From Candidatus Rifleibacteriota bacterium (GTDB lineage Bacteria > Muiribacteriota > Ozemobacteria > Ozemobacterales > Ozemobacteraceae): a DNA stretch of 58,384 bases. Made by a program: the position numbers and the translations under genes. The stretch lies in contig JAAYVD010000010.1 in assembly GCA_012517355.1 (NCBI GenBank), positions 1 through 58,384 of the forward strand, given 5' to 3'. Below are positions 1 to 58,384 of the stretch, one piece after another. How positions within the stretch are numbered: the first letter of the stretch is position 1; each line of letters begins with the position of its first letter. A model generated the notes under the pieces. It was given only the letters and a program-made list of their open reading frames with translations. It did not search any database and was not told where the DNA came from.

Positions 1-173
1 GCAAAGGGGCCGACCGACACGATGTCGGAAGTGCCCCTTTGCCGCCATGGATGGCGGCGCGAAACCCCCGTTTCGCGCATCGCAAAGGGGCCGACCGACA
101 CGATGTCGGAAGTGCCCCTTTGCCGCCATGGATGGCGGCGCGAAACCCCCGTTTCGCGCATCGCAAAGGGGCC
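1..173. repeat. 81-bp tandem repeat of a three-hairpin element (two full copies plus start of a third)
   Basis: Units begin at 1, 82 and 163 with an exact 81-bp period; the third breaks off after about 11 bases. Each unit contains three nested or adjacent perfect inverted repeats. The first is a 10-bp arm pair (GCAAAGGGGC with GCCCCTTTGC) enclosing a 5-bp stem CCGAC/GTCGG. The second is GCCGCCAT/ATGGCGGC with a 2-base gap. The third is GCGAAAC/GTTTCGC with a 4-base loop. Diverged single copies of the same element occur at 21828-21909 (plus) and 28472-28538 (minus), so this is a dispersed family and not a local slip alone. It carries no gene. The open frame across it is a by-product of the period being a multiple of three. 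Confidence 0.9.
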
Positions 174-249
174 ATCCGGCCATGAGGAAGGCCAGCCCTC
201 CCCCACCCCGCCACCCGCCACTTTCCCATACCCTCCCACCGCGCCGGTG

Positions 250-1173
250 GTGACCCTCACGCTCGTCCTGGGCTTCCTTCTTCTCGCGATCTGCCCGGCC
301 GCGGCCGCCGACGTGCGCCTCTACGACGGGGCGAGCTACGAGGTCTTCTCGGTGCCCGACGCCGAGACCACCGCCCCGGGCCGCGCCAAGCCCCTGCTGC
401 AGGAGACCCCGCGCAACGCCCTCAACCAGGACGGCCTCCTCGGCTACTTCGTCTCCGAGACCGCCGACAAGCTGGCCCCGGGCCGCATGTTCGCCGGGGC
501 CCGCTACCAGTACCGCGAGCTGAACTCGCGCTACGGCGTCGCCTACAAGGGCAACGACAAGGGAACCGTCTCCTCGCTCCTGCTGTCGTTCAACTACATC
601 GGCGACTGGGCCGAGTGGTCGGCCACCGTCCCCGTCCACCGCTGGGACCTCGCCGCCCCGCGCACCTTCAACACCACCGCCGACGAGAACGAGGGAGTCG
701 GCAACCTGCGCCTCGGCTGGAAGGCCACCTACCTGCCCGACCGCTCCTACTACCGCTTCGCCTACGGCGCCACCGCCTACGTCACCACCGGCAACCCCGA
801 CCGGATGCTGCCCGCCGGCTCCCGCCGCGAGGACGAACTCAAACTCTACGGCTGCGTCACCACCCGCGAGTCCGACGCCGCCGTCCTCAACCTCCAGCTC
901 GGCGCCATCCTCAACTCCGAGAACACCGACGACCGATTCATCTACGGCCTCGCCCTCAGCTACGAGGCCAGCGCCCACGCCACCCTGATCGGGGAACTCG
1001 TCGGCGAGGTCCAGGGCGGCGACGACAAGGACACCATGGACGCCGTCATCGGCATCCGCCTGGCCCCCACCGTCCACTCGGTGCTGGAATTCGCCTACAC
1101 GAAGAACCTGCGCACCTACCGCGCCTACGGCTGGGACGAACAGCTCCAGACCGGCTTCACCATCCGCTGGTAA
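250..1173 (+). CDS. Exported outer-membrane barrel-like protein, family not recognised
   Basis: Predicted 307-residue secreted protein. Residues 1-20 form a hydrophobic signal segment (LTLVLGFLLLAI) ending in an Ala-rich cleavage site before DVRLYDG. The mature chain has many short alternating aromatic/polar strands (GARYQYREL, LLLSFNYIGDW, YRFAYGATAYV) and ends in Arg-Trp. A terminal aromatic residue is typical of outer-membrane barrels folded by the BAM machinery, so I infer an outer-membrane porin-like or transport-like protein. The frame is open back to base 22, but that part lies in the 81-bp repeats. I therefore start at GTG 250 (GTG 247 is equally possible). There is no good Shine-Dalgarno, so the start is uncertain. 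It stands alone, with a TPR gene converging on it. Confidence 0.65.
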   Translation: MTLTLVLGFLLLAICPAAAADVRLYDGASYEVFSVPDAETTAPGRAKPLLQETPRNALNQDGLLGYFVSETADKLAPGRMFAGARYQYRELNSRYGVAYKGNDKGTVSSLLLSFNYIGDWAEWSATVPVHRWDLAAPRTFNTTADENEGVGNLRLGWKATYLPDRSYYRFAYGATAYVTTGNPDRMLPAGSRREDELKLYGCVTTRESDAAVLNLQLGAILNSENTDDRFIYGLALSYEASAHATLIGELVGEVQGGDDKDTMDAVIGIRLAPTVHSVLEFAYTKNLRTYRAYGWDEQLQTGFTIRW

Positions 1174-1370
1174 GGGAAATTGTCCCTCGAGCATTTCGAC
1201 GGACGCATCGATTGCCCTTTCATCATCCCCCCATCGAATCTGATCGTGCCGATCGTGCTGGCGACTCCCTTCCCCCCCTTCTCCCATTCCCCTGCAACCC
1301 TCGAGGTTTCTGTCGAAAGGCGGAAGTCTCGGGAAAATGATGGCACCCTTGTCTGGGCACCCTTTTCAGA

Positions 1371-2975
1371 TCACTGGCCGAGGCGGGTGTCGAGTTCGGC
1401 GATGAAGCTCTGGGCGAGCTTCGCCTCCTTGGAGTCGGGTGGGGCCTGGGTGACGACGCGCCCGAACAGGTCGCGGGCCATGCGGCCGGCCTCGTTGTCG
1501 CCTTTGAGGAACATCAGGTCGGTGTAGGCGTTGGCCGAGGCCATCAGCAGCCGCAGGTTGTCGGGATCCTTGTCGAGGCCGACCTTCAGCACGGCGATGG
1601 CATCCCGGATGCGGGCATCGCGCGACAGGCGGTTGGCTTCGTCGATGATGGCGTCGACATCCATCTGCTTGAGGGTGACGTCGTCGAGCCGCGGGGTGAA
1701 GGTGGCGGTCGCACTGGCCTGGCGGGCAGCGGCCGCCTTGGCCTCGGCAAGGATGGCGGCCTCGGACGCCTGCCGCGCCTTCAGGGCCTCGAACTCGGCC
1801 ACTTCGCGCTCGTGGCGCGCCACCAGCGCCTGCGCCTCCTCGAGGAAGACGGTCTCCGTGACCTTCTGATTGGGCCCCTGCTCGAGGTAGGTCTTGAGAT
1901 CGGGCACCGCCGCGGCCAGGTTGCCGGTGATGGCGGTGAAGAAGCCGCGGAAGAACAGGCCGTCCTTCATGCTGTTGGGCCGGCTCTGCAGGTGGGTGAG
2001 CCCCTTCTGGATCAGCCCGTTGTCCGGCTCGGCCAGGAAATCCCGGTCGGCCAGCACGCACCGCACGTAGAGGTCAACCGCCTTGTTCAGGTCATCCTGG
2101 GCCAGGGCGTCCATGGCCTGGTTGAACAGGGAGGCCCCCGGCCCGGTGCGGCCGGTGCGGGGGGTCCGGGCCACCTTGCCGGCCGGAGCCTTCCCGGCAG
2201 GGGAAGGAGCGGCTTCCGCCGCGGGTTTCTCCGCGCCGGGCTGCCCGGTCGCGGGCTTCTCCGCCGCGGGTTTCCCGGCGGCCGGTTTCCCCGCCGCCGG
2301 CGGCCTGGGGGTCAGGTCGACGCGGCCGACCGGCTTGGGCTGCCCGGTGGGGGCGTCGGCGACCAGCACCTCCGATCCCGGCGGGGCGGGCAGCGGGGCG
2401 ACCGATCCGGGCGCCTCGGACAGTTCACGCAGGCGCTGCAGGGCGAGCGCGAAGTCGGGGTTGAGCGACAGCGACTGGCCGTAGGCCTCCCGGGCCTCCT
2501 GCATGCGGCCCATGGCCTCGTAGGCCAGGCCCATGTTGTAGGGGACCCAATAGGAGTCGGGATTGATCTTCCGGGCCTGCTGGTAGCAATACAGGCAATC
2601 TTTGTACTGACCGGTCTTCTTGTACAAAATGCCAAGGTTGTTGTAGGCGTGGAAGTTGTTGGGATCGACCTTCAGCAGCGCGAAGTAGGTCTCGACGGCC
2701 TTTCCGTACTGCTTGCGGACGCTGTATTCGAGCGCCAGGGCAAGCAGGGCATCGCGGTCCTCGGGGTCGTCCTGGAGCTTGCGCTGAAGCTGTGGCAACC
2801 GGCCGCCGTCGTCCTCGGCCGCGGCGGCCAGGGGGGAGGCGCCCAGCCCGCCCCACCAGAGGGTGAGCACCAGCAGGGCAGCCCCCCACCGCGCGAGGCC
2901 GTGCCGTCCCGAACGCGGGTCTGCCCCAGGCCGGGGAGAGGGGCCAAAGACCGGCGCGACCGGGTGCTCCGCCAA
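1371..2975 (-). CDS. Exported TPR-repeat protein with Lys/Pro/Ala-rich linker
   Basis: About 534 residues from the TTG at 2975. A signal-like segment (RWGAALLVLTLWWGGLG then ASPLAAAA) precedes three clear tetratricopeptide repeats containing AYNNLGILYKKTGQY, VPYNMGLAYEAMGRM and similar motifs. A linker of repeated PAAGKP/PAAEKP pentapeptide-like units follows, then a C-terminal helical part with more TPR-like segments (ALAQDDLNKAVDLYVRCVL, DAIAVLKVGLDKDPDNLRLL). TPRs are protein-interaction scaffolds, so I infer a periplasmic or surface scaffold. The frame opens further upstream to an ATG at 3140, but that would overlap spoVS by about 90 bases in another frame. The start is the weakest point of this entry. 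The gene lies 76 bases downstream of spoVS on the same strand and may be cotranscribed with it. Confidence 0.7.
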   Translation of the reverse strand: MAEHPVAPVFGPSPRPGADPRSGRHGLARWGAALLVLTLWWGGLGASPLAAAAEDDGGRLPQLQRKLQDDPEDRDALLALALEYSVRKQYGKAVETYFALLKVDPNNFHAYNNLGILYKKTGQYKDCLYCYQQARKINPDSYWVPYNMGLAYEAMGRMQEAREAYGQSLSLNPDFALALQRLRELSEAPGSVAPLPAPPGSEVLVADAPTGQPKPVGRVDLTPRPPAAGKPAAGKPAAEKPATGQPGAEKPAAEAAPSPAGKAPAGKVARTPRTGRTGPGASLFNQAMDALAQDDLNKAVDLYVRCVLADRDFLAEPDNGLIQKGLTHLQSRPNSMKDGLFFRGFFTAITGNLAAAVPDLKTYLEQGPNQKVTETVFLEEAQALVARHEREVAEFEALKARQASEAAILAEAKAAAARQASATATFTPRLDDVTLKQMDVDAIIDEANRLSRDARIRDAIAVLKVGLDKDPDNLRLLMASANAYTDLMFLKGDNEAGRMARDLFGRVVTQAPPDSKEAKLAQSFIAELDTRLGQ

Positions 2976-3051
2976 TCCGCGCGACAGGGGGTTGGGGAAG
3001 GGAGCCTTCAGGGACGCCGGGTGGCCCGGATGGTTCGGGATCGCCGCGGGG

Positions 3052-3312
3052 TCAGTGGGCTTCGACGATGAACTTGATGGCTGTCTTTTCGTTTCCGTCA
3101 ATTTCGATCTTGGCAAAGGCAATGATGGTGACCAGTTCAACGCCCTTGGGAGCCACGTATCCTCGGGTGACCGCGATGGCTTTGACCGTCTGGTTGACCG
3201 CCCCCGCCCCGACCGCCAGGAGTTCGACCCGGGAGTCGTGTTCGAGAACGGCGGCGATGGCGCCGGCGACGGATTTGGGATTGGATGATGATGCGACTCG
3301 AAGTATTTCCAT
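3052..3312 (-). CDS. spoVS: SpoVS family protein
   Basis: An 86-residue protein beginning MEILRVASSSNPKSVAGAI, with the family's conserved SVAGAIA, AVGAGAVNQTVKAIAVTRG and GVELVTI blocks and closing TAIKFIVE. Family length and layout match stage V sporulation protein S, a small Alba-like protein. In Bacillus it affects coat assembly and septation, but it also occurs in many non-sporulating lineages. The start ATG at 3312 has GGAGAGAGG just upstream, and a perfect TATAAT (minus strand, 3361-3366) lies about 50 bases before it. Nothing else in the window indicates sporulation. A regulatory or nucleic-acid-binding role is inferred, not shown. Confidence 0.93.
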   Translation of the reverse strand: MEILRVASSSNPKSVAGAIAAVLEHDSRVELLAVGAGAVNQTVKAIAVTRGYVAPKGVELVTIIAFAKIEIDGNEKTAIKFIVEAH

Positions 3313-3360
3313 GCTCAGCCTCTCTCCGGTTTTCTGAAGGGAAACCGTCCCTCTGGTTCC

Positions 3361-3366
3361 ATTATA
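3361..3366 (-). promoter_or_regulatory. Perfect -10 box upstream of spoVS
   Basis: On the minus strand TATAAT ends 48 bases before the spoVS start codon, giving a leader of about 40 bases that includes the GGAGAGAGG ribosome site. No convincing -35 hexamer lies 16-18 bases upstream. Confidence 0.5.
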
Positions 3367-3391
3367 AAGCAAAACTCCCGGGGAAACACGA

Positions 3392-3451
3392 ATTTCGGGG
3401 ACACATGACTTAATTCGCCCCAGAGGGAATTTGGTCATGTGTCCCCGAAAT
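3392..3451. repeat. MITE-like 25-bp inverted repeat
   Basis: Arms at 3392-3416 and 3427-3451 match at 23 of 25 positions around a 10-base loop. The arm contains CGGGGACACATGACTTAATTC-type sequence and its complement. The element sits between the fabF stop and the spoVS promoter. It looks like a small mobile-element remnant or a REP-like palindrome, and its RNA hairpin could also end fabF transcripts. Confidence 0.75.
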
Positions 3452-3477
3452 CCCCCGGGATGCTCCCGGCGGGCGGG

Positions 3478-4710
3478 TCAGACGCGGCGGAAGGCGATGC
3501 TGGCGTTCTGGCCGCCGAAGCCGAAGGAATTGACCAGGGCGGTCTCGATGCGGGCGTCGCGCGCCGTGTGGGGCACGAAGTCGAGATCGAGGTTGTCGCC
3601 GGGACAATCGAGGTTGATGGTGGGATGGACGAACCCGCCGGTGATCTGCAGGATGGTGGCCACCGAACCGAGACTGCCGGCCGCGCCGAGGAGGTGCCCG
3701 ATCATCGACTTGGTCGAGTTGACCATCAGCTTCTTCGCGTGGTCGCCGAAGACGCGCTTGACGGCCTGGATCTCGGCCACGTCGCCGAGCGGGGTCGAGG
3801 TGCCGTGGGTGTTGACGTAGTTGACGCTCTCCTTCGGGGTCGAGCGCCAGGCCAGGGCGTCGGTCATGGCCTGGAAAGCGCCTTCGCCGTTGGGTTCGGG
3901 AGCGGTCAGATGGTGGGCGTCGGCGCTGGCGCCGTAGCCGAGCACCTCGGCGAGGGGCTGCACGCCGCGGCGCTGGACGTTGGCCTCGGTCTCGAGCACG
4001 AGCACCCCCGCGCCCTCGCCCATGATGAAGCCGTCGCGGTCCTTGTCGAAGGGGCGCGAGGCCTTCTCGGGGGCGTCGTTGCGGGTGGAGAGGGCTTTCA
4101 TCTGGGCGAACCCGGCGACGGTCAGGGGGGTGATGGCCGACTCGGCCCCGCCGGCGACGCAGACGTCGATCATGCCGTGGGCCAGCTTGAGGTAGGCTTC
4201 CCCGATGCCGTGCAGGCCCGACGCACAGGCCGAGACGATGCAGAAGTTGGGACCCTTGAACCCGTGGGCCATGGCGACGTAGCCGGCCGCGATGTTGCAG
4301 ATCATCATCGGCACCAGGAAGGGGCTGACCCGCCCGGGGCCCTGCTGCCGGATGACTTCCTGCTCGGTCTCGAAGGTGTGGATGCCGCCGATGCCGGTCG
4401 AGATGATGACCCCGACCCGCTTGGGGTCGAAGCTGCCGGGGGTCAGGCGGGCCTGCTCGAGGGCCATGTGGGAGGCCCCCATGGCGAACTGGGAATACCG
4501 GTCATGGCGCCGGACATCCTTCTTCGCGATGTAGAGGGAAGGATCGAACCCCTTGACCTCGGCCGCGATGCGGACGCTGTGCTTGCTGGCGTCGAAGGTG
4601 GTGATGGGCCCCACTCCGCTCTTGCCGGCCCGCAGGTTGCGGGCGAACTCCTCGGCGGTATTGCCGATGGGGGTGACGGCCCCCACGCCGGTCACGAACA
4701 CCCTGTTCAT
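3478..4710 (-). CDS. fabF: Beta-ketoacyl-ACP synthase II
   Basis: A 410-residue condensing enzyme that elongates acyl-ACP with malonyl-ACP in type II fatty acid synthesis. The thiolase-fold catalytic triad is present: Cys162 in VSACASGLH, His302 in NTHGTSTPLGD, and His339 in SMIGHLLGAAG, with Lys334 in NSTKSMIG. The C terminus has the usual VNSFGFGGQNASI. Length is standard. It is the last gene of the minus-strand fatty acid operon, 73 bases after the FabK-like gene. The following 25-bp inverted repeat could act as a terminator. Identification is secure. Confidence 0.97.
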   Translation of the reverse strand: MNRVFVTGVGAVTPIGNTAEEFARNLRAGKSGVGPITTFDASKHSVRIAAEVKGFDPSLYIAKKDVRRHDRYSQFAMGASHMALEQARLTPGSFDPKRVGVIISTGIGGIHTFETEQEVIRQQGPGRVSPFLVPMMICNIAAGYVAMAHGFKGPNFCIVSACASGLHGIGEAYLKLAHGMIDVCVAGGAESAITPLTVAGFAQMKALSTRNDAPEKASRPFDKDRDGFIMGEGAGVLVLETEANVQRRGVQPLAEVLGYGASADAHHLTAPEPNGEGAFQAMTDALAWRSTPKESVNYVNTHGTSTPLGDVAEIQAVKRVFGDHAKKLMVNSTKSMIGHLLGAAGSLGSVATILQITGGFVHPTINLDCPGDNLDLDFVPHTARDARIETALVNSFGFGGQNASIAFRRV

Positions 4711-4783
4711 TGCCGTGGCCTCCTGATGGATGTTGCCGCCCGCGTCCCCGCCACCCCCGCCGCGCAGGAGAGACGTCCGGACC

Positions 4784-5737
4784 TCAGGCGTCCTTGAACT
4801 CGAGCCCGTCGAAGAACAGCCGGAAGATCTCGGCCACCGACAGGATCTCCTTGACCTTGTAGACGTGCTCCCCGGCGAACACCAGGCCCTTGTCGAGGTT
4901 GCCGTCCTTGGCCTGGATCAGGGCCCGCACGATGCAGAACACGTGCGAGCAGCGTTTCAGGCAGCCGTCGCACTGCTCGACGGGAACCGGCCCCTGGGCG
5001 ATGCGGTCGGAGAACGGCGTCGACAGCGCATTGCCGGGAAGGCCGACCGGGCTGTGGATCTTGAAGACGTCGCCCTCCTTCGCCTGCAGGTAGCGCTGCT
5101 TGAAGGCGTCGGACGCATTCGATTCGTGGCTGGCCGCAAACCGGGTGCCGATCTGCACCCCGTCGACGTTCATCGCCAGCACCTCGAGCAGGTCGGCCCG
5201 ATCGGTGATCCCCCCGGCGATCAGCACGGGGATCTTCACCGCCTCCTTGACCAGCGGGTAGAGGACGCGCGACGACTTGGTGGTGCCCAGGTGGCCGCCC
5301 GCCTCCTTCCCTTCGACGACGACCGCCGAGGCGCCGAGCGACTCGGCCAGCACCGCCAGCCGGGCCGTGGAGACGATGGGAACGACCGGCACCTTGGCCC
5401 GTTGCCCCAGGTTCAGGAGATCGCGCGAAAAACCGGCTCCCGCCACCAGCAGGTCGATGCCCTCGTCGACCGCCGTTTCCATGACCTTCATGAACTCGGC
5501 GGCGGCGACCAGCGTGTTGATGCCGACGATGCCGCCGTTGGCGAGACCACGCGCGATGCGGATCTCGCGGCGCAGTTCGTCGGGCTGCATGCCCGAGCCG
5601 GCGATGAGCCCGATGCCGCCCTCGCGGGCGACGGAACCGGCGAGACGGCCAGTGGAGACCCGGATGGCCATCCCACCCTGGATCAACGGATAGCGGGGAC
5701 GAAGGTTGCCGATGACCAGCCGCGGCAGGATTTTCAC
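4784..5737 (-). CDS. FabK-like FMN-dependent oxidoreductase (nitronate monooxygenase/enoyl-ACP reductase family), second copy
   Basis: About 317 residues of a TIM-barrel flavoprotein of the NPD/FabK family. Motifs include YPLIQGGMAI near the start, GGIGLIAG, the catalytic-region VVEGKEAGGHLG, IAGGITDRADLLEVLAMNVDGVQIGTRF and a phosphate-binding IAGG. Unlike the canonical fabK at 9427-10410 it ends in a Cys-rich segment (CDGCLKRCSHVFC). Position between acpP and fabF suggests a fatty-acid role, for example a second enoyl reductase or a redox-regulated variant. A nitronate monooxygenase cannot be excluded. I start at GTG 5737 (TGGGAGCG upstream) to match family length; an ATG at 5779 is also open. 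Confidence 0.85.
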   Translation of the reverse strand: MKILPRLVIGNLRPRYPLIQGGMAIRVSTGRLAGSVAREGGIGLIAGSGMQPDELRREIRIARGLANGGIVGINTLVAAAEFMKVMETAVDEGIDLLVAGAGFSRDLLNLGQRAKVPVVPIVSTARLAVLAESLGASAVVVEGKEAGGHLGTTKSSRVLYPLVKEAVKIPVLIAGGITDRADLLEVLAMNVDGVQIGTRFAASHESNASDAFKQRYLQAKEGDVFKIHSPVGLPGNALSTPFSDRIAQGPVPVEQCDGCLKRCSHVFCIVRALIQAKDGNLDKGLVFAGEHVYKVKEILSVAEIFRLFFDGLEFKDA

Positions 5738-5827
5738 GGACGGGCGGCGCTCCCAGCCAAGATGACCACCGGCGCGCACCGCAGGGGGCCCGCGCCGGTC
5801 GTCACCGATTTGAACGGAAGAACGGGA

Positions 5828-6064
5828 TCAGCCCTTCTTCTGGGTGATGTAGTCGACGGCATCCTTGATGGACTTGAGCTTCTCGGCGTCCTCGTCGGGA
5901 ATCTCGATGCCGAAGTGCTCTTCGAGATCCATGACCAGCTCGACGGTGTCCAGGCTGTCGGCGCCCAGATCCTCGATGAAGCTCGCCTCCATGGTGACCT
6001 GCTTCTCGTCCACCTGGAGCTTGTCGACCACGATGCGCTTGATTTCCTCGAAGTAGTTGCTCAT
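5828..6064 (-). CDS. acpP: Acyl carrier protein
   Basis: A 78-residue acidic protein with the phosphopantetheine attachment motif [10 protein letters not shown] (Ser37) and the family's helix pattern, ending DYITQKKG. It carries acyl intermediates between the Fab enzymes encoded on both sides. AGGAGG lies just before the ATG at 6064. It sits 39 bases after fabG in the same operon. Confidence 0.98.
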
Positions 6065-6103
6065 GTTGTGCCTCCTGATTGGGTGTCGGGGTTTCCTAGG
6101 TAT

Positions 6104-6850
6104 TTAATACATGACCATGCCGCCGTCAACCGTGATCACCTGCCCGGTGATGTAGGCCGCACGGTCGGAGGCCAGGAACGAGACGAGGTTGGCGACATCC
6201 CGCGGGGAACCGAAGGTTCCCATCGGGATCTGGCCGAGCATCTGCTCCTTGACCTTCTCGGGCAACACGTCGGTCATTTCGGACTGGATGAACCCGGGCG
6301 CGATGGCGTTGGCCCGGATGCCGCGCTTGCCGAGTTCCTTGGCGAAGCTGCGGGTGAAGGCGATGATGCCCGCCTTGCTGGCGGCGTAGTTGGCCTGGCC
6401 GGCATTGCCCATCAACCCGATGACCGAGGCGATGTTCACCACCGCCCCGCTCCGTTGCTTGAGCATGACGCGGGCGGCCGCCCGCGAGACCAGGAAGGTG
6501 CCCTTCAGGTTGACGGTCAGCACCGCGTCCCAGGCTTCGTCGGTCATCTTCATCAGCAGGCCGTCCCGGGTGATGCCTGCGTTGTTGACCACCACGTCGA
6601 GCCGCCCCTTCCACTGGGCCGACTCGTCGATCAGGCGATCGGCATCGTCGGTCTTGGCCACGTTGGCCACCACCGCCTTGACGGTCAGGCCTTCGCCCTC
6701 GAGGGTCTGGCGGGCCTTCTCGAGCCCCTCCGCGTTGAGGTCGGAGAGCACCACGGCGTAGCCGTCCTGGCCGAGGACGCGGGCGATCTCGAACCCGATG
6801 CCGCGCGCCGAACCGGTCACCAGCGCGGTCTTTCCGTTGGACACGGTCAC
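6104..6850 (-). CDS. fabG: 3-oxoacyl-ACP reductase
   Basis: A 248-residue short-chain dehydrogenase that reduces beta-ketoacyl-ACP with NADPH. Visible motifs are TGSARGIG (cofactor binding), NNAGITRDGLLMKM, the Ser in NIASVIGLMGNAGQ and YAASKAG (Tyr/Lys catalytic pair), and the closing GQVITVDGGMVM. The open frame runs through a low-complexity region far upstream, but the true start is fixed by a strong GGAGGTGA eight bases before the GTG at 6850. A 511-bp purine-rich spacer separates it from the preceding gene of the operon, an unusual gap inside a fab cluster. Confidence 0.96.
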   Translation of the reverse strand: MTVSNGKTALVTGSARGIGFEIARVLGQDGYAVVLSDLNAEGLEKARQTLEGEGLTVKAVVANVAKTDDADRLIDESAQWKGRLDVVVNNAGITRDGLLMKMTDEAWDAVLTVNLKGTFLVSRAAARVMLKQRSGAVVNIASVIGLMGNAGQANYAASKAGIIAFTRSFAKELGKRGIRANAIAPGFIQSEMTDVLPEKVKEQMLGQIPMGTFGSPRDVANLVSFLASDRAAYITGQVITVDGGMVMY

Positions 6851-7361
6851 GGGCCTCACCTCCGGATGGTTTTCCACCCCCACCGGGGGAAGGTGGGGAA
6901 GTGCTGTATTCTGCCCAAAAACCGCTCTCCTGTCAAGAGGCAATCCCGCTCGCTCCGGATGAAGGGGAGCGGTTAAGGGGAACGGGGCGAGGAATGAGGG
7001 AAGGCGAGCGGGAAACGCGTAGGAGAGAGAGGGCGGAAACGGAGGTGACGGGAGGAACGACGGAAAAGGGAAGGCGAGCGGGAGAAACGAAGGAAGGGAA
7101 ACGGAGGAAAAGAAGGAGTCGGGAGGAAAGAAGGAAAAGGGGAAGGGGAGAAAAGGGGGAATGGGCGAAGGGGGATGGAGAAACGCCAGGCGGAGATGCC
7201 GAGATGGCATAAGGAAAGGGAGAGAGAGGGCGGAAACGGAGGTGACGGGAGGAACGACGGAAAAAGGGAAGGCGAGCGGGAGAAACGAAGGAAGGGAAAC
7301 GGAGGAAAAGAAGGAGTCGGGAGGAAAGCAGGAAAAGAGGCCAGAGGAAAGGACGGAGGGG
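6851..7361. repeat. Purine-rich intergenic tract with a ~117-bp direct duplication
   Basis: From about 6955 the plus strand is almost all G and A. A block at about 7022-7139 recurs at about 7220-7337 (offset near 197) with few changes, sharing GGCGGAAACGGAGGTGACGG and following sequence. A partial third copy precedes 7020. No coding sequence is supported. It lies between two minus-strand genes of the fab operon, so the RNA across it would be very pyrimidine-rich. Confidence 0.85.
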
Positions 7362-8180
7362 TCAGCGTCCTGACGTGGCTGGGGGCGACCGCGCGGGCGC
7401 CGGATCGGATGCCGCGAGAGAGGGGGCGGGCGCGGCGGAAGTCGGCGCAGGGGAAGTCGGCGCAGGGGAAGTCGGCTCGGGAGAAGCCGGTGGAGCCGAA
7501 ACCGCGGCGGGCCCTGAGGTGGAGGAGGGCTCGGACGGGGCGTCGATGTCCAGGCCATCCCCGGCTTCCATCGTGCTCCGGCGCCTCGCCGGGAGCCAGC
7601 GGCGGAAGTCCGGGATCTTCTCCCCCCCGCGGGCCCGCGCCGCGAAGAATTCCCGGATCTCGGCGGGGGAGGCGCGCTGCGGGCCCATGAACACATCCTG
7701 GAAGTCATACCGGAACAGCTCGGCATCGCGATGGGGCGAGCGGCCGTCGGCGCGCAGGCCCTCGCGCAGGAGGTCGGCGAGCAGTCGGGGATCCTCCCGT
7801 TCCAGGAGGGCGAACGGGTTCCTCTTCCCGGAAAGGCGACGACCCACTTCCTCCAGGAAATACGGGTTCCAGCCCGAGGCGAGGATGTTGGAGAACAGCC
7901 CGCTGGTGCCGCCCTGCCGGTAGACCCAGTCGTGGCCGGGGCAGGGCCCCCGCACCCGGTCGAGGAGGGCGGAGAGGGGCGTCTCGCCGATCGTCTCGCG
8001 GGCCCGCAGGGTGTGGCCCCAGACGCGGGTGGAGACCCACGACCGGGTGCGACCGCACTCGCCGCACCAGGCGTCGCCGCCCTCATACTCGGTGCCGGCC
8101 CAGAGGGCGAACAGAACGGCCAGGCCGCCGACCACCACGGCCATCAGGGTGTGGAACCACGTCCCTCGGCGATCGGTCAT
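7362..8180 (-). CDS. Single-span membrane protein with CxxC motif inside the fab operon, unknown function
   Basis: A 272-residue protein beginning MTDRRGTWFHTLMAVVVGG. A single membrane segment covers about residues 11-28, followed by a CGEC pair (Cys39, Cys42) that may bind metal or act in redox, and a middle domain (GGTSGLFSNILASGWNPYFL, FRYDFQDVFMGPQ) that I do not recognise. The last ~65 residues are a Pro/Ala/Ser/Thr tail with tandem SPAPT units. It follows fabD by 23 bases on the same strand, so it is probably cotranscribed, yet no standard fab operon contains such a gene. The tail coding sequence merges into the purine tract downstream and may have grown by the same repeat expansion. 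Confidence 0.7.
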   Translation of the reverse strand: MTDRRGTWFHTLMAVVVGGLAVLFALWAGTEYEGGDAWCGECGRTRSWVSTRVWGHTLRARETIGETPLSALLDRVRGPCPGHDWVYRQGGTSGLFSNILASGWNPYFLEEVGRRLSGKRNPFALLEREDPRLLADLLREGLRADGRSPHRDAELFRYDFQDVFMGPQRASPAEIREFFAARARGGEKIPDFRRWLPARRRSTMEAGDGLDIDAPSEPSSTSGPAAVSAPPASPEPTSPAPTSPAPTSAAPAPSLAASDPAPARSPPATSGR

Positions 8181-8203
8181 GAACGCGCGGGGAACGGCGG
8201 GGC

Positions 8204-9160
8204 TCAGGCCTGGGTGGCGGAGGTCTGGGGGGCGGCGGCGGCGGGCGCCGTCAGCGCCTGCAGAGAAGCCGGGTCGCTGGCGAAGGCGATGGCCGCCTCG
8301 GCGACGGTCTTCTTGACGAGGGGCCCGACCACCTTGCCGGCGCCGAGTTCGACGAAGGTGCGGAACCCGTCGGCCCACAGGCGCTGGACGGTTCCTTCCC
8401 AGCGGACGGCCCCGGTCAGCTGGTCGAGCAGCTTGGCCTTCAGGTCGGCCGCCCGGGTGGTGGGCAGGGTATCGACGTTGGTGTAGACGGGAACGCGCGC
8501 GTCGGCGAAGGGAACGGTCGCGAGCACCGTGGCGAGCCGGTCGCGGGCGGCGCCCATGAGGGGCGAATGGAACGGGCCCGACACCTCGAGGGGAATGACC
8601 CGCTTGGCGCCCTTCTGCTGGGCGAGCTGGGAAGCCTTCGCCACGGCGGCCTTGGCGCCGCTGATGACGAGCTGCCCGGGGCAGTTCTCGTTGGCGATGA
8701 CGCAGACGCCCTGGTCGGCCGCTTCGCGGCAGGCGTCGGCGAGGGTCTCGCGGGGCAGCATCATGACCGCGGCCATCGCCCCGGTGCCGGACGGACAGGC
8801 GGTCTCCATGGCGCGGGCCCGCTCGTCGACCAGTCGCAGCAGGTCGTCGAAGGAGGCGACGCCGGCCGCGTAGAGGGCGGCGTATTCCCCCAGGCTGTGG
8901 CCGGCGGCCGCCCCGAAGGCGAAGCCGGCGCGGCGCAGGGCCTCGACCAGGAGGGCGGAGGCGAAGAAGATGGCCGGCTGGGTGTTGGTGGTCTCCTTCA
9001 GAACGGCCTCGGGACCATCGAAGCAGACCTGGCTGAGCGGCCGGCCCAGCAGGCGGTCGGTACGGGCGGCCATCTCGGCGGCCCAGGGGAAGGCCTCGAC
9101 CATGGCCTTGGCCATGCCGACCTTCTGGGAACCTTGTCCGGGGAAGACGAGGACGTTCAT
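8204..9160 (-). CDS. fabD: Malonyl-CoA:ACP transacylase
   Basis: A 318-residue enzyme that moves malonyl from CoA to ACP. It has the N-terminal FPGQGSQKVGM, nucleophile Ser89 in GHSLGEYAAL, the Arg region LRLVDERARAM, and His198 in EVSGPFHSPLM; the order and length are typical of FabD. The start at ATG 9160 is preceded by GGAAGGAAGTG. A short Ala/Pro/Thr tail (PAAAAPQTSATQA) extends the usual C terminus. Confidence 0.97.
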   Translation of the reverse strand: MNVLVFPGQGSQKVGMAKAMVEAFPWAAEMAARTDRLLGRPLSQVCFDGPEAVLKETTNTQPAIFFASALLVEALRRAGFAFGAAAGHSLGEYAALYAAGVASFDDLLRLVDERARAMETACPSGTGAMAAVMMLPRETLADACREAADQGVCVIANENCPGQLVISGAKAAVAKASQLAQQKGAKRVIPLEVSGPFHSPLMGAARDRLATVLATVPFADARVPVYTNVDTLPTTRAADLKAKLLDQLTGAVRWEGTVQRLWADGFRTFVELGAGKVVGPLVKKTVAEAAIAFASDPASLQALTAPAAAAPQTSATQA

Positions 9161-9426
9161 ACGGTCACTTCCTTCCATTCAGTGAGTTCTGCCCGGCGCG
9201 GGCCATACGGGATCGCGCGGACCGCCCGGCCGGTCGTGGTCAGGCCTGCGGTTCGCCATCCGGTCGGCTTCTCGGGACCGGCCGGGGGTCTCCCGGCAGG
9301 TTCCGGTTTCCGGCGACGATTCCGGCGTCCGCGGCCAGCTCTGGCATTCGCAGCCAGTTCCGGCGTCCGGATCGGGTCTGGTTTCACGGTCAGCACCGGC
9401 TTTCGCCGCAGCCCTGCCCCTGGCGG
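9161..9426. other. Spacer between fabK and fabD with short degenerate repeats
   Basis: A 266-bp spacer inside the operon. It contains several TTCCGGCGTCCG/CAGTTCCGG repeats (about 9300-9375 and 9425-9440). An open frame of about 79 codons crosses it but is Arg/Pro-rich with no family resemblance, so I do not call a gene. Confidence 0.5.
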
Positions 9427-10410
9427 TCAGTTCCGGTTCTCGGCGGCGGCGGGGCCGGTCTTGGCTTCCGAAAACAGCCCGCGCAGGCGGGCGAAGATGG
9501 CGGGAAGGTCGTGCTCGAACCGGGCGAAGATGTTCGCCACCGGTTCCTCGGTGTCGATCAGGCCGCAGACCTGGCCGGCCATCACGGTGCCGTCGTCGGT
9601 GTTGCCCTCGACCACGGCCCGCCGCAGGGCGCCGCGGCCCATCTCGTCGAGCTGCTCGGGGGTGGCCCCCTTCTTCTCGGCCTCGATGTACTGCTTCGCC
9701 AGCTTGTTCATGATGACCCGCACCGGGTGGCCGGTGGAATAGCCGGTGGCGACGGTGTCGCGGTCCTTGGCCTGGGCCACGACCTTCTTGTAGTTGGGGT
9801 GGGCATGGCACTCCCGCGACAGGATGAAGCGGGTTCCCATCTGGATGCCCTCGGCGCCGAGGGCGAAGGCGGCGACCAGGCCGCGGGCGTCGGCGATGCC
9901 GCCGGCGGCGATGACCGGGATCGAGACGGCATCGACGATCTGGGGGATCAGCACCATGGTGGTGATGTCGCCGATGTGGCCGCCCGACTCGGTGCCTTCC
10001 GCGACCAGGGCGTCGACGCCCGACCGTTCCAGTCTCTTGGCGAGAGCCACCGAGGAGACGACGGGGATGACCTTGGTGCCGGCCTCCTTGCAGGCCTTGA
10101 CGTAGGGCCCGGGGTTTCCCGCGCCGGTGGTGACGACCGCCACGCGTTCCTTCAGGCAGATGTCGACGATCTCGGCCGCGTTGGGCATCAGCAGCATGAT
10201 GTTGACGCCGAACGGCTTGTCGGTCTGCGCCTTGATGGCATGGATCTCCTGGCGCAGGTGGTCGAGGTCCATCGACCCCGAGCCCAGGACGCCCAGACCG
10301 CCGGCGTTGCTGACGGCGGCGACCAGGCGCGACGAACTGACCCAGGCCATGCCGCCCTGGAGGATGGGGAACCGGATGTTGAGCAACTTGGTGAGGCGGG
10401 TTTCGATCAT
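9427..10410 (-). CDS. fabK: Enoyl-ACP reductase II (FabK)
   Basis: A 327-residue FMN-dependent enoyl-ACP reductase, replacing FabI in the last step of each elongation cycle. It opens as FabK does (TRLTKLLNIRFPILQGGMAWVSSSRLVAAVSNAGGLG) and has GVNIMLLMP, VVTTGAGNPGPYVK, the catalytic-loop TESGGHIGD, and AAGGIADARGLVAAFALGAEGIQMGTRF. It sits between plsX and fabD, the position often taken by fabH. Compared with the second homologue (4784-5737), this is the standard form. Confidence 0.94.
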   Translation of the reverse strand: MIETRLTKLLNIRFPILQGGMAWVSSSRLVAAVSNAGGLGVLGSGSMDLDHLRQEIHAIKAQTDKPFGVNIMLLMPNAAEIVDICLKERVAVVTTGAGNPGPYVKACKEAGTKVIPVVSSVALAKRLERSGVDALVAEGTESGGHIGDITTMVLIPQIVDAVSIPVIAAGGIADARGLVAAFALGAEGIQMGTRFILSRECHAHPNYKKVVAQAKDRDTVATGYSTGHPVRVIMNKLAKQYIEAEKKGATPEQLDEMGRGALRRAVVEGNTDDGTVMAGQVCGLIDTEEPVANIFARFEHDLPAIFARLRGLFSEAKTGPAAAENRN

Positions 10411-10494
10411 GGGGCGGACCTCCGGGACATCAGGAATGATGCGGGGCGTCGCACGGACCGGGAGGGAGAGGGGAAACCGGCCGCCGCCCCTTCG

Positions 10495-11505
10495 TCAGCG
10501 GGCATCGCCCTGGGCCTGGGGACCGGCCACCTGGGCCACCCGTCGGGTGATGGTGCCGATCACGTCGGTTTTGGCATACTCCGTGGCGAGTTGCAGGGCG
10601 TGGGCGATGACGCGGGCCTTGGACTTGCCGTGGCAGACGATGGCCCCGCCCGCGATGCCGAGGAGGGGGGCGCCGCTGTATTCGGGGGCGTCGGGCTGGT
10701 AGCGCCGCAGTTGCGTGGCCAGCCGGCCGGCGATCTCGGGGGGAAGGCCCGCCCCGGCGATGGCCTTCTTGAGGGGGTTCATGATCATCTCGGCCACCCC
10801 CTCGCTGGTCTTCAGCAGGATGTTGCCGACGAACCCGTCGGCGACCACGACGTGGGCCTCGCCCGCGAACATGTGGTCGGGTTCGATGTTGCCGACGAAG
10901 TTCAGGGGGGCCTTGGCGAGCAGGTCGTAGGCCGCCTTGGTCAGGTCGTTCCCCTTGCCGGGCTCGGACCCGACGTTGAGGAGGCCGACCTTGGGCGCGG
11001 GGATGCGGCAGATGGCCTCGTAGTAGGCGGAGCCCATCAGGGCGAACTGCAGCAGGTGGAACGGGCGGCAGTCGACGTTGGCGCCCACGTCGCAGACCAG
11101 GACGCCATGCTCGGCCGCGGTGGGCAACAGCACCGAGATGGGGGGACGCTCGACACCGGGGATGCGGCCGATCTCGAGCAGCGAGGCGGCCATCTGGGCC
11201 CCGGTGCTGCCGGCCGACAGGAAGGCGGCGGCCTTTCCTTCCTTCACGAGACGGGCGGCCACCGCCACCGAGGCGTTCTTCTTGCGCCGCAGGGCGGTGG
11301 TCGGGGTCTCCCCCATCTCGACGAAATCAGCGGTGTGGGAGATCTCGCAGGACGCCGGCAGGTCAGGCAGGGTCTCGCGGATGTCAGACTCGCGACCGAC
11401 CAGGATCAACCCCGCGGGGCCGGCCTCGTCGAGATACTGTTTCGCCCCGAGCACGAGTTCACGAGGGGCGAAATCGCCCCCCATGACGTCGATGGCGATC
11501 TTCAT
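10495..11505 (-). CDS. plsX: Phosphate acyltransferase PlsX
   Basis: A 336-residue enzyme converting acyl-ACP to acyl-phosphate for phospholipid synthesis. Conserved blocks seen are IDVMGGDFAP at the N terminus, FLSAGSTGAQMA, LNVGSEPGKGN, FVGNIEPDHMF and GAPLLGIAGGAIVCHGKS. It begins 14 bases after rpmF, the widespread rpmF-plsX coupling. The partner plsY is not in the window. Confidence 0.97.
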   Translation of the reverse strand: MKIAIDVMGGDFAPRELVLGAKQYLDEAGPAGLILVGRESDIRETLPDLPASCEISHTADFVEMGETPTTALRRKKNASVAVAARLVKEGKAAAFLSAGSTGAQMAASLLEIGRIPGVERPPISVLLPTAAEHGVLVCDVGANVDCRPFHLLQFALMGSAYYEAICRIPAPKVGLLNVGSEPGKGNDLTKAAYDLLAKAPLNFVGNIEPDHMFAGEAHVVVADGFVGNILLKTSEGVAEMIMNPLKKAIAGAGLPPEIAGRLATQLRRYQPDAPEYSGAPLLGIAGGAIVCHGKSKARVIAHALQLATEYAKTDVIGTITRRVAQVAGPQAQGDAR

Positions 11506-11519
11506 CGATCAGTGAGAGG

Positions 11520-11708
11520 TCAGGCCTTCTCGACTTCGAACACCTTCGTCTTCTTGCTGTAGTGTCCGCAGGCGGGGCACACGCGGTGTGCCAGCTTGAT
11601 CTCGAAGCAGTTGGTGCACTTGGCCAACGGCAGGGGGGCCAGCTTGTCATGCATGCGGCGCTGATACTTGCGCAACTTGGAACCACGATGTTTTGGACAC
11701 GCGCCCAT
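11520..11708 (-). CDS. rpmF: 50S ribosomal protein L32
   Basis: A 62-residue basic ribosomal protein with the four zinc-ligand cysteines in CTNC (31, 34) and CPAC (44, 47) and the family motif HDKLAPLPLAKC. The N terminus is less canonical (MGACPKHRGSKLRKYQRRM). GGAGGAG precedes the ATG. It is the first gene of the operon read from the promoter at 11747-11775. Confidence 0.95.
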   Translation of the reverse strand: MGACPKHRGSKLRKYQRRMHDKLAPLPLAKCTNCFEIKLAHRVCPACGHYSKKTKVFEVEKA

Positions 11709-11746
11709 GGGGAACTCCTCCGTTACTGATAAAAGTGAGTCTTCGG

Positions 11747-11775
11747 ACTATAGCAGATTCCGGGCCCCGAGTCAA
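11747..11775 (-). promoter_or_regulatory. Sigma-70 promoter of the rpmF-plsX-fab operon
   Basis: On the minus strand TTGACT, a 17-base spacer, then TATAGT. The expected start is about 30 bases before the rpmF ATG. It is the only strong promoter I see for the whole block down to fabF. Confidence 0.8.
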
Positions 11776-11780
11776 CATCC

Positions 11781-11809
11781 TTGCTTCCTGCCGACCTCGG
11801 TGCCATACT
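11781..11809 (+). promoter_or_regulatory. Probable promoter of the exported 2H phosphoesterase gene
   Basis: TTGCTT, 17 bases, CATACT on the plus strand, back to back with the rpmF promoter. Predicted leader is about 35 bases with GGAGG before the ATG. Confidence 0.5.
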
Positions 11810-11850
11810 GGCAGAGACGCGATCCCACCATCCCAACCGGAGGCCTTCCC

Positions 11851-12585
11851 ATGTCGAACTGCCTGTACCGCCTGCCCCGACCCTGGCGCGCCGCCGCCCT
11901 GGCCGCCCTGCTCCTGGCCGTCTGCCTGCCCCTGGCCGCCCAGCAGCCGGTCCCGGCGCCGAAGGATGCCAAGATCAACATCTTCGCCGTGCTGTCCCCC
12001 GAGATCGAGGCGGCCGCCAAGACCTGCAGCCAGGACCTCTTCGACCAGGAACACCTCAGCACCTTCCCCCAACTGGGCTTCCAGGTGCACTGCACCCTGT
12101 ACATGACCAGCTACCCGCCCGCCGCCCTCGACCAGCTGAAGGACCTGGCGGCCTCGTTCGCCGCGACCGTCAAACCCTTCCCCGCCACGACCACCGGCAT
12201 GTCCATCACCAAGGACAACTGGTTCTTCCTGAACGTCGAGCGCGACCGCAACCTGCAGACCCTCTGCGACGAGGTCGTCAAGATGGCTTCCCCGCTGCGC
12301 TCCCCCACCAGCTTCATCCCCGACTGGGCGAAGGACAACCCCGAGAAGGTCGAGTGCATCAAGAAATACGGGAGTCCCAACGTGTTCTCCCAGTTCGAAC
12401 CCCACCTGACCCTGCTGGCGAAAGCGGATGGCGCCGCCCTCCAGCGGTTCGTCGCGGCCAACGCCCAGAACCCGGCCTACGCCACGCCCATCGCCGGCCG
12501 CGTCGTCGGCATCGGCCTCGGCGAGGCCGACCGCAACGGGCAGATCGCCACCCCGACCGCCATCTTCCTCTTCCCCGCGAACTGA
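11851..12585 (+). CDS. Exported 2H phosphoesterase-like protein
   Basis: A 244-residue protein with a signal peptide (residues 11-30, WRAAALAALLLAVCLPLAA). Two HxT-type motifs, HCTL (His80-Thr82) and HLTL (His185-Thr187), lie about 105 residues apart, each in a hydrophobic strand context (GFQVHCTLYMT, FEPHLTLLAK). This pair is the active-site signature of the 2H phosphoesterase superfamily (2'-5' RNA ligase, cyclic phosphodiesterases), which act on 2',3'-cyclic or 2'-5' phosphates. Such proteins are normally cytoplasmic, so a secreted form is unusual. The start is supported by AACCGGAGG eight bases before the ATG. The family call is an inference from motifs, and the substrate is unknown. Confidence 0.7.
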   Translation: MSNCLYRLPRPWRAAALAALLLAVCLPLAAQQPVPAPKDAKINIFAVLSPEIEAAAKTCSQDLFDQEHLSTFPQLGFQVHCTLYMTSYPPAALDQLKDLAASFAATVKPFPATTTGMSITKDNWFFLNVERDRNLQTLCDEVVKMASPLRSPTSFIPDWAKDNPEKVECIKKYGSPNVFSQFEPHLTLLAKADGAALQRFVAANAQNPAYATPIAGRVVGIGLGEADRNGQIATPTAIFLFPAN

Positions 12586-12662
12586 GCGGTAGGGGTCACC
12601 CGGGCTCAGGAAAAGCGCGACTCTCTCCGATAAGGGGGGCAAGACCTCCCGGAGGTGTCGCC

Positions 12663-14441
12663 ATGTCGTGCGTCACGCCCTTCCATAAAGGCCTCCTGTT
12701 CCTCGGACTGCTGGCCGTCACCACCCTCATCCTGGGCGGCTGCACCAGCAGCGCCAACTCCCTGTCGGCCAGCCGCCAGACCCTGACCGCGGAAGGCGAG
12801 GGGACCGCCACCGCGACCGCCGCCATCCCGACGAACAAGGCCCCGGTGGTCAACCTGCTGACCTCCAACAGCATCGTCGGGTTCGGCAGCCAGGTCACCC
12901 TCACGGCCGAAGCCATCGACCCCGACGGCGATGCCTTGGAGTACAACTGGTCCGCCTCGTCGGGCGTCATCGTCAACCAGACCGCCAACCAGATCACCTG
13001 GAAAGCCCCCGACGCGGCCACCAGCAGCATGATCAAGTGCTCGGTCGCCGACCCCAAGGGCGCGCAGAACCAGGCGCAGGCCCAGATCGACGTCGTCGGC
13101 GGACGGGTCTACCGGCTGAACCTCTCCCTCAACCGTTCCTCGTTGTACGCCGGAACCCTGGCCAGCACCGACGGGTCGGAATGGGTCCCCCTGGCGCAGG
13201 CCAAGGTCACCCTGGCCGACATCGACCAGGTCGGCATCTCCGACGCCACCGGAAAGGTGGAGTTCAACGTCGACGCCGGCGTCCAGGTCGCCAGCCAGAC
13301 CCGGGTCGTGGTGCGCTACCTCGACTGGGAAGCCCGGTACACGGTCGTCTTTCCCAGCAAGGGCAGCGTGATGGCCGATGCCCTGCAGTTCTACCCCGGG
13401 TTCGACGGGGTCACCGTGGCGATCGGCCGCGGCGACTCGTTCGCCACGCGGCGGGGCGGGGTCGAGGTCAGCGTCGTCGAGCAGACCGCCGGCGAGGACA
13501 AGCCTTTGTCCGAGGTCACCGTCCAGGTCGGAGCCGGGCAGCAGACCGCCCTCGGCGGGATCGCCTTCCTGTCCACCGAGGTGCCGGGGAGCGAGGCCGT
13601 CCTGCGCGTGACCAAGTCGGGGTACCGGCCGGTGTCGGGGTATCGCATCCCCGTCGTCTTCGACGGCCTGACCCTGGTGCGGACGACGATGCTGGCCGAA
13701 GCGGCCAGTCCGCGGACGGACGCGACGGTGGCCTGGACCCGGCCCTTCAACGGCCAGAAGGCGGTTCCGGTGACCGGGCCCTTCGAGATCGGGTTCGGCC
13801 AGCCCATGGAAAAGAGCACGATCTTCAACGACCTCGAGATGGTCATCCAGGAGAGCGAGAGCCGGACGACCTTGATCCTGAACGGCACCGGGCTGGCCAA
13901 CCGGTTCACGGCGACCTGGGACGGCGACACCCTGCTGCGGCTGACCCCGAAGGCGGCCCTGAAGCCCCTGAAGAAGTACAGTTTCTCGGTCGCGCGCTGG
14001 ACCGCCCACGCCCAGGACGGCCGCGTGCTGAAGAGCTACGCCGGCATGTTCGGCAGTTTCACCACCGATTCCGACGGCAGCCCGGTCGTGGTCTCGACCT
14101 CGCCCCGCAACGGCGACACCGGCTTCCCGCGGTCGGGGCCGTTCGTGCTGACCTTCGACCGCCCGATGGACCCGGCGACCCTGAAGAGCGGGCTGACGAT
14201 CGAGGTCACGAACGTGCAGACCGGCGCCAGGGTGACCATCGACGGCTCGACCCTCGAGGCCAACTTCGCGGTGACCTGGGCGGCCGACGACACCGTGCTG
14301 TCCCTGGCCCCGCGCAAGCAGCTGCGCGCCTACACCCCCTACCTGGTCAAGCTGCTGGGGAGCGGCCTGAAATCGCGCTCGGGCCGGTCGGTCGAGCAGT
14401 TCGCCAACCTCTGGGGCCAGTTCACCACCGGCGCTCTGTAG
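12663..14441 (+). CDS. Lipoprotein with PKD/Ig-like and SbsA Ig-like (Big_5) domains
   Basis: A 592-residue surface lipoprotein. Lipobox LILGGC places the lipidated Cys at 27. Following a Ser/Thr/Ala linker comes a PKD/Ig-like domain (VTLTAEAIDPDGDALEYNWSA), two carboxypeptidase-regulatory-like segments (ISDATGKVEFNV; VTVQVGAGQQTALGG) and two SbsA-type Ig-like domains. The last two carry the typical FEIGFGQPMEKST and FVLTFDRPMDPATL motifs and end with GSFTT/GQFTT. These are adhesion or scaffolding modules; no catalytic motif is seen. GGAGGTG precedes the ATG at 12663. It lies 77 bases after the phosphoesterase gene and may share its transcript. Confidence 0.85.
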   Translation: MSCVTPFHKGLLFLGLLAVTTLILGGCTSSANSLSASRQTLTAEGEGTATATAAIPTNKAPVVNLLTSNSIVGFGSQVTLTAEAIDPDGDALEYNWSASSGVIVNQTANQITWKAPDAATSSMIKCSVADPKGAQNQAQAQIDVVGGRVYRLNLSLNRSSLYAGTLASTDGSEWVPLAQAKVTLADIDQVGISDATGKVEFNVDAGVQVASQTRVVVRYLDWEARYTVVFPSKGSVMADALQFYPGFDGVTVAIGRGDSFATRRGGVEVSVVEQTAGEDKPLSEVTVQVGAGQQTALGGIAFLSTEVPGSEAVLRVTKSGYRPVSGYRIPVVFDGLTLVRTTMLAEAASPRTDATVAWTRPFNGQKAVPVTGPFEIGFGQPMEKSTIFNDLEMVIQESESRTTLILNGTGLANRFTATWDGDTLLRLTPKAALKPLKKYSFSVARWTAHAQDGRVLKSYAGMFGSFTTDSDGSPVVVSTSPRNGDTGFPRSGPFVLTFDRPMDPATLKSGLTIEVTNVQTGARVTIDGSTLEANFAVTWAADDTVLSLAPRKQLRAYTPYLVKLLGSGLKSRSGRSVEQFANLWGQFTTGAL

Positions 14442-14471
14442 AAGGGAACCGGGCGGCCGGTCACCGCCGGG

Positions 14472-15155
14472 TCAGGCGGGAGGGGTGCTGGCCGGCGTGG
14501 TGAGACGCAGGGCGGGGCGGCCCGAAGGCAGCACCATCTCGGCGAGGTTGGCCGGAGGGAAGACCTCCTGGGCCATTTCCCGCAGCCCGGCGTCCAGGAC
14601 GATCTGGTTGTGCCCCGGGGAGAGAAGACCCGGAACGGCCTTGCGGATCTCGATGAGCACGGGCGACAGCACCAAAAAGTCCATGCGGATGGCCGGGTCG
14701 CCCATGACGCTCGAGAAGAAGGAGTCGGCGAACAGGAACTGGGAAACGCCGAGGGGGCAGACCGACCGCGCCGCCTCCATGATCTCGCGGGCCGCGGCAA
14801 ACGCATCCCGGGGGCCGTCGGGGCCGAGGAACAGGTTCACCACCTCGAACAGGTCGAACCGGTCGACGACGCCGTGGGCCCGGCTGACCGCGCGGGCGAC
14901 CGCGACGTAGTAGGTCTGCAGGCCCTGGATCAGGGTCTTGAAATCCGCGTCGGTTTCGGGTCGCGGGTGCAGGCTGGTGAGGAGGAAGGCCCCCGGCTGC
15001 TGGCGGATGTCGGCGGCAGCGGTGTTGGTCATGATCGTGCCGTTGATCGACCGGGAGAGCATGTCGGCAGCCGGAGACGGATTCTGGAGCTTCTTGAGCT
15101 CGGCCCGCAACCGTTCGCACTCGGGACACGGGGCCTTGGTGAAGACATCGAACAT
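14472..15155 (-). CDS. Degenerate class III nucleotidyl-cyclase-like protein with N-terminal CxxC
   Basis: A 227-residue soluble protein. A short Cys-pair helix (CPECERLRAELKKLQ, Cys10/Cys13) precedes a domain from about residue 55 to 200 whose order matches a class III cyclase homology domain. FLLTSLHPR stands where LFADIRGFT is expected. GVVDRFDLFEVVNLFLGP corresponds to the usual VDKFIGDAVMAVFGAP, and DAFAAAREIMEAA to the helix after it. Further on, SSVMGDPAIRMDFLVLSP corresponds to GxIGSxxRMDYTVIGD. Both metal-binding Asp positions and the transition-state Asn appear lost, so if homologous it should be catalytically dead and act as a sensor or partner. AGGAGGAAG precedes the ATG. It is divergent from the amidohydrolase-CYTH gene. 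The homology is my reading by eye. Confidence 0.6.
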   Translation of the reverse strand: MFDVFTKAPCPECERLRAELKKLQNPSPAADMLSRSINGTIMTNTAAADIRQQPGAFLLTSLHPRPETDADFKTLIQGLQTYYVAVARAVSRAHGVVDRFDLFEVVNLFLGPDGPRDAFAAAREIMEAARSVCPLGVSQFLFADSFFSSVMGDPAIRMDFLVLSPVLIEIRKAVPGLLSPGHNQIVLDAGLREMAQEVFPPANLAEMVLPSGRPALRLTTPASTPPA

Positions 15156-15249
15156 TCCCACGACTTCCTCCTGGGGTGACAGCGAGGTCCGGGCGGACCG
15201 GCCGGAAAGGCCTGCCGGTTTCGGGCGGTCGCCGCCGACGCCCGGTTCC

Positions 15250-15301
15250 ATTCTACCTCATCCAGGAAATTGGTGTCGGCGGTTTTGGCGCGTGGTATGA
15301 T
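15250..15301. promoter_or_regulatory. Divergent control region between the pseudo-cyclase and amidohydrolase-CYTH genes
   Basis: For the plus-strand gene an extended -10 TGGTATGAT lies at 15293-15301, giving a leader of about 30 bases, with a weak -35. For the minus-strand gene TAGAAT (complement of 15250-15255) lies 18 bases from CCGACA (complement of 15274-15279). The two promoters nearly overlap, so one regulator could control both genes. Confidence 0.4.
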
Positions 15302-15338
15302 GCGGGAACGACAAACGAGAAAGGACGAAAAAATCCCC

Positions 15339-17315
15339 ATGAACCAAGCGGATATCCTGTTCACCAACGCGCTCGTCATCACCATGGACGATGCCTTCCG
15401 GCAGTACTTTCCAGGAGCGGTGGCGGTCCAGGGCGACCACATCGTGGCGGTCGGCTCCGAGAGCGACCTGCGGCAAGCCTGGGAAGGGAAGGAGACGATC
15501 GACTGCCAGGGCCGGATCGTGATGCCCGGGCTGATCAACGCCCACACCCACGTGCCGATGACCCTGCTGCGCGGCCTCGCCGACGATTTGCGGCTCGACG
15601 TCTGGCTGATGGGGTACATGATGCCCGTCGAGCGCGAGTTCGTCTCTCCCGACTTCGTCAAACTGGGCACGCAACTGGCCTGCGCGGAGATGATCCGGAG
15701 CGGCACCACCTGTTTCGCCGACATGTACTACTTCGAGGAGTCGGTGGCGGAAGGGGCGGCCGAGGCCGGCCTGCGCGCCATCTGCGGCTCGTCGGTCCTG
15801 AAGTTCCCCTCGCCCGACGCCAAGTTCTACGAGGAGGCGCTGGCCTACACGCGCACCTTCATCCAGAAGTGGAAGGGCCACCCCCTGATCATCCCCAGCG
15901 TGGCGCCGCACGCCCCGTACACGACCACCCCCGAGATCCTGAAGGCCTGCATGGAGATGGCGGTCGAGTTCGACGTGCCTCTGCAGATCCATCTCGCCGA
16001 GACCGCCCAGGAGGTCGAGGCGATCCGCAACGAGACGGGCATGCCGGTCATCCCGTACATGAAGAAGCACCACCTGTTCAACGCCAAGGTCATCGCGGCG
16101 CATTGCGTCCACATCGACGAGGGTGAGATCCGGGCCCTGCACAACGTGGGCGCCGGGGTGGCGCACAACCCGAGCAGCAACCTGAAGCTGGCCTCGGGCA
16201 GCGCCCCGGTCCGCAAGATGAACGACCTGCACGTCAAGGTGGGCATCGGAACCGACGGCCCGGCCTCCAACAACGACCTCGACATGTTCGAGGAGATGCG
16301 CCTGGCCAGTTTCGTGGCCAAGCTGCAAACCGGCGACCCGACCGCCGTTCCCGCCCGCACCGCCGTCCTGATGGCCACCCGCGGCAGCGCGGCGGCCTGC
16401 CACATCGGCGACATCACCGGTTCGCTGACGGTCGGGAAGCGGGCGGACCTGATCCTGGTCGACAGCAACCCCGTCCACAACATGCCCTACTTCCTGCGTG
16501 ACAAGAACGCGGCCTACGCGCGACTGGTCTACGCCACCAAGTCGACCGACGTCACCGACACGATGGTCAACGGCAAGTGGCTGATGCGCAACCGGCAGGT
16601 GCTGACCCTCGACGAGAAGGCCCTCGTCAGCCGGTCGATGGAGTACGCGCGCCGCATCGACGCCTTCCTGACCACGCGCGAGAAGAGCGTGCTGTCGAAG
16701 CTGGTGGCCATCGGCGGCGCCATGGAGGAGGAGAGCTTCGAGGTGCAGATGAAGGTGCGCATCGCCGACGTCGCGCCGGTCCTGGCCGCCCTGAAGAAGC
16801 CCGAGATCGCCGTCGAGTACATGAAGCACTACCGGCAGTTCGACACCTACTTCCTGTTCGCGGGCAGCTCCCAGGGCCGCCTGCGCTATCGCGAAGACGA
16901 GCTGATCGGCGAGAAGGACGAGATCGTCAGCGCCCGCGCCCGGCTCACCCTCATCGGCCAGGACCCGCTCTACCCGATGCAGGAGCAGGTGCTGCTGTCG
17001 CGCAGCCGCTACCTCGCCCCGGCCGGCAACAGCCTGCGGTTCTACCGGGAGTATTTCAAACCCTCTTCGGAAGTGGAGGTCCAGAAGGACCGCCAGCGGT
17101 ACCTGGTGCGGTTCCGCGACACTGATTTCTACATCAACATCGACCAGGTCACCAAGCCCGAGCTGGGCAGTTTCCTGGAGGTGAAGAGCCGCACCTGGAG
17201 CAAGGCGGACGCGGAGCAGAAGTCGAAGCTCGTGCACGAGCTGTTGAAGTTCCTGGGCGGGGCGGAGACCGACATCGTCACCAAGGACTACCTGGAGATC
17301 GTGCTGGGCCTGTAG
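15339..17315 (+). CDS. MtaD/SsnA-type amidohydrolase fused to a C-terminal CYTH domain
   Basis: A 658-residue two-domain protein. Residues 1-445 are a metal-dependent amidohydrolase of the MTA/SAH/adenosine-deaminase type. Metal and catalytic residues are present: His69 and His71 (NAHTHVPMTLLRG), His191 (APHAPY), His218 (IHLAET), His255 (AAHCVHID) and Asp306 (GIGTDGPASNNDLDMFEEM). Residues 465-658 form a CYTH (triphosphate tunnel) domain: FEVQMKVRI (E468, Q470, K472; the usual middle Glu is Gln), FDTYFLF, GRLRYRE, YINIDQVTKPELGSFLEVKSR and a final helix pair. CYTH enzymes hydrolyse or cyclise triphosphates; MtaD-type enzymes deaminate adenine nucleosides. The fused role is unknown. A Rho-independent terminator follows at once. 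Each half is clear. Confidence 0.88.
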   Translation: MNQADILFTNALVITMDDAFRQYFPGAVAVQGDHIVAVGSESDLRQAWEGKETIDCQGRIVMPGLINAHTHVPMTLLRGLADDLRLDVWLMGYMMPVEREFVSPDFVKLGTQLACAEMIRSGTTCFADMYYFEESVAEGAAEAGLRAICGSSVLKFPSPDAKFYEEALAYTRTFIQKWKGHPLIIPSVAPHAPYTTTPEILKACMEMAVEFDVPLQIHLAETAQEVEAIRNETGMPVIPYMKKHHLFNAKVIAAHCVHIDEGEIRALHNVGAGVAHNPSSNLKLASGSAPVRKMNDLHVKVGIGTDGPASNNDLDMFEEMRLASFVAKLQTGDPTAVPARTAVLMATRGSAAACHIGDITGSLTVGKRADLILVDSNPVHNMPYFLRDKNAAYARLVYATKSTDVTDTMVNGKWLMRNRQVLTLDEKALVSRSMEYARRIDAFLTTREKSVLSKLVAIGGAMEEESFEVQMKVRIADVAPVLAALKKPEIAVEYMKHYRQFDTYFLFAGSSQGRLRYREDELIGEKDEIVSARARLTLIGQDPLYPMQEQVLLSRSRYLAPAGNSLRFYREYFKPSSEVEVQKDRQRYLVRFRDTDFYINIDQVTKPELGSFLEVKSRTWSKADAEQKSKLVHELLKFLGGAETDIVTKDYLEIVLGL

Positions 17316-17327
17316 GCGGGACCACGA

Positions 17328-17368
17328 CCGCCGGAACCAGCCAGGGAGGCAGGTTCCGGCGGTTTTGT
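17328..17368 (+). terminator. Rho-independent terminator after the amidohydrolase-CYTH gene
   Basis: A perfect 11-bp stem CCGCCGGAACC/GGTTCCGGCGG with a 13-base loop is followed by TTTTGT, starting 13 bases after the stop codon. Confidence 0.9.
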
Positions 17369-17768
17369 CTTCGGAGGGGAAGGGAGGAAGAAAAACTGGG
17401 GGACGCGAAGTCAGGAAAGGAACGGAAGGAGAAGCCGAGGGCCGAGTCCGAAAAGGAACGGTAGGAGAAGGGAGGGAGCCCGAAAAGATACGGAAGGAGG
17501 TGGGGAGAATCGAGGCCGAAAAAGAACGGTAGGAGAAGGGGGGGTGGGGCTGCAAAGGAACGGAAGGAGGGGTGGTGAGGGAGGAGGAGGCCGGAAAAGA
17601 ACGTGAGGAGAAGGGGAAAAGCGGGAGAAAGGGAGAGCGGAGGGTCGAGCCGGCGGGGCGAGAGTCACGGGCCGGGCTAGGGAAAGGAGCAGGAAACAGG
17701 AGAGGAAGGAGGCGGGAATGGACTCGGGGTGGAGCCCGGGCGCGTGGAAAGGGCGGCCCGGGACGGGT
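17369..17768. repeat. Purine-rich intergenic tract with about six degenerate ~35-bp repeats
   Basis: The plus strand is nearly all G/A from about 17376 to 17715. A unit resembling CCGAAAAGGAACGGTAGGAG recurs near 17411, 17449, 17487, 17517, 17552 and 17590. It separates two convergent genes and has no coding signal. Confidence 0.8.
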
Positions 17769-19298
17769 TCAGATGCCGGTGCGGAGGATGAGGGTGGGAA
17801 TGGTGTCGAGCAGGATCATCAGGTCGAGGGCCAATGACATGTTTTCGATGTAGTACAAATCGAATTCGACGTGGTGGTGGATGGGCAGGTTGGCGGTGCG
17901 GGCGTAGACCTGCCACAGGCCGGTGATGCCGGGGCGGGCCTGCAGCCGCCTGGTCTCGAGCGGGGTGTAGCCGGCGACGATGAAGGGCATCTCGGGGCGG
18001 GGGCCGACCAGGCTCATCTCGCCGACGAGCACGTTCCACAACTGGGGCAGCTCGTCGAGGCCCGAGGACCGCAGGAGGGTGCCCATCCGCGTGATGCGCG
18101 GGTCGGCCCGTTCGACGGGGGTCTCGGCGTAGGGGTCGGCATCGCGGAACATCGAGCGGAACTTGAGGATGGTGAATTCGCGGCCGTGCAGGCCGACGCG
18201 CCGCTGCCGGAAGAGCACCGGCCCGGGCGAATCGAGCCTGACCAGCACGGCGAGCACCAGGAAGAGCGGGGCGAAGACGACCAGGAAGCAGGCGGCCACG
18301 ACGAAATCGATCAGCCGCTTGGCGCGCAGCATCCAGCGGCGGGCGGGCGGGCTGTCGAGGCTGATCATGACCGTGCCGTCGAAGAACCCGCCGTTGAGGT
18401 GGCGCAGGTAGAGATTGCCGAAAGGCGGCACGAGGTGGACCACCAGGTCGGGGTTGCAGCTCCTCTCGCGCAGCACCCAGACGTTCTCGTAGGCGATGTT
18501 CCCGCTGAACAGGAACAGTTCGTCGACGGGGGTGGCGGCCAGGAAATCGGCGAGGTTGCCGCCGGGCGGGAGCCGCAGGAGGTGGACGCCGAGGCCGGGG
18601 TTCTCGCGCAGCCGGGCCCGGAACAGCCGCCGGCGCTCCCCCTTCCCCACCAGCAGGACCCGCCGGCGGGCCCAGCCGCGGCGGTGGATGGCCTCGCGCA
18701 CGCGGTGGGAGATCTGGCGCCCGAGGCTGCCGAGGATGACGAAGAACATCCAGGAGAAGAACAGGATCAGCCGGGAATAGTCGTACTGCTTGTAGAGGAA
18801 GGTGCCGGCCATCAGGATGGTCAGCAGCAGCAGCGAGGTGTTGAACTGCACCAGCAGCTCGTCGATGCGGAAGAACAGCAGCCGGTTGACATACCCGCCC
18901 CGCCAGGCCAGCAGCATGTGCCACAGGACGATGGCGGCGGCGAGCATCAGCAGGTATTGCCCGGGGTTGCGCAGGTAGGGGTCGACCTCGAACCAGGACG
19001 AGGTGCGCAGGAGGTAGGCCAGGGTGCCGGACGCGGCGAGGGTCAGGGTGTCGGCGACGGCGGGCAGCAGGAACAGGAAATGGAAGGAGCTGAGCCGGCG
19101 CCAGGCCGGGCCCGCGACGGAAGCGGGAGGGACGCTGGGGAGGGGGGGGCCGTCGGGCGGCCGGGAAGCGGGGGGGGAATCCCCGGCTCCTCCGTCGCGG
19201 GGGTCGGCCCCTTGGCGGGGCGCGGAAGGGGTGCTGCGCACCACCGTGCGTGGCGGCGGGTTGGCATGGCCGACATCCGGTCGGTCGGGTCCGGTCAT
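17769..19298 (-). CDS. Polyisoprenyl-phosphate sugar-1-phosphate transferase (WbaP/PssY-like)
   Basis: A 509-residue inner-membrane enzyme that starts exopolysaccharide or O-antigen units on undecaprenyl phosphate. A Pro-rich N terminus of about 65 residues is followed by several membrane segments ([24 protein letters not shown] and onward), a soluble nucleotide-binding-like domain, then the catalytic domain. The latter has [36 protein letters not shown], the Asp-Glu motif [24 protein letters not shown] and [11 protein letters not shown]. Its start overlaps the end of the upstream PH-like gene by four bases (ATGA), implying translational coupling. Confidence 0.93.
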
Positions 19299-20656
19299 CG
19301 TGACCCGGAAAGAGCCCGGAACAAACGGTACCAGAGGAAGGCGACGGCCAGCGCGGCGACCGTGGCCAGGGCGGTGAAGCGGAAGCCGGGGCCCTCCCCG
19401 GAGCCGGCCAGCCGGACGCCACCGGCCAGGGGACTGCCGACGGCGGCGGGGGGCAGACCACCGCGAGGGGCGGGATGGACGACGGCGGCCGGACCACGGG
19501 GGGTGGCGCCGCTCGCCGACGGGGTGGACGACGTTCCGGGCCGGGCCAGCCTGACGGTGGGCGGCACCGGCGACGGGGACCGTTCCGGGCCCGGGGTGGG
19601 CCTCCCCGCGGAGCCGGAGAAGGGCGAAGCGAACGGGGGTTCGGCCGGGGTGACGGGGGCAGGGGCGCCCATGGCGTCTTTCCCGGCCGCCTTACCCCGG
19701 GTCGGGCCTTCGGTCGGGCCGGAAGTCGGGCCTTCGGTCGGGCCTTCGGTCGGGCCGGCGGTATCGACGGCGAGAGAACCGGCCTCCGGGGCGGTTCCGG
19801 TCACCCGGAGGTGATCGGTTTCGGAACCGGCAGCGGCCGCCGCCTGGCCCGTCGTTGATGCGCCGGCGGGGGTGGAGGCCGTTCCGGCCGCCACGAAGGG
19901 AAGGGGAGCACCGGGCAAGGTGGCCCCGGGGGTGGGTGCGGAAGGGGCGGGGGGAGTGCCCGCGATGGGGCGGCCGGCCCCACCGACGGGAACCGCGGAG
20001 CCGGACGCCGGAGCCCCGGGAGCCTGTCCGGGCGTTCCCCGCAGGGGCGCGGGCGGTTCCCACCCGGCGGCCGGACCGGGATCGGGGGGGATGAAGCCGG
20101 GAGCGCCGGCATCGCCCCGCAGAGCCGGGGAGGCATCGAATCCCGGCGTGGCGGGCGCGGGCGGCGGGGGGGCCTCGGGCGGCGAAGGGGCGGGGCCGCC
20201 GTCGGTGGCCAATGGCCGGAGAGGGGCCCGGCCGGCGGGGGCGATCGGTTCGGCGACGCGGGCGCCGGGCCGCCCTTCCGCCTCGAAGGTGATGAGGGCG
20301 GCGAGCGGGTCGCAGAAGCGTTCCACCTCGGCCCGTTGCGAGCGGGGGAAGGAGATCCGGCTGACGCTGCGGGGCGACGAGCGCGGGATGAAGGTGAGGG
20401 TGATGCCCCGGGAGTGCTGGAAGTAGGTGATGGAGGCGAGGTCCTGGCGCGACAACAGCGCGATCACGGGATCTTTTCCCGTCTCGCGGGTGTGGTAGTA
20501 GAGGCGCCGTTCGGTCAGGACCAGCCACAGTTCCCCGGGCCGGCCCGGCTGCCCCGACCCGGCGCTGATGTGCTCCTGGACGGTCTCGCCGTGCTCGAAG
20601 TACGGCTTCAGGTCATCCAGGATCTCGGGGGGAAGGCGCGGCGGCAAAGGCGACAT
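19295..20656 (-). CDS. PH-like domain protein with Pro/Gly/Ala linker and C-terminal membrane anchor
   Basis: A 453-residue protein. Residues 10-130 form a small beta-rich domain (GELWLVLTERRLYYHTRETGKDPVIALLSRQDLASITYFQHSRGITLTF) of the bacterial PH-like/GRAM type that usually senses or docks at membranes. It is followed by about 290 residues of Pro/Ala/Gly/Thr low complexity, including tandem GPTEGPTEGPTSGPTEGPT, and a single C-terminal membrane span (FTALATVAALAVAFLWYRLF) with a short basic end. It overlaps the sugar transferase by four bases, so a role in positioning or regulating that enzyme is a reasonable inference. The linker DNA contains 12-bp tandem repeats near 19715-19760. Confidence 0.75.
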   Translation of the reverse strand: MSPLPPRLPPEILDDLKPYFEHGETVQEHISAGSGQPGRPGELWLVLTERRLYYHTRETGKDPVIALLSRQDLASITYFQHSRGITLTFIPRSSPRSVSRISFPRSQRAEVERFCDPLAALITFEAEGRPGARVAEPIAPAGRAPLRPLATDGGPAPSPPEAPPPPAPATPGFDASPALRGDAGAPGFIPPDPGPAAGWEPPAPLRGTPGQAPGAPASGSAVPVGGAGRPIAGTPPAPSAPTPGATLPGAPLPFVAAGTASTPAGASTTGQAAAAAGSETDHLRVTGTAPEAGSLAVDTAGPTEGPTEGPTSGPTEGPTRGKAAGKDAMGAPAPVTPAEPPFASPFSGSAGRPTPGPERSPSPVPPTVRLARPGTSSTPSASGATPRGPAAVVHPAPRGGLPPAAVGSPLAGGVRLAGSGEGPGFRFTALATVAALAVAFLWYRLFRALSGSR

Positions 20657-20721
20657 GGTCGCATCCTACCCCATTCGTCCCGTTCCCGGCAAGAACGCTC
20701 AGACGTTCCCGAAAAGACCGC

Positions 20722-21717
20722 TCAGATCTTCTTCCGGAAGGCCCAGGCGTGGTTGATGATGGTGTCGAGGGAACTGTGCTTGGGAGTCCAGTCGAGGAGC
20801 CGCTTGGCGCGAAGCGGGTCGGCCACCAGTTCGGGCGGGTCGCCGGCCCGGCGCTCGCCGACCACGTGGGGCACCTTGCGGCCGGTGACCCGCTGCACCC
20901 CGGCGATGACCTCCTTGACCGAGTATCCCTGCCCGGTGCCGAGGTTGAAGGCCTGCTCATGGCCGCCTTCGCGCAGGTAGGCCAGGGCGCGGAGGTGGGC
21001 GTCGGCGAGGTCGGCGACGTGGATGTAATCCCGGATGCAGGTGCCGTCGAGGGTCGGGTAATCGTTCCCGAAGACGGTGACGTTGGCGCGCCGGCCGAGC
21101 GCGGCATCGAGGACGAGCGGGATCAGATGCGTCTCGGGATCGTGCCGTTCCCCGATCTCCCCGCCCGGGTCGCTGCCCGCCGCGTTGAAATAGCGCAGGG
21201 CGACGAACCGCAGCCCGTGGGCGGCGGCGAAATCGCTCATGATGCGTTCCATCATCAGCTTGGTCGAACCGTAGGGATTGATGGGAACCACCACGTGGTC
21301 CTCCGGGATCGGCGATCGCATGGGATTCCCATACACGGCGGCGCTGGAACTGAAGACCAGGTCCTTGATCCCGAAATCGCGCATGGCTTCCAGCAGGGAC
21401 AGACTGCCCGACACGTTGTTGCGATAGTATTTCCCCGGGTCGGTGACCGACTCGCCGACGGCGGTGACCGCCGCGAAATGGATGACCGCCGTGGGTTGGT
21501 ACTGCCGCATGAGCCGGGCCAGGCAGGCGTGGTCGTTGACGTCGCCCACCACGAGGGGCCCCCACTTGACGTCCTCCCGGTGGCCGGTGGTCAGGTTGTC
21601 CAGGGTGACGGGGACGAGACCCTCCTGGGCGAGCATCTTGCAGGTCTGTGACCCGATGAAGCCGGCCCCGCCGGTCACCAGGATGGTTTCGTTGGGCTTT
21701 GACGAGGCTTTTGCCAT
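20722..21717 (-). CDS. galE: UDP-glucose 4-epimerase
   Basis: A 331-residue extended short-chain dehydrogenase that interconverts UDP-glucose and UDP-galactose. Features: ILVTGGAGFIGS NAD-binding loop, LDNLTTGHRED, VIHFAAVTAVGES, LVFSSSAAVYG (catalytic Ser), Tyr149/Lys153 in INPYGSTKLMMERI, LRYFNAAGSDPGGEIGE and TCIRDYIHVADLA. ATG 21717 follows GGGAGGA by eight bases; the frame stays open further upstream into the repeat copy at 21828-21909, which I exclude. It supplies sugars for the neighbouring polysaccharide genes. Confidence 0.96.
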   Translation of the reverse strand: MAKASSKPNETILVTGGAGFIGSQTCKMLAQEGLVPVTLDNLTTGHREDVKWGPLVVGDVNDHACLARLMRQYQPTAVIHFAAVTAVGESVTDPGKYYRNNVSGSLSLLEAMRDFGIKDLVFSSSAAVYGNPMRSPIPEDHVVVPINPYGSTKLMMERIMSDFAAAHGLRFVALRYFNAAGSDPGGEIGERHDPETHLIPLVLDAALGRRANVTVFGNDYPTLDGTCIRDYIHVADLADAHLRALAYLREGGHEQAFNLGTGQGYSVKEVIAGVQRVTGRKVPHVVGERRAGDPPELVADPLRAKRLLDWTPKHSSLDTIINHAWAFRKKI

Positions 21718-21743
21718 GTGCGCGATCCTCCCGTGTGAGAGGA

Positions 21744-21773
21744 AGCATCGCACGCCCCCCAGCCGGTTGTCAA
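21744..21773 (-). promoter_or_regulatory. Probable galE promoter
   Basis: Perfect TTGACA, 18 bases, GATGCT preceded by TGC (extended -10) on the minus strand, with a leader of about 20 bases. Confidence 0.45.
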
Positions 21774-21827
21774 ACCCCGGCGGACAGCCCTCCGGCAAGT
21801 CGTTGATGCAACAGCCCGCCCGCGGAT

Positions 21828-21909
21828 CCGACCGACACGAGGTCGGAAGTGCCCCCTTTGCCGCCACGGATGGCGGCGCGAAACGCGATTTTCGCGCATC
21901 GCAAGGGGG
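21828..21909 (+). repeat. Diverged single copy of the 81-bp three-hairpin repeat
   Basis: Same order of parts as units at 1-173: CCGACACGAGGTCGG, AAGTGCCCCCTTTGC, GCCGCC/GGCGGC hairpin, GCGAAA/TTTCGC hairpin, then GCATCGCAAGGGGG. Loop bases differ but stem pairing is kept, which argues for selection on structure. It lies between the divergent galE and TMTC-like genes. Confidence 0.85.
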
Positions 21910-21918
21910 ACCACCTCC

Positions 21919-21948
21919 TTGCCGAATACCAGACAGGAGAGGTAGGAT
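21919..21948 (+). promoter_or_regulatory. Possible promoter of the TMTC-like gene with very short leader
   Basis: TTGCCG, 18 bases, TAGGAT. The predicted RNA start lies about 10 bases before the ATG at 21965, leaving no room for a ribosome-binding site. Confidence 0.4.
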
Positions 21949-21964
21949 CGGTCACGCACCTCCC

Positions 21965-23692
21965 ATGACCATTCCCACCCAGCCGGGCAAGCCGGCCTCA
22001 CCCACGGGCGCGGCCACCATATCCGGGGAACCGGCCCCCGTGGACCTGGCCGCGCCTCCGGCCGTTCCAGGTCCGCCCGACTCGCCCGTTCCTGCCACCT
22101 CACCCGCGTGGCCGCTCTCATCCGACTCGACCGGTTCGTTCGCGGCGTCTGCCTCCCTGGGGTCCCCCGTCTCGCCGGCCGCGCCGCCATCACCTGTCTC
22201 GCCGCTGGCCCCTGACCCGCCCGCGGCGGCCCCGTCGCCAGGCGCATGGCTGGGTCCCCAGAGGACCCTGGCCGCCTGGGTCGCCGTGGTCGGCCTGGTG
22301 GCCATCGCTTTTTCGCCGGTCCTGCGCAACGGGTTCACCAACCTCGACGAGCCCGCGATGATCCTGGAAAACCCCTGGGTACAGGAACTCTCGTGGGAGT
22401 CGGTGCGGGCGATGTTCACCCGCTCCTTCCATTACACCTACTCGCCCCTCGCCTTCCTGCTCTTTGCCGTCGAAAAGCGGGTGTTCGGGCTCGAGCCGGC
22501 CTGGTTCCACGGGACCACGCTGCTGCTCCACCTGGCCGCCACGCTCCTGGTGGGGGCCTGGGTGACCGCCCTGACGGGCGACCGGCGGGTGGCGCTGGGC
22601 ACCGCCCTGGTCTTCGGCCTGCATCCCCTGCAGGTGGAAAGCGTGGCCTGGGCGACGGGACAGCGCACCGTGCTGTTCGGCCTGTTCTTCTTCGCCGCGC
22701 TGGCCGCTTTCACCCGGTTCGAGGCGGAACGGCGCCCCGGCTGGCACCGCCTGGCCATGGGCTGTCTCGCCGCTTCCCTGCTGGCCAAGGGGCTGGCGTT
22801 CACCTTCCCGGTGGTGATCCTGCTCCAACGGTGGTTCGCTCCCCCACCCCACCCCGCGGCCAGGCCGGCCGACCTGGCGCCGGCCGTGGCCCTGTCCGGG
22901 GCCGCCGCCCTGGTCGCCTGGGGGGCCGCCGCCCCCCAGATGCCCGTCGTCGATACCTGGGAACGGATCCTGGTGGCCGGCCACGGCTTCCTGTTCTCCC
23001 TGGCATCCTTCCTGTGGCCGGTGGGGTTGTCGTGCGCCTATCCCTACCCGGCGGGGGCGGCGACCGGCTTCCCGACGGCGTTCCAGGCGGCGCCGTTCCT
23101 GCTGGCGGGCCTGGGCCTGGCGGTGGTGGCGGGCCGTCGCCGGTTTCCCGGCCTGGCGTTCGGGGCCGGCTTCTTCGCCATCACCCTGCTGCCAGTCTCG
23201 CAACTGGTGACGGTGGGGGTCCGGATCACCGCCAGCGACCACTTCCTGTATGTGCCCCTGGCCGGCCTCGCCTTCGTCCTGGCCCGGACGGCCGTGGCCG
23301 CGGAGGGGCGCTGGAGCCGCCGGCTCCCCTGGCTGGCCGTGCCGCTGCTGGCCGCCCTCGCCCTCCTCACCTGGCACCAATGCCAGGTCTGGCAGGACTC
23401 CCGCACCCTGTTCGGCCACACGCTGGCCCGGTATCCCGACCTCGCTTTCGCCCGGCACCAGCTCGGCGTGGCCCTGCTGCGCGAAGAGGCATGGGAAGAG
23501 GCGGCCGCGCAGTTCACCCGCCTGCTCGAGGCTGACCCGGCCGACCTCGACGCCCGCGTCGGCCGCGCCGCCGCCAGGGTGGGAGCGGGCGACTGGGCCG
23601 CCGCCCGGGCCGATCTCGCCGAGGTGCGGCGCCGCGACCCCGCGCACCCCGGCGCCCGAGCCCTGGAGGCGGTCCTCCCGCCCCCGCCCTGA
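21965..23692 (+). CDS. TMTC-like multispanning membrane protein with C-terminal TPRs
   Basis: A 575-residue protein. After a ~95-residue Pro/Ala/Ser-rich head there are about ten membrane spans. The first loop reads GFTNLDEPAMILENPWVQ, then SPLAFLLFAVEKRVFGLEPAWFH and FGLHPLQVESVAWATGQRTVLFGLFFFAAL. This matches the acidic-loop and HPLxVESVAW signature of the TMTC/PMT-like glycosyltransferase relatives that use lipid-linked sugars. The C terminus has two to three TPR units (AFARHQLGVALLREEAWEEAAAQFTRLLEADPADLDARVG). I infer membrane protein glycosylation or an envelope-assembly role. The ATG has no close Shine-Dalgarno; AGAGGTAGG lies about 25 bases upstream. Confidence 0.78.
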   Translation: MTIPTQPGKPASPTGAATISGEPAPVDLAAPPAVPGPPDSPVPATSPAWPLSSDSTGSFAASASLGSPVSPAAPPSPVSPLAPDPPAAAPSPGAWLGPQRTLAAWVAVVGLVAIAFSPVLRNGFTNLDEPAMILENPWVQELSWESVRAMFTRSFHYTYSPLAFLLFAVEKRVFGLEPAWFHGTTLLLHLAATLLVGAWVTALTGDRRVALGTALVFGLHPLQVESVAWATGQRTVLFGLFFFAALAAFTRFEAERRPGWHRLAMGCLAASLLAKGLAFTFPVVILLQRWFAPPPHPAARPADLAPAVALSGAAALVAWGAAAPQMPVVDTWERILVAGHGFLFSLASFLWPVGLSCAYPYPAGAATGFPTAFQAAPFLLAGLGLAVVAGRRRFPGLAFGAGFFAITLLPVSQLVTVGVRITASDHFLYVPLAGLAFVLARTAVAAEGRWSRRLPWLAVPLLAALALLTWHQCQVWQDSRTLFGHTLARYPDLAFARHQLGVALLREEAWEEAAAQFTRLLEADPADLDARVGRAAARVGAGDWAAARADLAEVRRRDPAHPGARALEAVLPPPP

Positions 23693-24052
23693 CCGGGCAG
23701 GTCGCGACAATCTCACCGTGGCCGTGGAAGCGGTTCTCCGGACTGCTCTGGTCTGACCTGGCAGGGGGTCGAGACCTGCGAAAATTTCCTGCCGTCCGGT
23801 CAAGGGCTAACGGACCGCGAAGCGGAGCTTCCGCGAGGGGAACGCGTCTGCGGTCCCCTCGCCAGCAGAAAGGGTCCAGGGCCATCGGCCCTGGTGGGGT
23901 GAAGGGGCAAAGCCCCTTCGGCAAGCCTTTATGCGGATCATTGAAAATTCCTGTTCATCAGAAAACCTTCGGATCGCCGAGTGGGATTCCTGCGCGGGGC
24001 CGGCGGTGGTAGCCGCACCGGCCGGAGGCGTGTATAATCGGCGCCTGACACC
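23693..24052. repeat. Intergenic cluster of four perfect hairpins
   Basis: Stems: GCGGA/TCCGC (23822-23834), GCGAGGGGA/TCCCCTCGC (23833-23862), CCAGGGCC/GGCCCTGG with a 3-base loop (23876-23894), and GAAGGGGC/GCCCCTTC with a 3-base loop (23901-23919). They are packed in under 100 bases, so the RNA would be strongly folded. No poly-T tract follows. The rest of the spacer holds only the -10 box for the next gene. Confidence 0.75.
24033..24038 (+). promoter_or_regulatory. Perfect -10 box directly upstream of the GT39 gene
   Basis: TATAAT ends 14 bases before the ATG at 24053, so the RNA would start about 5-8 bases before the start codon and lack a ribosome-binding site. The -35 region is poor. 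Confidence 0.5.
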
Positions 24053-25612
24053 ATGGAAACGGAACGACTCAGGACCATCATCGAAACCGCCTGGGAACGG
24101 CGATTCTGGCAGGTTTGGGTGGTCGGCCTGCTGGGGCGGCTGGTCATGGGCCTCACCCTCGATCTGACCCCCGACGAGGCCTACTACTGGGAGTTCGCCC
24201 GCCGCCCCGACTGGTCGTATTTCGACCATCCCCCCCTGGTCGGCTACCTGATCGCCCTCGCGCGCCTGCTGCTGGGCGACACCCCGGCCGCCGTCCGGCT
24301 GCCGGCCTGGGCGGGGATCGCCGTGGTATCCTGGGCCCTCTTCGCCATCGGACGCGACCATCTCGGATCGGCCCGCACCGGCTTCTTGGCAGCGGCGATG
24401 GTCCATCTGACCCCGGCCGGCCTCGCCCTGGGCTTCATCACCACCCCCGACGTCCCGCTGGCGGCGGCCTGGAGCCTGGGCAGCCTGGCCTTCCTGCCGC
24501 TGCTCACCGGCCCCGCCCCCGCCGACGGAACCAGCCCGATTCCCGGGACCGGGGGCCGGGCCACCCCTGGGGAACCGCCCCGGGAACGGCTTTCCCCCTG
24601 GGCGCTCACCGGTCTCGCCCTCGGCCTGGGCGCCATGTCGAAGTACAACATGATCTTCTTCGTGCCGGGCATCGCCGTCACGCTGCTGGCCTTCCCGCGC
24701 CTGCGGCCGACCGTGGGCACCGGCCGGTTCTGGGTGATGGTGGGCCTGGCGGCGCTGGGCACGGTTCCCGTCCTCTGGTGGAACGCGACCCACGACTGGG
24801 CGTCCCTGCGGTTCCAGTTCCATCACGGGTTCAAAGCCAGCCAGCGCACCCTGGTGAGCACGGCCGGCGAGTTCCTGGGAGGCCAGTGTTTGACCGTGGG
24901 GCCTCTGCTGTTCGCCGTCCTGTGGGGCGTCGGCCTGGCCCGCCTGCGCGACGCCTGGCGGAACGGCGACGAGCGACGGTTCTTCCTGGCCGCCGCCGGC
25001 CTGCCGATGATGGCCTTCTTCACCTATACCGGCCTCACCTCGAAGGTGGAGGCCAACTGGCCGCAGGTGGCCTACCTCACCGTCATGGTCCTGGCCGCCG
25101 AGTGGCTGGGGCAGGGGAACGCGCCGTCCCGCCTCCGGTGGGTGCTGGGCACCTCGGGCGCGCTGACCGCCCTGGCCGTGCTGCAGGCCATGACCCTGGC
25201 CCTGCCCCTTCCCCCCCGGTCCGACGTCTCGACCCGCCTGCACGGCTGGTCGGCCATGGGCCGGGCGGTGCGTGCCTTCGACGAGCGCACCGGCCGCCGG
25301 TTCGTGTTCGTCGGCCAGGGGGCTCCGCTTACCGCACTGGTGGCCTTCTACGGCGGCCTTCCCCCCGATCGCATCATGGAAGCCCACGGCACCGGCAACT
25401 GGCGGTTCTGGTGGGGGCAGCAGCCCCTTCCCACCGGCCGGGACCTCGCCTACGTCGACGTCGGCCACCTGTCCGAGGCGAACGCCTTCCTGTCGCGGTT
25501 CCAGGGACCCAACGCCTCCGAGACCATCCCCATCGAGTCCTGCGGCCGCCGCATCCGCGAGATCACCATCACCACCCTGCAGGGAAGCCTGGTCCCCATC
25601 CCCTTCGACTGA
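24053..25612 (+). CDS. GT39 (ArnT/PMT-like) membrane glycosyltransferase
   Basis: A 519-residue protein with about ten membrane spans and the family's first periplasmic loop LDLTPDEAYYWEFARRPDWSYFDHPPLVGYLI, whose acidic DE and later DHPP are typical of dolichyl/undecaprenyl-phosphate sugar transferases. Later motifs include LGFITTPDVPLAAAW, GLGAMSKYNMIFF and VLWWNATHDWASLRFQF, with a soluble C-terminal domain. It transfers a sugar from a polyprenyl carrier to lipid A, protein or polysaccharide; the acceptor is unknown. A Pro/Gly-rich cytoplasmic loop (residues about 160-185) is longer than usual. It lies between a TMTC-like and a GT9 gene. Confidence 0.88.
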   Translation: METERLRTIIETAWERRFWQVWVVGLLGRLVMGLTLDLTPDEAYYWEFARRPDWSYFDHPPLVGYLIALARLLLGDTPAAVRLPAWAGIAVVSWALFAIGRDHLGSARTGFLAAAMVHLTPAGLALGFITTPDVPLAAAWSLGSLAFLPLLTGPAPADGTSPIPGTGGRATPGEPPRERLSPWALTGLALGLGAMSKYNMIFFVPGIAVTLLAFPRLRPTVGTGRFWVMVGLAALGTVPVLWWNATHDWASLRFQFHHGFKASQRTLVSTAGEFLGGQCLTVGPLLFAVLWGVGLARLRDAWRNGDERRFFLAAAGLPMMAFFTYTGLTSKVEANWPQVAYLTVMVLAAEWLGQGNAPSRLRWVLGTSGALTALAVLQAMTLALPLPPRSDVSTRLHGWSAMGRAVRAFDERTGRRFVFVGQGAPLTALVAFYGGLPPDRIMEAHGTGNWRFWWGQQPLPTGRDLAYVDVGHLSEANAFLSRFQGPNASETIPIESCGRRIREITITTLQGSLVPIPFD

Positions 25613-25926
25613 GCCGACCACCGGGCCACGACACCCCGCCGTCGCCGTGGCCACCACGGCCACACCGACACCACCACGCCCCTCGACGCCGGGCCGCGGA
25701 CCACCCCGCCCGGACTGCGACCCGCTCCGGGCCCGGACCGCCGTGACGGGCCGACCACCCCCCCCCTTCGACGTCTTCCCGGACACGCCGTCCCTCCCGC
25801 CCCGCTTCCCGGCACCCGCCTCGACACCCGGCCTGCCGCTCGCTTTGACTCGGCCGGCCCGGACCGGTATCATGGGCGCCGGCCGCCCGGTTCCCTCGCC
25901 AACTCGCCGGGCCCCTGGAGGACGCC
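25613..25926. other. Cytosine-rich intergenic spacer carrying the GT9 promoter
   Basis: The 314-bp spacer is rich in CACC/CCGAC runs on the plus strand with no supported gene. The only feature I see is the promoter at 25845-25873. Confidence 0.5.
25845..25873 (+). promoter_or_regulatory. Sigma-70 promoter of the GT9 gene
   Basis: TTGACT, 17-base spacer, TATCAT. The predicted start is about 45 bases before the ATG, with GGAGG in the leader. Confidence 0.75.
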
Positions 25927-27156
25927 ATGCAGGTCGATACCATGCGGGCCATCGACTACTGGGCGGGCATTCCCCTGACCATGCTCGCCACGGCCCTGGT
26001 GAAGACGTGGGAAACCCTCGTCCCGCGCCGCCCCCGACCCCCACGCAACCTGCTGTTCATCGAGCTTTCCGAGATGGGCAGCACCATCCTGGTCGACCCC
26101 GTGCTGCGGCACCTCCAGCGGGAACACGGCTGCAACCTGCACTTCCTCATCTTCGCCAAGAACAAGCCGAGCCTCGACCTGCTGCACCCGATTCCCGAGG
26201 AGAACATCTTCACCATCCGCGAAAACGGCCTGTTCCCCCTCGCCTGGGATACCCTGGCCTTTTTGGCCTGGTGCCGCCGCAAGCGGATCGACACCGTGGT
26301 CGACCTCGAACTGTTCAGCCGCTTCACCGCCCTGCTGACCGGCCTCAGCGGGGCCCGGCGCCGGGTCGGGTTCCATGCCTTCACGAACGAGGGGCTGTTC
26401 CGCGGCGATCTGCTGACCCACAAGGTGGCTTACAACCCGCACCAGCACATCACCAAGAACTTCTTCGCCCTGGCCCACGCCGCCACCGCCCAGGCCCCCG
26501 AGACCCCCTTCGCCAAGATCGCGGTGCCCGACCGCGCCCTCGCCCTCGGCAAGGCCACCGTCACCGATGGCCAGAAGACCGCGATGCTGGCCCGGATACG
26601 GGAACGGGCCCCCGGGTTCGACCCCGCCCGCCACCGCCTCGTGCTGTTCAACGCCAACGCCAGCGACCTGCTTCCCCTGCGCCGCTGGCCCCAGGAGCAC
26701 TACATCACCCTCGCCCGCCGCGTGCTGGCAGGCCACCCCCGCGTCTTCCTGCTGCTGACCGGCGCCCCCGGCGAGCGCGAGGGCCTCGATGCCATTCCCG
26801 CCGCCATCGGGGGCGTGGAACGGGAGCGGATCGCCAATTTCGCCGGGGCCACCAGCCTGACCGAGCTGCCCGCCCTCTACAGCCTGGCCGCCTTCATGCT
26901 CAGCAACGACTCGGGCCCCGCCCATTTCGCCGCCGTGACCGCCATGCCCACCTACGTGTTCTTCGGCCCCGAGACCCCGCACCTCTACGGCTCTCTCGGG
27001 CCGACCACCCCGATCTACGCCGGGCTGGCCTGCTCCCCCTGCGTCAGCGCGGCCAACCACCGCAAGACGCCCTGCGACGACAACGTGTGCCTCCGGACGA
27101 TCACCCCGGACCAGGTCTACGCCATCCTCCAGCCGGCCCTCGCGGCGCTCGACTGA
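25927..27156 (+). CDS. Glycosyltransferase family 9 (heptosyltransferase-like)
   Basis: A 409-residue GT-B fold protein. N-terminal LLFIELSEMGSTILVDPVLRHLQ corresponds to the family's IxLSALGDxxxxxPxL motif. Later come TVVDLELFSRFTALLTGLSGARRRVGF, FNANASDLLPLRRWPQEHYITLARRVL (the NPGAS...RxWP element), LLLTGAPGEREG, NFAGATSLTELPALYSLAAFMLSNDSGPAHFAAV and VFFGPETPHLYGSLGP. Such enzymes transfer heptose from ADP-heptose to lipopolysaccharide core. The C terminus carries a Cys cluster (CSPCVSAANHRKTPCDDNVC) seen in several GT9 proteins. A strong promoter and GGAGG site precede it. Confidence 0.92.
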   Translation: MQVDTMRAIDYWAGIPLTMLATALVKTWETLVPRRPRPPRNLLFIELSEMGSTILVDPVLRHLQREHGCNLHFLIFAKNKPSLDLLHPIPEENIFTIRENGLFPLAWDTLAFLAWCRRKRIDTVVDLELFSRFTALLTGLSGARRRVGFHAFTNEGLFRGDLLTHKVAYNPHQHITKNFFALAHAATAQAPETPFAKIAVPDRALALGKATVTDGQKTAMLARIRERAPGFDPARHRLVLFNANASDLLPLRRWPQEHYITLARRVLAGHPRVFLLLTGAPGEREGLDAIPAAIGGVERERIANFAGATSLTELPALYSLAAFMLSNDSGPAHFAAVTAMPTYVFFGPETPHLYGSLGPTTPIYAGLACSPCVSAANHRKTPCDDNVCLRTITPDQVYAILQPALAALD

Positions 27157-27338
27157 ACCCGCGGACCGCCAGGGAAGGCGGCGCGGACGCCCGTGCCGCG
27201 GAGGACCAGGAGGATGCCCCTCGCCAGGAACATGGGGTTCCGGGGGCTGTGGAAAACGCCGTCAGGGGCGGGTCGGGCCCGTCCGACGGGGCCTGATCAG
27301 GGGCTGCTGGCGCTGGCCGGCCGGGGGGCCGGCCCGGG

Positions 27339-27644
27339 TCACATGGTGCCTTCGATGATGCGGACCTTGCTGAACAGCAGGTAGACGAAGAACAGGATGC
27401 CGAGCTGGACGAAGAACAACCCGATGCCCAGGCAGCGGTTGGCGACCCCCTCGTAGCGCACCTGCGCGATGATGGTGGCCTGGGCCTCGGCGGGGGCCAG
27501 GGTGGTCAGGTGCCGTCCGATCTCGGCGCTGTCCGCGAGCATCCCCGCGACCGCGAAACTGCCGATGGTCAGCAGAATGCCGATCACCACGAAGACGAAA
27601 CTGATGACACGCAGGCGCTGCTCCAAAACGGCGGGGGTGGACAT
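27339..27644 (-). CDS. Small two-span membrane protein
   Basis: A 101-residue protein with two hydrophobic segments (about residues 11-33, VISFVFVVIGILLTIGSFAVAGM, and 72-91, LGIGLFFVQLGILFFVYLLF) joined by a soluble loop of about 35 residues. I do not recognise the family. It has its own consensus promoter, so it is probably well expressed and monocistronic. CAAAGGAG lies a few bases before the ATG. Confidence 0.75.
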   Translation of the reverse strand: MSTPAVLEQRLRVISFVFVVIGILLTIGSFAVAGMLADSAEIGRHLTTLAPAEAQATIIAQVRYEGVANRCLGIGLFFVQLGILFFVYLLFSKVRIIEGTM

Positions 27645-27673
27645 GGGGGGCTCCTTTGCCAGTCGATGACCGG

Positions 27674-27702
27674 ATTATAGAAAGGGCCACCATGACTGTC
27701 AA
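27674..27702 (-). promoter_or_regulatory. Fully consensus sigma-70 promoter
   Basis: On the minus strand TTGACA, exactly 17 bases, TATAAT, about 30 bases before the small membrane protein start. It is the best promoter in the window and implies strong expression. Confidence 0.9.
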
Positions 27703-27724
27703 CGGGAATCCCCGGCCGGGAAGG

Positions 27725-27754
27725 TTGGCCCCTCCGGCCCCAACGGAGTAGAAT
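27725..27754 (+). promoter_or_regulatory. Promoter of the DJ-1/PfpI gene
   Basis: TTGGCC, 18 bases, TAGAAT on the plus strand, divergent from the consensus promoter at 27674-27702. AGGAGGTGG precedes the ATG at 27817. Confidence 0.6.
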
Positions 27755-27816
27755 GTCCCCGAGGCCGGTCACAGCGCCGAAGGGCTGACCACCGGCACCG
27801 GCCAGGAGGTGGAGAG

Positions 27817-28386
27817 ATGTCCATGGTGTATGTCCTGATGGCCCCGGGGTTCGAGGAGATGGAACTGGCGATCACGGTCGATGTCCTGCGCCGGGCCGGC
27901 CTCGACGTGCGGACGGTGACCCTGGCCGACCGGATCGAGCCGGTCATGGGCTCCCGCGGCATCGCGATGGTTCCCGATCTCGACTTCGGGCGGCTGGAAG
28001 AGGACCGCTGCCGCGCCCTGATCATGCCCGGGGGCCTGGAGGGAACCCGGCAAATGGCGGCTGATGAGCGCGTGCTGGCGCTGCTGCGCCGGGTCGAAGC
28101 GGCCGGAGGTCTGCTGGCGGCCATCTGCGCCGCCCCCACCGTGCTGGTGGCAGCCGGGGTGGGCAAGGCCCACCGGATGACCTGCCACCCCGGGGTGAAG
28201 GCCACGCTGACCGCCGCGGCCGGGGTGACCTACGAGGATTCGCGGGTGGTGATCGACGGCCGGATCATCACCTCCCAGGCGCCGGGTACGACGTTCGAGT
28301 TCGCCTACGCCCTGGTCGGCGCCCTGGCCGACCGGGCCAAGGTCCAGGAGATCGACCAGGGGGTGCTGGCGTTGCGGGGCGGCTGA
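27817..28386 (+). CDS. DJ-1/PfpI family protein
   Basis: A 189-residue protein of the DJ-1/ThiJ/YajL group. It has PGFEEMELAITVDVLRRAG with Glu16 in the position that hydrogen-bonds the reactive cysteine, the ALIMPGGLEGTR strand-loop, and the nucleophile elbow LAAICAAPTVL with Cys104, then KAHRMTCHPGV and ITSQAPGTTFEFAYALV near the end. Relatives act as glyoxalases, deglycases or oxidative-stress chaperones; motif order best fits the DJ-1/YajL branch. Exact activity is not deducible. Confidence 0.92.
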   Translation: MSMVYVLMAPGFEEMELAITVDVLRRAGLDVRTVTLADRIEPVMGSRGIAMVPDLDFGRLEEDRCRALIMPGGLEGTRQMAADERVLALLRRVEAAGGLLAAICAAPTVLVAAGVGKAHRMTCHPGVKATLTAAAGVTYEDSRVVIDGRIITSQAPGTTFEFAYALVGALADRAKVQEIDQGVLALRGG

Positions 28387-28471
28387 CCGGGCCGCAGAAC
28401 ACGGGACGGCCTCCTGCCGGCGTCGGGGGGGCCGCCCCAACAGGATTGGGGACCCTGGTGGCCCGCCGCGG

Positions 28472-28538
28472 GGCGCGGAACGGGCGTTTCGCACGGCCCT
28501 TCGTGGCGGCAAAGGGGCACTTCCGACATCGTGCCGAT
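28472..28538 (-). repeat. Third dispersed copy of the hairpin repeat, minus strand
   Basis: Read on the minus strand it contains CACGATGTCGGAAGTGCCCC and then TTTGCCGCCA, matching the core of the 1-173 units, followed by a GCGAAAC...GTTCCGC-type remnant. It is shorter and more diverged than the copy at 21828. Confidence 0.75.
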
Positions 28539-28589
28539 CACCCCCTGACCAACGTCGGGGGGGCCGCCACGGCGGGATCTGGGACGGGG

Positions 28590-28871
28590 TCAGTGCCCGA
28601 CCGCGGGGACGGCCGACTCGACCACGAACTTGTCGTTGAGGATGAGCTTGACGAACTTGGCGTTGAGGCCGTCGCCGAGGTAGGCGTTGAGGTCCTTGGA
28701 AGCCTTGATGATGATCTCGGCCTCGGGGACCTTGATGCTTTTCCCGCACAGGGTGCAGATCAGAACGCCCTTCTGCTCCTCCATGACGACGTGGCTGACC
28801 TTGGAGATGTTGTGGCACATGGCGCATTCGACGTGGAAGTAGAAGACGAGCTTGTCGAGTCGATCGAGCAT
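28590..28871 (-). CDS. Small zinc-ribbon-like protein
   Basis: A 93-residue protein with CAMC (Cys16/19) and CTLC (Cys39/42) flanking a hydrophobic strand, a likely single zinc ribbon, then a helical or strand C-terminal half (IIIKASKDLNAYLGDGLNAKFVKLILND). I do not know the family. A nucleic-acid-binding or sensor role is possible but not shown. The ATG at 28871 has AGGAA upstream. It is divergent from yjbQ. Confidence 0.7.
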   Translation of the reverse strand: MLDRLDKLVFYFHVECAMCHNISKVSHVVMEEQKGVLICTLCGKSIKVPEAEIIIKASKDLNAYLGDGLNAKFVKLILNDKFVVESAVPAVGH

Positions 28872-28979
28872 GGGTGTCGGTTCCTGTTCTGGCTTTTCGG
28901 AGGGATGACCCTGGTCACAAGCCCAGGGCCTCGTTGACGGGATGAATCCGTGAAAGTGGAGGTGGCGGGCCGGTGCGGA

Positions 28980-29007
28980 TTGCGCTCCGGCCCGCCACAG
29001 GTATACC
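28980..29007 (+). promoter_or_regulatory. Possible yjbQ-family promoter
   Basis: TTGCGC, 16 bases, TATACC on the plus strand; leader about 45 bases with AAGGAGG. Confidence 0.4.
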
Positions 29008-29056
29008 CTGGGCCCGGGCAAACGTCAATACACCTGCAAGGAGGGCCAGCGCCGCC

Positions 29057-29473
29057 ATGAAGAGCTACCGCAAGGAACTGTGGTTCGAGATCCCCACCCG
29101 CCGAGGGTTCGTCAACATCACCCGCCAGGTCGAGGACTGCCTGCGGGAGAGCGGGGTCAAGGAAGGCCTGTGCCTGGTCAACGCGATGCACATCACAGCC
29201 AGCGTGTTCATCAACGACGACGAATCAGGCCTGCACCATGATTTCGAGGTCTGGCTGGAAGGCCTGGCCCCCGAGAAGCCGTATTCCCGCTACCGCCACA
29301 ACGGCGGGGAGGACAACGGCGACGCCCACCTGAAGCGGACGATCATGGGCCGCGAGGTGGTGGTGGCGGTGACCGCCGGCAAACTCGACTTCGGCCCCTG
29401 GGAGCAGATCTTCTACGGCGAGTTCGACGGGAAGCGCCGCAAGCGCGTGTTGGTCAAGATCATCGGCGACTGA
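29057..29473 (+). CDS. YjbQ/UPF0047 family protein
   Basis: A 138-residue protein with family hallmarks: [69 protein letters not shown], and [23 protein letters not shown]. Conserved His and Asp residues form the putative active site. Relatives show weak thiamine-phosphate synthase activity, but the physiological role is unclear. AAGGAGG lies 13 bases before ATG 29057. No thiamine gene is nearby. Confidence 0.93.
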
Positions 29474-29793
29474 CGCCCCGCACCACCGCGTTCAATCCAT
29501 GCGCCGGACAAGAGCTTCCCGGTTCCCCGACCGGCTGGCGCTGGTGCGGTTCCTCCCAGAAGCCGCGATGGCTCAGGGAAAGCCGGTCCGCACCACCCGG
29601 CAGGGGCGGACACAGGGGTCCGCCCCTGCGGTGGCCGCCTGATGGCTGGCAGCCATTCCGAGGCACAACCGTCTTTCCTCATCGCTGTTCCTGGGTTCCT
29701 TCCCGTTGTTGAACCCGTCAGGGTTTTCTGCTATCATTCTCGGATACGGCCGGCCTCCGGGCTGGCGGGTTCCGTCCTCTCACGGAGGAAAAG
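29474..29793. other. Intergenic spacer with a 12-bp perfect palindrome and a promoter
   Basis: GCAGGGGCGGAC (29600-29611) and GTCCGCCCCTGC (29618-29629) form a perfect 12-bp hairpin with loop ACAGGG. It is not followed by T residues and looks like a dispersed palindrome. The following lipoprotein promoter lies at 29709-29737. No gene is seen. Confidence 0.75.
29709..29737 (+). promoter_or_regulatory. Sigma-70 promoter of the lipoprotein pair
   Basis: TTGAAC, 17-base spacer, TATCAT, about 50 bases before the ATG at 29794, which also has ACGGAGGAAAAG upstream. Confidence 0.8.
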
Positions 29794-30483
29794 ATGCGAT
29801 TGTTGCGGTCCTGTTGGTTCCTGCTCCTGCTGGTCGGCCTCGTCTCCGGCCTCCTGGCCGGGTGTGGCGGCGGCGGCGGCAACTCCGGGACCGGGGTCGG
29901 GCCCGTCGCCCAGACGCCGGAAGACGCGGTGCGGGCCCTGGTGGCCGACTGGCAACAGACCGGGGGCCCGACGCTGATCCTTGCCCAGACCGGAACGACG
30001 GCCACCACGACGACCTCGACCGCCACCGCGACCACCTCCCTCGGCCAGGTCAGGTTCCGCGACTTCTTCTCGGACGAAACCTGGGAACTGAGCGTCGACC
30101 GGGTGGAGTATCTTTCAGCCGAAGAGGCCTACATCTACACGTCCTACCTGTATCGCGACCTGGCGGTCGGCCAGTCGATCATCCGGTTCCGCCTGGTGCG
30201 GAACAACGGCCTGTGGGAACTGCAGGACATCTCCGTCGAGAGCCTGCCCGCGGCGGTAGTCTCGGCCACCGGCATCCAGGGGTTTGTCATCGACAAGGTC
30301 ACCCGCCAGGCGGTTTCCGGCGCCGAGGTCCACCTGTGGCGGGCGGCCGCCGAGGTCGCCTCGACCGTCACCGACCTGCAGGGCTACTACCGGTTCACCG
30401 GCCTGACCGCCGGCACCTACGAGATCGTCATCGTCCGGCTCGGGTATCGGCCCGAGACCATCAGCGGCATCACCGTCCAGTAA
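29794..30483 (+). CDS. Lipoprotein with C-terminal carboxypeptidase-regulatory-like domain
   Basis: A 229-residue lipoprotein (lipobox LLAGC, Cys24) followed by poly-Gly, then a domain resembling an NTF2-like or stress-response fold (EDAVRALVADWQQ, FRDFFSDETWELSVDRVEYLS, IIRFRLVRNNGLWELQDI). It ends in one carboxypeptidase-regulatory-like beta-sandwich (GIQGFVIDKVTRQAVSGAEVHL... TVTDLQGYYRFTGLTAGTYEIVI). A Thr/Ser-rich strip (TTATTTTSTATATTS) lies in between. It is 36 bases before the giant lipoprotein and shares its promoter. Likely surface or periplasmic; no enzyme motif seen. Confidence 0.8.
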   Translation: MRLLRSCWFLLLLVGLVSGLLAGCGGGGGNSGTGVGPVAQTPEDAVRALVADWQQTGGPTLILAQTGTTATTTTSTATATTSLGQVRFRDFFSDETWELSVDRVEYLSAEEAYIYTSYLYRDLAVGQSIIRFRLVRNNGLWELQDISVESLPAAVVSATGIQGFVIDKVTRQAVSGAEVHLWRAAAEVASTVTDLQGYYRFTGLTAGTYEIVIVRLGYRPETISGITVQ

Positions 30484-30519
30484 GGTGTTTCCAAAGGTTT
30501 TTCCAGAGGAGTTGTACCC

Positions 30520-33500
30520 ATGAGGCATTCACCCGTCGTGACCATTGGTGCCCTGTTTCTGACCGTCGTCCTGTTGACCGGATGCGGCGGAGGAGGAGGA
30601 GGCGGTGAGGGGGGCAACCCCGTCGGCCCGGCCGCCACGGGAACTTTTGCCAGCCTGTCCGGCATCGTGTCATACGGCGGCAAGCCGCTGGCCAACGCCG
30701 CGGTCAACCTGTATCCCTCCGACGCCGGGCTGGCCCTCGGCCTGGGCGGCCTGTCCGCCGCCAAGGGGTCGGTGCGGACGGCCCTGGCCGCCGCCACCGG
30801 GGTCGGCCAGTTCTCCACCACCAGCGACGCCAACGGCGGCTACGCCTTCGAACAGGTGCCGGTCGGCGAATACACCCTGGTCGCCATCCTCGACGCCACC
30901 CACCAGTTCGCCCGCACCGGGGTCGTGGTGGGCGCCATCACCACGGTGAACGCCGAGATCGCCCCGACCGGCACCCTGACCGGCACCATCAGCGCCCCCG
31001 GCGCCGACCTCACCGGCGGCATCGTCTACCTGCAAGGAACCTCCTACGTCGCCCTGACCGACCAGGCCGGGGCCTTCACCATCTCCAACGTCCCCGCCAG
31101 CACCACCTTTTCGCTGCGGGTGACCCTCGGCAATCACATCCTGTCGACGCCGCTCTCCGTCATGGTGGCCCCCGGGGCCGCCACCAACGTCGGGGTCCTG
31201 GCCCTGACGGCGGTCGCCCTGCCCGGAACCGGTGGCCTCAGTGGCACCGTCACCCGCACCGGCGACTCCTCCCAGGTCGGCACCCTCGTGCTCGCCCGCA
31301 AGACCACCGGCGAGGCCGCCGGGGTCACCCTCACCAATGCCGCCGGCGACTACCGGTTCTACGGCCTCGCCTCCGGCGAATACCGGCTCGAGTTCACCGC
31401 CGACAACTACCTGCCGGCGGTGGCCGGCCCGGTCACCGTCGTCCCCGGCACCGTCGCCACCATGGCCGCCGTCGCCCTGTCCCCGAAGGTCTTCGCGACC
31501 CCGACCGGGACGCTGGCCGGCCAGGCCAGCAAGACCCAACTGCTGGCCGACGAGACCGACAACCGCGGCATCAGCCTGCTGCTCGTCAATCCCTCGGGAT
31601 CCCACCTGGTCGTCACCGACACCGCCGGGGCCTTCTCCTTCCAGGCCCCGCACGGCCCCTGGCGGTTGTGCGCCCTCTCGCCGTGGGAGCTCCTGTCCGG
31701 CCCTGGCCTGACCGTGGTCAACGGGTCGGCCACCCTCTCCATTCCTGAAACCACCTCCCTGGCGGGCCCCATCGTGGTGCGGCCTCTGGTCCCGCCCGGT
31801 CCCCGCTACCGGTTCTCCGGCGTCATCACCAAGATCGCCCTGCTCGGGGACGAAAAAGACCACAGCGGGCTCAACCTCCTGCTGACCAGCCCCAACGGCA
31901 CCTTCTTCGCCACCACCGACGGCGCCGGGAACTTCGCGTTCGATGCCCTGCCCGCGGGCAACTACACCCTGACCGTGGTCGGCCGCTACGAACTGGCCAC
32001 CCCCTACTCGTTCACCCTGTCCAGCACCCTGGTCGCTTCCGCCCTCACCGCCCGCCCGGCGGTGGCCCCGGCGCGCTACTCGTTCGGCGGCCAGGTGGTG
32101 AAGAACCCCCGCCTGCCCGACGAGGCGACCGATGGCGGTCTGAGCCTCGTTCTGAAGCAGGTGCCGGCTGGCACCCCGATCTTCTCGGCGATCACCGACG
32201 CCGGCGGCTACTTCCTGTTCTCCACCATTCCCTCCGGCACGTATGAATTCAGCGTCCAGGGCCGCTACAGCCTGGCCATGCCCGGCGCCTCCGACACCAT
32301 CACCATCGTCAACGCCGACGTGGCCACCGGCACCTACCAGGCACGCCCGTTCGGGGCGTTCACCCTCAGCGGCCGCATCCTCAAGAACGTCCAGCTGCAG
32401 GGCGACATCGATGACAGCGGCCTCAGCGTGGTCTTGAAGGGCCCGACCGGCCTGCAGTCCACCGTCACCCAGCCTGACGGGTTCTACGAGTTCCGGCAGC
32501 TGCCGCTGGGGTCGTACAACCTGAGCGTCACCGGCCGCTACCGACTCGTGGAAGGGGTCAACGGATCCGACACCTTCCCGGTGAATTCCACTCCGACCAT
32601 CCGCGACTACCACGTCAATCCCGCCGTTCCGACCGTGACCGTCACCGGCGTCGCCACCAAGTCCCAGTTCATCTTCCCCGGCGAGGACCATTCCGGACTC
32701 ACCGTGCGGCTGGCCTCGGCGGCCGCCAACTTCCAGATGGACACCACCACCGATGCGGCGGGAGCCTTCTCCTTCCCGGCCATTCCGCTGGGTGTGTATG
32801 ACTTGCGCATCGTCTCCGAGAACTACCGGCCTGAAGTGGTTCCCCCACCCGTGTCGGTGACCGCCCCCACCACCGTCATTCCCGGATTCACGGTAAAGCC
32901 CGTCAGCCTGCTGACCGGCCGCGTCATCGGTACCGTTGGCGGTCTGACCGTCGGCACCTTGATCGACGTCGTTCTGACCAACTCCGTGACTGGAGCGCGG
33001 TTCGTCTGCCGCACCGACGGCACCGGCAAGTTCGCCTTCGAAAACGTGCCGCCCACCACCGGCACCGATTACCACATCTCCATGGCCCCCGAATCGGGCT
33101 ACATCCTGTCGGGGGTGCCCGCGCCTTTCGCGGTCGGTTCCAAGGAGACGGTCGACCGCGGAACCGTGTTCGTCGTCTACAACGCCCCGATCATCAACAC
33201 CCTGGCCACGTCCGTGCCGAACGTCCTGGTGGTCAACGGCGGCAACATCGTTGTCGGCCCCCCGTCGACCCGCGCCTTCGCCGATGGACGCGAACTGGTC
33301 GCCACCGGTCCTGCCTGGACGGTGAACGTTGCACGTTTTGAAACTTCCGCGCTCGCCCCCGGCCAGTACAACCTCAAGCTGACCAACCCCGACGGCCTGT
33401 CGACCGCCTCCGGAGTGTTCTCCGTCGGCTTGGGTGTCCCCGTCATCACCTCCACCGGGGCGACCGTCAACTCGGTGACGATCCAGTGGGATCCCGTGGC

Positions 33501-34686
33501 ATTCGCCAATTCCTACCAGCTGACGCTTTCCGATGGGGTCGCCACGCAAACCCTGATGACCACGAGCAACCAGCACACTTTCACCGATCTCCCCGCCAAC
33601 CAGCTCCATTGGGTCACCGTCCGGGGTGTCTCTCCCAATGGGCCCGGACCCGCCGCCATCAGAACGGTCCGCACCAAGGTGTTCCTCCAGGAGTTCGTCA
33701 CGCGGACCACCACCGTGAACCTGTACAGCCTGCCGTTCAAGGATGCCGCCCTCGTGCCGGGAGGCAACCTCTTCGTGATGTGCGGGTCAGACCACAACGA
33801 ACTGCATTCGATCGATTTCGCCACCGGCGAAACCGTGGCCCGCCTGGACTCGCTGTCAACAGGCGATGTCTTTGCCGTTCTCAACGCCAACCACGTGTAT
33901 GTGGCCAACGACAATGCCGATCAACTCCAGGTCTACACCGGAGACCTCACCACGCCAGTGGTGAATGCCCCGCTGATTCCCGGGGCCTTCTACCGCAGGC
34001 TGTATGCTGATCCGGCCAGCCAGAAGATCATCCTCATGCAGCATGCCACCGGTGCCGCCACCTGTTCGATCACCGTCTTCGGCCCCAACCTGGAAACCCC
34101 CGTGGCCAACCACAACATTCCCATCACCGCGGGTGCGAGCTCCTTCGAGATGTACTATGGCGTCTCCTGCCTGCCCGGCGGCCGCTTCATCTTCCTCGCC
34201 GGGTACGCCGACTACCAGATCCTCGATGCCGATAACGGGTTCGCCCAGGTGGGCGGGGGGAACGTCTCCGTCCCCATCCACGGCCTGCATCCGCGGAGCC
34301 CGACCGTCATGGGGATCGGGAGCTTCTACCCAGGATCGTTTGACAGCAACCTGACCTACGTCCAGGTTCTCGGACCCAACCCAGGTGACATTTCCACCCT
34401 GGGTGGATACCAGACGTTCCACAGTTTCGTGGTGGACGAACTCGGTCACCGGTGGGGGTTCTCCAACCTTTCTCAGTCGCAGATTTCCGAAATCATCCAG
34501 GAGGACGTCGAGGGCACCCCACCTCCGACCACCACTACCAAGTTCACCTCCGGCGCCACCTTCTCCCTCGTAACCCCTGACCTTGGCAGGAGAATGCTGT
34601 TCCTCGATGGAACACGGGATTTCATCGTGACGTGTGGCGAAGACACGGCCTTCAACCTGGCCATCCGATATTGGAGTTTCCGGTAA
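30520..34686 (+). CDS. Giant lipoprotein with serial carboxypeptidase-regulatory-like repeats and beta-propeller-like C terminus
   Basis: A 1388-residue lipoprotein (lipobox LLTGC, Cys22, then poly-Gly). From about residue 45 it is a chain of carboxypeptidase-regulatory-like sandwiches, each with D-x-G-x-(F/Y)-x-F and P-x-G-x-Y signatures. Five of them, starting near residues 327, 427, 520, 610 and 705, share an extra acidic motif of the form DExxxxGLxLxL (ADETDNRGISLLL, GDEKDHSGLNLLL, PDEATDGGLSLVL, GDIDDSGLSVVL, GEDHSGLTVRL). Further on are IPT/fibronectin-like modules (VTIQWDPVAFANSYQLTL) and a C-terminal ~350 residues like a beta-propeller (HVYVANDNADQLQVYTGDL). A role as adhesin or surface scaffold is inferred. 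SD is AGAGGAG; a perfect terminator follows. Confidence 0.85.
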   Translation: MRHSPVVTIGALFLTVVLLTGCGGGGGGGEGGNPVGPAATGTFASLSGIVSYGGKPLANAAVNLYPSDAGLALGLGGLSAAKGSVRTALAAATGVGQFSTTSDANGGYAFEQVPVGEYTLVAILDATHQFARTGVVVGAITTVNAEIAPTGTLTGTISAPGADLTGGIVYLQGTSYVALTDQAGAFTISNVPASTTFSLRVTLGNHILSTPLSVMVAPGAATNVGVLALTAVALPGTGGLSGTVTRTGDSSQVGTLVLARKTTGEAAGVTLTNAAGDYRFYGLASGEYRLEFTADNYLPAVAGPVTVVPGTVATMAAVALSPKVFATPTGTLAGQASKTQLLADETDNRGISLLLVNPSGSHLVVTDTAGAFSFQAPHGPWRLCALSPWELLSGPGLTVVNGSATLSIPETTSLAGPIVVRPLVPPGPRYRFSGVITKIALLGDEKDHSGLNLLLTSPNGTFFATTDGAGNFAFDALPAGNYTLTVVGRYELATPYSFTLSSTLVASALTARPAVAPARYSFGGQVVKNPRLPDEATDGGLSLVLKQVPAGTPIFSAITDAGGYFLFSTIPSGTYEFSVQGRYSLAMPGASDTITIVNADVATGTYQARPFGAFTLSGRILKNVQLQGDIDDSGLSVVLKGPTGLQSTVTQPDGFYEFRQLPLGSYNLSVTGRYRLVEGVNGSDTFPVNSTPTIRDYHVNPAVPTVTVTGVATKSQFIFPGEDHSGLTVRLASAAANFQMDTTTDAAGAFSFPAIPLGVYDLRIVSENYRPEVVPPPVSVTAPTTVIPGFTVKPVSLLTGRVIGTVGGLTVGTLIDVVLTNSVTGARFVCRTDGTGKFAFENVPPTTGTDYHISMAPESGYILSGVPAPFAVGSKETVDRGTVFVVYNAPIINTLATSVPNVLVVNGGNIVVGPPSTRAFADGRELVATGPAWTVNVARFETSALAPGQYNLKLTNPDGLSTASGVFSVGLGVPVITSTGATVNSVTIQWDPVAFANSYQLTLSDGVATQTLMTTSNQHTFTDLPANQLHWVTVRGVSPNGPGPAAIRTVRTKVFLQEFVTRTTTVNLYSLPFKDAALVPGGNLFVMCGSDHNELHSIDFATGETVARLDSLSTGDVFAVLNANHVYVANDNADQLQVYTGDLTTPVVNAPLIPGAFYRRLYADPASQKIILMQHATGAATCSITVFGPNLETPVANHNIPITAGASSFEMYYGVSCLPGGRFIFLAGYADYQILDADNGFAQVGGGNVSVPIHGLHPRSPTVMGIGSFYPGSFDSNLTYVQVLGPNPGDISTLGGYQTFHSFVVDELGHRWGFSNLSQSQISEIIQEDVEGTPPPTTTTKFTSGATFSLVTPDLGRRMLFLDGTRDFIVTCGEDTAFNLAIRYWSFR

Positions 34687-34699
34687 CTCAACCTTCCCG

Positions 34700-34729
34700 G
34701 GCTCCGCCTCCCGGCGGAGCCTTTTTTTT
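34700..34729 (+). terminator. Rho-independent terminator after the lipoprotein pair
   Basis: Stem GGCTCCGCC/GGCGGAGCC with a 4-base loop TCCC, followed by eight T residues, 14 bases after the stop codon. Confidence 0.96.
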
Positions 34730-34749
34730 GCCAGGGCGGTGATCGTCAG

Positions 34750-35835
34750 GTGTTCAACATCATCCGTGCGATGCAGATCGGAAGCGACCCCGAATCCCAC
34801 CACGACGGCGGTCGGGGGGGGGAACGCTGTCCTCGCTGCGGGCTGCGCCGGGCGACCGGGTCGCGGCCGGCGGGGGCCATGGGCGAAGCCGGGGCCGGGG
34901 AGTTCGTCTGCGCGGCCTGCGGCTACCGGTGCCGGGTGGCAGCCGAGGCGGCGACCTGGTGGCCGGTCTTCGACCTCAACCTGCTGGTCGAGGGGCTGTT
35001 CGTCCTGGCCGGCGTGCTGATGGCGGCGGTCGGGCTGAAGGGCTTCCTGCTGCCCAACGGGCTGATCGACGGCGGGGTGACCGGCATCTCGATGCTGCTG
35101 TCGAAAGTCATGGGCTGGGACATCTCGCTGTTGATCGTGGTGATCAACCTTCCCTTCCTCTACCTGGCCGTCTCTCACCTGAACCTGAGCTTCGCGATGC
35201 GGGCGGCGGCGGGCATCGGCGGGCTGGCGTTGGTGCTGCCCTTCTTCGACCTGGAGCCGGTCACGCGCGACCGCATCCTCGACGCCTTCTTCGGGGGGCT
35301 GTTTTTGGGCGGCGGCATCGGCCTGTCGATCCGCGGCGGCGGGGTGCTCGACGGCACCGAGGTGATGGCCCTCGTCGTCAGCAAGCGGTTCCCTGCCACG
35401 GTCGGCGACGTCATCCTGGGGTTCAACGTGGTCCTGTTCCTGGTCGCCGGGGCCTTCCTGCCGATCGAGGCGGTGATGTACTCGATCCTGACCTACCTGA
35501 GCGCCTCGCGCACCGTCGACTTCGTGATGCACGGCATCGAGTCGTTCAACGGCGTGCAGATCGTCAGCCGCGCCCACGCCGAGATCCGGTTCGCCATCGT
35601 CAACGAGATGGGCCGCGGCGTCACCGTGCTGCTCGGCAAGGGCGGCTATTCCGACGCCGACCAGCCCGTGCTGTTCTGCGTCGTCACCCGCCTCGAGATC
35701 GTGAAACTGCGCAACCTCGCCCTGCGCCACGACCCCAACGCGTTCATCATCGTCACCCCCATCACCGACGTGACCGGCGGGGTGATCAAGAAGTTCCTGG
35801 TCGAGAAGGGAACCGAGACTCCTGGACACGGGTGA
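34750..35835 (+). CDS. YitT-family membrane protein with N-terminal zinc ribbon and C-terminal DUF2179
   Basis: A 361-residue protein. The core from about residue 72 is a YitT/DUF161 membrane domain of five or six spans (GVLMAAVGLKGFLLPNGLIDGGVTGISMLL, GGLFLGGGIGLSIRGGGVLDGTEVMAL, YLSASRTVDFVMHG) followed by a soluble DUF2179 domain (GRGVTVLLGKGGYSDADQPVLFCVVTRLEIVKLR). The substrate of this family is unknown. The first ~65 residues carry two Cys pairs, CPRC (27/30) and CAAC (54/57), a zinc ribbon not usual in the family. GTG 34750 and ATG 34771 are both possible starts and both keep the ribbon. Confidence 0.88.
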   Translation: MFNIIRAMQIGSDPESHHDGGRGGERCPRCGLRRATGSRPAGAMGEAGAGEFVCAACGYRCRVAAEAATWWPVFDLNLLVEGLFVLAGVLMAAVGLKGFLLPNGLIDGGVTGISMLLSKVMGWDISLLIVVINLPFLYLAVSHLNLSFAMRAAAGIGGLALVLPFFDLEPVTRDRILDAFFGGLFLGGGIGLSIRGGGVLDGTEVMALVVSKRFPATVGDVILGFNVVLFLVAGAFLPIEAVMYSILTYLSASRTVDFVMHGIESFNGVQIVSRAHAEIRFAIVNEMGRGVTVLLGKGGYSDADQPVLFCVVTRLEIVKLRNLALRHDPNAFIIVTPITDVTGGVIKKFLVEKGTETPGHG

Positions 35836-35881
35836 GCCCGCCACACCCGCGCCCGCCAGCCCCATCCCTGGAGGTTCCGCC

Positions 35882-37114
35882 ATGATCCTTCCTCCCCAGC
35901 CCACCCGCCCACCCGCCACCCTCGTGTGGGGCGCGCCGGGAATCCGTTTGCGCGCGCCTTCCCTGATCCCGGCCATCGGCCTGGCCGGCGCCCTCGCCCT
36001 GGCCTTCCTGGCCGCCGGTCCCGGCATGCTGGCCGCCGCAACCCATCCCGCCGTGACGACAGACCCCGCCACCCCGTCCGGGGCCATCGCCACCGCCGAC
36101 GCCCAGGTTCCCCGTGACCTCTGCATCCTCACCGATTTCTTCCTGGTCGGCGGGTTCGCCAACGGCCAGTGGCTCACCGCCGACGGGATCAAGCCCCTGA
36201 TCCGGGGGGGCGAAGTCTACCGCCGGTATTCCCCGCTCGCCAAGACCGGCGAGTGGATGGGGGGAAAGCCGCTGACCGAGGAGGGCCCGGGGGAATGGAT
36301 CCGCATTCCCGGGAAGGAAGCGGCCCTGCCCGCCGACGACGAACCCTCCGACGACGACGGGGCAGGCGACGACGACGAAACGGAGGACGGGGCCCTCCCG
36401 CCCGGCGACGGAGCCGACGCCACGGCCAGCCGCGCGATTGGCCAAGCGACCGGCCGCGAACACGGAGACCAACCCGCCACCCCGGCCGGCAGGGAGACCC
36501 GCCCCTTCCCTCACCCCGAGGGTGGCGCCGAAACCGACGCGGGACCGGAGGCACGCCATCCCGCCTCCACCACCCCCGATGTCGATGACGAAGCCGCAGA
36601 CGAACAGGCCGGGCACGACGGGCTGTCCATCTCCTGCGCCTGGAACCCGTTTCCCCGCCCCCCCAAGGCCCAGGGGCTGCAGGGAAAGGCCTACCTCGAC
36701 GAGGTGCGCGCCCGCCTGCGGTCCAACCGCCTGCAGGCCGAACCGGTCGTCACCGAATCCTTCCGCTTCGACCTGGAAGGGGACGGGGTCGACGAGGTGC
36801 TGGTGATCGCCACCAACGCCGATGCGACCATTCCCGTGTTCAGGAAGAACACCTACACGCTGGTGCTGTTCCGGCGCCTGGTCGGCGGGAAGGTCGAGAC
36901 CACGGTGCTGCATGAGGCGTATTACCGCGAGGACCGGAGCGGGGAGGCCGACAGCCCCACCGGCTATTCGTTCGGCGGGGTGTTCGACCTGAACGGGGAC
37001 GGCCGTCTCGAGCTGATCCTGCGGAACCGCTACTACGAAGGTTCGGGCGTGGAGGTCCATGTGCTCGAGGGGAACCGGCTGCGGCGAGTCCTGAGCGAGG
37101 GCGTCGGGGCCTGA
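35882..37114 (+). CDS. Exported protein with acidic linker and FG-GAP/VCBS-like repeats
   Basis: A 410-residue protein with an N-terminal signal (IPAIGLAGALALAFLAAGPGMLAAA), an SH3-like or domain-of-unknown-function segment (DLCILTDFFLVGGFANGQWLTADGIKPLIRGGEVYRRYSP), and a strongly acidic low-complexity linker (DDEPSDDDGAGDDDETEDG). The C-terminal domain contains two Ca-binding-type repeats: FDLEGDGVDEVLVIATNAD and FDLNGDGRLELILRNRYY. Such repeats occur in extracellular adhesins and lectin-like proteins. TGGAGG lies just before the ATG. It follows the YitT gene by 46 bases. Confidence 0.72.
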   Translation: MILPPQPTRPPATLVWGAPGIRLRAPSLIPAIGLAGALALAFLAAGPGMLAAATHPAVTTDPATPSGAIATADAQVPRDLCILTDFFLVGGFANGQWLTADGIKPLIRGGEVYRRYSPLAKTGEWMGGKPLTEEGPGEWIRIPGKEAALPADDEPSDDDGAGDDDETEDGALPPGDGADATASRAIGQATGREHGDQPATPAGRETRPFPHPEGGAETDAGPEARHPASTTPDVDDEAADEQAGHDGLSISCAWNPFPRPPKAQGLQGKAYLDEVRARLRSNRLQAEPVVTESFRFDLEGDGVDEVLVIATNADATIPVFRKNTYTLVLFRRLVGGKVETTVLHEAYYREDRSGEADSPTGYSFGGVFDLNGDGRLELILRNRYYEGSGVEVHVLEGNRLRRVLSEGVGA

Positions 37115-37699
37115 CCGCTACCATCGATTCCTGCTTGGCCAAGGTCACTTGCCAGGGGACACCTCCCGGCTTCCGATCCCCTCGGTCTGCTTCGATCCTC
37201 GTCCATCTGCGTTCAGCGCAGGCTGGTCCTCCTTGACCTTTTCCAGGCAGGACCCAATGGTCCCCTCCTCGGATGAGCTTTCAGGTGGCGATCCGGTTGA
37301 CGGCTTCCCCACCGGGAGCTCGAACCACGGTCCTTGCCGCCGATGGCCGGTCATGTCCGCCATACCCATCCGCCCTCATCCGCGTCCATCCGCGGCAACC
37401 CTTTTCCCGTCCGGGGCTTCCCCAGTCCAGGCCGACCAGGGGCTGGTATCTACCTGCGTGCATCCTCGGCATTATTCGCCGATCCCGAACTGATCTGAGA
37501 GGATCCGGCTCGGCAAGGGGTTGCTGACATCCGATTCGGATGCTCTGGCGTCGTTGGAAACAGGCCATGATACTCATCATTTCTGCAAGGAGATACGTGT
37601 CCGGCGTCACCGTCGAGTTTGGAGGATCGCGATTCGACGGAGGGGAGGAGCCAGGCATCGGGGATGGATCGAGCCGGCAAGGCGACTCGTGACCGAGGA
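37115..37699. other. 585-bp intergenic region with degenerate GCGGATG repeats
   Basis: On the minus strand a run like GCGGATGGACGCGGATGAGG occurs near 37365-37400, and a related AACGCAGATGGACGAGG near 37195-37220. This type of degenerate 9-base repeat is known from intergenic DNA in several phyla. The stretch 37440-37690 is less GC-rich than its surroundings and has no gene I can support; it could be decayed sequence. No clear terminator for the sigma factor gene is seen. Confidence 0.45.
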
Positions 37700-38557
37700 C
37701 TAGGTGCGGAAGATGCCCAGGCGGCCGGCCCGCGAGGGGTGCCGCAGTTTCTGGATGGCCTGCGCCTCGATCTGTCGCACGCGCTCACGCGTGAGGCCGA
37801 GCAGCTTGCCGATCTCCTCGAGGGTGCAGGCCCGCTGCGAGGTCAGGCCGAACCGGAAGGTGATGACCAGCTTCTCCCTCTCGGTGAGCGCATCCAGCAC
37901 CTTCTGGACCTCCTCCTTCAGCGACCGCTCTTCGGCCATGACCAGGGGGTCGCCCTTGGGGTCGGTGATCACGTCGCGCAGGTAGAGGTCCTCCTCGGCG
38001 TCGACCGGGGTGCTGTCCATCGAGACCACCACGGGGTTGTCGGCCATGAACTTCCGCAGGTCGGGAGTCTTCATGCCGGCCGCCCGGGCCAGTTCGTCGA
38101 TGGTCGGCTTGCGGTTCAGCTTCTTCGACAGCCCTTCCTCGATCTTCTTCAGCTTGAGCGCTTGATGGACCCGGTTGAGGGGAAGCCGGATCGGGTGGGT
38201 GTGCATCGAGATGACCTGGATGATGGCCTGCCGGATCCACCAGACCGCGTAGGAGATGAAACGCACCTGGCGGTCGTGCCGGAACCGGCGGGCCGCCCGC
38301 ATCAGGCCGAGGTTGCCGACGGCGATCAGGTCCTCGAACGGCACGTCGTTGATGAACTTGTAGCGCTTGGCCACCGAGACCACGAACCGCAGGTTGGACA
38401 GGATCAGCCGGGCCCGGGCGCGCGGGTCGCCCTGCTTGAACCGGCGCAGCAGGAGCTCCTCCTCCCGCTTGGTGAGCGGAGGGAAGCGCTTCAGATCGCG
38501 GAAATACTCCTTCAGCAGGCGGTCCTGCTGGTAGGTGCTCCGATGCGAACCCGGCAT
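37700..38557 (-). CDS. Sigma-70 family RNA polymerase sigma factor (group 2-like)
   Basis: A 285-residue sigma factor with all core regions: 1.2 (DRLLKEYFRDLKRFPPLTKREEELLLRRF), 2 (ARLILSNLRFVVSVAKRYKFINDVPFEDLIAVGNLGLMRAARRF...FISYAVWWIRQAI), 3 (LNRVHQALKLKKIEEGLSKKLNR) and 4.2 (TLEEIGKLLGLTRERVRQIEAQAIQKLRHP). It lacks region 1.1 and the large non-conserved insert, so it is more like RpoS/group 2 than the main RpoD. The ATG at 38557 has GGGAAAGG upstream. The leader side holds a 73-bp tandem repeat. It is the first gene after the mutS-DUF2325 pair on this strand but is separated by 401 bases. Confidence 0.94.
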   Translation of the reverse strand: MPGSHRSTYQQDRLLKEYFRDLKRFPPLTKREEELLLRRFKQGDPRARARLILSNLRFVVSVAKRYKFINDVPFEDLIAVGNLGLMRAARRFRHDRQVRFISYAVWWIRQAIIQVISMHTHPIRLPLNRVHQALKLKKIEEGLSKKLNRKPTIDELARAAGMKTPDLRKFMADNPVVVSMDSTPVDAEEDLYLRDVITDPKGDPLVMAEERSLKEEVQKVLDALTEREKLVITFRFGLTSQRACTLEEIGKLLGLTRERVRQIEAQAIQKLRHPSRAGRLGIFRT

Positions 38558-38958
38558 GTCGCTGCCTTTCCCGTCGAAACGTCGTCGGCCGGACCGGCCC
38601 CATCGCCGGTCCACCCCCCTTCATCGGAAGGAACCGCCCTTTCCCTGAGGGAAAATGGTGCCGCCATCCTATTTTTCAAAACCGCTCTGGATGGGGTTTT
38701 CCAAGGGGCAAGGTGTCCCCCCGGAAAAGGGTGCCACCCTACCCTTTTTCCAGCCTGCTCTGGATGCGGGTGCCAGCGCGGCAAGGTGTCCCGGATTTTG
38801 GGCGGACGGATGGGGTCACGATCTTCCCCTGACCCGGCGACAGGGGAGGGACAAGCAGGCGGAGGCGCCACGGCGGCGAAGGATCCAAAGGCGAGGCTGC
38901 CAACGGACAGGCCCGCAAGGAACCCGCCTCTGGATGCGGGGGAGGGGAATGGACGGGG
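38558..38958 (-). repeat. Two ~73-bp tandem repeats in the sigma-factor leader region
   Basis: Between about 38640 and 38810 two similar units carry GGCAAGGTGTCCC (ending at 38719 and 38792, offset 73) and GCTCTGGATG. On the minus strand each unit reads GGGACACCTTGCC, then ATCCAGAGC, then a run of A residues and GGCACC. The spacer lies upstream of the sigma factor start, so the repeats are in its probable promoter or leader. No gene is seen. Confidence 0.65.
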
Positions 38959-41418
38959 TTACGGTTTTCCCTGGCCGGGCTGGAGGAACTCGACGAGGCG
39001 GCGCAGGACCCCGGTGACCCCGCGGACAGGGCAGAAGACCACCGGCACGCCGGCGGCGCGGGCCACGGGAAGGAGCTCCCGCAACAGGGTGTGCGAGATC
39101 TGGGCCAGGATGATCACCAACGCGGCCGCCCCGCCCAGCCCGTCCCGCACCCCGCCCAGGCCGGCGAACCCGCCGTGCCAGTCGACCTGCAACCGGTGGC
39201 GGGCCAGGCTCTCCGCGTAGCGGCTGCCGACCACGTCTCCGCCGACGATCACCACCCGGGCCCCGCCGAAATCCCAGGAAGCGGCCACCGGCTCGGCGGT
39301 GCCGGCGATCTCGTGGCAGACCGAGCAGACCTCGTCTTCGCCGGGGTCGCGCAGAAAGCAACCGCCTGCCCAGGAACGGATTGCCTCGCCCGAACCGGGA
39401 ACGGCAGGTATCTGGTCGGAGGCAGCAGCAGGGGCAGAGCCAGAAACAGGGTCGGAGGCAGCCGCAGGGCCGGCGGCAGGAGCCTGGCCGGAGGCAGCAG
39501 CAGGAGCGGCAGCGGTCCGCCGGCACTCCGGACGCTCGCAGGCCACCCGCACGGGAAGCCGACCGCGCAACGCGTTCAAGGCCCCCCGCGCGTCCTTTCC
39601 CCAGTCGATCCCGTCGGGACGGACCGTGGCAGGGATCCCCTGATCGGCCAGAAACCGCGCGAACAGGCCGGCGTCGAAAGCGATCAGCCGGAAGAAGCGC
39701 TGGATGGTGGCGAAGGAGGTGAAGGTCGGGGGGGCGGCGACGGCCGCGGTGGCCAGGACCCGCACGCCGTGGATGCCCGCCGGCCGCTCCGCCAGGGCGG
39801 GCAGCCAGACCCCGGCCGCCGCGACCCCCTCGTCGGCGGCAGTCAGGGCGGTCCAGACCGGCCAGCTCTCCTCGTCACCGTCGAGGAACCACGATCCGCC
39901 CCGGCACGCCAGGACCCCCACCCGCTCGAGGCGGGCCGCCGTTTCCAGCAACTGCCCGCCCGACCAGGTGCCGTCGGGGCCGGGGTGGAGCAGGACCCAT
40001 TCCCCGTCCACCGGCGGCCCTGGGCGGAAGCGGTTTTCGGGAATCTGCACCAGGCGGGCATCGGCGATCTCGACCACCACGACGCGCCGGCCTCCCGGCC
40101 CCGCGCCCGACCGCCCGGCCACGGCTTCCTGGGCCCGCGTCACCACGCGGCCGGGAACCGCCTGCCGGCCGGCCTCCAGTTCCGCCTCCTGGCGATGCGA
40201 GAGTTCCTGCAGCCGGGCCACCTGCCCGGCCTGGTCGGCCGACCGCTCCAACCGCCGGCGCGCCTCCTCCAGGTCGCCCTCGAGACGCGAGATGGTGGCG
40301 GCACGACGGGCCAGGGCCTCTTCCAGGGTGGTGATCCGGGCCCGGTCCTCGGGACGGCCGGGACCAGGGGACCCCGGAACCGCGCCATCCGGGGGGGGCG
40401 GCTCGGCGCCGGCCGGCCGGCCTCCGGCGGGGCCGGAGGCCCGCTCGGCGGCCAGGGCGGCGTGCCGGGCCCGGGTGCGTTCGAGCTCCTGCCGGAGACC
40501 CTCGAGTTCCTGCCTCAGGCGGGCCAGCTCGCCGCCCTGGGCGGAGGCTCGGCCCTGCAGGGACTGGCGTTCGGCCTCCGCCGCCTTCAGCTGGCGGCGA
40601 AGGTTCCTGGCCTCCTCGCGGGCCTCGTCCAGGCGGCGCTTCAGCTCGGCCTCGCGGCCGGGGCCGGCCGCCGCCGGCTTGTCGGCCGGGGGCTGGCCCG
40701 CCGCAGGCGGCGCCGAAGAGGGTTGATCGGCCGCAGGCGGCGCCGTAGGGGGTTGATCGGCGGAAAGCGGCGCCGAAGGGGGTTGATCGGCCAAGGGCGG
40801 GACCGCCAGGGGCTGACCGGCGGAAGGTGGCGCGGCGGCAGGCCGGACGGGTGACGTCTGACCTGCCGAAGGCGGCCCCGAAGGAGGTCGATCCGCTGAG
40901 GGAGGGGCCGTTGGGGGCTGCCGCGCCGACGGTGGCCCGGCAGGAGGCCGAACCGCCGCCGGAGAAGGAGGATGCCCGCCGGACCCGGCCGCCGCGGCCA
41001 CTTCCGCCAGGTATCCTTCGAGCAGGAGCCGGGCGGCCGGGCGCGGGTCGATCCGGGCGAGGATGGCCACCTTGGTGGGCGGCCCGAACTCCCCGGCCCG
41101 CAACCGCTCCAGGGCCGCGGCATCGGCCGGTACGGAGGGGAAGGTCATCGTCTTCCCGTTGGCGGTGATCCAGGAGAAGAACAGGATGCGCCGCAGCGGC
41201 TCGTCGTGGCCGGCATCCTGCAGCAGCCCGACGATGAACGGGCCTCGGCGGACCAGGCGCCGGCCCTTGACGAAGGGCGCCAGGCGCCGCTGCAACGGCG
41301 AATTGGGGCGCAGCAGGTCGACCAGCACGCCGTCGTCGAGGTCGAAGGCCATCAGCCGCAGCAGGTCGAGGTCGTCCTTGAGCCGGTCGAAGATGGGGTC
41401 CCAGAAGGGGTCACCCAT
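38959..41418 (-). CDS. Coiled-coil protein with C-terminal DUF2325 domain and split zinc ribbon
   Basis: An 819-residue protein. The N-terminal ~130 residues form an unrecognised helical domain (FDRLKDDLDLLRLMAFDLDDGVLVDLL). A tandem Pro/Ala linker with ~10-residue units (DQPPSAPLSA, DQPPTAPPAA, DQPSSAPPAA) and a long coiled coil (residues about 265-430) follow. A central domain carries CERPEC and CSVC pairs separated by an Ala/Pro insertion. The last ~95 residues (ARVVIVGGDVVGSRYAESLARHRLQVDWHGG... LAQISHTLLRELLPVARAAGVPVVFCPVRG) match DUF2325, a Rossmann-like domain of unknown function. It overlaps the end of mutS by eight bases, indicating coupling to mismatch repair. Confidence 0.75.
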   Translation of the reverse strand: MGDPFWDPIFDRLKDDLDLLRLMAFDLDDGVLVDLLRPNSPLQRRLAPFVKGRRLVRRGPFIVGLLQDAGHDEPLRRILFFSWITANGKTMTFPSVPADAAALERLRAGEFGPPTKVAILARIDPRPAARLLLEGYLAEVAAAAGSGGHPPSPAAVRPPAGPPSARQPPTAPPSADRPPSGPPSAGQTSPVRPAAAPPSAGQPLAVPPLADQPPSAPLSADQPPTAPPAADQPSSAPPAAGQPPADKPAAAGPGREAELKRRLDEAREEARNLRRQLKAAEAERQSLQGRASAQGGELARLRQELEGLRQELERTRARHAALAAERASGPAGGRPAGAEPPPPDGAVPGSPGPGRPEDRARITTLEEALARRAATISRLEGDLEEARRRLERSADQAGQVARLQELSHRQEAELEAGRQAVPGRVVTRAQEAVAGRSGAGPGGRRVVVVEIADARLVQIPENRFRPGPPVDGEWVLLHPGPDGTWSGGQLLETAARLERVGVLACRGGSWFLDGDEESWPVWTALTAADEGVAAAGVWLPALAERPAGIHGVRVLATAAVAAPPTFTSFATIQRFFRLIAFDAGLFARFLADQGIPATVRPDGIDWGKDARGALNALRGRLPVRVACERPECRRTAAAPAAASGQAPAAGPAAASDPVSGSAPAAASDQIPAVPGSGEAIRSWAGGCFLRDPGEDEVCSVCHEIAGTAEPVAASWDFGGARVVIVGGDVVGSRYAESLARHRLQVDWHGGFAGLGGVRDGLGGAAALVIILAQISHTLLRELLPVARAAGVPVVFCPVRGVTGVLRRLVEFLQPGQGKP

Positions 41419-44400
41419 TGGCCATGTCCTTCAGGCGGGCCAGCAGGTTCAGCGCTTCCAGGGGGGTGAGGTTGTCGACGTCGATGGCGCGGACGGTGTC
41501 GGCCAGAAGCGTCTGCGGCGAGAAGAGAGACAACTGTTGCGGCTGGGGCGCCGCCCGCGCCGGCCGGCTGACCGAGCGGGTCACCCGCCCGACCTCGTCC
41601 TGTTCCGACTTCTCGAGTTCGAACAGGATCTCGCGGGAGCGGTCGATGACGCCGGCCGGCAGCCCGGCCAGGCGCGCCACCTCGATGCCGTAGGACTTGT
41701 TGGACGGTCCCTCCCCGATGGCGTGCAGAAAGACCATGTCGCCGCTCTGTTCGTCGTGGTGGACGGTCACGTTGAGGTTGAACAGCCGCGGCAGCACGGG
41801 AACCAGGTCGGTCAGCTCGTGGTAGTGGGTGGCGAACAGGGTACGCGCCCCGACCGCCTGGTGGATGTGCTCGAGGATGGCCCAGGCCAACGCCAGGCCG
41901 TCGAAGGTCGAGGTGCCGCGCCCGATCTCGTCGAGGATGAGCAGGCTGCGGTCGGTGGCGTTCTTCAGGATCAGCGAGGTCTCCATCATCTCGACCATGA
42001 AGGTCGACTGGCCGCGGATCAGGTTGTCGGACGCCCCGACCCGCGTGAAGATGCGGTCGACGACCCCGATCTCGGCAGCCGCCGCCGGCACGAACGAGCC
42101 GATCTGCGCCAGCAGCACGATCAGCGCGGTCTGCCGCAGGTAGGTCGACTTGCCCGCCATGTTGGGCCCGGTGATGATGGCCTGGCGCCGCTGTTCGTCG
42201 AGCACCGTGTCGTTCGGATGGAACTCGCCCGAGGCGAGGAAGGCCTCGACCACCGGGTGCCGGCCGCCCGTGATGGCGAGGCGGTTGCCGTCGGTGATGA
42301 GGGGCCGCACGAACCGGCGCTCCTGGGCCAGCCAGGCGAGCGAGGCCAGCACGTCGAGCAGGGCGAGCCCGGCGGCGGCCCGCTGGATGTCGGGGATGCG
42401 GGCCCGGATCGCCTCGACGAGCCGCTCGTAGATCTCCTTCTCGAGGGCCACCGACTTGTCGTTGGCCGAGAAGACCTTCGTCTCGTATTCCTTCAGCTCG
42501 GCGGTGATGAACCGCTCCCCGGTGGTCAGGGTCTGCTTGCGCACGTAGTGGGCGGGGGCCTTGTCGGCGACGGCGCGCGAGATCTCGATGAAGTAGCCGA
42601 AGACGCTGTTCTTGCGCACGCGCAGGGTCTTGATGCCGGTGGCGGCGCGCTCCTTCTCCTCGAAGCCGGCCAGCCACCGGTCGCCGTCGCGCAGCAACCC
42701 GCGCAGCTCGTCGAGGGCCGGGTCGATGCCGTCGGCAATGACGCCCCCGTCCGACACCACGGCGGGCAGGCTGTCGCGCAGGGTGCGGGCGATGGTGCCG
42801 GCGAGGTCGGGCAGCGGGGTCAGTTCGTCGGCGAGGGCGGCCAGCGGCGAGGCCCGCAGCCGGTCGTGCAGGGCGGGCAGGCGGTCGAGGCCGAGGCCCA
42901 GCGCCTGGGCATCGCGCGGATTGCGGCTGCCCAGGATGATCCGCGACAGCAGCCGCTCGAGGTCGGACACCCCCTTCAGCGCCTCGCGCACCTCGGCCAG
43001 CAGGACGGCGTCGGCGTGCAGGGCGGCCACCCGTTCCTGCCGTTCGAGGATGGGGGCGGCCTGGATCAGGGGCTTGAGCAGCCACCGCTTCAGCAGCCGG
43101 GCCCCCATCGCGGTCTGGGTGCGGTTCACCACCTCGAACAGGGTGCCCCCCTGGCTGCGCTCGCGGCCGTCGGGCAGCAATTCGAGGTTGCGCAGCGTGG
43201 CCTCGTCGAGGACCATCCCGTCGCCGAGCCGGTAGGGCTGCGGAAACCGCAGGTGGCCCAGCGAGCACTTCTGCGTGTCGAGCAGGTAGTCGGCCAGCAT
43301 GCCCAGCACCCGCAGCTCGAGCGGCCGCAGGGCCAGAAAGCGCGCCTTCGGCTCGCGCGGGAACAGGCCGGTCAGGGCCTCGACCGCCTCGGCCTCGGGC
43401 AGCTTGCGATGATGGACCTCGAGCCGCAGGCCCTTCCACGGCACGGCAGCCGCGGGGCCGGAACCGGAAGCCGCACCCGCCCGGGGCCGCCCGGCCAGAC
43501 CGCCGGCCGACGACGAGGCGACGGCTCCAGGGCTTGGCGGCACAGACGGAACCGGGGAGGCGGCAGGGGGAAGGCCGCACGCGGCGGGCTCCCCCGACCG
43601 GGACCGGGAGGCCTCAGCCGGACGGTGGTCGGCACCGTCCGCGGCGGGCCCGCCTCCCGGGCCCGGGACGGGGCCGGGAGGAGGCCCCGCCGTCTCGCCG
43701 GGAACGGCAGCCCTGGACTGGCCCGGCCGGTCGCCGGATCCCGCGTCGTCGGCCGCCCCCGCCGAAGCGGCGCCTTCCCCGCCCCCCGGGACGAATGGCT
43801 CGAGCGGCTCCTCGCCGGTCTCGAGCAGCAGCAGCTCGCGGGGGGCGAGCCGGGTGAACTCCTCGGGCAGCAGGCCCATCTCCACCTTGTCGCCGGTGGT
43901 GACGATCATCTCGCCGGTCGACAGTTCGGCGGCGGCCAGGCAGAACCGGTCGCCCTTGCGGCCGAAGGCGGCGAGCCAGTTGTTCGTCTTCTCCTCGAGC
44001 AACTGCGGGTCGGCGATGGTGCCGGGGGTCAGGATGCGGACGATCTCCCGCTTGACCAGGCCCTTGGCCAGCTTGGGATCCTCCATCTGCTCGCAGATGG
44101 CGACGGTGAACCCCTTCTGCACGAGCCGCGAGACGTAGGTCATCGCGCTGTGGTAGGGCACCCCGGCCAGCGGCACCGGCTGGCCCGTGCCCGTCCGGCC
44201 GCGGGCGGTCAGGGTGATCTGCAGCTCGCGGGCGGCGGTCACCGCGTCCTCGAAGAAGGTCTCGTAGAAATCGCCGCACCGGAACAGCAGCAGGGCGTTC
44301 GGGTTCTGCGCCTTGAGGTCCTTGTACTGCTGCAGCAAAGGGGTCAGCCCCTTCTCCTCGGGAAGGGGCGGCCCGCCCGTACCGGCCGAGCCGGCGGCCA

Positions 44401-44530
44401 CCGGGACCCCGGGGCCAGCCGCGACCGGGTCGGGGCCGGGAGCGGAAGCGGGAGCGAGCCCCGTCCCGGGACCGGCGGCGGGAGGGCAGGACCCCGCCCG
44501 GCCGGGGTCAGTCGAGGATGATCCGCTCAT
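41411..44530 (-). CDS. mutS: DNA mismatch repair protein MutS
   Basis: A 1039-residue MutS, longer than the usual 850-900. The mismatch-binding motif GDFYETFFEDA, connector, core and clamp regions are present. The ATPase has Walker A GPNMAGKST (about residue 787), GQSTFMVEM, Walker B LLILDEIGRGTSTFDG (about 863) and the ATHYHEL loop, ending with the C-terminal LTPLEALNLLARLK. Extra length comes from a ~55-residue Pro/Ala/Gly head and a ~125-residue disordered insert at about 258-385, in the connector region. The start overlaps the upstream gene by 23 bases with no clear ribosome site, so a start nearer to PLPEEKGLTPLLQQY is possible. No mutL in the window. Confidence 0.96.
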   Translation of the reverse strand: MSGSSSTDPGRAGSCPPAAGPGTGLAPASAPGPDPVAAGPGVPVAAGSAGTGGPPLPEEKGLTPLLQQYKDLKAQNPNALLLFRCGDFYETFFEDAVTAARELQITLTARGRTGTGQPVPLAGVPYHSAMTYVSRLVQKGFTVAICEQMEDPKLAKGLVKREIVRILTPGTIADPQLLEEKTNNWLAAFGRKGDRFCLAAAELSTGEMIVTTGDKVEMGLLPEEFTRLAPRELLLLETGEEPLEPFVPGGGEGAASAGAADDAGSGDRPGQSRAAVPGETAGPPPGPVPGPGGGPAADGADHRPAEASRSRSGEPAACGLPPAASPVPSVPPSPGAVASSSAGGLAGRPRAGAASGSGPAAAVPWKGLRLEVHHRKLPEAEAVEALTGLFPREPKARFLALRPLELRVLGMLADYLLDTQKCSLGHLRFPQPYRLGDGMVLDEATLRNLELLPDGRERSQGGTLFEVVNRTQTAMGARLLKRWLLKPLIQAAPILERQERVAALHADAVLLAEVREALKGVSDLERLLSRIILGSRNPRDAQALGLGLDRLPALHDRLRASPLAALADELTPLPDLAGTIARTLRDSLPAVVSDGGVIADGIDPALDELRGLLRDGDRWLAGFEEKERAATGIKTLRVRKNSVFGYFIEISRAVADKAPAHYVRKQTLTTGERFITAELKEYETKVFSANDKSVALEKEIYERLVEAIRARIPDIQRAAAGLALLDVLASLAWLAQERRFVRPLITDGNRLAITGGRHPVVEAFLASGEFHPNDTVLDEQRRQAIITGPNMAGKSTYLRQTALIVLLAQIGSFVPAAAAEIGVVDRIFTRVGASDNLIRGQSTFMVEMMETSLILKNATDRSLLILDEIGRGTSTFDGLALAWAILEHIHQAVGARTLFATHYHELTDLVPVLPRLFNLNVTVHHDEQSGDMVFLHAIGEGPSNKSYGIEVARLAGLPAGVIDRSREILFELEKSEQDEVGRVTRSVSRPARAAPQPQQLSLFSPQTLLADTVRAIDVDNLTPLEALNLLARLKDMANG

Positions 44531-45641
44531 ACCGCGCCGTTCCGAAGCCGATGGCCTCGGCGTGGGTGAGCTGGGCCCGGATGTCGAGGTCGGGATGCAC
44601 CTGCCCGAACTTCGACCGGGCAGGCGGCACCGGCTTTTTCAGCACGCATCCCGGCAGGCTCGCCTGGGCGTCGACCAGATCGAGACAGGCGGCGTCGAGG
44701 GCGACCGGGTCGGTCGAGGCGGCGAACCCGATGTCGGGCACCAGCGGGGCGTCGTTGAACCCATAGCAGTCGCACAGCGGCACGATGTCGGTCAGGATGT
44801 TGACGAAGAAGGCCGCCTTCCGCTTCGGCTGCCAGACGCCCCAGGCGTGCTCGACCATCTTCTCGGTCACGCCGCGCGTGTCCTCGCTCCAGTTGATGCG
44901 GATGGCGCCGACCCGGCACGAGACCAGGCATTCGCCGCAGCCGCGGCACTTCTTCGGATCGATGGTCACCGGGCCGTCGGGCACCTTCTGCCCGATCGCC
45001 CCGACCGAGCACCAGTCGAAGCAGCGCCGGCACCGCACGCACTTCTTCTCGAGCACCGACGGCCGGATCGAGGTGTGCATGGCCAGCTTGGCCGCGCGCG
45101 AGCAGCAGCCCATGCCCAGGTTCTTGATGGCGCCGCCGAAGCCGGTCACCTCGTGGCCCTTGAAGTGGGACAGCACGACCAGGGCGTCGGCCTCGTGGAT
45201 GCCCGAAGCCACCGAAACCTCGCGGTGATGCTTCCCCTTCACCGGCACCATCTGGTGGTCGCGGCCGGTAAGGCCGTCGCAGATGAAGACGGGGGCCCCC
45301 GTCACTTCGGGCCCGAACCCGTGCCGGAAGGCGGTCTCGATATGGTCGGGGGCGTTGCTGCGGCTGCCGGTGTACAGGGTGGCCGTCTCGGCCAGGAACG
45401 GCTTGCCGCCGCCCGCCTTGATCAGATCGACCAGGGGCCGCACGTAGATGGGCTTGGGGAAGGCGGCGTTGCCGCGCTCGCCGAAATGGGTCTTGACCGC
45501 GACCAGCTTGTCGGCCCAGGGGAACGTCTTCATGCCGATCGCCTCGGCCAGCCGCGTGATCTTGGCCAGGTGGCTGTCGGCGGGCCCCTTGGCCCGCAGA
45601 CCGATGGTGTAGACGGGAACGCCGGAGGTCTTCTTCGCCAT
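44508..45641 (-). CDS. DUF362 protein with two 4Fe-4S ferredoxin clusters
   Basis: A 377-residue DUF362 family protein. The domain is seen as VAVKTHFGERGNAAFPKP, VVLSHFKGHEVTGFGGAIKNLGMGCCSRAAK and FAASTDPVALDAACLDL. Embedded in the middle are two complete cluster motifs, CVRCRRCFDWC (Cys201-211) and CRGCGECLVSC (Cys232-242), forming an 8Fe ferredoxin unit. The family is linked to iron-sulfur electron transfer, but its reaction is unknown. The ATG at 45641 is chosen over an in-frame ATG 32 codons upstream to fit family length. It overlaps the mutS start. Confidence 0.9.
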   Translation of the reverse strand: MAKKTSGVPVYTIGLRAKGPADSHLAKITRLAEAIGMKTFPWADKLVAVKTHFGERGNAAFPKPIYVRPLVDLIKAGGGKPFLAETATLYTGSRSNAPDHIETAFRHGFGPEVTGAPVFICDGLTGRDHQMVPVKGKHHREVSVASGIHEADALVVLSHFKGHEVTGFGGAIKNLGMGCCSRAAKLAMHTSIRPSVLEKKCVRCRRCFDWCSVGAIGQKVPDGPVTIDPKKCRGCGECLVSCRVGAIRINWSEDTRGVTEKMVEHAWGVWQPKRKAAFFVNILTDIVPLCDCYGFNDAPLVPDIGFAASTDPVALDAACLDLVDAQASLPGCVLKKPVPPARSKFGQVHPDLDIRAQLTHAEAIGFGTARYERIILD

Positions 45642-45812
45642 GTGGGTGGGTGCCTTCCCTTCGGGGTGTACCCCGCACGGGCCGTCGGAACCGGCGCGGG
45701 GTCGCCAAAGTCTACCCGGAACCGGCCGGAAATGCAACCCGCCGGACCAGCGGGAACCCGCTTCCCATGTGCCTCATCGGCCGACCGGCGGACCGGCTGC
45801 CGCGCCGCCCGG

Positions 45813-46583
45813 TCACCAGCCTTCCCAGTCGCCTGCCGCGGTCTCCACCCGCACCATCTTCCAGCGGAAGCCGGGGAGCGGCGCCCCGCTGTTGTGGACG
45901 CGCCGCTTCCCCACGGCGAGATCCGCGAAGGGGTGGTGGATGTGTCCGTAACAGAGGTCACGCACCCGGGGCAGGACCCCGGGGGCATGCCGCCGCAGCA
46001 CCTGGAAGACCCGCCGCGAGGCGTGGGCGGCCGGGAACACCAGCGGGGCCAGGACGCCGAAGAAGGGGTAGACGATCCCCATGTTCCACAGGCGCATCGC
46101 CTTTCCCCGGCGCCAGGGCCGCCGGCCCGGGGGCCGCTCCAGAGGGGTGCGGCGGGGAAAGGTCAGCGGCAGGTCGCCGTGCAGGAAGAGGGCCGACCCC
46201 ACCCGGACGAAGGCCTGGAACCACCGCAGGTTCGGAATGCCCGCCGCCTCACGGGCCAGCCGGTGCCGGAACTCGGCGTGGCCGTCATGATTTCCCAACA
46301 CGTACAAGACCAGGGTGGGCGCCACCGCGGCGCCGAACTCCGCCAGCCAGGCCACCGCCGCCGCCTCGGCCGCCGGCACGTCGGGAAGGTCGGGGCGGTC
46401 GGCCCAGCGGAAATCGAAGATGTCGCCGTTGAGCACCAGGAAATCGCAGCTTCCCGCCCGCTCCCGGGCCTGCCGGGCGACCGCCTCGCCGCGCGACCGG
46501 TAGCGGAACAGGTGCAGGTCGGACACGGCCAGCCCCACCCAGGGTCCGGCCCGCCGCGGCGCGGCGAGATGGCCGGCGATCAT
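45813..46583 (-). CDS. Calcineurin-like phosphoesterase, LpxH-like
   Basis: A 256-residue binuclear metallophosphoesterase with all five motifs: SDLHLF (Asp22, His24), NGDIFDF (Asp54), GNHD (98-100), LHGD (His135) and GHIHH (214-216). The order and the FxYRSRGE region resemble UDP-2,3-diacylglucosamine diphosphatase LpxH/YbbF, which makes lipid X in lipid A synthesis. The basic insert RRTPLERPPGRRPWRRGK and a membrane-associating segment also fit LpxH. Other phosphoesterase roles remain possible. It lies 34 bases after ruvB on the same strand. Confidence 0.8.
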   Translation of the reverse strand: MIAGHLAAPRRAGPWVGLAVSDLHLFRYRSRGEAVARQARERAGSCDFLVLNGDIFDFRWADRPDLPDVPAAEAAAVAWLAEFGAAVAPTLVLYVLGNHDGHAEFRHRLAREAAGIPNLRWFQAFVRVGSALFLHGDLPLTFPRRTPLERPPGRRPWRRGKAMRLWNMGIVYPFFGVLAPLVFPAAHASRRVFQVLRRHAPGVLPRVRDLCYGHIHHPFADLAVGKRRVHNSGAPLPGFRWKMVRVETAAGDWEGW

Positions 46584-46617
46584 CGCGGGGGGAGGTGGGC
46601 CGGGCCGGGCGGATGTC

Positions 46618-47727
46618 TCACGGTTCGTCGGAGAACAGGCGCTTCTGGGGATCCTCGGCGGTGCGGTCGGTCGGCTTGAGGCCCATGTACTCGTAGGCGA
46701 GGCGGGTCGCGATGCGGCCGCGGTTGGTGCGGGCCAGGAAGCCGATCTGGATGAGGAACGACTCGTAGACGTCGTAGATGGTGTCGGGTTCCTCGCCCAC
46801 CGAGACGGCCAGCGTGTCGAGACTGACGGGGCCGCCGTCGAAGCGCAGCAGCAGGATCTCGAGGATGCGGCGGTCGATGTAGTCGAGGCCGAGCCGGTCG
46901 ACCTTCAGCATCTCCATGCCGCGGGCCACGGTGGCGGCGTTGATGGCCGGCTGGCCGTCGACCTGGGCGACGTCGCGCATCCGCTTGAACAGCCGGATGG
47001 CCACGCGCGGGGTGCCGCGGGACCGGCGGGCGATCTCGCCGGCCGCGTCCTCCTCGATGGGGAAGGACAGCCGGCGCGACACCGAGTGGATGAGCTGCAC
47101 CAGCTCCTCGGCCGAGTAGTAGTCGATGCGCGAGACGACCCCGAACCGGCTGCGCAGCGGGGCGGCCACGTCGCCTTCGCGGGTGGTGGCCCCGATCAGG
47201 GTGAACGGCTGCACCTTCAGGCGCAGACTGCGCGCGGTCGGCCCCTTCCCGATCAGGACGTCGAAGTGCCAGTCCTCCATGGCGGGGTAGAGGACCTCCT
47301 CGACGCTCTTGTTGAGCCGGTGGATCTCGTCGATGAACAGCACGTCGCGCGCCTTCAGCCCCGTCAGCAGGGCCGCGACGTCGCCCGCCCGGGTCAAGAC
47401 GGGGCCGCTCGTGATGCGGATCTGCACCCCCATCTCGGCCGCGATGACGTTGGCCAGGGTGGTCTTGCCCAGGCCCGGGGGGCCCAGCAGCAGGGTGTGG
47501 TCGAGCTGTTCCCCGCGCTGGCGGGCCGCCGCGATGAAGACCTGCATCTTCTCGACGATCTGGCGCTGGCCGATGAACTCCTGGAACCGCCGCGGGCGCA
47601 GCGAGGGCGGCAGGATCTCCTCCTCGTCACCGAGAGGGCGCGGGGAAAGGACCGACTCGGGAGGGGGGGGGGCGGGCGGCAGGTCGGCCGGCACCAGGGA
47701 TTCCGGTTCCTTGCGGCGTCTGGCCAT
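46618..47727 (-). CDS. ruvB: Holliday junction branch-migration ATPase RuvB
   Basis: A 369-residue AAA+ motor that drives branch migration with RuvA. It has LRPRRFQEFIGQ, Walker A GPPGLGKTTLANVIA, Walker B LFIDEIHRLN, sensor 1 IGATTREGDVAAPLRSRFG, the arginine-finger region SRGTPRVAIRLFKRMRD, and the winged-helix end with GRIATRLAYEYMGL. A Pro-rich N-terminal stretch of about 25 residues precedes the core. It starts 20 bases after ruvA. Confidence 0.97.
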   Translation of the reverse strand: MARRRKEPESLVPADLPPAPPPPESVLSPRPLGDEEEILPPSLRPRRFQEFIGQRQIVEKMQVFIAAARQRGEQLDHTLLLGPPGLGKTTLANVIAAEMGVQIRITSGPVLTRAGDVAALLTGLKARDVLFIDEIHRLNKSVEEVLYPAMEDWHFDVLIGKGPTARSLRLKVQPFTLIGATTREGDVAAPLRSRFGVVSRIDYYSAEELVQLIHSVSRRLSFPIEEDAAGEIARRSRGTPRVAIRLFKRMRDVAQVDGQPAINAATVARGMEMLKVDRLGLDYIDRRILEILLLRFDGGPVSLDTLAVSVGEEPDTIYDVYESFLIQIGFLARTNRGRIATRLAYEYMGLKPTDRTAEDPQKRLFSDEP

Positions 47728-47747
47728 GCGTCAGGCTTCCTTCCGGC

Positions 47748-48365
47748 TCAGCTCGAGAACTGGCGGAGGGCCGCCTCGACCACCGCGGCCAGGGGGGCGT
47801 CGGCCGCCAGTTCCCCTGCCACCGCGGCCAGCGCCCGATCGATCTCCCGGCTGGTGTAGCCCAGGGTCTCGAGGGCGGCGCGGGCCTCCTTTTCGCAGGC
47901 GAGGCCGGCCCGCGCCACGGGCCGGGCCTCGGCCGCGCCGCGGGGCGTGCCGCCCAGCCCCGACTTGGCCAGGGTTTCCCGCAGCTCGACGACGAGGCGC
48001 GAGGCGAGCTTTTCCCCGACCCCCTTCAGGGCGGTCAGGCCGCGGATGTTCTCGGTCAGGATCATCTCCACCACCTGGTCCATGTCGGCGACCGACATGA
48101 TGTGCAGCGCCAGCTTGGGGCCGATCTTGTTGACCTTGTTCAGCATCCGGAAGAAGGTGCGCTCGGCCTCGGTGGCGAACCCGAACAGCTGCGGGCCGTC
48201 CTCGCGCCAGTGCAGGTGGGTCAGCAGGGTCACCACCCCACCCGCCTCCCCCAGGACCTTGTAGCTGGAAAAGGGGATCAGCGCCTCCAGGCCCAGGCCG
48301 TTCAGGTCGACCACCGCCCGGGTGGGCTGCTTCTCCAGGAGGGTCCCGCGGATGATCTCGATCAC
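47748..48365 (-). CDS. ruvA: Holliday junction DNA helicase subunit RuvA
   Basis: A 205-residue junction-binding protein: N-terminal OB domain (MIEIIRGTLLEKQPTRAVVDLNGLGLEALIP), two HhH motifs (LNKVNKIGPKLALHIMS; IRGLTALKGVGEKLASRLVVELR) and a C-terminal UBA-like domain (ALETLGYTSREIDRAL) that contacts RuvB. ruvC, often upstream, is absent: the next gene upstream is yebC beyond a 448-bp repetitive spacer. Confidence 0.97.
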   Translation of the reverse strand: MIEIIRGTLLEKQPTRAVVDLNGLGLEALIPFSSYKVLGEAGGVVTLLTHLHWREDGPQLFGFATEAERTFFRMLNKVNKIGPKLALHIMSVADMDQVVEMILTENIRGLTALKGVGEKLASRLVVELRETLAKSGLGGTPRGAAEARPVARAGLACEKEARAALETLGYTSREIDRALAAVAGELAADAPLAAVVEAALRQFSS

Positions 48366-48740
48366 GGCTGGCCGGCACCTCTTCGCACAGGGGATGGCCG
48401 CGAACCCGCGGCGGTCGTCATGCTACCCGTTCCCGCGGCGGAGCACAAGCCCCCATCGGTGGGAAACTGGCTCCCGGATCCGCTGCCAGAGCAGGAAAGG
48501 GCCATCCCGGCCCGCCCTGACCGGCTCCCGCCCCCTGCCCCCATTCCCCACTTCGTTCATCCCCACAGCGCCACCTCCCCACGTCGCCATTGGCCCCACT
48601 TCGCCACTTCCCCACGCCGTCACTCCCCACATCGCCCTTCCCAACGATGCCAATTCCCCACGTCGCTCCTTCCCCACTTCGCTACTGCCCCCCTCGCTCC
48701 TTCCCCACTTCGCCACTCCCCCATTTCCCCCATCTCCTCC
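48366..48740. repeat. Cytosine-rich intergenic tract of CCCCACTTCGCCACTT-type repeats
   Basis: From about 48536 to 48740 the plus strand is a run of short units such as CCCCACTTCG, CCACTTCCCCACG and TCGCTCCTTCCCCACTTCG, repeated about ten times with changes. It lies between ruvA and the yebC terminator. Frames across it are artefacts. The RNA of these minus-strand genes would read as G/A-rich. Confidence 0.75.
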
Positions 48741-48743
48741 CTC

Positions 48744-48788
48744 AAACACCTCGCGGGTGCCCTTCCCGAAGGAGGGGCACCCGCGAGG
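48744..48788 (-). terminator. Terminator downstream of yebC
   Basis: A perfect 14-bp stem (CCTCGCGGGTGCCC with its complement at 48749-48762 and 48775-48788) with a 12-base loop; read on the minus strand it is followed by TGTTTGAG. The T run is short, but the stem is very stable and sits about 25 bases after the yebC stop. Confidence 0.8.
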
Positions 48789-48813
48789 GGAAAACCGGGA
48801 CGGCCGGCGAAGG

Positions 48814-49578
48814 TTATTCCTCGGCGGCCGCCTTTTCCATGTCCTCGTCGGAGATCTCGGCGTTGTGGTAGCAGTCCTGGACGTCGTCGTGCTCTTCGAT
48901 GCTGTCGATCAACCGCAGCACCTTGCCGACGTCGTTGCCGGTGACCTTGACGGTGGTCTTGGGCAGCATGGTCTGCTTGGCCTCGTCGACCTTGACGCCC
49001 TTGGCCTCGAGCTTGGGACGCACGTCGAGGTAGGCCGAGGAGTCGCAGGTGATCTCGAACCCGTCGGGCAGGGCCTTGATGTCTTCGGCGCCGGCGTCGA
49101 GAACGATGTCGGTCAGCGCTTCCTCGGTGAGCTTGGGATTCGATTCCTTGCTGATGTAGAAATAGCCCTTGTTTTCGAACATGAACGACACGCAACCCGG
49201 AACGCCCATGTTGCCGCCGCCCTTGCTGAGGATCTTGCCGATCTCGGCCACGGTGCGGTTCTTGTTGTCGGTCAGGCAGCGGATGATGATCGCCACGCCG
49301 CTGGGCGCGTAGCCCTCGTAGGCCATTTCCTCGTAGGTCACCCCTTCGAGCTCGCCCGTCCCTTTCTTGATGGCCCGGTCGATGTTGTCCTTCGGCATGT
49401 TGGCATCCTTGGCCGCCTGCAGGGCGCTACGCAACCGGGGGTTGCTGTTGGGGTCGCCCCCGCCGTTCCGCGCCGAGATCGTGATTTCCTTGATGATCTT
49501 GGTGAAGGCGCGGCCCTTGATGGCATCCATCTTGGCCTTGACATGCTTGACCTTGGCCCACTTGTTGTGACCTGACAT
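48814..49578 (-). CDS. yebC: YebC/PmpR/TACO1 family protein
   Basis: A 254-residue protein with the canonical start MSGHNKWAKVKHVKAKMDAIKG, then RNGGGDPNSNPRLRSALQAAKDANMPKDNIDRAIKKGTGE, YEGYAPSGVAIIIRCLTDNKNRT, and LSKGGGNMGVPGCVSFMF. Relatives act as transcriptional regulators, and TACO1/YebC proteins help translation of proline stretches. That is of interest here because many proteins in the window are proline-rich. GAGGAGG precedes the ATG. Confidence 0.97.
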   Translation of the reverse strand: MSGHNKWAKVKHVKAKMDAIKGRAFTKIIKEITISARNGGGDPNSNPRLRSALQAAKDANMPKDNIDRAIKKGTGELEGVTYEEMAYEGYAPSGVAIIIRCLTDNKNRTVAEIGKILSKGGGNMGVPGCVSFMFENKGYFYISKESNPKLTEEALTDIVLDAGAEDIKALPDGFEITCDSSAYLDVRPKLEAKGVKVDEAKQTMLPKTTVKVTGNDVGKVLRLIDSIEEHDDVQDCYHNAEISDEDMEKAAAEE

Positions 49579-49618
49579 GCAATCCTCCTCGAAGGGATCA
49601 ATCCGAATTGGTGCAGGG

Positions 49619-49627
49619 AGTATACCA
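49619..49627 (-). promoter_or_regulatory. Extended -10 promoter of yebC
   Basis: TGGTATACT on the minus strand, with TTGCGG 19 bases further up; leader about 35 bases. Confidence 0.45.
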
Positions 49628-49740
49628 CGCCCTCCCCCACGGTCCGCAACTAAAAAGCCAGGAAAAATGCGGGTTACCCGGCGATCCGTCGCCCCTGCCC
49701 CCCCCCAGGAGGGCTGTGGGGACTGCCTCCCCCTGCCGCA

Positions 49741-50652
49741 TCAGGCCCCGCCGACCTCCGTGGGATCCTGCGCCCAGACGTTCGTGAACCCCAGCCCGTC
49801 GACGGTCTCGATCGCCTCGAGATACTCGTCGTCGGTCAGCCGCCGGTCGAACCCCGGCGTCTGCGGGGCCCGCCAGGCCGGGAAATACTGGCACATCAGG
49901 CTGACCTGCACCTCCGTGCCCAGGGCCGATCGCAGCCACTCGAACGAGGCCCGCGTCCCCTGGCGGCCTCCGGGGAGCACCAGGTGCCGCACGATCAGTC
50001 CCCGGGTGGCGAGGCCCGCAGCGTCGAGCTGCAGGGGGCCCACCTGCCGGAACATCTCGACGATCGCCGCCCGGTCGTGCGCCACGTAGTCGGCCACCCC
50101 CGAGATGGCGGCGGCCGCCTCATCGTCGGCGTATTTCAGGTCGGGAAGGTAGATGTCGACCAGGCCGTCGAGCAGGGTCAGCACCTCGAGGCTCTCATAC
50201 CCGGAGGTGTTGTAGACCAGGGGAAGGTCGAGCCCCTGTTCCCGGGCCTCGAGGAACGCCTCGAGCAGAAAAGGCGCCTGCGGGGTCGGGGTCACCAGGT
50301 TGATGTTGTGGACCCCGCGCCGGGCCAGTTGGAGCATGTGCCCGGCCAGGTCGGGAACCGCCATCTCCTGGCCGGTGCCCAGCTGCGAAAAGGGAAAGTT
50401 CTGGCAGAACAGGCACCGCAGCGTGCAGTGCGAGGCGAAGATGGTTCCCGAACCGCGGGTGCCCGAGATCGGCGGCTCCTCGCCGCGGTGGGCGGCCCAG
50501 GACGCCACCCGCAGGCGCGCCCCCGCCCGACAGAACCCGGTTTCGCCCGCCAACCGCCGGGCCCCGCACAGGCGCGGACAGAGGCGGCAGGGATCGGCCA
50601 GCGCCCGCAACCCCGCCACCCGCCGGCGTGCTTCCTCGAGGGAGATCAGCAT
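49741..50652 (-). CDS. Radical SAM protein, PflX/PflA-like
   Basis: A 303-residue radical SAM enzyme. An N-terminal Cys cluster (CRLCPRLCG, Cys22/25/29, plus Cys41) precedes the SAM-cluster motif CTLRCLFCQN (Cys76/80/83). Later VNINLVTPTPQAPFLLEAF, YNTSGYESLEVLTLLDGLVDIYLPDLKYADDEAA and GLIVRHLVLPGGR match the PflX (COG1313) group related to pyruvate-formate-lyase activating enzymes. Its natural substrate is unknown, and no glycyl-radical enzyme is nearby. The start ATG is close to family length. Confidence 0.87.
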   Translation of the reverse strand: MLISLEEARRRVAGLRALADPCRLCPRLCGARRLAGETGFCRAGARLRVASWAAHRGEEPPISGTRGSGTIFASHCTLRCLFCQNFPFSQLGTGQEMAVPDLAGHMLQLARRGVHNINLVTPTPQAPFLLEAFLEAREQGLDLPLVYNTSGYESLEVLTLLDGLVDIYLPDLKYADDEAAAAISGVADYVAHDRAAIVEMFRQVGPLQLDAAGLATRGLIVRHLVLPGGRQGTRASFEWLRSALGTEVQVSLMCQYFPAWRAPQTPGFDRRLTDDEYLEAIETVDGLGFTNVWAQDPTEVGGA

Positions 50653-50869
50653 GGGTAGCGCCTGTGGGCACCGGAACCGGCTCGCGGCCGGCCCGGGCGG
50701 AGCCGGGCGCGGGAACCCGCATGCCAGCCGCCGGCCGGCCCCCTGGCGGAGCGCGAACCGGACGGAGCGCGCCGCCGGCCCTGGCGGCCCAGGGCAAGCC
50801 CTGCCGGCATCCTGCCGGCCGCCCCCCGCCGCCGCCCGGCCAGGAAACTGGACACCGCGGTCGGACCGG

Positions 50870-51517
50870 TCAGTTGGTCGAATCCACCATGTTGTGGACG
50901 TCGGACCGGATCTGTTCGATCAGGGACCGGGCCTCGCCGAGCATGCCCCGGAACCGGTCGGCCAGCTCGCGGACGTAGCGGGGGTCATCGATCGAGCCGA
51001 AGTTCAGCTTGGCGTTCATCATCGCCCCCTCCAGCGCCGTGTAGGCCTGGAAGGCCCCGACCGCCCAGTCGGAGATGCAATTGCGGTTGACCTTGTTCAG
51101 CGAGGTCTTGAACATCCGCAGCAGTTCCAGGGAACGCTCGCAGACGGCCAGGGGCGCCTCGTTGGCGATCTTGCTGGCCTCGGACATGGCCTGCCGGCGC
51201 TTGGTCTTCTCGGATTCGCTTTCCTTGGGCATCGCCATCGCCTCCATGATGCGGTCGCACCCGTCGGCGTCGCGATCGACGCATTCCAGCAGGGATCTCA
51301 GGTGCCCCTCGACGGTGGCCGCCAACGCCTTGTTCTCGGCTTCGAACTCGAGGTACTTCTTCTTGCCGACCGTCAAGGCCAGCACCATGCCGGCCAGGGC
51401 CGCTCCGAGGCTGCCGGCGAGAGCGGCCACGCAACCGCCGCCGGGGGCGAAGGAGTTGGAGGCGACGGCCAGGGTGAAATCCTTCAGGGACTTGGTGGTC
51501 ATACGTTCGATGGGCAT
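50870..51517 (-). CDS. Formiminotransferase-cyclodeaminase-like protein (FTCD_C family)
   Basis: A 215-residue all-helical protein of the cyclodeaminase/cyclohydrolase family that acts on folate one-carbon units (5-formimino-THF or 5,10-methenyl-THF). Visible motifs are SNSFAPGGGCVAALAGSLGAALAGMVLALTVGKKKY at the start and DADGCDRIMEAMAMPKE, with a late SDWAVGAFQAYTALEGAMMNAKLNF. The stand-alone form resembles clostridial FchA-type proteins. GAGGAG lies just before ATG 51517; an ATG at 51502 is also possible. Confidence 0.87.
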   Translation of the reverse strand: MPIERMTTKSLKDFTLAVASNSFAPGGGCVAALAGSLGAALAGMVLALTVGKKKYLEFEAENKALAATVEGHLRSLLECVDRDADGCDRIMEAMAMPKESESEKTKRRQAMSEASKIANEAPLAVCERSLELLRMFKTSLNKVNRNCISDWAVGAFQAYTALEGAMMNAKLNFGSIDDPRYVRELADRFRGMLGEARSLIEQIRSDVHNMVDSTN

Positions 51518-51847
51518 GGGGAGGCTCCTCGTGTCAGGTTGGTCATCCACCCCCGGCCAAGGAGAAGGGGCGGGTGGTGGAGGCACTCACTTCAGGAAAC
51601 GAAAGGGGAAGGGGGGAAGCGGGGGAAGGGGCGAGCGGGGTGTCGACAAAGGAGGGAAAGGCGGTCACTTCAGGAAACGAAAGGGGAAGGGGAGAAGCGG
51701 GGGAAGGGGCGAGCGGGGGGGCGCCTGAAAAGGGACAGGGACACCCTTCGGGGATGGGTGGGAGGATCGAGGCAGCGACCGGCGAAGGGGTGGGGCTTCG
51801 CAGGGGGCGGGTCTGGTGGGTCGGCATGACGACAGGACGGGAGGTCG
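51518..51847. repeat. Purine-rich spacer with an exact-type 54-bp direct repeat
   Basis: TCACTTCAGGAAACGAAAGG and the next ~35 bases occur at 51587-51640 and again at 51665-51718 (offset 78) with only small changes. The surrounding plus strand is G/A-rich. No gene is supported. Confidence 0.8.
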
Positions 51848-52543
51848 TCACTCGAACTGCAGGGGAACCCCGCGGGCTTCGGCCTCCTCGCGGGCCAGGT
51901 CGGTAAGCAGCGCCCCCCGCGGGACCACGAGCGGTTGCATGGCCCGGAAGGCCTCCAGCACGTCGTCGCGGGTCAATACCCCTCGTCCCGCGGCCAGCGG
52001 GGGTTTCCCCTGCAGGGCGCGGCGGGTGCGGAGAAGCCGCCCGACCACGCCGGCGAAGGTGTCGCGGGTGAAATCGGTGATGGTGCCGCCGCGCAGGGTG
52101 TCCCAGTAGCGGCGGTAGATCTTCGCGAAGTGGGGGTTGAGCCGGGAATCCTCGCGCGGCAGGACGGATCCCTCGAGCAGGATCGGCCGGCCCAGGTCGG
52201 CCATCGCCCCGAACACCCTCGCCGGCAGCGAATCGCGCAGACCGAGGGCGAACTTGGCCAGCGAATTCAGGCTCAGGGGCGCCACCACCAGCAGGTCGAA
52301 CAGGGGCAACCGCGCCAGCAGGCGGTCGGCCTCGGCCTCGTGGAAGGTGGGACCACCCGCCGCCAGGGCCCGGCCCCAGCCACGCTCCGCCGCCGACTGG
52401 GAGACGGCCGCCTCCCAGGGGGCGAGGCCGGGAATCCCCGCGCAGAAATCGGGCAGGAAAAACCGGCCGTCCTCGGGGTAACAGCAGACCAGGAGCGGCT
52501 TGAGCGGCGACCCTTCGCCCGCGGGTGGGGTGCGGCTGTCCAT
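51848..52543 (-). CDS. Flavoprotein family (UbiX/Dfp-like) protein
   Basis: A 231-residue protein whose central part, FDLLVVAPLSLNSLAKFALGLRDSLPARVFGAMADLGRPILLEG, matches the FMN-binding flavoprotein fold (APxTxNTxAKxAxGxxD motif) of PPC decarboxylase, UbiX and microcompartment flavoproteins. The C-terminal third (GVLTRDDVLEAFRAM, LTDLAREEAEARGVPLQF) is also seen in microcompartment-type or archaeal relatives. There is no decarboxylase partner nearby, so the reaction is not deducible. Confidence 0.72.
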   Translation of the reverse strand: MDSRTPPAGEGSPLKPLLVCCYPEDGRFFLPDFCAGIPGLAPWEAAVSQSAAERGWGRALAAGGPTFHEAEADRLLARLPLFDLLVVAPLSLNSLAKFALGLRDSLPARVFGAMADLGRPILLEGSVLPREDSRLNPHFAKIYRRYWDTLRGGTITDFTRDTFAGVVGRLLRTRRALQGKPPLAAGRGVLTRDDVLEAFRAMQPLVVPRGALLTDLAREEAEARGVPLQFE

Positions 52544-52699
52544 CGCCGGCAGGATACCCCTTCCCGCGCCGGGAAGTCAAAGCACAGGGCACGGATCCGT
52601 CGGCCGATGCGACAAACCAGCACCGGAATCCGCTCCCGGAGCGGACAAGAAAAATGATATGGTGGCACCAATTTCGGTATGGTGTCGTTGGGGGGTGCG

Positions 52700-52708
52700 T
52701 GCTATATT
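52700..52708 (+). promoter_or_regulatory. Extended -10 promoter of dapA-cdaA-cdaR
   Basis: TGCTATATT, about 55 bases before the dapA ATG; the -35 is weak. A small palindrome TGGTGGCACCA lies about 35 bases upstream and could be an operator. The region is less GC-rich than its flanks. Confidence 0.5.
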
Positions 52709-52766
52709 GGGGATTGACGGGACGTGCTGTTCCCCGATCTCCCATCCACCACGGAGGACCCAGTCC

Positions 52767-53651
52767 ATGGCTCGGCTCGAAGGCTCATGGGTGGCTCTGG
52801 TCACCCCGTTCCAAGACGGCAGGATCGACGGGAAGGCGCTCGACCGCCTTCTCGATTTCCACCTCGAGGCCCGCACCGACGGGCTGGTGATCTGCGGCAC
52901 CACCGGCGAGTCGGCCACCCTGTCGGCCGACGAGCGGGCGGGCCTGATGGAGACCGTCGCCCGGCGCGTCGGCGGGAAGACCGGCCTGATGTTCGGGACC
53001 GGTGGCAACCACACGGCCGGTGCGGTCGAGATGACCCGGCGGGCGAAGGATCTCGGCGCCGAGGCGGTGCTGGTGGTGACTCCCTATTACAACAAGCCGA
53101 CCCAGGCCGGGCTGCAGGCCCATTTCCAGGCGGTCGCCGCGGCCACGCCGCTGCCGGTCGTCCTCTACAACGTTCCCGGCCGCACCGGCGTCAACCTGGC
53201 CGCCGCCACCACCCTCGAGCTGGCGAAGACCGCGAACATCAAGGCGGTCAAGGAGGCCTCCGGCAACCTCGACCAGATCATGGACATCCTGGCGAAGGCC
53301 CCGGCCGGGTTTTCCCTGCTGAGCGGCGACGACGCGCTGAACTTCGCCATCCTGGCGCTGGGCGGCCGCGGCACCATCTCGGTCACCGGCAACGTCGCCC
53401 CGCGCCAGCTGAAGGCCTGCAACGACGCAGCCCTGGCCGGTGACTGGAACAAGGCCCGCGAGATCCACTTCGGGCTGCTCGACCTGCACCGGGCGCTGTT
53501 CCTCGAATCGAACCCGATCCCGGTCAAGACCGCCCTGCACCTGATGGGCTTCCTGCGCGACGAGTTCCGGCTGCCCCTGGTCCCGATGGGGGCCGGTCCC
53601 CGCGCGCAGCTGAAGCAGGTCCTGGACCGCATGGGGCTGACGACACGTTGA
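52767..53651 (+). CDS. dapA: 4-hydroxy-tetrahydrodipicolinate synthase
   Basis: A 294-residue class I aldolase condensing pyruvate and aspartate semialdehyde, first step of the lysine/diaminopimelate branch. Active-site residues are present: Thr45-Thr46 (GTTGESATL), Tyr108 (TPYYNKPTQ), Tyr134 (VLYNVPGRTG), Arg139, and Schiff-base Lys162 (IKAVKEASGN). GGAGGA precedes the ATG. Its stop overlaps the cdaA start by four bases, so lysine/peptidoglycan precursor synthesis is coupled to cyclic-di-AMP production. Confidence 0.97.
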   Translation: MARLEGSWVALVTPFQDGRIDGKALDRLLDFHLEARTDGLVICGTTGESATLSADERAGLMETVARRVGGKTGLMFGTGGNHTAGAVEMTRRAKDLGAEAVLVVTPYYNKPTQAGLQAHFQAVAAATPLPVVLYNVPGRTGVNLAAATTLELAKTANIKAVKEASGNLDQIMDILAKAPAGFSLLSGDDALNFAILALGGRGTISVTGNVAPRQLKACNDAALAGDWNKAREIHFGLLDLHRALFLESNPIPVKTALHLMGFLRDEFRLPLVPMGAGPRAQLKQVLDRMGLTTR

Positions 53652-54454
53652 ACCTCGACCTGCTCTGGGCCATCCTCCGGGATTTCGGCGTCATCGACTT
53701 CCTGGACATCCTGCTCGTCAGCTGGGGCATCTACCGCGTGCTCCTGCTGATCGAGGGCACCCGGGCCTTCAACCTGCTGAAGGGCCTGGCGATCATCTTC
53801 CTGCTCCTGATCTTCACCAAGGACCTCGACTTCCATGCGGTCAACTGGGTGCTGGCCAACACCCTTCCCACCGGCTTCCTGGCCCTGGTCGTCATCTTCC
53901 AGCCGGAACTGCGGCGCGCCCTCGAGGACATCGGCCGCGGCAGCATCCTGGCCGACCAGTTCCAGCCCAGCGAAAACATCGGGGAACTGGTCGAGGAGAT
54001 CGCCAAGACCATCGAGACCTGCGCCAAGAAGCGCATCGGCGCCCTGATCGTCTTCGAGCAGGACATCGGCCTGAAGGACTTCATCGACAAGGGCGTGCCG
54101 ATGCACAGCCACATCACTTCCGAACTGATGAACACCATCTTCATGCCGTTCACCCCGCTGCACGACGGGGCGGTCATCGTCAAAGGCGGCTTCGTCGAGG
54201 CCGCCAGCTGCTTCCTGCCCATCTCCCAGAACCCCGATCTGGCCCGCGAGGTCGGCACCCGGCATCGCGCCGCCGTCGGCATCACCGAGATCACCGACGC
54301 CCTCGTCCTCATCGTCAGCGAGGAAACGGGCACCATCTCGTTCGCCAAGGGCGGCAAACTGATCCGCGACCTGACCATGGACCGCGTGCGCGACCTGGTG
54401 CGGGGCGCCTTCAAGCGGGTCATCCGCGGCCGCAAGATGTTCCAGCTCACCTGA
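53648..54454 (+). CDS. cdaA: Diadenylate cyclase CdaA
   Basis: A 268-residue membrane cyclase making c-di-AMP from two ATP. Three N-terminal membrane spans (IDFLDILLVSWGIYRVLLLI, LLKGLAIIFLLLIFT, TGFLALVVIFQPELRRALE) precede the DAC domain with DGA (Asp173-Ala175, PLHDGAVIV) and RHR (Arg205-207, GTRHRAAVG). It starts at TTG 53648, overlapping dapA by four bases (TTGA). cdaR follows by four bases. glmM, the usual third member, is not in the window. Confidence 0.96.
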   Translation: MNLDLLWAILRDFGVIDFLDILLVSWGIYRVLLLIEGTRAFNLLKGLAIIFLLLIFTKDLDFHAVNWVLANTLPTGFLALVVIFQPELRRALEDIGRGSILADQFQPSENIGELVEEIAKTIETCAKKRIGALIVFEQDIGLKDFIDKGVPMHSHITSELMNTIFMPFTPLHDGAVIVKGGFVEAASCFLPISQNPDLAREVGTRHRAAVGITEITDALVLIVSEETGTISFAKGGKLIRDLTMDRVRDLVRGAFKRVIRGRKMFQLT

Positions 54455-54458
54455 CCCC

Positions 54459-55685
54459 ATGCGTATCAATCTGAAAGTCGTCGCGTTCATCCTCGGCATC
54501 CTGCTCTGGATCTACGTCAACCTCGTCCTGTCCCCCCCCGTCCGCCGCACCTTCACCGGCAAGGTCGAGATCCGCAACCAGCAGCCCCTCACCCGCGTCT
54601 CCCTCGAGGAGGAGGTGATCGAGTTCACCCTCGACGGCGGCCGCCGCGACTTCATCCGGGCCGGCCCCAACCCCGCCCGCCCCTGGGTGAACCTCCTCAA
54701 CATCCGCTCCGGACGCTTCCAGGTGCCCGTGGTCATCGACACCCCCGCCGGCATGAGCCTCGTCTCCGTGCGGCCCCGACAGGTCGTGGTCAAGATCGAG
54801 CAATTGCAGGAAAAGGAATTCGACGTCTCGACCGAGGTGCTCGGCCAGACGGCCGAGGGCTTCATCGCCGAGCCACCGGCCGTCAAACCCGGCCGGGTCA
54901 AGGTGGAGGCCACCCCCCAGGTGATCGACCGGATCGCCGGCTGCAAGGTCTCGGTCCTGCTGCAGGACGTGAAGAACTCGATCTCCGAAAGCTCGAAGGT
55001 CACCGTGTTCGCCACCGACGGCGAGATCCGCGAACCGATCAAGGTCACCCCCGAACGGGTGACCGTCGATATCCTGGTGAAGGAAGGCTACCCCACCCGC
55101 ACCGTCCCGATCGCCTCCCCGACCTTCATCAACAAGCCCCCCGAAGGCCTGCGCCTGGAAGGCTTCGCCATCGACCCGCCCACCGTCACCATCAGCGGCC
55201 CCGCCCGGGCCCTCAAGCAGATCGAGGATGTCTCCGCCCTGCCCATCGACCTGTCGACCCTGGTCGCCAGTTCCGAGGTGGTGGCCCTGCTCAAGCCGCC
55301 CATGGAGAGCATCCGCATCCTGGGCTCCCCGACCGCTTCCGTCCGGGTCGCGCTGGGCATCACCCCCGTCACCCGCCCCTTCCCCGGCCTGCCCCTCCAG
55401 TTGCGCAACTCCCCCAACCAGCATTGCGTGGTCACCCCGTCCAGCTACACCCTGCTTCTCAAGGGCCTGGTCGAGGATCTCGACCGCTTGCGGCCCGCCG
55501 ACCTGAAGCTGGTCCTCGACGTCCGCGAAATGAAACCAGGCAGCTACACCGTCCCCCTGACCTGCCCGCCAACCCTTCCCGAAAGCCTGGCCGCCCTCGA
55601 ACTGCTGCCAGCCGAGGTCCACGTGCAGATTTCCGAAGCCGCCCCCACCGAGACCCCCGCCTCGGCCTCCCATCCCTCCCCTTGA
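54459..55685 (+). CDS. cdaR: YbbR-domain protein, CdaR-like regulator
   Basis: A 408-residue membrane-anchored protein: one N-terminal span (LKVVAFILGILLWIYVNLVL) then extracytoplasmic YbbR domains, seen as repeated strands such as VEIRNQQPLTRVSLEEEVIEFTLDGGR, VSVRPRQVVVKIEQLQEKEFDVS, VKVEATPQVIDRIA, VTVFATDGEI, and VTISGPARALKQIEDVSALPIDLSTL. CdaR modulates CdaA activity from outside the membrane. It is the last gene of the dapA operon. An imperfect hairpin (CACGG/CCGTG, about 55695-55720) follows and could end transcription. Confidence 0.93.
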   Translation: MRINLKVVAFILGILLWIYVNLVLSPPVRRTFTGKVEIRNQQPLTRVSLEEEVIEFTLDGGRRDFIRAGPNPARPWVNLLNIRSGRFQVPVVIDTPAGMSLVSVRPRQVVVKIEQLQEKEFDVSTEVLGQTAEGFIAEPPAVKPGRVKVEATPQVIDRIAGCKVSVLLQDVKNSISESSKVTVFATDGEIREPIKVTPERVTVDILVKEGYPTRTVPIASPTFINKPPEGLRLEGFAIDPPTVTISGPARALKQIEDVSALPIDLSTLVASSEVVALLKPPMESIRILGSPTASVRVALGITPVTRPFPGLPLQLRNSPNQHCVVTPSSYTLLLKGLVEDLDRLRPADLKLVLDVREMKPGSYTVPLTCPPTLPESLAALELLPAEVHVQISEAAPTETPASASHPSP

Positions 55686-56084
55686 CAGCCATGCGTGCCA
55701 CGGGATTCCGTGACACCATGCTGGTTTCTTGACCGCCTCCGGAAGCCAAGGGATCCCGTTTTCTGCTCCTCCCCCATCCCAACGGCCACCGGCCTTCCCA
55801 CCTTCCTCTCCTCCGCCTCCTGCAATGCCCGCCTCTCCCCCCGTCGCACAGCCCCGCTCGCCTCTTCCCCATCTTCCCCGTTTCTCCTCCCGGTTCCTGA
55901 AATGCTGCTCCTACCCCATCCCAATGGCCACCCTCTCCGTATCCCCGCCCGGCCGTCCAAAAGTCCCGATTCCCCCAACCCTAACGCACATTCTTCCAGC
56001 CCCGGCAAAAGTGTACTGGAAGTGGCTTCGCCAATGTTTTCCGTTGACTTGGCCCCCCCCACCCAGTATATATAGATCCACGAT
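55686..56084. repeat. Pyrimidine-rich spacer with a 28-bp direct repeat
   Basis: CTGCTCCTCCCCCATCCCAA and the next eight bases at 55763-55790 recur at 55905-55932 with three changes. The plus strand is nearly all C/T in between. The spacer ends in the promoter at 56044-56072. Confidence 0.75.
56044..56072 (+). promoter_or_regulatory. Strong promoter immediately upstream of the HEAT-repeat gene
   Basis: TTGACT, 17 bases, TATATA. The predicted RNA start is 5-8 bases before the ATG at 56085, so the mRNA would be almost leaderless. An in-frame TAG at 56073 rules out an upstream start. Confidence 0.75.
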
Positions 56085-58384
56085 ATGGATCCCTACAGCC
56101 AGAAACTGATCGAATCCTTCCAGCGGGCCAACAAGGAGCGAAAACTCGAGCTTCTCCTCGAGATCAGCCGGGTCCGCGACGAGGCCGTCCTCCAGTTCCT
56201 CATCAACGCCCTCGGCGACGAGCACTGGATCGTCCGCAAGACCGCCTCCGACTACATTCTCACCTTCCAGGAGGCGGCCCTGCCCTGGTTGTCGGCCGCC
56301 CTCAACTCCTACAACGAGGACATCCAGCACTGGGCCCTGCAGGTGCTGACCCGCCTGGGCAACAAGGGGGCCCCCTCCGTCCTGCGCGCTCTCAAGAGCC
56401 CCAACCACGACGTGCGCTACTTCGCCGCCATGGCCCTGGGCGAGCTCCGCGAACCGGCCGGCATCCCCCCCCTGATCAAGTGCCTGGGCGACGAGAAATG
56501 GGCCGTCCGCAAAGCCGCCTCCGAGGCCCTGGTCAAATACGGCGAGGAGGTCATCCCCAACGTCGAGCAGGTGGTGACCCGCTCCGCCGACGAGGACGCC
56601 CGGTTCTGGGCGATCAAGAGCCTGGGCAAACTGGGCCCCAAGGCCCAGAAGATCCTGCTGGAAGCGCTGCGCACCGGCGACAAGCACCTGCGCTACGTCA
56701 TCGCCGCCGCCCTCGGCGAGTCCGGTGACCGGCGCGTCATCAAGGTCCTGATCGACAGCTTGGCCGACCCCGACTGGACGATCCGCAAAAGCGCCATGAC
56801 CGCCCTCGCCGAGATCGGCGAGAACGCCTTCGGCCTGATGATCGAGTCGCTGAAAGACACCAACGAGGACATCCGCGACGGCTGCCTGAGCGCCCTCATC
56901 CGGTGCGGCGACAAGGCGATGGCCCGCCTGTTCGAGTACGTCGAGTCGGTCGATGACAACCAGCGCTACGTCATCCGCAAGGGCCTGACCAAGATCGGGG
57001 TCCGCGTCGTCGAGCCGCTCATCCGGCTCTTCAAGACCGGCAAGGCGCCCATCCTGAGCTTCGCCGCCGCCACCCTCGGCGAGATCGGCAGCCCGAAGGC
57101 GGTGCCGGTGCTGATCGAGGGCCTGTCGAACCCCGACTGGAACGTGCGCCGCAGCTGCGCCTACGCCCTTGGCGAGATCGGCGAGAAGGGGGTCGACCGC
57201 ATCGCCGAGGCCCTCAGCAGCCCCAACGACGACGTCCGTTACTGGGTCACCCGCATCCTCGAATCGATCGGCGAGGCGGGCATGCCCTTCCTGGTCAAAG
57301 CCCTGCAGGACAAGAACAAGAACATCCGGTTCTTCGCCGCCAAGGCCCTGGGCCATTCCAGCAGCCCCGAGGTCATGCGCGACCTGGTCAAGGCCCTCTG
57401 CGACACCTCCTGGAGCGTGCGCAAGGCGGCGTTCGGCAGCATCTGCAAGCTCGAACAGCTGAGCATGGAACAGGTGCTGCGCAACCTGGCCAACGACAAC
57501 GAGGACATCCGGTTCTGGATGAGCCAGGTCATCGAACAGACCGGCGGCAATCACCTCGAGGAGATCCACGAGTGCCTCCGCACCGGCGACCCCGAGCTCC
57601 GCCTGTGCGCCTGCCAGGCCCTCGGCCTGATCGGCAAGCCCGAATCGACCGACATCCTGATCGTCGGCCTCCGCGACGACAACGAGTGGGTGCGCACCTA
57701 CGCCGCCATCTCCCTGGGCCGCATCGGCGACCCGCGGGCCGTCATCCCCCTGATCCGCGGCCTCTCCGACCGCAACTCCGAGGTGCACCGCAACATCGTC
57801 AAGGCCTTCCAGAAGCTCGGGGCGCGGGTCTTCGAAACCCTCGCGGAGTGCGTCGAGAGCGACGACCGCATCCTGCGCCGCAACTCCGCCGTCGCCCTGG
57901 GCGAGCTGCGCGAGGAGCGCGGCATCGACCTGCTGGTCATCCTCCTGGAAGACCCTGAAGAGAAGGTCCGGCAGGCGGCCGCCGAGGCCCTCGGCAAGTT
58001 CCCCGGCCTGAAGGCGCACGCCGTGCTGGTGCAGGCCCTGCGCGACCAGTCCTTCCAGGTGCGGGCCGCCGCCCTCTGCTCGCTGGGCGAGCACGCCCGG
58101 CCCGAGGCCATCCAGGTTTTGATCGACCACCTGGGCAAGACCAAGGAGGAGCGCGAGACGCGGGTGACCCGGCGCCACCTGGCGGTGATGGCCCAGAAGG
58201 CCCCGCTCGCCTTCGTCGAGCTGTTCAAGCACGAGTCGGCGGCCATCCGCTCGGTCGCCGCCGAGGCCCTCGTCGGGGCCGGTCTGCCCGTGATCCCGAT
58301 CATCACCGAAGCGATGGCCGGGAAGGACGAGACGACCGTCTTCTGGTGCCAGAAGGTCATCAAGAAGATCCGCAACCCGCAGGA
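56085..58384 (+). CDS. Large HEAT-repeat protein, C terminus beyond the window
   Basis: At least 766 residues, open to the end of the window. The whole visible chain is a ladder of ~31-residue HEAT/PBS-lyase-like repeats with consensus like D-x-x-W-x-V-R-K-x-A-x-x-A-L-G-x-I-G (DEHWIVRKTASDYIL, SPNHDVRYFAAMALGEL, DEKWAVRKAASEALVKYG, NPDWNVRRSCAYALGEIG, DNEWVRTYAAISLGRIG, DPEEKVRQAAAEALG). About twenty or more repeats form a protein-binding solenoid. No signal peptide or other domain is visible. The ATG 56085 has no Shine-Dalgarno and sits right after a strong promoter. Function is unknown; such proteins are usually scaffolds. Confidence 0.93.
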   Translation, partial: MDPYSQKLIESFQRANKERKLELLLEISRVRDEAVLQFLINALGDEHWIVRKTASDYILTFQEAALPWLSAALNSYNEDIQHWALQVLTRLGNKGAPSVLRALKSPNHDVRYFAAMALGELREPAGIPPLIKCLGDEKWAVRKAASEALVKYGEEVIPNVEQVVTRSADEDARFWAIKSLGKLGPKAQKILLEALRTGDKHLRYVIAAALGESGDRRVIKVLIDSLADPDWTIRKSAMTALAEIGENAFGLMIESLKDTNEDIRDGCLSALIRCGDKAMARLFEYVESVDDNQRYVIRKGLTKIGVRVVEPLIRLFKTGKAPILSFAAATLGEIGSPKAVPVLIEGLSNPDWNVRRSCAYALGEIGEKGVDRIAEALSSPNDDVRYWVTRILESIGEAGMPFLVKALQDKNKNIRFFAAKALGHSSSPEVMRDLVKALCDTSWSVRKAAFGSICKLEQLSMEQVLRNLANDNEDIRFWMSQVIEQTGGNHLEEIHECLRTGDPELRLCACQALGLIGKPESTDILIVGLRDDNEWVRTYAAISLGRIGDPRAVIPLIRGLSDRNSEVHRNIVKAFQKLGARVFETLAECVESDDRILRRNSAVALGELREERGIDLLVILLEDPEEKVRQAAAEALGKFPGLKAHAVLVQALRDQSFQVRAAALCSLGEHARPEAIQVLIDHLGKTKEERETRVTRRHLAVMAQKAPLAFVELFKHESAAIRSVAAEALVGAGLPVIPIITEAMAGKDETTVFWCQKVIKKIRNPQ

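Follow-up and report, generated by a model that had tools for sequence, protein, structure and literature searches.

The window (the whole 58,384-nt stretch of DNA analysed) encodes a 658-residue protein in which an amidohydrolase of the 5'-methylthioadenosine (MTA)/adenosine deaminase type is fused to a divergent CYTH domain with an altered metal site, ExExK having become ExQxK and ExE having become ExK. The gene (15339-17315, + strand, as for all its features below) is one open frame that begins with ATG and has no inner stop. Homologues of the same length and architecture are found in 163 aligned loci, which bears out the amidohydrolase-CYTH fusion put forward in the original prediction. 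From the sequence, AGGA about 14 nt 5' of the ATG (15322-15325) is a plausible ribosome-binding site. The amidohydrolase domain covers residues 60-415 (15516-16583) and is followed by a helical linker in the AlphaFold2 model (residues 426-459; 16614-16715) and by the CYTH/TTM-fold C-terminal domain (CTD; residues about 462-658; 16722-17312). The full-length model has a pLDDT of 91 and a pTM of 0.85, and its confidence drops at residues 451-470.

Judged by its residues, the N-terminal half retains every metal and catalytic position of the MTA/adenosine deaminase group. It matches Pfam PF01979 (1.8e-70), and all the deaminase motifs first claimed are present in the translation, namely H69-x-H71 (15543-15551; 158/158 rows with data), H191, H218, H255, H276 and the catalytic/metal aspartate D306 (16254-16256; 161/161 rows with data). 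H69, H71, H191, H218, E221, H255 and D306 are invariant wherever this half is covered, and the HxH, the further His, the Glu and the catalytic Asp of MTA/adenosine-type deaminases are thus all in place. W89 and E98 are also invariant wherever covered; we take them to match residues that contact the ribose in TM0936, a related SAH deaminase. The closest solved relatives are MTA/adenosine deaminases (PDB 4f0r, 3lnp, 4dzh and 4gbd). In alignments with them, the stretch CGSSVLKFPSPDA after R146 resembles MTA-type enzymes, whereas SAH enzymes such as TM0936 presumably have arginines there. From this stretch and from the closest solved relatives, which are only 35-39% identical, the enzyme probably acts on MTA, 5'-deoxyadenosine or adenosine. 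The protein stays below the NCBIfam equivalog cut-offs, with a best score of 440.6 bits against 540 for PRK09045 and 392.9 against 609 bits for PRK06038. The same genome encodes a purine nucleoside phosphorylase of the inosine/guanosine type and MTAP, both over their cut-offs, as well as SAH hydrolase (AhcY), so that the products of deamination have a route.

In the C-terminal half lies a CYTH (triphosphate tunnel) domain of divergent sequence. Its homology is visible only through its homologues, the cyaB profile, hhalign and the fold; Pfam and phmmer applied to the window CTD are insufficient. Pfam CYTH gave no match in the window protein or in the CTD alone, phmmer of the window CTD against the PDB returned nothing useful, and the CTD profile had no match among PDB sequences in hmmsearch. 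NCBIfam TIGR00318 (cyaB) matches the window CTD at 2.2e-5 and 24.4 bits, under its 57.95-bit cut-off. Among 90 homologues, TIGR00318 matches 72 (best 2e-8) and PF01928 matches 40 (best 1.8e-7); one of ten tested members, L113, passes the PF01928 gathering score (27.3 vs 23.2 bits). The profile homology therefore comes from the homologues and from hhalign of the CTD family against seven canonical CYTHs (95.3%, E 2.1e-8), the window protein itself lying below the curated cut-offs. The AlphaFold2 model of the CTD (pLDDT 86.5) adopts the eight-stranded TTM tunnel fold. Foldseek with this model retrieved class IV adenylate cyclase, PH1819 and SaTTM (E 8.7e-9 to 8e-8), with TMt values of 0.81 for 2een, the highest, and 0.71 for 7ns9.

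In SaTTM, E7 and E135 coordinate metal 1, and E5, E7 and E137 coordinate metal 2; the triphosphate is bound by R56, R58, K69, K110 and R112, and D38xY40 orders waters (PMC8233210). The hhalign alignment and an alignment of L190 with SaTTM directly equate E468 with E5, Q470 with E7, K472 with K9, E614 with E135 and K616 with E137. The other positions were matched by eye across hhalign gaps, guided by the DxY, LRxR, LTxKG and EKxR motifs: D502/Y504 with D38/Y40, R516/R518 with R56/R58, I539 with K69 and K583/R585 with K110/R112. Hence, the ExExK of catalytic TTMs is replaced by E468-x-Q470-x-K472 (16740-16754), and the C-terminal ExE of metal 2 by E614-x-K616 (17178-17186), each in 163/163 loci. 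Glutamate is lost both at a ligand shared by the two metals (to Gln470) and at metal 2 (to Lys616). The C-terminal motifs described earlier, ExQxK together with FDTYF (501-505), RLRYR (514-518) and LGSFLEVKSR (609-618), are all found in the translation, and the conservation of Q470, proposed at the time as a test, holds throughout, with Gln in every aligned locus. The earlier suggestion of changed metal use or a binding-only domain is strengthened by two features that had been overlooked, the invariant E614-x-K616 and the loss of the LTxKG lysine. In the window, canonical LTxKG reads LTLIG (16944-16958), with I539 at the Lys position; this position is hydrophobic or Thr in homologues and is Lys in none of the 163 loci (Ile 79, Leu 47, Val 15, Met 15, Thr 7).

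The phosphate and water ligands are kept in 163/163 loci, as D502-x-Y504 (16842-16850; the DxY motif of PMC8233210), R516-x-R518 (16884-16892) and the basic cluster K583-x-R585-x-R587 (17085-17099). The invariant basic set of the CTD comprises R516, R518, R557, R567, K583, R585, R587 and K616, and E468, E614 and D602 are invariant as well. Overall, all but one of the 12 TTM-site positions are invariant, compared with 11 of the 181 remaining CTD columns (Fisher p 3e-11; the 12 positions were taken from published motifs, but the rows are related and the value therefore overstates independence). CTD pairs share 52% identity on average and down to 34%. Because the site stays invariant at such identities, the tunnel itself, and not just the fold, is under selection; that selection keeps the altered site speaks against decay. 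The signatures of two known CYTH activities are missing or not general. The HFxxxxExExK of class IV adenylyl cyclases is replaced at residues 462-463 by ME, QQ, TE and others, with no HF among the pairs listed for the 163 loci and with ExExK absent. The W/YxRxR of thiamine triphosphatases is not general, position 514 being Arg in 123/163 loci and Trp or Tyr in 14/163.

We see an even chance that the CTD serves to bind polyphosphate or a nucleotide and to signal this to the deaminase. In this mechanism, the deaminase would act on MTA, 5'-deoxyadenosine or adenosine, which arise as by-products when S-adenosylmethionine is used. Two-metal phosphate hydrolysis would have been lost from the CYTH tunnel, which would still bind polyphosphate or a nucleotide; Gln470 and the ammonium group of Lys616 would take the place of the missing metal ligands or of metal. 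Binding would be relayed through the helical linker to the deaminase, and nucleoside deamination would thereby track phosphate or energy status. The simplest reading, we infer, is a catalytically retired, metal-poor tunnel under strong purifying selection as a regulatory ligand-binding domain; with E468, E614 and D602 invariant, a single metal may still be held and some chemistry may remain. Elsewhere in the same genome lies a canonical stand-alone CYTH (L114, motif EIERK), so PPPase function may be covered separately. A bolder version is possible but doubtful: a whole CYTH lineage would have been converted from a two-metal phosphohydrolase to a polyphosphate/nucleotide receptor that needs no metal by two fixed substitutions, Glu to Gln at the ligand shared by both metals and Glu to Lys at metal 2, where the Lys ammonium replaces the cation, and would control a fused deaminase of S-adenosylmethionine by-products.

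The CTD could instead still be an enzyme with altered metal chemistry, either a one-metal or metal-independent phosphatase or a cyclase, with a product or substrate that connects it to the deaminase reaction. The retention of E468, E614, D602 and the phosphate-binding Arg/Lys, save at the K69 position, fits such an enzyme. In addition, class IV adenylyl cyclases work with the second Glu of ExE changed to Ala, and plant TTM1/2 lack ExExK/ExE yet are reported to be pyrophosphatases (PMC8233210). However, both metal sites are changed at once, one of the residues to Lys, the LTxKG Lys is gone, and neither the cyclase HF motif nor a general ThTPase W/YxRxR is present, which makes this alternative unlikely in our view. 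The original idea of a deaminase that takes up the CYTH product belongs to it and is unsupported, since residues are lost at positions published as ligands of metal 1 and metal 2.

A tether or oligomerization module that binds, for example, polyphosphate granules or RNA and leaves catalysis unaffected would account for the very basic invariant set and for the occurrence of CYTH with CHAD domains (PMC8233210), CHAD proteins attaching to polyP (PMC10892726). We give this alternative little credence, since conservation sits on single tunnel positions and a small-ligand pocket fits better.

If the CTD is indeed a regulatory ligand-binding domain, the deamination rate of the fused purine-nucleoside deaminase would be a readable output for the tunnel ligand, and the protein would be a clean bacterial pseudo-enzyme sensor in a family whose physiological role is largely elusive (PMC8233210).

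An assembly join, a frameshift or a chance resemblance, to which the weak HMM scores of the window CTD alone and its missing Pfam CYTH match might point, has next to no probability left and is already refuted by the same fusion in 163 aligned loci, the hhalign E of 2.1e-8 and Foldseek E values of about 1e-8. The fusion is real and old. It occurs in independent assemblies of two phyla and in one MAG from a third, an Acidobacteria MAG (L109). A join or frameshift near 16720, and halves that are never fused in homologues, had been named as grounds for doubt. The same join is conserved across phyla, which shows that it is not an artefact, and the halves are fused throughout the 163 loci (151 distinct C-terminal sequences). 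Searching genome contigs with the CTD alone turned up 315 relatives, of which 80 were kept; the N-terminal half is encoded with the CTD in these wherever the contig reaches that far, the exceptions being contigs that end early and L071. In L071 (3623-5660; an Anaerolineaceae MAG), the halves overlap in different frames, in what looks like a frame error, whether by frameshift or in sequencing, but may be a true split.

The fusion was present in 89 of 400 sampled Chloroflexota genomes, in frames of at least 657 residues apart from five with an inner stop or a short frame. Among 382 genomes around that of the window, it was present only in 15 Ozemobacteraceae and in three more distant ones, the latter with places and scores identical to three of the Chloroflexota genomes. 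Neither the contig scan nor either genome set yielded a stand-alone CTD. Both halves show dN far below dS against L034 (0.066/0.356 and 0.056/0.457), and CTD dN/dS is about 0.06-0.13. Related unfused deaminases of the same family (L019, L020 and L024) are 46-53% identical, and none of the three shows a CTD remnant, matches past the stop codon of L020 included. In trees, the Ozemobacteraceae fused proteins branch inside or beside Anaerolineae, which suggests transfer, in either direction; the branches of the unfused outgroups are long, and the unfused g11 proteins change place from run to run. These results call for an annotation correction, the CTD being poorly detected by Pfam in at least 15 Ozemobacteraceae genomes and in the 89 Chloroflexota.

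Gene neighbours differ between lineages, and genomic context was therefore rejected as a pathway clue. A CinA-like (COG1058) gene lies just before the fusion, in the same orientation, in 58 of 75 mainly Anaerolineae loci, and one was found upstream in only 2 of 40 other Chloroflexota loci; COG1058 is an ADP-ribose pyrophosphatase family (PMC3680494). In Anaerolineae this gene (for example L092:2500-3666 and L105:2642-3625) is often accompanied by one for an M14 carboxypeptidase; the C-terminal part of the CinA-like protein has no Pfam match, so it seems to lack the usual NMN-deamidase domain. A gene judged from its sequence to be CoaE-like (dephospho-CoA-kinase-like) lies 3' of the fusion on the same strand, at a median gap of 10 nt, in 14 of 34 more distant Chloroflexota loci (L154-L189). 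Neither neighbour was seen in Ozemobacteraceae loci, where neighbours are shared among closest relatives only. The window gene at 11781-14441 (+), encoding an 886-residue protein with bacterial Ig-like domains (Big_5, Big_9), is one that the nearest relatives, L034 and L035, also have upstream of their fusion genes.

In a non-exhaustive literature search, neither the amidohydrolase-CYTH fusion nor the invariant ExQxK/ExK pair was found. A 2021 network study names CHAD and PRK as the only partners of its three multidomain CYTH clusters and places PRK-fused CYTHs exclusively in plants and Amoebozoa (PMC8233210); the amidohydrolase is a partner absent from that study. Separately, a 558-residue CYTH - PRK/uridine kinase - CYTH protein of a Riflebacteria family (L204:331-2004; also L206, G031 and G035; PF00485 3e-27, PF01928 1.7e-23 in two stretches) looks, from its domains, like a bacterial counterpart of plant TTM1/2.

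Compared with MTA, adenosine and 5'-deoxyadenosine deaminases, the window protein has the same metal and catalytic residues and TIM-barrel architecture, but it carries a CYTH domain and misses the equivalog cut-offs. With SaTTM and archaeal CYTH triphosphatases (PF01928 cluster 3) and class IV adenylyl cyclases (TIGR00318), it shares the fold, DxY, RxR and KxR, the first Glu of both metal motifs, the strand order and the C-terminal helix. It differs from them in having ExQxK for ExExK and ExK for ExE, an LTxKG motif without Lys, no HF and an amidohydrolase in front. Like CYTH-CHAD proteins such as E. coli YgiF, it is a multidomain CYTH protein, whereas YgiF has a canonical active site, a CHAD partner and an N-terminal CYTH. 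Degenerate CYTH domains fused to nucleotide enzymes are already known from plant TTM1/TTM2 (PRK/uridine kinase-CYTH, cluster 7 of PMC8233210). Although those have another partner enzyme, other substitutions and a W/YxRxR that is not general here, they too join a CYTH domain without ExExK/ExE to a nucleoside/nucleotide enzyme.
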